A DNA stretch of 9,323 nt from Desulfobacterales bacterium (GTDB lineage: Bacteria > Desulfobacterota > Desulfobacteria > Desulfobacterales > UBA5852). The position numbers and the translations under genes were made by a program. Of the stretch, positions 1-9,323 are shown piece after piece. The stretch is from positions 1 through 9,323 of the forward strand of contig JASJBQ010000163.1 of NCBI GenBank assembly GCA_030066455.1, in the 5' to 3' direction. The notes under the pieces are model-generated. The model had not been told where the DNA came from. It searched no databases and saw only the letters and a list, made by a program, of their open reading frames with translations. Within the stretch, counting starts at the first letter, position 1. Each line of letters starts with the position of its first letter.

Positions 1-64
1 GAATTATGAACGCCAAGTAGGCGAAGCAAAACAAAGAAGCAAAGCAAAAAATAATGAAAACAAG

Positions 65-129
65 CTCATAACATGCGGCTTCAAAAAGGACCGCAAAAAC
101 CGCGCGGCCTCTGAGCCGCAGCGTTGCAT
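65..129 (+). repeat. attC-like site 1 (closes a cassette off the left edge)
   Basis: The arm TGCGGCT at 74-80 pairs perfectly with AGCCGCA at 114-120. Outside it, AAC at 70-72 pairs with GTT at 123-125, with one base of spacer on the left and two on the right, the asymmetry typical of attC. The centre holds a CCGCGCGG palindrome (100-107). The right core reads GTTGCAT, one base off the GTTRRRY consensus. The gene it belonged to is not in the window; the 64 bases to its left show no recognisable product. Confidence 0.6.
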
Positions 130-185
130 TGAACGGAGTACATCGGCTCAGAATTGGTTTTTAAATTTACTTATTCTACAGTCTC

Positions 186-192
186 GTTAGGC
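186..192 (+). repeat. Isolated R'-type core box GTTAGGC
   Basis: GTTAGGC is the classic attC right core, or an attI insertion point, and it lies 23 bases before the hydrolase start. No matching left arm can be found between it and the previous core at 123. It may be the right end of an attC whose left half was lost. The 61 bases between the two cores are AT-rich and show no gene; a weak promoter there is possible but not supported by good -35/-10 spacing. Confidence 0.35.
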
Positions 193-215
193 ATAAAATC
201 CTAAAGAGGATAACT

Positions 216-1037
216 ATGATTGACCATCATATAGATAATAGTTTTTCTTCCTCCCAAGGTAATATTGCACACGGGAGTGAAGGGAGTGGCCCCGATGTGG
301 TATTGGTGCATGGGACACCATTCAATTCTGTGATTTGGCACTTATTAATCTCACAGTTGAAACAAGATTTTCGAGTGCATTGGCTTGATTTACCAGGCTA
401 TGGTCGCTCTGATAAGTATGACGGCCAAGATGTGAGGTTAAGAAGCTTGGCAAGGGTGTTGGTGGAATGGTTAGGCTACAAAAAACTGTATAAATGCCAC
501 TTAGTGGGACATGATTTTGGTGCGGCTGCGGTACTAGGAAGTGTATGCGTTGAAGGTTATCAGGCATTGAGCTTGAGTATCGTTGATGGCGTGGTATTGA
601 ATCCATGGGGAACGGTATATTCCCTCTTAGTAAAACAAAACCAAAAAGTTTTTGAGTCTCTTCCTAACTATATCCACGAAGCGACCTTGCGTGCACATAT
701 TTCGACAGCTTCTTACCACCTTTTACCTGAATCTATCGTGCAGAAATTACTGATACCGTGGATTCAAGACGGCGGGCAACAAGCCTATTACCGGCAAGTC
801 GGGCAATATGACCATGGTTACACTGCCAAGCTGGAAGATTTATATCCAAAATTGCAGATACCAACTCGCATATTCTGGGGTAGGGAAGATGCTTGGGTTA
901 AATTAGGTGTCGGAGAGAAATTAGCTTCGTTGATTCCTGCTGCAACTTTAAAAGTTTTACCGGATGCCGGTCATTTATCTATGCTTGACAGCCCTGGATT
1001 GCTATCCCAAGAATTAAAGAGGTGGTTGGACAGTTAG
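216..1037 (+). CDS. Alpha/beta hydrolase, epoxide hydrolase / haloalkane dehalogenase type
   Basis: A 273-residue single-domain alpha/beta hydrolase, probably cytoplasmic, with no signal peptide. The oxyanion-hole motif HGTP is at residues 32-35. The nucleophile elbow reads G-H-D-F-G with Asp100 in the nucleophile position, followed by acid Asp225 (WGRED) and His253 (DAGH). In this fold an Asp nucleophile in a GHDxG elbow marks epoxide hydrolases and haloalkane dehalogenases, which form a covalent alkyl-enzyme ester, rather than Ser esterases. The cap region (about 130-210) differs too much to name a substrate. The start has a good ribosome site, AGAGGA at 204-209. It is the first complete cassette gene in the window and its stop codon runs into the left end of attC 2. 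The triad is complete, so it is likely active. Substrate unknown. Confidence 0.88.
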   Translation: MIDHHIDNSFSSSQGNIAHGSEGSGPDVVLVHGTPFNSVIWHLLISQLKQDFRVHWLDLPGYGRSDKYDGQDVRLRSLARVLVEWLGYKKLYKCHLVGHDFGAAAVLGSVCVEGYQALSLSIVDGVVLNPWGTVYSLLVKQNQKVFESLPNYIHEATLRAHISTASYHLLPESIVQKLLIPWIQDGGQQAYYRQVGQYDHGYTAKLEDLYPKLQIPTRIFWGREDAWVKLGVGEKLASLIPAATLKVLPDAGHLSMLDSPGLLSQELKRWLDS

Positions 1038-1088
1038 CCAACAAGGCACTTCAGCTGACGGCTACGCCGCCGCAGTGTTTCGTCGTCA
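1037..1088 (+). repeat. attC-like site 2, after the hydrolase
   Basis: It starts GCCAACAAGGCACT right at the hydrolase stop codon. GGCACT (1045-1050) pairs with AGTGTT (1074-1079), including two G-T wobbles, and an inner hairpin CGGC-TAC-GCCG lies at 1059-1069. The AACAAGGC left end is shared with sites 4 and 6. The right core is degenerate (about 1082-1088, GTCGTCA), so recombination may be poor. Confidence 0.58.
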
Positions 1089-1093
1089 TAGAA

Positions 1094-1486
1094 ATGAAAA
1101 AAAACCTGATCCTGATAATTTCGACACTATTCTTACTTTTATGGATCAATCATTTCGCAGGGGAATTGGGTCACCTATTTAAAAGGATAGAAGATAAATA
1201 TATTTTCCATGTCGTTTATTCCGCAGTCTATCTATTGGTAAGCGCTGTCGTATTTTTGTTATTCTCGAAGTTAAAGAAATTCCACTATAAATTATTTCTA
1301 TGTGTGGTCGGGGCATTGGTCACCCAGATAGTTTCCGTAGCAATGCTGTATTGGATCAATTTCGAGCGCCTTGGTGATATTGGAATCATTATCGGTCTGG
1401 GATTTGGTTCGGTTTTACAATGGGTGCCGGTTTCAATCGTTTGGTATTTTGCATTAAAACAGTTTTATAAAAGTTCAGAAAGCTAA
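1094..1486 (+). CDS. Four-helix membrane protein of unknown function
   Basis: 130 residues starting at ATG 1094; I prefer this to a start at 1022, which would overlap the hydrolase and translate attC 2. Four hydrophobic segments are visible: about residues 4-22, 39-58, 65-88 and 97-121. Short charged loops separate them (K30-R31-E33-D34; K59-K62), with a basic K2-K3 at the N-terminus and a polar tail. I recognise no family motif. It may be an inner-membrane protein. The start follows attC 2 by five bases and lacks a clear Shine-Dalgarno sequence, so expression may depend on readthrough from upstream cassettes. Its stop overlaps the left core of attC 3. Small membrane ORFans of this kind are common integron cargo. 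Confidence 0.72.
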   Translation: MKKNLILIISTLFLLLWINHFAGELGHLFKRIEDKYIFHVVYSAVYLLVSAVVFLLFSKLKKFHYKLFLCVVGALVTQIVSVAMLYWINFERLGDIGIIIGLGFGSVLQWVPVSIVWYFALKQFYKSSES

Positions 1487-1551
1487 CATAGCGCTGGCAT
1501 CAACGCGAAAACGCTGGCGCGTTTTGCTCGTCTCGGGCTCGGTCGTTGGAC
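1481..1551 (+). repeat. attC-like site 3, after the membrane protein
   Basis: The left core AGCTAAC (1481-1487) overlaps the preceding stop codon; the right core GTTGGAC (1545-1551) fits GTTRRRY. AAC pairs with GTT at the ends. The centre carries a perfect 7-bp hairpin, AAAACGC / GCGTTTT with loop TGGC (1508-1525), a form seen in the variable centre of many cassette attC sites. The outer arms pair poorly. The next gene starts 18 bases after the right core. Confidence 0.6.
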
Positions 1552-1569
1552 CGAACATAAGGAAATACA

Positions 1570-2403
1570 ATGGAATTCACAGAAATAAATTACGAAAAAC
1601 GCGAGGCTACGAGGATAATTCGGTTCAACCGCCCTGATGTCTGTAATTGCATCGGCCCCAAAACTCATTTGGAATTGATTCAAGCATGGACGGATTTTCG
1701 TGACGATGCGAGCGCTAAGGTCGCCATTATTACCGGCGCGGGAGATAAGGCCTTTTGCTCCGGTGGCGACCTCTCCGCCGGTGATGACCTGGTGCCCAAA
1801 ACCCCAACAGAAATTGAATCTCACAATCGAGGCGAACAGCCAGGCATACTCGGTCCAAGCCGGTGGACCGACATCTATAAACCGATTATTGCCGCCGTCA
1901 ACGGAGTGGCCTATGCGGGTGGATTGGAGTGGGCCTGCTTCGCGGATATACGCATTGCCGAAGAACATGCCACGTTTGGGGTGACATGCAGGAGGTGGAA
2001 CATAGGTCTGGCAGATGGCGGCACACAACGATTACCACGAATCATCGGCATGGGTCGAGCGATGGAACTTATCATCACAGGTCGTGTTATCGATGCGCAG
2101 GAAGCTAAGCAAATCGGCCTCGTCAACGAGATCGTTCCCAAGGGCAGGTCTCTCGAACGTGCGCTAAGTCTGTCCGGGTTCATTTGTGAACTTCCACAGC
2201 CTGCCATCAGAACGGACAAAGAAGCTGCCATCCGTGGTTTTGGATTACCTTTGGCGGAAGGATTGCGGATCGAGGCCGAATGTTTTAATCGTTCGATCTA
2301 CGATCCCGCAACTCGTGAGGGCCTTCGACAATTTCACGAAAGGGATCACCCGGATCGCCGGAGAGGCGAGGCCCAACGAACACCAGGACTTGTAAGGGAT
2401 TAA
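1570..2403 (+). CDS. Enoyl-CoA hydratase/isomerase family (crotonase) protein
   Basis: 277 residues of the crotonase fold, which acts on acyl-CoA thioesters. The oxyanion-hole loop AFCSGGDL is at 61-68 and the second loop, AVNGVAYAGGLEWACFADIRI, spans about 109-129. Glu120 aligns with catalytic Glu144 of rat mitochondrial hydratase. The segment from F136 to the GGTQRL at 150-155 has the same length as in that enzyme, but the position of catalytic Glu164 is Cys140 within TCRRWN. A CRRW-type sequence here is, from memory, a known subgroup of annotated 'enoyl-CoA hydratases' whose reaction is unsettled, so plain hydratase activity is doubtful. Start: AAGGA six bases before ATG. The C-terminal 25 residues are unusually basic and another frame stays open to 2395 (see findings). 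A metabolic enzyme as integron cargo is unusual; no pathway partners lie nearby. Confidence 0.88.
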   Translation: MEFTEINYEKREATRIIRFNRPDVCNCIGPKTHLELIQAWTDFRDDASAKVAIITGAGDKAFCSGGDLSAGDDLVPKTPTEIESHNRGEQPGILGPSRWTDIYKPIIAAVNGVAYAGGLEWACFADIRIAEEHATFGVTCRRWNIGLADGGTQRLPRIIGMGRAMELIITGRVIDAQEAKQIGLVNEIVPKGRSLERALSLSGFICELPQPAIRTDKEAAIRGFGLPLAEGLRIEAECFNRSIYDPATREGLRQFHERDHPDRRRGEAQRTPGLVRD

Positions 2404-2416
2404 CTAACGGCGTAGG

Positions 2417-2665
2417 GTCTAACAAGGCTATAACGCATCTCAAAAATAATCTAAGTGCCCCTGGCGGTGTTCCCCGCGTTGCGGGATTCAGCATCGGATC
2501 TTGTAATTTTCGGTGCATCTTGAGCCGGCTCAAAATGCTCACATACTGCGTGTATGCTCCGCTTTTTCGCCATCTCACGCCTTGCCAGGAACCCTAAGCT
2601 TAATTTTGAGATACGTTCTAATCAAGCCGCTGCAAAACGATGCATAACTCTTAGTGTGCCCAATT
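2417..2665 (+). repeat. attC-like site 4, split by a MITE-like insertion
   Basis: The left core GTCTAAC (2417-2423) fits RYYYAAC exactly and is followed by AAGGCTA. The sequence is then interrupted by the element at 2431-2618. If the element and one TA copy are removed, the left part reads AACAAGGCTAATCAAGCCG, then CTGCAAAA, which lines up base for base and without gaps with attC 6 (AACAAGGCCAATTCAGCCG, then ATGCAAAA). The expected right arm and GTTRRRY box are not evident downstream (about 2640-2665), so the site appears both interrupted and degenerate. The right end given here is approximate. Confidence 0.55.
2431..2618. mobile_element. MITE-like non-autonomous element, TA target duplication
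   Basis: A 188-bp element. The left end TAACGCATCTCAAAAATAA (2431-2449) and the reverse complement of 2600-2618 agree at 16 of 19 positions. Both ends are flanked by TA (2429-2430 and 2619-2620). Pairing continues inward: CTAAG with CTTAG and CCTGGC (2460-2465) with GCCAGG (2584-2589). An internal hairpin CATAC-TGCGT-GTATG lies at about 2542-2556, with a GAGCCGGCTC palindrome just before it. No ORF of a transposase is present. TA duplications are typical of Tc1/mariner/IS630-type transposition; assignment to that group is inference. Confidence 0.65.
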
Positions 2666-2693
2666 TTAAAATCGGTATGGGGCAGGACAGATC

Positions 2694-2834
2694 ATGAAAT
2701 ATAAAATCATAGGTGCTGTTCTTGTTCTTACTGGCCTGTTGATGATTGCCAAGTTCGGTCAGCATTTAATGGGTCTAATTCTATTGTTTATTGGTTTCTA
2801 CCTGGCGATGAAAAAAGGAATGAAGTCGGTGTAA
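2694..2834 (+). CDS. Small membrane peptide, 46 residues, unknown
   Basis: ATG at 2694, preceded by AGGA about seven bases upstream, opens a 46-residue frame. The peptide starts MKYKIIGAVLVLTGLLMI. Two hydrophobic stretches (about 4-19 and 23-39) are separated by the polar K20-F-G-Q-H, with a basic C-terminus (KKGMK). It could be a two-helix hairpin membrane protein. No family recognised. Its stop codon is followed, in the same frame and without any gap, by the remains of an SMI1/KNR4-like gene, so the pair may be a deletion junction. It lies after the MITE-disrupted attC 4 and before attC 5, as a cassette gene would. Confidence 0.6.
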   Translation: MKYKIIGAVLVLTGLLMIAKFGQHLMGLILLFIGFYLAMKKGMKSV

Positions 2835-3188
2835 CCCTATGAATTCGATGACGTTGACTGGAGGCTCGCAACTTCAAACGAGCTTGTCGAAAACGTCAAC
2901 ATTGATGGCCAAGAATACTAAAATATTCATCAACTCATCGGATATGTTCAAACGATTGCGGAATTTTTCGGAGGTGATGCGACAACCGACGCCGATGACA
3001 ATGAATTTCCGTTCGATCGTCTCAAGGCAGGACTTGCATTCGCCACAGGCGACGGAGACGTGCTCTTTCTTGATCCAGCGGACAACTTTTCCGCGTGGCG
3101 CTTTCACCAAGATGGGGGTGACGTGGTGAGATATGCTTCATCATTCGGCCAATGGTTTTCAATTGCGAAAGGCGACGATGCAAATTGA
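2835..3188 (+). pseudogene. SMI1/KNR4 (SUKH)-like gene remnant
   Basis: A single reading frame gives protein-like sequence over 117 codons but lacks a start codon and has an in-frame TAA at 2919-2921. Before the stop it begins PYEFDDVDWRLATSNELVE; after it come NIHQLIGYV, then NEFPFDRLKAG, then GDVLFLDPADNFSAWRFHQD and SFGQWFSI, ending at TGA 3186-3188. The acidic strand-rich pattern with GDVLFLDP and a hydrophobic FGQWF end resembles SMI1/KNR4-type (SUKH) proteins, many of which are immunity proteins to polymorphic toxins. That family call is from memory of the pattern and moderately sure. There is no in-frame Met after the stop. An overlapping frame from ATG 2839 is out of register and composition-poor, and is treated as spurious. 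Confidence 0.55.
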
Positions 3189-3254
3189 CTCGCAACCGTC
3201 ACAATGTCTTCTCAACCTAATTTTACGTTTAATAAAGACAGAATTATTTTAAAG

Positions 3255-3332
3255 ACATAATTGGCGGCACAAGATCTCGGACCCCTGAGCGGCCCTGGCC
3301 TGTGACCCAGGGCGTTATGTGAGCCGTTGAAT
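3255..3332 (+). repeat. attC-like site 5, before the DUF2867 gene
   Basis: ACATAA (3255-3260) pairs with TTATGT (3315-3320), giving a right core GTTATGT, and the centre has CCCTGG (3293-3298) pairing with CCAGGG (3307-3312). A second possible right core, GTTGAAT at 3326-3332, fits GTTRRRY exactly and contains the start of the next gene. Which core is used is unclear. It ends the cassette with the small membrane peptide and SMI1-like remnant. Confidence 0.5.
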
Positions 3333-3837
3333 GATTGCGATTGAAAAATACAAAGAGTTTGAGGTTTATTTCCAGAATGCGGACTATATCGATCTTAAAA
3401 CCATTGAAGGGGATGTCGCTTTAAGAAATTTTATTTCGGGAATGCTCTCTTATTATCCTTGGTGGATTGTTTCTTTGTACAGAATCAGGGCAATTCTTGT
3501 AGGTATCCTCGGGCTCGTTCGGCATGAAAAGCCAGAGACCTTGCCCTCAATAACACCGGAGGATCTTTCCTTTACGCCTGGTGAAAATGCATCCTTCTTT
3601 ATTGTGCGGGAAGCAAAAGAGGATCGGTACTGGGTATCAGAAACACCTGAAGATAAGCACTTGACCGCATTTCTGGGCGTCATCGCAGAAAAATTACATC
3701 CGCCTCGTACAAGGTATCACGTTTTCACTTCAATCAAGTATCTTCACTGGACCGGGCCGGTGTATTTCAACTTGATTCGGCCTTTTCATCACATGGTTGT
3801 ACGCAGCATGATGAAAGCAGGTATAAAGAACCGCTAA
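3331..3837 (+). CDS. DUF2867 domain protein
   Basis: 168 residues, apparently complete. An N-terminal region with ADYIDLKTIEG (17-27) is followed by a hydrophobic, aromatic helix around SYYPWWIVSLYRIRAILVGIL (40-60), a beta-rich middle (FTPGENASFFIVREA, 81-95), and a C-terminal part with DKHLTAFLGV (108-117), TRYHVFTSIKYLHWTGPVYF (127-146) and PFHHMVVRSMMKAG. The conserved DxHL and the GxxYF...PFHHxVV ending are the pattern I associate with DUF2867, a domain also found fused to NAD-dependent epimerase-like proteins; its function is not established. No clear ribosome site: the ATG overlaps the possible attC core GTTGAAT. The stop lies a few bases before attC 6. No signal peptide. Confidence 0.72.
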   Translation: MIAIEKYKEFEVYFQNADYIDLKTIEGDVALRNFISGMLSYYPWWIVSLYRIRAILVGILGLVRHEKPETLPSITPEDLSFTPGENASFFIVREAKEDRYWVSETPEDKHLTAFLGVIAEKLHPPRTRYHVFTSIKYLHWTGPVYFNLIRPFHHMVVRSMMKAGIKNR

Positions 3838-3840
3838 ATC

Positions 3841-3890
3841 ACACAACAAGGCCAATTCAGCCGATGCAAAAAGCCACGCGACTGATTGGC
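3841..3890 (+). repeat. attC-like site 6, right core missing
   Basis: This is the clearest paired site. GCCAAT (3851-3856) pairs with ATTGGC (3885-3890); T3857 is unpaired; CAG (3858-3860) pairs with CTG (3882-3884); then one mismatch and CG/CG. A single unpaired base in one arm is the feature that sets strand choice in attC recombination. The left end ACACAACAAGGC follows the DUF2867 stop. After 3890, where GTTRRRY should occur, the sequence reads ACCAAATTC, so the right core has been lost. Confidence 0.68.
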
Positions 3891-3979
3891 ACCAAATTCA
3901 ATAGGAGCCAATATCCCCAAGCAAAAGACCAAGGGCGGGAAGGACTGATCCTGCCACAGCCAAAGCTGGGGGTGGGTAG

Positions 3980-4273
3980 GTCTGGGATGACGTCCTGGCG
4001 TATCGTGTCTGGTGCCGCCCACAAAATGAAGACCTCAATATTCAGAATTTGGATTACAGTTTTGTGGTCGGATTTTGGAAGATGTACAACCAATTCCTTA
4101 TCAACCTGATTAAAAGTATTAAACCACTAAATATGCAAAACGTATGGAAAACTAACGCTGGTCAAGAATACACTTTAGAATTCTTGATTGAAGACTATTT
4201 CACGCATATGAAATCGCATTATCAGATGTTTAGAGACAGACAACAAGAAATTGAAGCATCAAAAGCGCGCTGA
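3980..4273 (+). pseudogene. DinB-like protein gene, 5' end lost
   Basis: A frame open from just after TAG 3977-3979 to TGA 4271-4273 gives a coherent C-terminal fragment of about 97 residues: DDVLAYRVWCRP at its start, then NLDYSFVVGFWKMYNQFLI, VWKTNAGQEYTLEFLIEDYF and THMKSHYQMF. The final helix carries H-x3-H, the typical metal-binding pair at the end of DinB/YfiT four-helix proteins, and TLEFLIEDYFTHM is typical of that family. DinB proteins are usually about 150-170 residues, so roughly the first third is missing. An ATG at 4049 could start a 74-residue product, but family-like sequence extends upstream of it without a start codon. It lies directly after the attC that lost its right core. 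Confidence 0.6.
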
Positions 4274-4280
4274 CCGCATG

Positions 4281-4341
4281 CCTTAACTGGACTGGTGCCA
4301 CGCTAGCGCTCCGCAGCTGCCGCCAAGCATGGACGTTGAAA
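4281..4341 (+). repeat. attC-like site 7, after the DinB remnant
   Basis: CCTTAAC (4281-4287) and GTTGAAAC (4335-4342) form near-consensus outer cores whose AAC/GTT parts pair. Inside, GGTG (4293-4296) can pair with CGCC (4321-4324) around a GC-rich centre. The arms are weak, so the call rests mainly on position: just after one stop codon and four bases before the next start. Confidence 0.45.
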
Positions 4342-4345
4342 CATT

Positions 4346-4606
4346 ATGAAGCTAAAACCTATATCGATGAGTGACATTTATCTTTGGTCGAAATTCAGGA
4401 AAGAAATCTATTTGACCGAAAGTGAAAGAAGCAAAGGTTGCGGCACAGAGGTCATCGCGATGATCAAGCGTTGGTGCCGGGAACACGGGTATTCAGAGCT
4501 TGGAACGGACACCGAACTCACCAACATTCACGCTCAGCAGTTTTACGAGCATAACGGATTCGAGCAGGTGGATCGAATTGTGGCATACAGGCTCGACCTA
4601 CATTAA
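4346..4606 (+). CDS. GNAT acetyltransferase, AAC(6')-like, internally deleted
   Basis: 86 residues, against about 145 for AAC(6') aminoglycoside acetyltransferases. The first 20 residues, MKLKPISMSDIYLWSKFRKE, match the usual N-terminus of that group, and residues 21-86 match its second half: IYLTESERSKGCG contains the acetyl-CoA binding R-x-x-G-x-G (28-33), followed by TDTELTNIHAQQFYEHNGF and a final strand VAYRLDL. The stretch between them (strands beta2 to beta4 and the acceptor-binding region) is missing, so about 60 residues appear deleted in frame near residue 20. The product is probably inactive. The ATG follows attC 7 by a few bases. Other GNAT subfamilies are possible, but the N-terminal match favours the AAC(6') type. 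Confidence 0.68.
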   Translation: MKLKPISMSDIYLWSKFRKEIYLTESERSKGCGTEVIAMIKRWCREHGYSELGTDTELTNIHAQQFYEHNGFEQVDRIVAYRLDLH

Positions 4607-4672
4607 CTATGACTTTTCGCTGGAGCATTAGGCAGATAGACGCCGGCGCGGGTCCCCCGTTTCAGCTTAGAC
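4600..4672 (+). repeat. Possible degenerate attC-like site 8 at the array end
   Basis: CATTAAC overlaps the acetyltransferase stop. ATTAGGC (4627-4633) and CTTAGAC (4666-4672) each differ by one base from GTTAGGC/GTTAGAC right cores. No convincing paired arms are visible, so the site is supported mainly by core boxes and position before the chromosomal genes. Confidence 0.3.
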
Positions 4673-4718
4673 ATTGGGATGCCTGCTTTGTGACACGGAT
4701 TTGAATGGTTCCCAAGGC

Positions 4719-5099
4719 ATGAAAAAGTTCATCCACGACAACCTGTTCATCATATTGGGATGGTTTTTTACGCTGTTAGGGGTTATCGGCATCATCCTGC
4801 CGCTGCTTCCGACCACGCCATTCCTGATCGTGGCGTTGATATGCTTCTCCAAAAGCTCGCCGCGATTTCATCGCATGTTGCTGGACAACGCCTGGTTTGG
4901 TCCGAGCTTGAGACAATGGGAAGCAACCAAGACCTTGTCACGGAAAACCAAATACAAGGCGTCCGTGTTGATCATCGTTACTTTTTCGATTTCCATCGCC
5001 ATTTTCAGCCAAACGATCCTGACGCCGCTGCTGCTGGCGGGTTTAGCCGTTGTCCTGCTGATATGCATTTGGCGGATCAAAGAACAAGTCGACGGATGA
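4719..5099 (+). CDS. YbaN family (DUF454) inner-membrane protein
   Basis: 126 residues from ATG 4719, where YbaN proteins normally begin; a TTG at 4674 would add 15 residues that do not fit the family. The conserved core GVIGIILPLLPTTPFLIVAL (21-40) is followed by CFSKSSPRFHRMLL (42-55), NAWFGPSLRQW (57-67) and two more membrane helices (about 82-99 and 100-118). The order helix, LPLLPTTPF, helix, SSPR-H, WFGP is diagnostic of DUF454. Function unknown. It is the first gene beyond the cassette-like region and its stop TGA overlaps an ATG (ATGA at 5096-5099), pointing to translational coupling with the FMN-binding protein gene that follows. Confidence 0.88.
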   Translation: MKKFIHDNLFIILGWFFTLLGVIGIILPLLPTTPFLIVALICFSKSSPRFHRMLLDNAWFGPSLRQWEATKTLSRKTKYKASVLIIVTFSISIAIFSQTILTPLLLAGLAVVLLICIWRIKEQVDG

Positions 5100-5143
5100 A
5101 ACAGCACTTACGCCGCCTGGGAGCGGCACGGGGGATTGAAACC

Positions 5144-5524
5144 ATGCACCTTCGAATGCAAATCAGGAAGTACACCCTCACGATCATCCTGATTGGAATC
5201 CTCGCGGGGCAACTGCCTGGCTGCACCACGGAGAAAATCGTTGGGGGGCCGATAACTGAAGGAAGCCTGAAGGACGGCGTCTACGAAGGGTCTGCCAGCG
5301 TGGGGCCCGTTAAAGTCGTCGCAGAGGTCACGATCGACGAACACAGGATCGCCCGGGTCGAGCTGCTCGAGCACCGCACGTGGAAAGGCGGGGCGGCCGA
5401 AGGGGTCATTCCGGGCCGCATCATCGAAGCGCAGTCCACGCAGGTCGATGCCGTCTCCGGTGCGACCATGAGCAGCCGGGCCATCATGAATGCGGTTGAG
5501 GTGGCCATTCGTAAGGCCGAATGA
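5144..5524 (+). CDS. FMN-binding domain lipoprotein
   Basis: A small periplasmic electron carrier. From ATG 5144 it has 126 residues; ATG 5156 (122 residues) and ATG 5096, overlapping the previous stop, are alternatives. I chose 5144 for its GGGGG upstream and because it gives a sensible signal peptide: basic start, TLTIILIGILAGQ core, lipobox LPGC, so the mature protein is probably lipid-anchored. The FMN_bind domain follows: DGVYEGSASVGPVKV, then VTIDEHRIARVELLEH, ending VDAVSGATMSSRAIMNAVEVAI. SGAT is the flavinylation motif, with the Thr (residue 104 counted from Met 5156) the expected site for covalent FMN transfer by ApbE. No ApbE gene is in view. Likely partner: an inner-membrane electron source, possibly linked to the YbaN-family neighbour. 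Confidence 0.88.
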   Translation: MHLRMQIRKYTLTIILIGILAGQLPGCTTEKIVGGPITEGSLKDGVYEGSASVGPVKVVAEVTIDEHRIARVELLEHRTWKGGAAEGVIPGRIIEAQSTQVDAVSGATMSSRAIMNAVEVAIRKAE

Positions 5525-5545
5525 ACCTTGCCAGCCCAACGTGCT

Positions 5546-6172
5546 TCAATCGCCTGACGCTAAACGCCGCCTCAAGACCCCGAGAGTTTTCTCCCGCCCT
5601 TGATCATCAAAAAAGCCCGATGCCAGCGCCGTCTCGTAGACCTGTCGCGGGGCCTGGCCCCCTTCGGCCGGGTCCATGAAGATGTCGTGGATCAGCAGGT
5701 AACCGCCGGGGATGATGTGCCTGGACCAGGCCGCGTAGTCGCCCCGGGCCGCCTCGAGACTGTGCCCCCCGTCGATAAACACGAAGCACAGGGGGGTGGC
5801 CCACTGGCGGGCGACCAGCGTCGAAGCACTGACAATCGGAATCACGGTGTCTTCCAGGCCGCCTCTGGCCAGCGTTTGTCGGAAGAAATTGACCGTATCG
5901 ATCCGGCCGGTGGCCGGATCGATCAGGTCCGGGTCGCAGTATACCTCCCCGGGCTGCTGCTCCTCCGAACCCCGATGGTGGTCGATGGAGAACAGCACAC
6001 TGCCAGCATCTTTCAGACCCGCACCCAGGTACAGGGCCGACTTGCCGCAGTAGCTGCCGATCTCGAGCCCCGGCCCCAGCCGCCCGGCCTCGCGCGCGAT
6101 TTCATAAAGTTTCAACCCTTCGGCTTCATCCAGAAAGCCCTTGGTCTGGTCAATTAAATGCTTGTCGATCAT
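5546..6172 (-). CDS. Class I SAM-dependent methyltransferase
   Basis: 208 residues, a complete Rossmann-type methyltransferase of the Methyltransf_24 kind. Motif I for SAM binding is GLEIGSYCGKSALYLG (35-50); the acidic end of beta2 is FSIDHHRG (61-68); CFVFIDGGHSLEAARGDYAAW (129-149) gives Asp134 and His137; HIIPGGYLLIHDIF (152-165) follows. D64/H66, D134/H137 and H162/D163 may bind a metal, as in O-methyltransferases with the DGGH motif. Substrate unknown; TylF-like O-methyltransferases and cephalosporin hydroxylase-like proteins share this pattern. It lies 157 bases after ftsK on the same strand and could be its last operon member. It ends 21 bases from the convergent FMN-binding gene, with no clear terminator between. 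The start lacks a strong ribosome site. Confidence 0.87.
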   Translation of the reverse strand: MIDKHLIDQTKGFLDEAEGLKLYEIAREAGRLGPGLEIGSYCGKSALYLGAGLKDAGSVLFSIDHHRGSEEQQPGEVYCDPDLIDPATGRIDTVNFFRQTLARGGLEDTVIPIVSASTLVARQWATPLCFVFIDGGHSLEAARGDYAAWSRHIIPGGYLLIHDIFMDPAEGGQAPRQVYETALASGFFDDQGREKTLGVLRRRLASGD

Positions 6173-6237
6173 GGCTTGGATAGAAATATGTCTGCGATTT
6201 GCAGAAGAAGTATGACTTAATTCGGCGTCGCAATCGC

Positions 6238-6308
6238 CATCGAGATCGGAATCGAATGAATTTCACTGCAGTTTTGTCATCGAGACTCGATACCGATTCC
6301 GATTCCGA
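6238..6308. repeat. Short GGAATC/GATTCC repeats between ftsK and the methyltransferase
   Basis: ATCGGAATCG (6245-6254) is perfectly inverted at CGATTCCGAT (6294-6303), and the latter runs on as two tandem CGATTC-type units to 6308. CATCGAGA also occurs twice in direct order (6238-6245 and 6278-6285). The arms could form a stem with a loop of about 39 bases. No gene is seen in the 157-bp spacer. Confidence 0.55.
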
Positions 6309-6311
6309 CCG

Positions 6312-6345
6312 CGAGGATAAAATCCCCCCCTACCCCATATCCTCG
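6312..6345 (-). terminator. Hairpin across the ftsK stop codon
   Basis: CGAGGATA (6312-6319) is perfectly inverted at TATCCTCG (6338-6345), spanning the ftsK stop at 6330-6332, with a C-rich 18-base loop on the + strand (G-rich in the mRNA). There is no U-run after it, so it would be a weak terminator or an RNA 3'-end stabiliser at most. Confidence 0.3.
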
Positions 6346-8564
6346 TAGTTGCGCACCAGCACCTCGCGCGGTTTGGCCCCGTCGGCCGGGCCGATAATGC
6401 CTTCGCGCTCCATGGTTTCGATGATCCGGGCTGCGCGGTTGTAGCCGATGCGCAGGTGGCGCTGGACCATGGAAATGGAGGCCTGGCCCTGCTGGGTCAC
6501 CAGGGCCACGGCGTCGTCGTAGCGCTCGTCGTATTCGGTCTCCTCGCCGTCGCCGGTCTCGCCGGCGGGCGCCGCCGCGGTGACGGCCTCGTTGTAGTCG
6601 GGCGTGCCCTGGGCCTTGAGGAATTCGGTGATGCGGTTGAGTTCGGTCTCGGAGATATAGGCCCCGTGGATGCGCTGCAGCTTGCCGGCCCCGGGCGGCA
6701 TGAAGAGCATGTCGCCCTTGCCGAGCAGGGTTTCAGCGCCGTTGGTGTCCAGAATGGTGCGCGAATCGGTTTTGGAGGACACCTGAAAGCTCAGCCGGGT
6801 GGGAAAGTTGGCCTTGATGATGCCGGTGAGCACGTCCACCGAAGGACGCTGGGTCGCCAGGATCAAGTGAATGCCGGCCGCGCGCGCCATCTGCGCCAGG
6901 CGGGTCAGGGCCACCTCGACGTCGCGGGAGGCCACCATCATCAGGTCGGCCAACTCGTCGATGATGATGACGATCAGCGGCAGCGGCTCGAGCGGTTTTT
7001 CTTCCGTGCCCTCCGGCGTCGGCTTGGCTTTTTTCTTGGCCGCCTTGGCGACCTTCTGGTTGTACTGGGCCAGGTTGCGGACCTTCATCTCCGAGAGCAG
7101 TTCGTAGCGGCGCTCCATTTCGCGCACCGCCCAGAAGAGCGCGTTGGTGGCCTTCTTGACATCCGTCACCACCGGCGTGATCAGGTGGGGAATGCCGTCG
7201 TACATGGTCAGCTCGATGCGCTTGGGGTCCACCATGATCAGCTTGACCTCGCCGGGCGCGGCCTTGTAGAGAAAGCTGCAGATCATGGTGTTCAGGGCCA
7301 CGCTCTTGCCCGCCCCGGTGGCGCCGGCGATGAGCAGGTGCGGCATCTTCTCCAGTTCGGCCACCACCGGATTGCCGATGATATCCTTGCCCAGGCAGAT
7401 GGTCAGTTTGGATCGTTGGTTCTCGAAGGCCGGGGAGACGGCCACTTCCTTGAAACGCACCGTCTCGCGGTCCTGGTTGGGAATCTCGATGCCGATCACG
7501 GCCTTGCCCGGAATGGGCGCCACGATGCGCACACTGGTGGCCCGCAGCGTCAGGGCCAAATCGTCGGACAATCCCACGATCTTGTTGATTTTGACCCCCG
7601 GGGCCGGCGCATATTCGAAGGTCGTGATCACCGGCCCGGGCGAGACGGCCACCACATTGCCCCGCACGTTGAAATCTTCCAGTTTCTTCTCCAGCAGCCG
7701 GGAGAGCATACGCAGGTTTTCATCGTCGGCCGAGACCTTGGACGGTTCGGGTTCGTCCAGGAACGAGAGCGGCGGCAGCTGGAATGCGCCGTCTTTTTTC
7801 TCGAAAGCGAAGACCTCCTGCTTGGGGCGTGCCGCCGGTTTCATCACCTTCTTCTTGGGGGCCTTGATCTTGATCTCGGGTGTGGGGTCGGCTTGGGTCT
7901 TGATCCGGGAGTTGCGTTTCTGGGCTTTCAGACGCCGCTCGCGGCGCTTGAGGTAAAACGTCTTGATCCGGTCGCCGACCCGGCTGACCAGCGCCCAGCA
8001 GCGGTCGCTGAAACTCAGCAGCGAAAAACCCGTCATGAGAATGAAGCCCACCAGCCAGAGCAGGGCCAGGATGATAAAAGCGCCGGTCGCGTTGGTGTAG
8101 CGCGCCAGAAATGACTGCAGGGCGATGCCGATCAGGCCGCCCGAAGTAAAGCGGTGGCCGAACAGGATGTAGTCGGCGCTGCGGAAGGCCAGCAGCGCAC
8201 CGGTCATCAGGATCAGCAGGCCACCGCCCAGGAGCGCGAGGCCGAGGGTCCTGGCATCGCGGCTGCCGAAAAACTGGATGCTCAGAAAAAGCAGCAGGAT
8301 CGGCACCCAGAAGGCACCCAGTCCGAAGAGGCCGATGAGGATGCCCGCCAGGTGCGCCCCCACCAGGCCGAACAGATTGTGGATGGCCTCACCCGAGGTG
8401 GCGTTGTTCACGGAAGGGTCCTGGGGATGGTAGGACACCAGGCTGACCAGCGTGAACACCAGAAGAAAGAACAACAGAATCCCGATGATTTCTTTTCGCA
8501 TCGCCCTGTCGGTGTTTATGGCCGGCGCCCGTCGCGCCGGGCTCTGCCCGTCGGTTCGCTTCAA
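6330..8564 (-). CDS. ftsK: DNA translocase FtsK
   Basis: 744 residues from TTG 8564; ATG 8501 (residue 22, MRKEIIGILLFF) is an equally good start and matches usual FtsK N-termini. The N-terminal membrane domain has four or five helices (about 24-46, 63-98, 107-127, 141-154, 160-184). A short basic linker (200-250) follows, far shorter than in E. coli FtsK. The motor has Walker A GATGAGKS (414-421), Walker B LIVIIIDELAD (530-540), ATQRPSVDVLTG (570-581) and SRTILD (601-606). The C-terminal gamma winged-helix (about 678-744), with DDAVALVTQQGQASISMVQRHLRIGYNRAARI, reads chromosome-orienting KOPS sequences and activates XerCD at dif. It pumps DNA through the septum during division. It starts nine bases after the RNase J stop, so the two are likely co-transcribed. 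Confidence 0.96.
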   Translation of the reverse strand: MKRTDGQSPARRAPAINTDRAMRKEIIGILLFFLLVFTLVSLVSYHPQDPSVNNATSGEAIHNLFGLVGAHLAGILIGLFGLGAFWVPILLLFLSIQFFGSRDARTLGLALLGGGLLILMTGALLAFRSADYILFGHRFTSGGLIGIALQSFLARYTNATGAFIILALLWLVGFILMTGFSLLSFSDRCWALVSRVGDRIKTFYLKRRERRLKAQKRNSRIKTQADPTPEIKIKAPKKKVMKPAARPKQEVFAFEKKDGAFQLPPLSFLDEPEPSKVSADDENLRMLSRLLEKKLEDFNVRGNVVAVSPGPVITTFEYAPAPGVKINKIVGLSDDLALTLRATSVRIVAPIPGKAVIGIEIPNQDRETVRFKEVAVSPAFENQRSKLTICLGKDIIGNPVVAELEKMPHLLIAGATGAGKSVALNTMICSFLYKAAPGEVKLIMVDPKRIELTMYDGIPHLITPVVTDVKKATNALFWAVREMERRYELLSEMKVRNLAQYNQKVAKAAKKKAKPTPEGTEEKPLEPLPLIVIIIDELADLMMVASRDVEVALTRLAQMARAAGIHLILATQRPSVDVLTGIIKANFPTRLSFQVSSKTDSRTILDTNGAETLLGKGDMLFMPPGAGKLQRIHGAYISETELNRITEFLKAQGTPDYNEAVTAAAPAGETGDGEETEYDERYDDAVALVTQQGQASISMVQRHLRIGYNRAARIIETMEREGIIGPADGAKPREVLVRNYEDMG

Positions 8565-8573
8565 CCCCCGGCT

Positions 8574-9323
8574 TCAGACCTCGATGATGATCGGCAGAAT
8601 CATCGGCCGCCGGGCAATCGTAAAGAAAAAATACTGTTTGAGCACGCGCTTCAGCTTGGCGCGGATCTTTTCCGCCCGGTCGGGCGATTCCGGGCTGACG
8701 TCTTCCACCACCTCCAGCACGACGCAGACGGCATCGTCCAGAAGATGGCCGGTTTCGAGTTCGAAGACAAATCCCCGGGAGAACATTTCCGGGCCGTAGA
8801 CGATGGTGCCCGTATCCTCGTCCAGGGCCATGATCACCACCACGAGGCCGTGCTCGGAAAGATTGCGCCGCTCCTTGAGCACGCTGCGCCCGACATCGCC
8901 GATGCCCTTGCCGTCGATCAGCACGCGCCCGGTGGCGATCCGCTCCTGCAGACGCCCGCCCTGCCGGTTAAAGACCACCACCTGACCGTTTTCGGCCAGC
9001 AGCACCCGCTCCTGCGGAATGCCGATTTCCTGGGCCAGGCGCGAATGCAGGGTAAGGTGGCGGTACTCGCCGTGGACAGGCATGAAGAACCGCGGTTTGG
9101 TCAGGTTGATCATCAGTTTGAGCTCCTCCCGGAAACCGTGACCCGAGACGTGGATGTCCGAAATCTTTTCGTAGATCACGTCGGCGCCCTGACGGTAGAG
9201 CCGATTGATGATGCCGGCGATGGCGCGCTCGTTGCCGGGAATAAACTTGGAGGAGAGAATGACCGTGTCTTCCTTGCGGATCTTGATGTGCTTGTGCGTG
9301 CCGGCGGCCATCCGGGCCAGCAC
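8574..9323 (-). CDS. rnj: Ribonuclease J, C-terminal part (5' end outside window)
   Basis: The last 249 residues of a beta-CASP metallo-beta-lactamase ribonuclease, cut by the right edge; full proteins are about 550 residues. The fragment starts inside the beta-CASP domain (LARMAAGTHKHIKI), continues with SSKFIPGNE (25-33), then HVSGHG (58-63), a conserved RNase J motif, and PVHGEYRHL (82-90), which returns to the lactamase fold and supplies metal-site His residues. The remaining part, with IATGRVLIDGKGIGDVG and GLVVVIMALD, is the linker and C-terminal domain. RNase J acts as a 5'-3' exonuclease and endonuclease in mRNA decay and rRNA processing. The first residue shown is internal, not a start codon. 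ftsK follows it directly. Confidence 0.93.
   Translation of the reverse strand: MLARMAAGTHKHIKIRKEDTVILSSKFIPGNERAIAGIINRLYRQGADVIYEKISDIHVSGHGFREELKLMINLTKPRFFMPVHGEYRHLTLHSRLAQEIGIPQERVLLAENGQVVVFNRQGGRLQERIATGRVLIDGKGIGDVGRSVLKERRNLSEHGLVVVIMALDEDTGTIVYGPEMFSRGFVFELETGHLLDDAVCVVLEVVEDVSPESPDRAEKIRAKLKRVLKQYFFFTIARRPMILPIIIEV

Follow-up and report, generated by a model that had tools for sequence, protein, structure and literature searches.

An uncultured Desulfobacterales bacterium, of the sulfate-reducer group, very probably carries an integron cassette array in the window, meaning the whole 9,323-nucleotide stretch of DNA analysed here. What is visible is the right-hand end of the array, about 4.6 kb long, and the array is most likely a CALIN. 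On the left lie eight small genes or gene remnants among attC sites, all on the + strand. On the right, beyond two accessory genes, lies a core block of methyltransferase, ftsK, and RNase J genes. No tRNA genes were found in the window. IntI-type tyrosine recombinases recognize the folded bottom strand of attC, and a cassette consists of one small gene and one attC. The features are as follows, with attC sites numbered S0 to S7.

66-129, + strand: attC site S0, closing a cassette that the window edge truncates; R' GTTGCAT, core kept
216-1037, + strand: alpha/beta hydrolase, 273 aa, full domain (Pfam Abhydrolase_6, 4e-21)
1036-1091, + strand: putative attC site S2; R' core altered (GTC)
1094-1486, + strand: membrane ORF, 130 aa; no family above the Pfam cut-off
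1481-1551, + strand: attC site S1, the best preserved; R' GTTGGAC
1570-2403, + strand: crotonase/enoyl-CoA hydratase, 277 aa (Pfam ECH_1, 5e-49)
2418-2637, + strand: attC site S3, split by an insertion into pieces 2418-2430 and 2618-2637; 3' half not recognized
2431-2617, strand not given: multicopy MITE-like repeat inside S3
2694-2834, + strand: putative hydrophobic ORF, 46 aa; no family above the cut-off, coding status uncertain
2838-3188, + strand: SUKH-1 (SMI1/KNR4) remnant with an in-frame stop
3255-3320, + strand: putative attC site S4; R'' altered (ACATAAT), R' GTTATGT
3331-3837, + strand: DUF2867 protein, 168 aa (Pfam PF11066, 8e-28)
3841-3896, + strand: putative attC site S5; R' core lost
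4049-4273, + strand: ORF of 74 aa; no family
4281-4341, + strand: tentative attC site S6
4346-4606, + strand: GNAT remnant, mostly its C-terminal half; AAC(6') families are nearest
4607-4679, + strand: attC site S7, the last of the array; R' has ATT instead of GTT
4674-5099, + strand: DUF454 gene (Pfam, 1.9e-35), accessory flank, not a recognized cassette
5144-5524, + strand: FMN-binding lipoprotein-like gene (Pfam, 2.8e-12), accessory flank
5546-6172, - strand: methyltransferase (Pfam Methyltransf_24), core flank
6330-8564, - strand: ftsK (Pfam FtsK domains), core flank
8574-9323, - strand: RNase J (Pfam RNase_J_C, 5e-29), core flank, cut by the window edge

Recognition of the attC sites

How are attC sites recognized in such a worn stretch of DNA? 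Rfam gave no attC match in the window at an E value of 1 or below, and three covariance models, R1, R2, and R3 (R3 being the broadest), were therefore built from training sites in Desulfobacterales relatives only, with no window sequence among them. For R2 and R3, training took in every match under threshold, some of them probably false, and all three models differ from those of IntegronFinder. As a control, R3 was run on the ftsK surroundings of 80 relatives, 1,228,404 bases in all, and gave no matches at an E value of 5 or below; many of the 80 loci are short, and worn sites such as S2 (9.4 bits) would escape this control.

Three + strand sites of the window reach an E value below 0.01 in at least one model. 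S1 stands out, with 47.7, 49.2, and 44.9 bits by R1, R2, and R3 (E values of 1.6e-13, 2.4e-13, and 3.6e-9). S0 scores 9.9, 20.1, and 27.8 bits (0.86, 4e-4, and 4.7e-5) and S7 scores 23.1, 16.9, and 10.0 bits (3.1e-5, 0.004, and 0.89), the R3 match to S7 being partial. The covariance scores of the other five of the eight sites, S2 to S6, are not significant. What identifies these five?

For S2, S4, and S5, homology to relatives' attC DNA supports their reading as further attC sites, and relatives of all three, as of S1, occur as attC sites in other genomes. S1 itself shares 82 to 85% DNA identity with attC sites in two relatives' loci (L101 and L147). The 5' half of S2, a site with an R3 E value of 1.2, is homologous to sites in L175, L176, and L177, which score 43.9, 42.1, and 38.4 bits by R3; nine genomes match S2, and in three of the nine the match is shown to fall on an attC. 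S4 lies in an R3 match (3215-3320) of only 7.7 bits (E value of 3.3) and is 76 to 77% identical over 41 to 43 nt to attC sites of one relative's contig (G002:C2; loci L185 and L197). Its best BLAST match, L172, is not an attC by R3. S5 is 87% identical over 46 nt to the sites of L150 and L160, the latter scoring 22.8 bits by R3, and has more matches in L150 and L151.

S3 is split. Its two pieces match successive parts of relatives' attC sites, with a CTA common to both at the junction. The left piece is identical to the L160 site at 13 of 13 positions, a match equaled by none of 2,000 shuffles; the right piece is identical at 16 of 20 positions, equaled by 25 and 27 of 2,000 shuffles for two references, while a third reference gives a shorter match (192 of 2,000). 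The intervening MITE-like repeat has 37-nt inverted repeats (2429-2465 and 2584-2620) that are 78% complementary, and copies of it appear as 31, 68, and 54 matching stretches in the relative genomes G001, G005, and G011.

S6 was missed by R1, R2, and R3 at an E value of 10 or below and was proposed by a structural scan of seven gene gaps, each against 300 shuffles. There it scores 11.4, and only 2 shuffles did as well in the gap between the 74-aa ORF and the GNAT remnant. The corresponding counts were 10 for the gap left of the hydrolase, 15 between SUKH and DUF2867, and 38 between DUF2867 and the 74-aa ORF; nothing was found on the + strand in the remaining three gaps (S2, S1, and S7). The scan lends weak support, to S6 alone, and S6 is a tentative site.

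Several simpler searches were set aside. A hand-made arm scan and an R-box/L-box scan proved too unspecific to serve as sole evidence: the latter gives about 2.6 matches with a score of at least 11.5 per single-strand shuffle of 4.75 kb, and it missed S1, the best site. The boxes GTTRRRY and RYYYAAC are not in excess in the window (R-box counts), and the pattern AACAAGNCNCTNCAGCNGAC had no match among 165 loci. A second R' box at 186-192 (GTTAGGC), part of a scanner match at 138-192, was dropped since no model supported it.

Taken together, three sites have the R''-L''...L'-R' structure by covariance model, and sites and genes run in one orientation at about one gene per site, as in an integron cassette array. 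The sites are of several types (S1, S3/S5, S4, and others), unlike those of a sedentary chromosomal integron, which are alike within the array. An earlier note on this DNA had proposed a decaying attC array at 65-4672 with at least five to seven sites and eight genes, beside core cell-division genes. That reading holds up, with three sites scored by model, three found by homology, one split, and one tentative, and the last ending at 4679.

Cassette genes and decay

Are the genes themselves known from arrays elsewhere? The evidence is weak. A protein 100% identical to the hydrolase is named in a Desulfobacterales MAG. Hydrolase relatives occur in 4 of 24 genomes (best, 36%), and R3 finds one attC in those four loci; it lies on the same strand, 15 nt past the end of the match (31 to 33%) in genome G120 (L204). 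For DUF2867, a relative in G178 (54%) precedes a row of attC sites, the first of them about 0.8 kb away, and a closer one in G013 (65%) has no attC by R3 in its 3.5-kb locus. The DUF2867 family is large and widespread (703 proteins), so the gene alone is no marker of integrons. The 130-aa membrane ORF has seven homologues among 56 candidates.

Signs of decay are of four kinds: core boxes altered or lost, a repeat inside an attC, an in-frame stop in SUKH-1, and a shortened GNAT gene. The C-terminal piece of the SUKH-1 remnant scores 20.9 bits (E value of 5.7e-4), under the cut-off of 25.4. The earlier note had spoken of a broken AAC(6')-like gene. A remnant it is, though AAC(6') can be named only as the nearest families: against NF043067 the score is 50.3 bits, the cut-off being 140, and residues 17-83 correspond to profile positions 72-138 of 140.

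The cassettes would have been captured earlier by an IntI-type tyrosine recombinase, and the array is now decaying, with most sites altered in their core boxes, one split by the repeat, and two genes reduced to remnants. Both the AAC and the GTT cores survive in only two of the supported sites, S0 and S1. The segment between these two sites, hydrolase plus membrane ORF, could therefore still move if a matching IntI acted in trans, judging by these cores. The rest of the array is probably fixed.

Setting and origin of the array

The array genes are found in the same place in none of the 80 relatives' ftsK loci, where protein matches are limited to two loci, with distant paralogues of the crotonase and the hydrolase. 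Conserved synteny in distant relatives, like a failure of covariance models to score any attC, had been named in the earlier note as grounds for giving up its proposal; neither was observed. Because R3 detects no attC in these 80 neighborhoods, many of them cut short, the array beside ftsK looks like a local acquisition.

Where, then, is the integrase? A Pfam scan found none among 15 ORFs of the window, which reaches 65 bases left of S0. In relatives, an integron integrase above the curated cut-off is present in 6 of 10 genomes, and the closest relative (94% FtsK) carries an uninterrupted one at another locus, pepF. In G001, G002, and G005, attC sites lie beside the integrase, with intI heading the array and sharing the strand of the cassettes, and with an attI-like point at the 3' side of intI. 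Further attC sites in G001, G002, and G003 are on contigs with no integrase match. These integrase-free contigs, together with the position of the G001 integrase away from ftsK, make a CALIN plausible. The label is likely, and since the window starts 65 bases left of S0, intI and attI may lie beyond.

A less likely reading is that these cassettes close a complete integron and are still linked to its integrase, with intI and attI just left of the window and only the distal end decaying. The oldest cassettes lie far from attI, where decay is expected, and the layout in G001, G002, and G005 would place intI to the left here; set against this, the integrase of G001 and G005 adjoins pepF/pepD, not ftsK, and the 80 ftsK neighborhoods contain no attC by R3.

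The preferred reading, a CALIN, admits two origins. An integrase encoded at another genomic locus may have inserted the array off-target, between the core block (methyltransferase, ftsK, RNase J) and the DNA to the left, or the array may be the remains of an integron after loss of intI. A broader scenario, unlikely as a whole, is that a Desulfobacterales lineage keeps a reverse-oriented integron at pepF, whose integrase seeds cassettes off-target at core loci. The ftsK block would be one of these loci, the cassettes decaying where they landed, and the window would show such a seeded site. In this integron, intI would be co-directional with the cassettes, attI would lie at its 3' side, and IntI would carry an N-terminal extension with a second SAM-like domain.

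With ftsK and RNase J on the same contig, the location is chromosomal, provided that the contig is not a chimaera. The window FtsK is 94% identical in MAG MO_167.B4, and the methyltransferase has a DNA match in 43 of the 80 ftsK loci. For the DNA beyond the methyltransferase on the left, no second genome offers confirmation, and an assembly error could have joined the array to the ftsK side. This is very unlikely. GC content does shift, being about 62% on the ftsK side and 40 to 55% in the array, a drop that also speaks for the array reading, but the shift is gradual across the DUF454-FMN segment. The DUF454 and FMN proteins match none of the 80 loci (in six near genomes, DUF454 was found in one and the FMN protein in none, the latter search having no positive control), and contigs of two relatives end inside or beside attC sites (L101 and L115). 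On the other hand, no blastn match between these loci and the window begins between 4680 and 5545, which fits a labile position beyond the methyltransferase. Least credible is that the hairpins, lying between horizontally acquired genes, are chance structures or repeats of another class (REP, terminators): the unspecific box scan, the lack of box excess, and the empty gaps, that of S1 included, would fit, but the 45 to 49 bits of S1 and the 28 bits of S0 (R3) against a clean 1.23-Mb control, the same-strand layout, and the DNA homology to sites within multi-attC arrays speak against it, and for S1 contradict it.

Comparison with known systems

Cassette arrays are ordinary for bacteria. The window clearly illustrates how cassettes decay where they lie, with core-box changes, a repeat inside an attC, and gene remnants, in an under-sampled group, and it brings to light an attC sequence family that has matches in 32 of the 291 genomes searched within the order. 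Together with the relatives' reverse-oriented integron, it is material for testing how integrase-less arrays arise.

In the literature found, the reverse arrangement is described for Treponema or Spirochaetota only, which leaves room for reports in Desulfobacterota. The Treponema integrons (PMC3607928) belong to another phylum, and the reverse layout here comes from relatives, not from the window itself. A covariance model for Deltaproteobacterial chromosomal attC sites has been published (PMC8352920); site type and broad taxon are the same, whereas the window scores come from R1 to R3. Xanthomonas likewise has arrays without intI beside conserved genes and an integrase at another locus; its array positions recur across species, whereas here attC at ftsK is detected in none of the 80 relatives. 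Published attC clusters without an integrase differ in that wear leaves most window sites without a significant model score and in that the window edge lies 65 bases left of S0. The likeness is in having at least two attC sites, in one orientation, with no integrase in view, and such clusters are said to have been proposed as degraded integrons.

The cassette array beside ftsK

On the best reading, the window holds a cassette array in decay, probably a CALIN, that is, an attC cassette array without an integron integrase. Its left part, up to the window edge, consists of eight small plus-strand genes or remnants (in order, hydrolase, membrane ORF, crotonase, 46-aa ORF, SUKH, DUF2867, 74-aa ORF, and GNAT). 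FMN-binding and DUF454 genes, also on the plus strand, lie between these and a methyltransferase, and ftsK and RNase J fill the right part of the window.

5546-6172, minus strand, methyltransferase
6330-8564, minus strand, ftsK
8574-9323, minus strand, RNase J

GC content falls from about 62% on the ftsK side to 40-55% inside the array. FtsK shares 94% protein identity with that of MAG MO_167.B4 (genome G001, stretch L001), 90% with that of MO_202.B25 (G005, L005), and 82% and 81% with those of genomes G002 and G003 (L002 and L003). The hydrolase has a 100% match in a Desulfobacterales MAG protein.

What do relatives carry at this locus? Among 80 ftsK loci, many of them short, the methyltransferase was matched in 43 and the DUF454 and FMN proteins in none, while the cassette proteins found only distant crotonase/hydrolase paralogues (L052 and L060). 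The G001 contig diverges from the window directly past the methyltransferase. A 72% relative of DUF454 occurs in one of six near genomes (G005), on a different contig, and that 3.4-kb locus yielded no attC.

attC models and sites

An Rfam search of the window gave no match, so attC models of our own were started from the closest relative, G001. Its integron integrase, on contig C174, scores 410 bits against a curated cut-off of 265 and is adjoined by a textbook attC (L101 93-165) whose sequence is matched in 32 of 291 genomes of the order (E<=0.01). Searching the fetched loci with profiles returned 74 rows, or 50 distinct sites once duplicates and those under 26 bits were dropped; 35 of the 50, picked by hand, made up the first alignment and trained model R1. 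R2 was trained on 61 R1 matches (E<=0.12, 34 loci) and R3, the broadest, on 86 R2 matches (E<=0.3, 14 loci). The R2 and R3 training took in every match, a few of which are probably false, and all three models are free of window sequence.

An earlier note had described attC-like sites in one orientation, and this is borne out by three covariance-scored sites, all on the plus strand (bits with R1, R2, and R3).

66-129, plus strand, S0, 9.9, 20.1, and 27.8 bits
1481-1551, plus strand, S1, 47.7, 49.2, and 44.9 bits
4607-4679, plus strand, S7, 23.1, 16.9, and 10.0 bits (R3 match partial and not significant)

The remaining window matches all have E >=0.6; among them, R3's 1036-1093 and 3215-3320 fall at gene junctions. 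R3 also served for a negative control: with default filters it gave 0 matches at E<=5 in 1,228,404 bases from the 80 ftsK neighbourhoods, a test blind to sites worn like S2.

What about the weaker sites? S5 (3841-3896) shares 87% identity over 46 bases with sites of the relatives' arrays L150 and L160, with additional matches in L150 and L151; a GTTA-type R' follows S5-like sites in those arrays and is absent after S5 in the window. S2 (1036-1091) is matched in 9 of 291 genomes. Loci were fetched from six of the nine. The counterparts in L175, L176, and L177 are R3 sites of 43.9, 42.1, and 38.4 bits, R3 does not recognise the one in L179 as an attC, and those in L178 and L180, judged outside the R3 run, have no attC-like look. 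S4 (3255-3320) shows 76-77% identity, across 41-43 bases, with two attC sites in the array on G002 contig C2 (L185 and L197). R3 does not recognise its best match, L172, as an attC, and in none of the three of 291 genomes with a match was that match shown to be an attC. S6 (4281-4341) is a tentative site, proposed from a structural scan only.

Few relatives of the cassette genes come with attC sites, so gene-level support is weak and the case rests on the sites. In genome G120, a 31-33% hydrolase relative is followed, 15 bases past the match, by a same-strand attC of 27.5 bits (L204); the other three hydrolase-relative loci have none. In G178, a 54% DUF2867 relative lies about 0.8 kb ahead of the first in a row of same-strand attC sites, and the loci of the relatives in G013 (65%) and in G002 and G004 (weaker) are without attC. 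Long attC arrays are present in two uncultured Desulfobacterales, G120 (L150 and L151) and G002 (L147), with dozens of R2 matches across two 19-kb stretches of G120.

Decay of sites and genes

S3, the site that follows the crotonase, is broken into 2418-2430 and 2618-2637. The pieces align with consecutive segments of attC in the same relatives and share a CTA overlap, likely a target duplication. Between them lies a MITE-like repeat (2431-2617) with long inverted repeats at both ends. It is matched in 8 of 10 genomes, with 31, 68, and 54 matching stretches (pieces, not copies) in G001, G005, and G011 and a range of 19 to 68 once G013 is included, and a piece also occurs in the L075 locus. Core boxes are altered in S2 (GTC), S4 (AAT), and S7 (ATT), and S5 has lost its R' core box.

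Two of the genes are worn as well. SUKH is interrupted by an in-frame stop, and the score of its C-terminal piece lies under the Pfam cut-off, in keeping with the remnant proposed earlier. The broken AAC(6')-like gene of the same note also holds up: the 86-aa GNAT ORF, described here as a remnant, matches AAC(6') profiles over their C-terminal half only (50.3 bits versus a cut-off of 140). In the stretch 1022-1486, a reading of the membrane ORF that begins at an earlier GTG passes through the attC (peptide ...ANKALQLT...). A 98% identical entry, P0121, is 154 aa, the same length as the GTG-start reading; this long version is probably a mis-called start.

Integrases in relatives and the origin of the array

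Integrases above the cut-off occur in 6 of 10 relatives, and in 2 of 6 in the family of G001. In G001, G005, and G002, intI heads an array with the attC sites 3' of it on the same strand; the G005 and G002 matches contain in-frame TGA codons. By eye, all three have a palindrome after intI, together with an AGTTA-type attI-like point. These integrons (loci L101 876-2105, L115, and L112) are reverse oriented, with intI co-directional with the cassettes and the attI-like point 3' of it, past the common palindrome. In the passages found, such a layout is described for Treponema or Spirochaetota only. One integron in G009 has the usual, divergent layout. Four of six integrases compared (L101 876-2105, L084, L085, and L091) have open frames of 416-444 aa versus 330-335 aa, the difference being an N-terminal extension; Pfam finds a second SAM-like stretch in the G001 integrase and none in that of G008.

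The neighbour of intI is pepF/pepD in G001 and G005, so the integrase locus there is not ftsK; no pepF/pepD lies within the stretch fetched around the G002 intI. R3 places attC sites in G001 on C174, plus two on contig C146; in G002, 16 on C2 and two on the integrase contig C4; in G003, one on each of five contigs; and 1, 2, and 5 in G004, G005, and G011. The integrase search gave no match on C146, C2, or the five G003 contigs, so arrays without a nearby detected integrase are common in the family of G001, an impression that contig breaks exaggerate (PMC9024848).

How might the array have formed? The attC sites, their orientation, the gene content, the decay, and the relatives' integrase at another locus are direct observations, with attC undetected at the relatives' ftsK. 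We infer that IntI captured the cassettes in the past, and any account of how the array arose at the ftsK side, or of its present mobility, would likewise be inferential. Passages of PMC8618304 list several proposed origins for CALINs: insertion at an off-target position by an IntI from elsewhere, intI loss, and rearrangement. Integrons are already known in Desulfobacterota (passages of PMC8618304 and PMC9668308), an attC model for deltaproteobacteria has been published (PMC8352920), and the Xanthomonas CALINs in a passage of PMC12444791 likewise lie beside conserved genes. The window array therefore belongs to a known kind.
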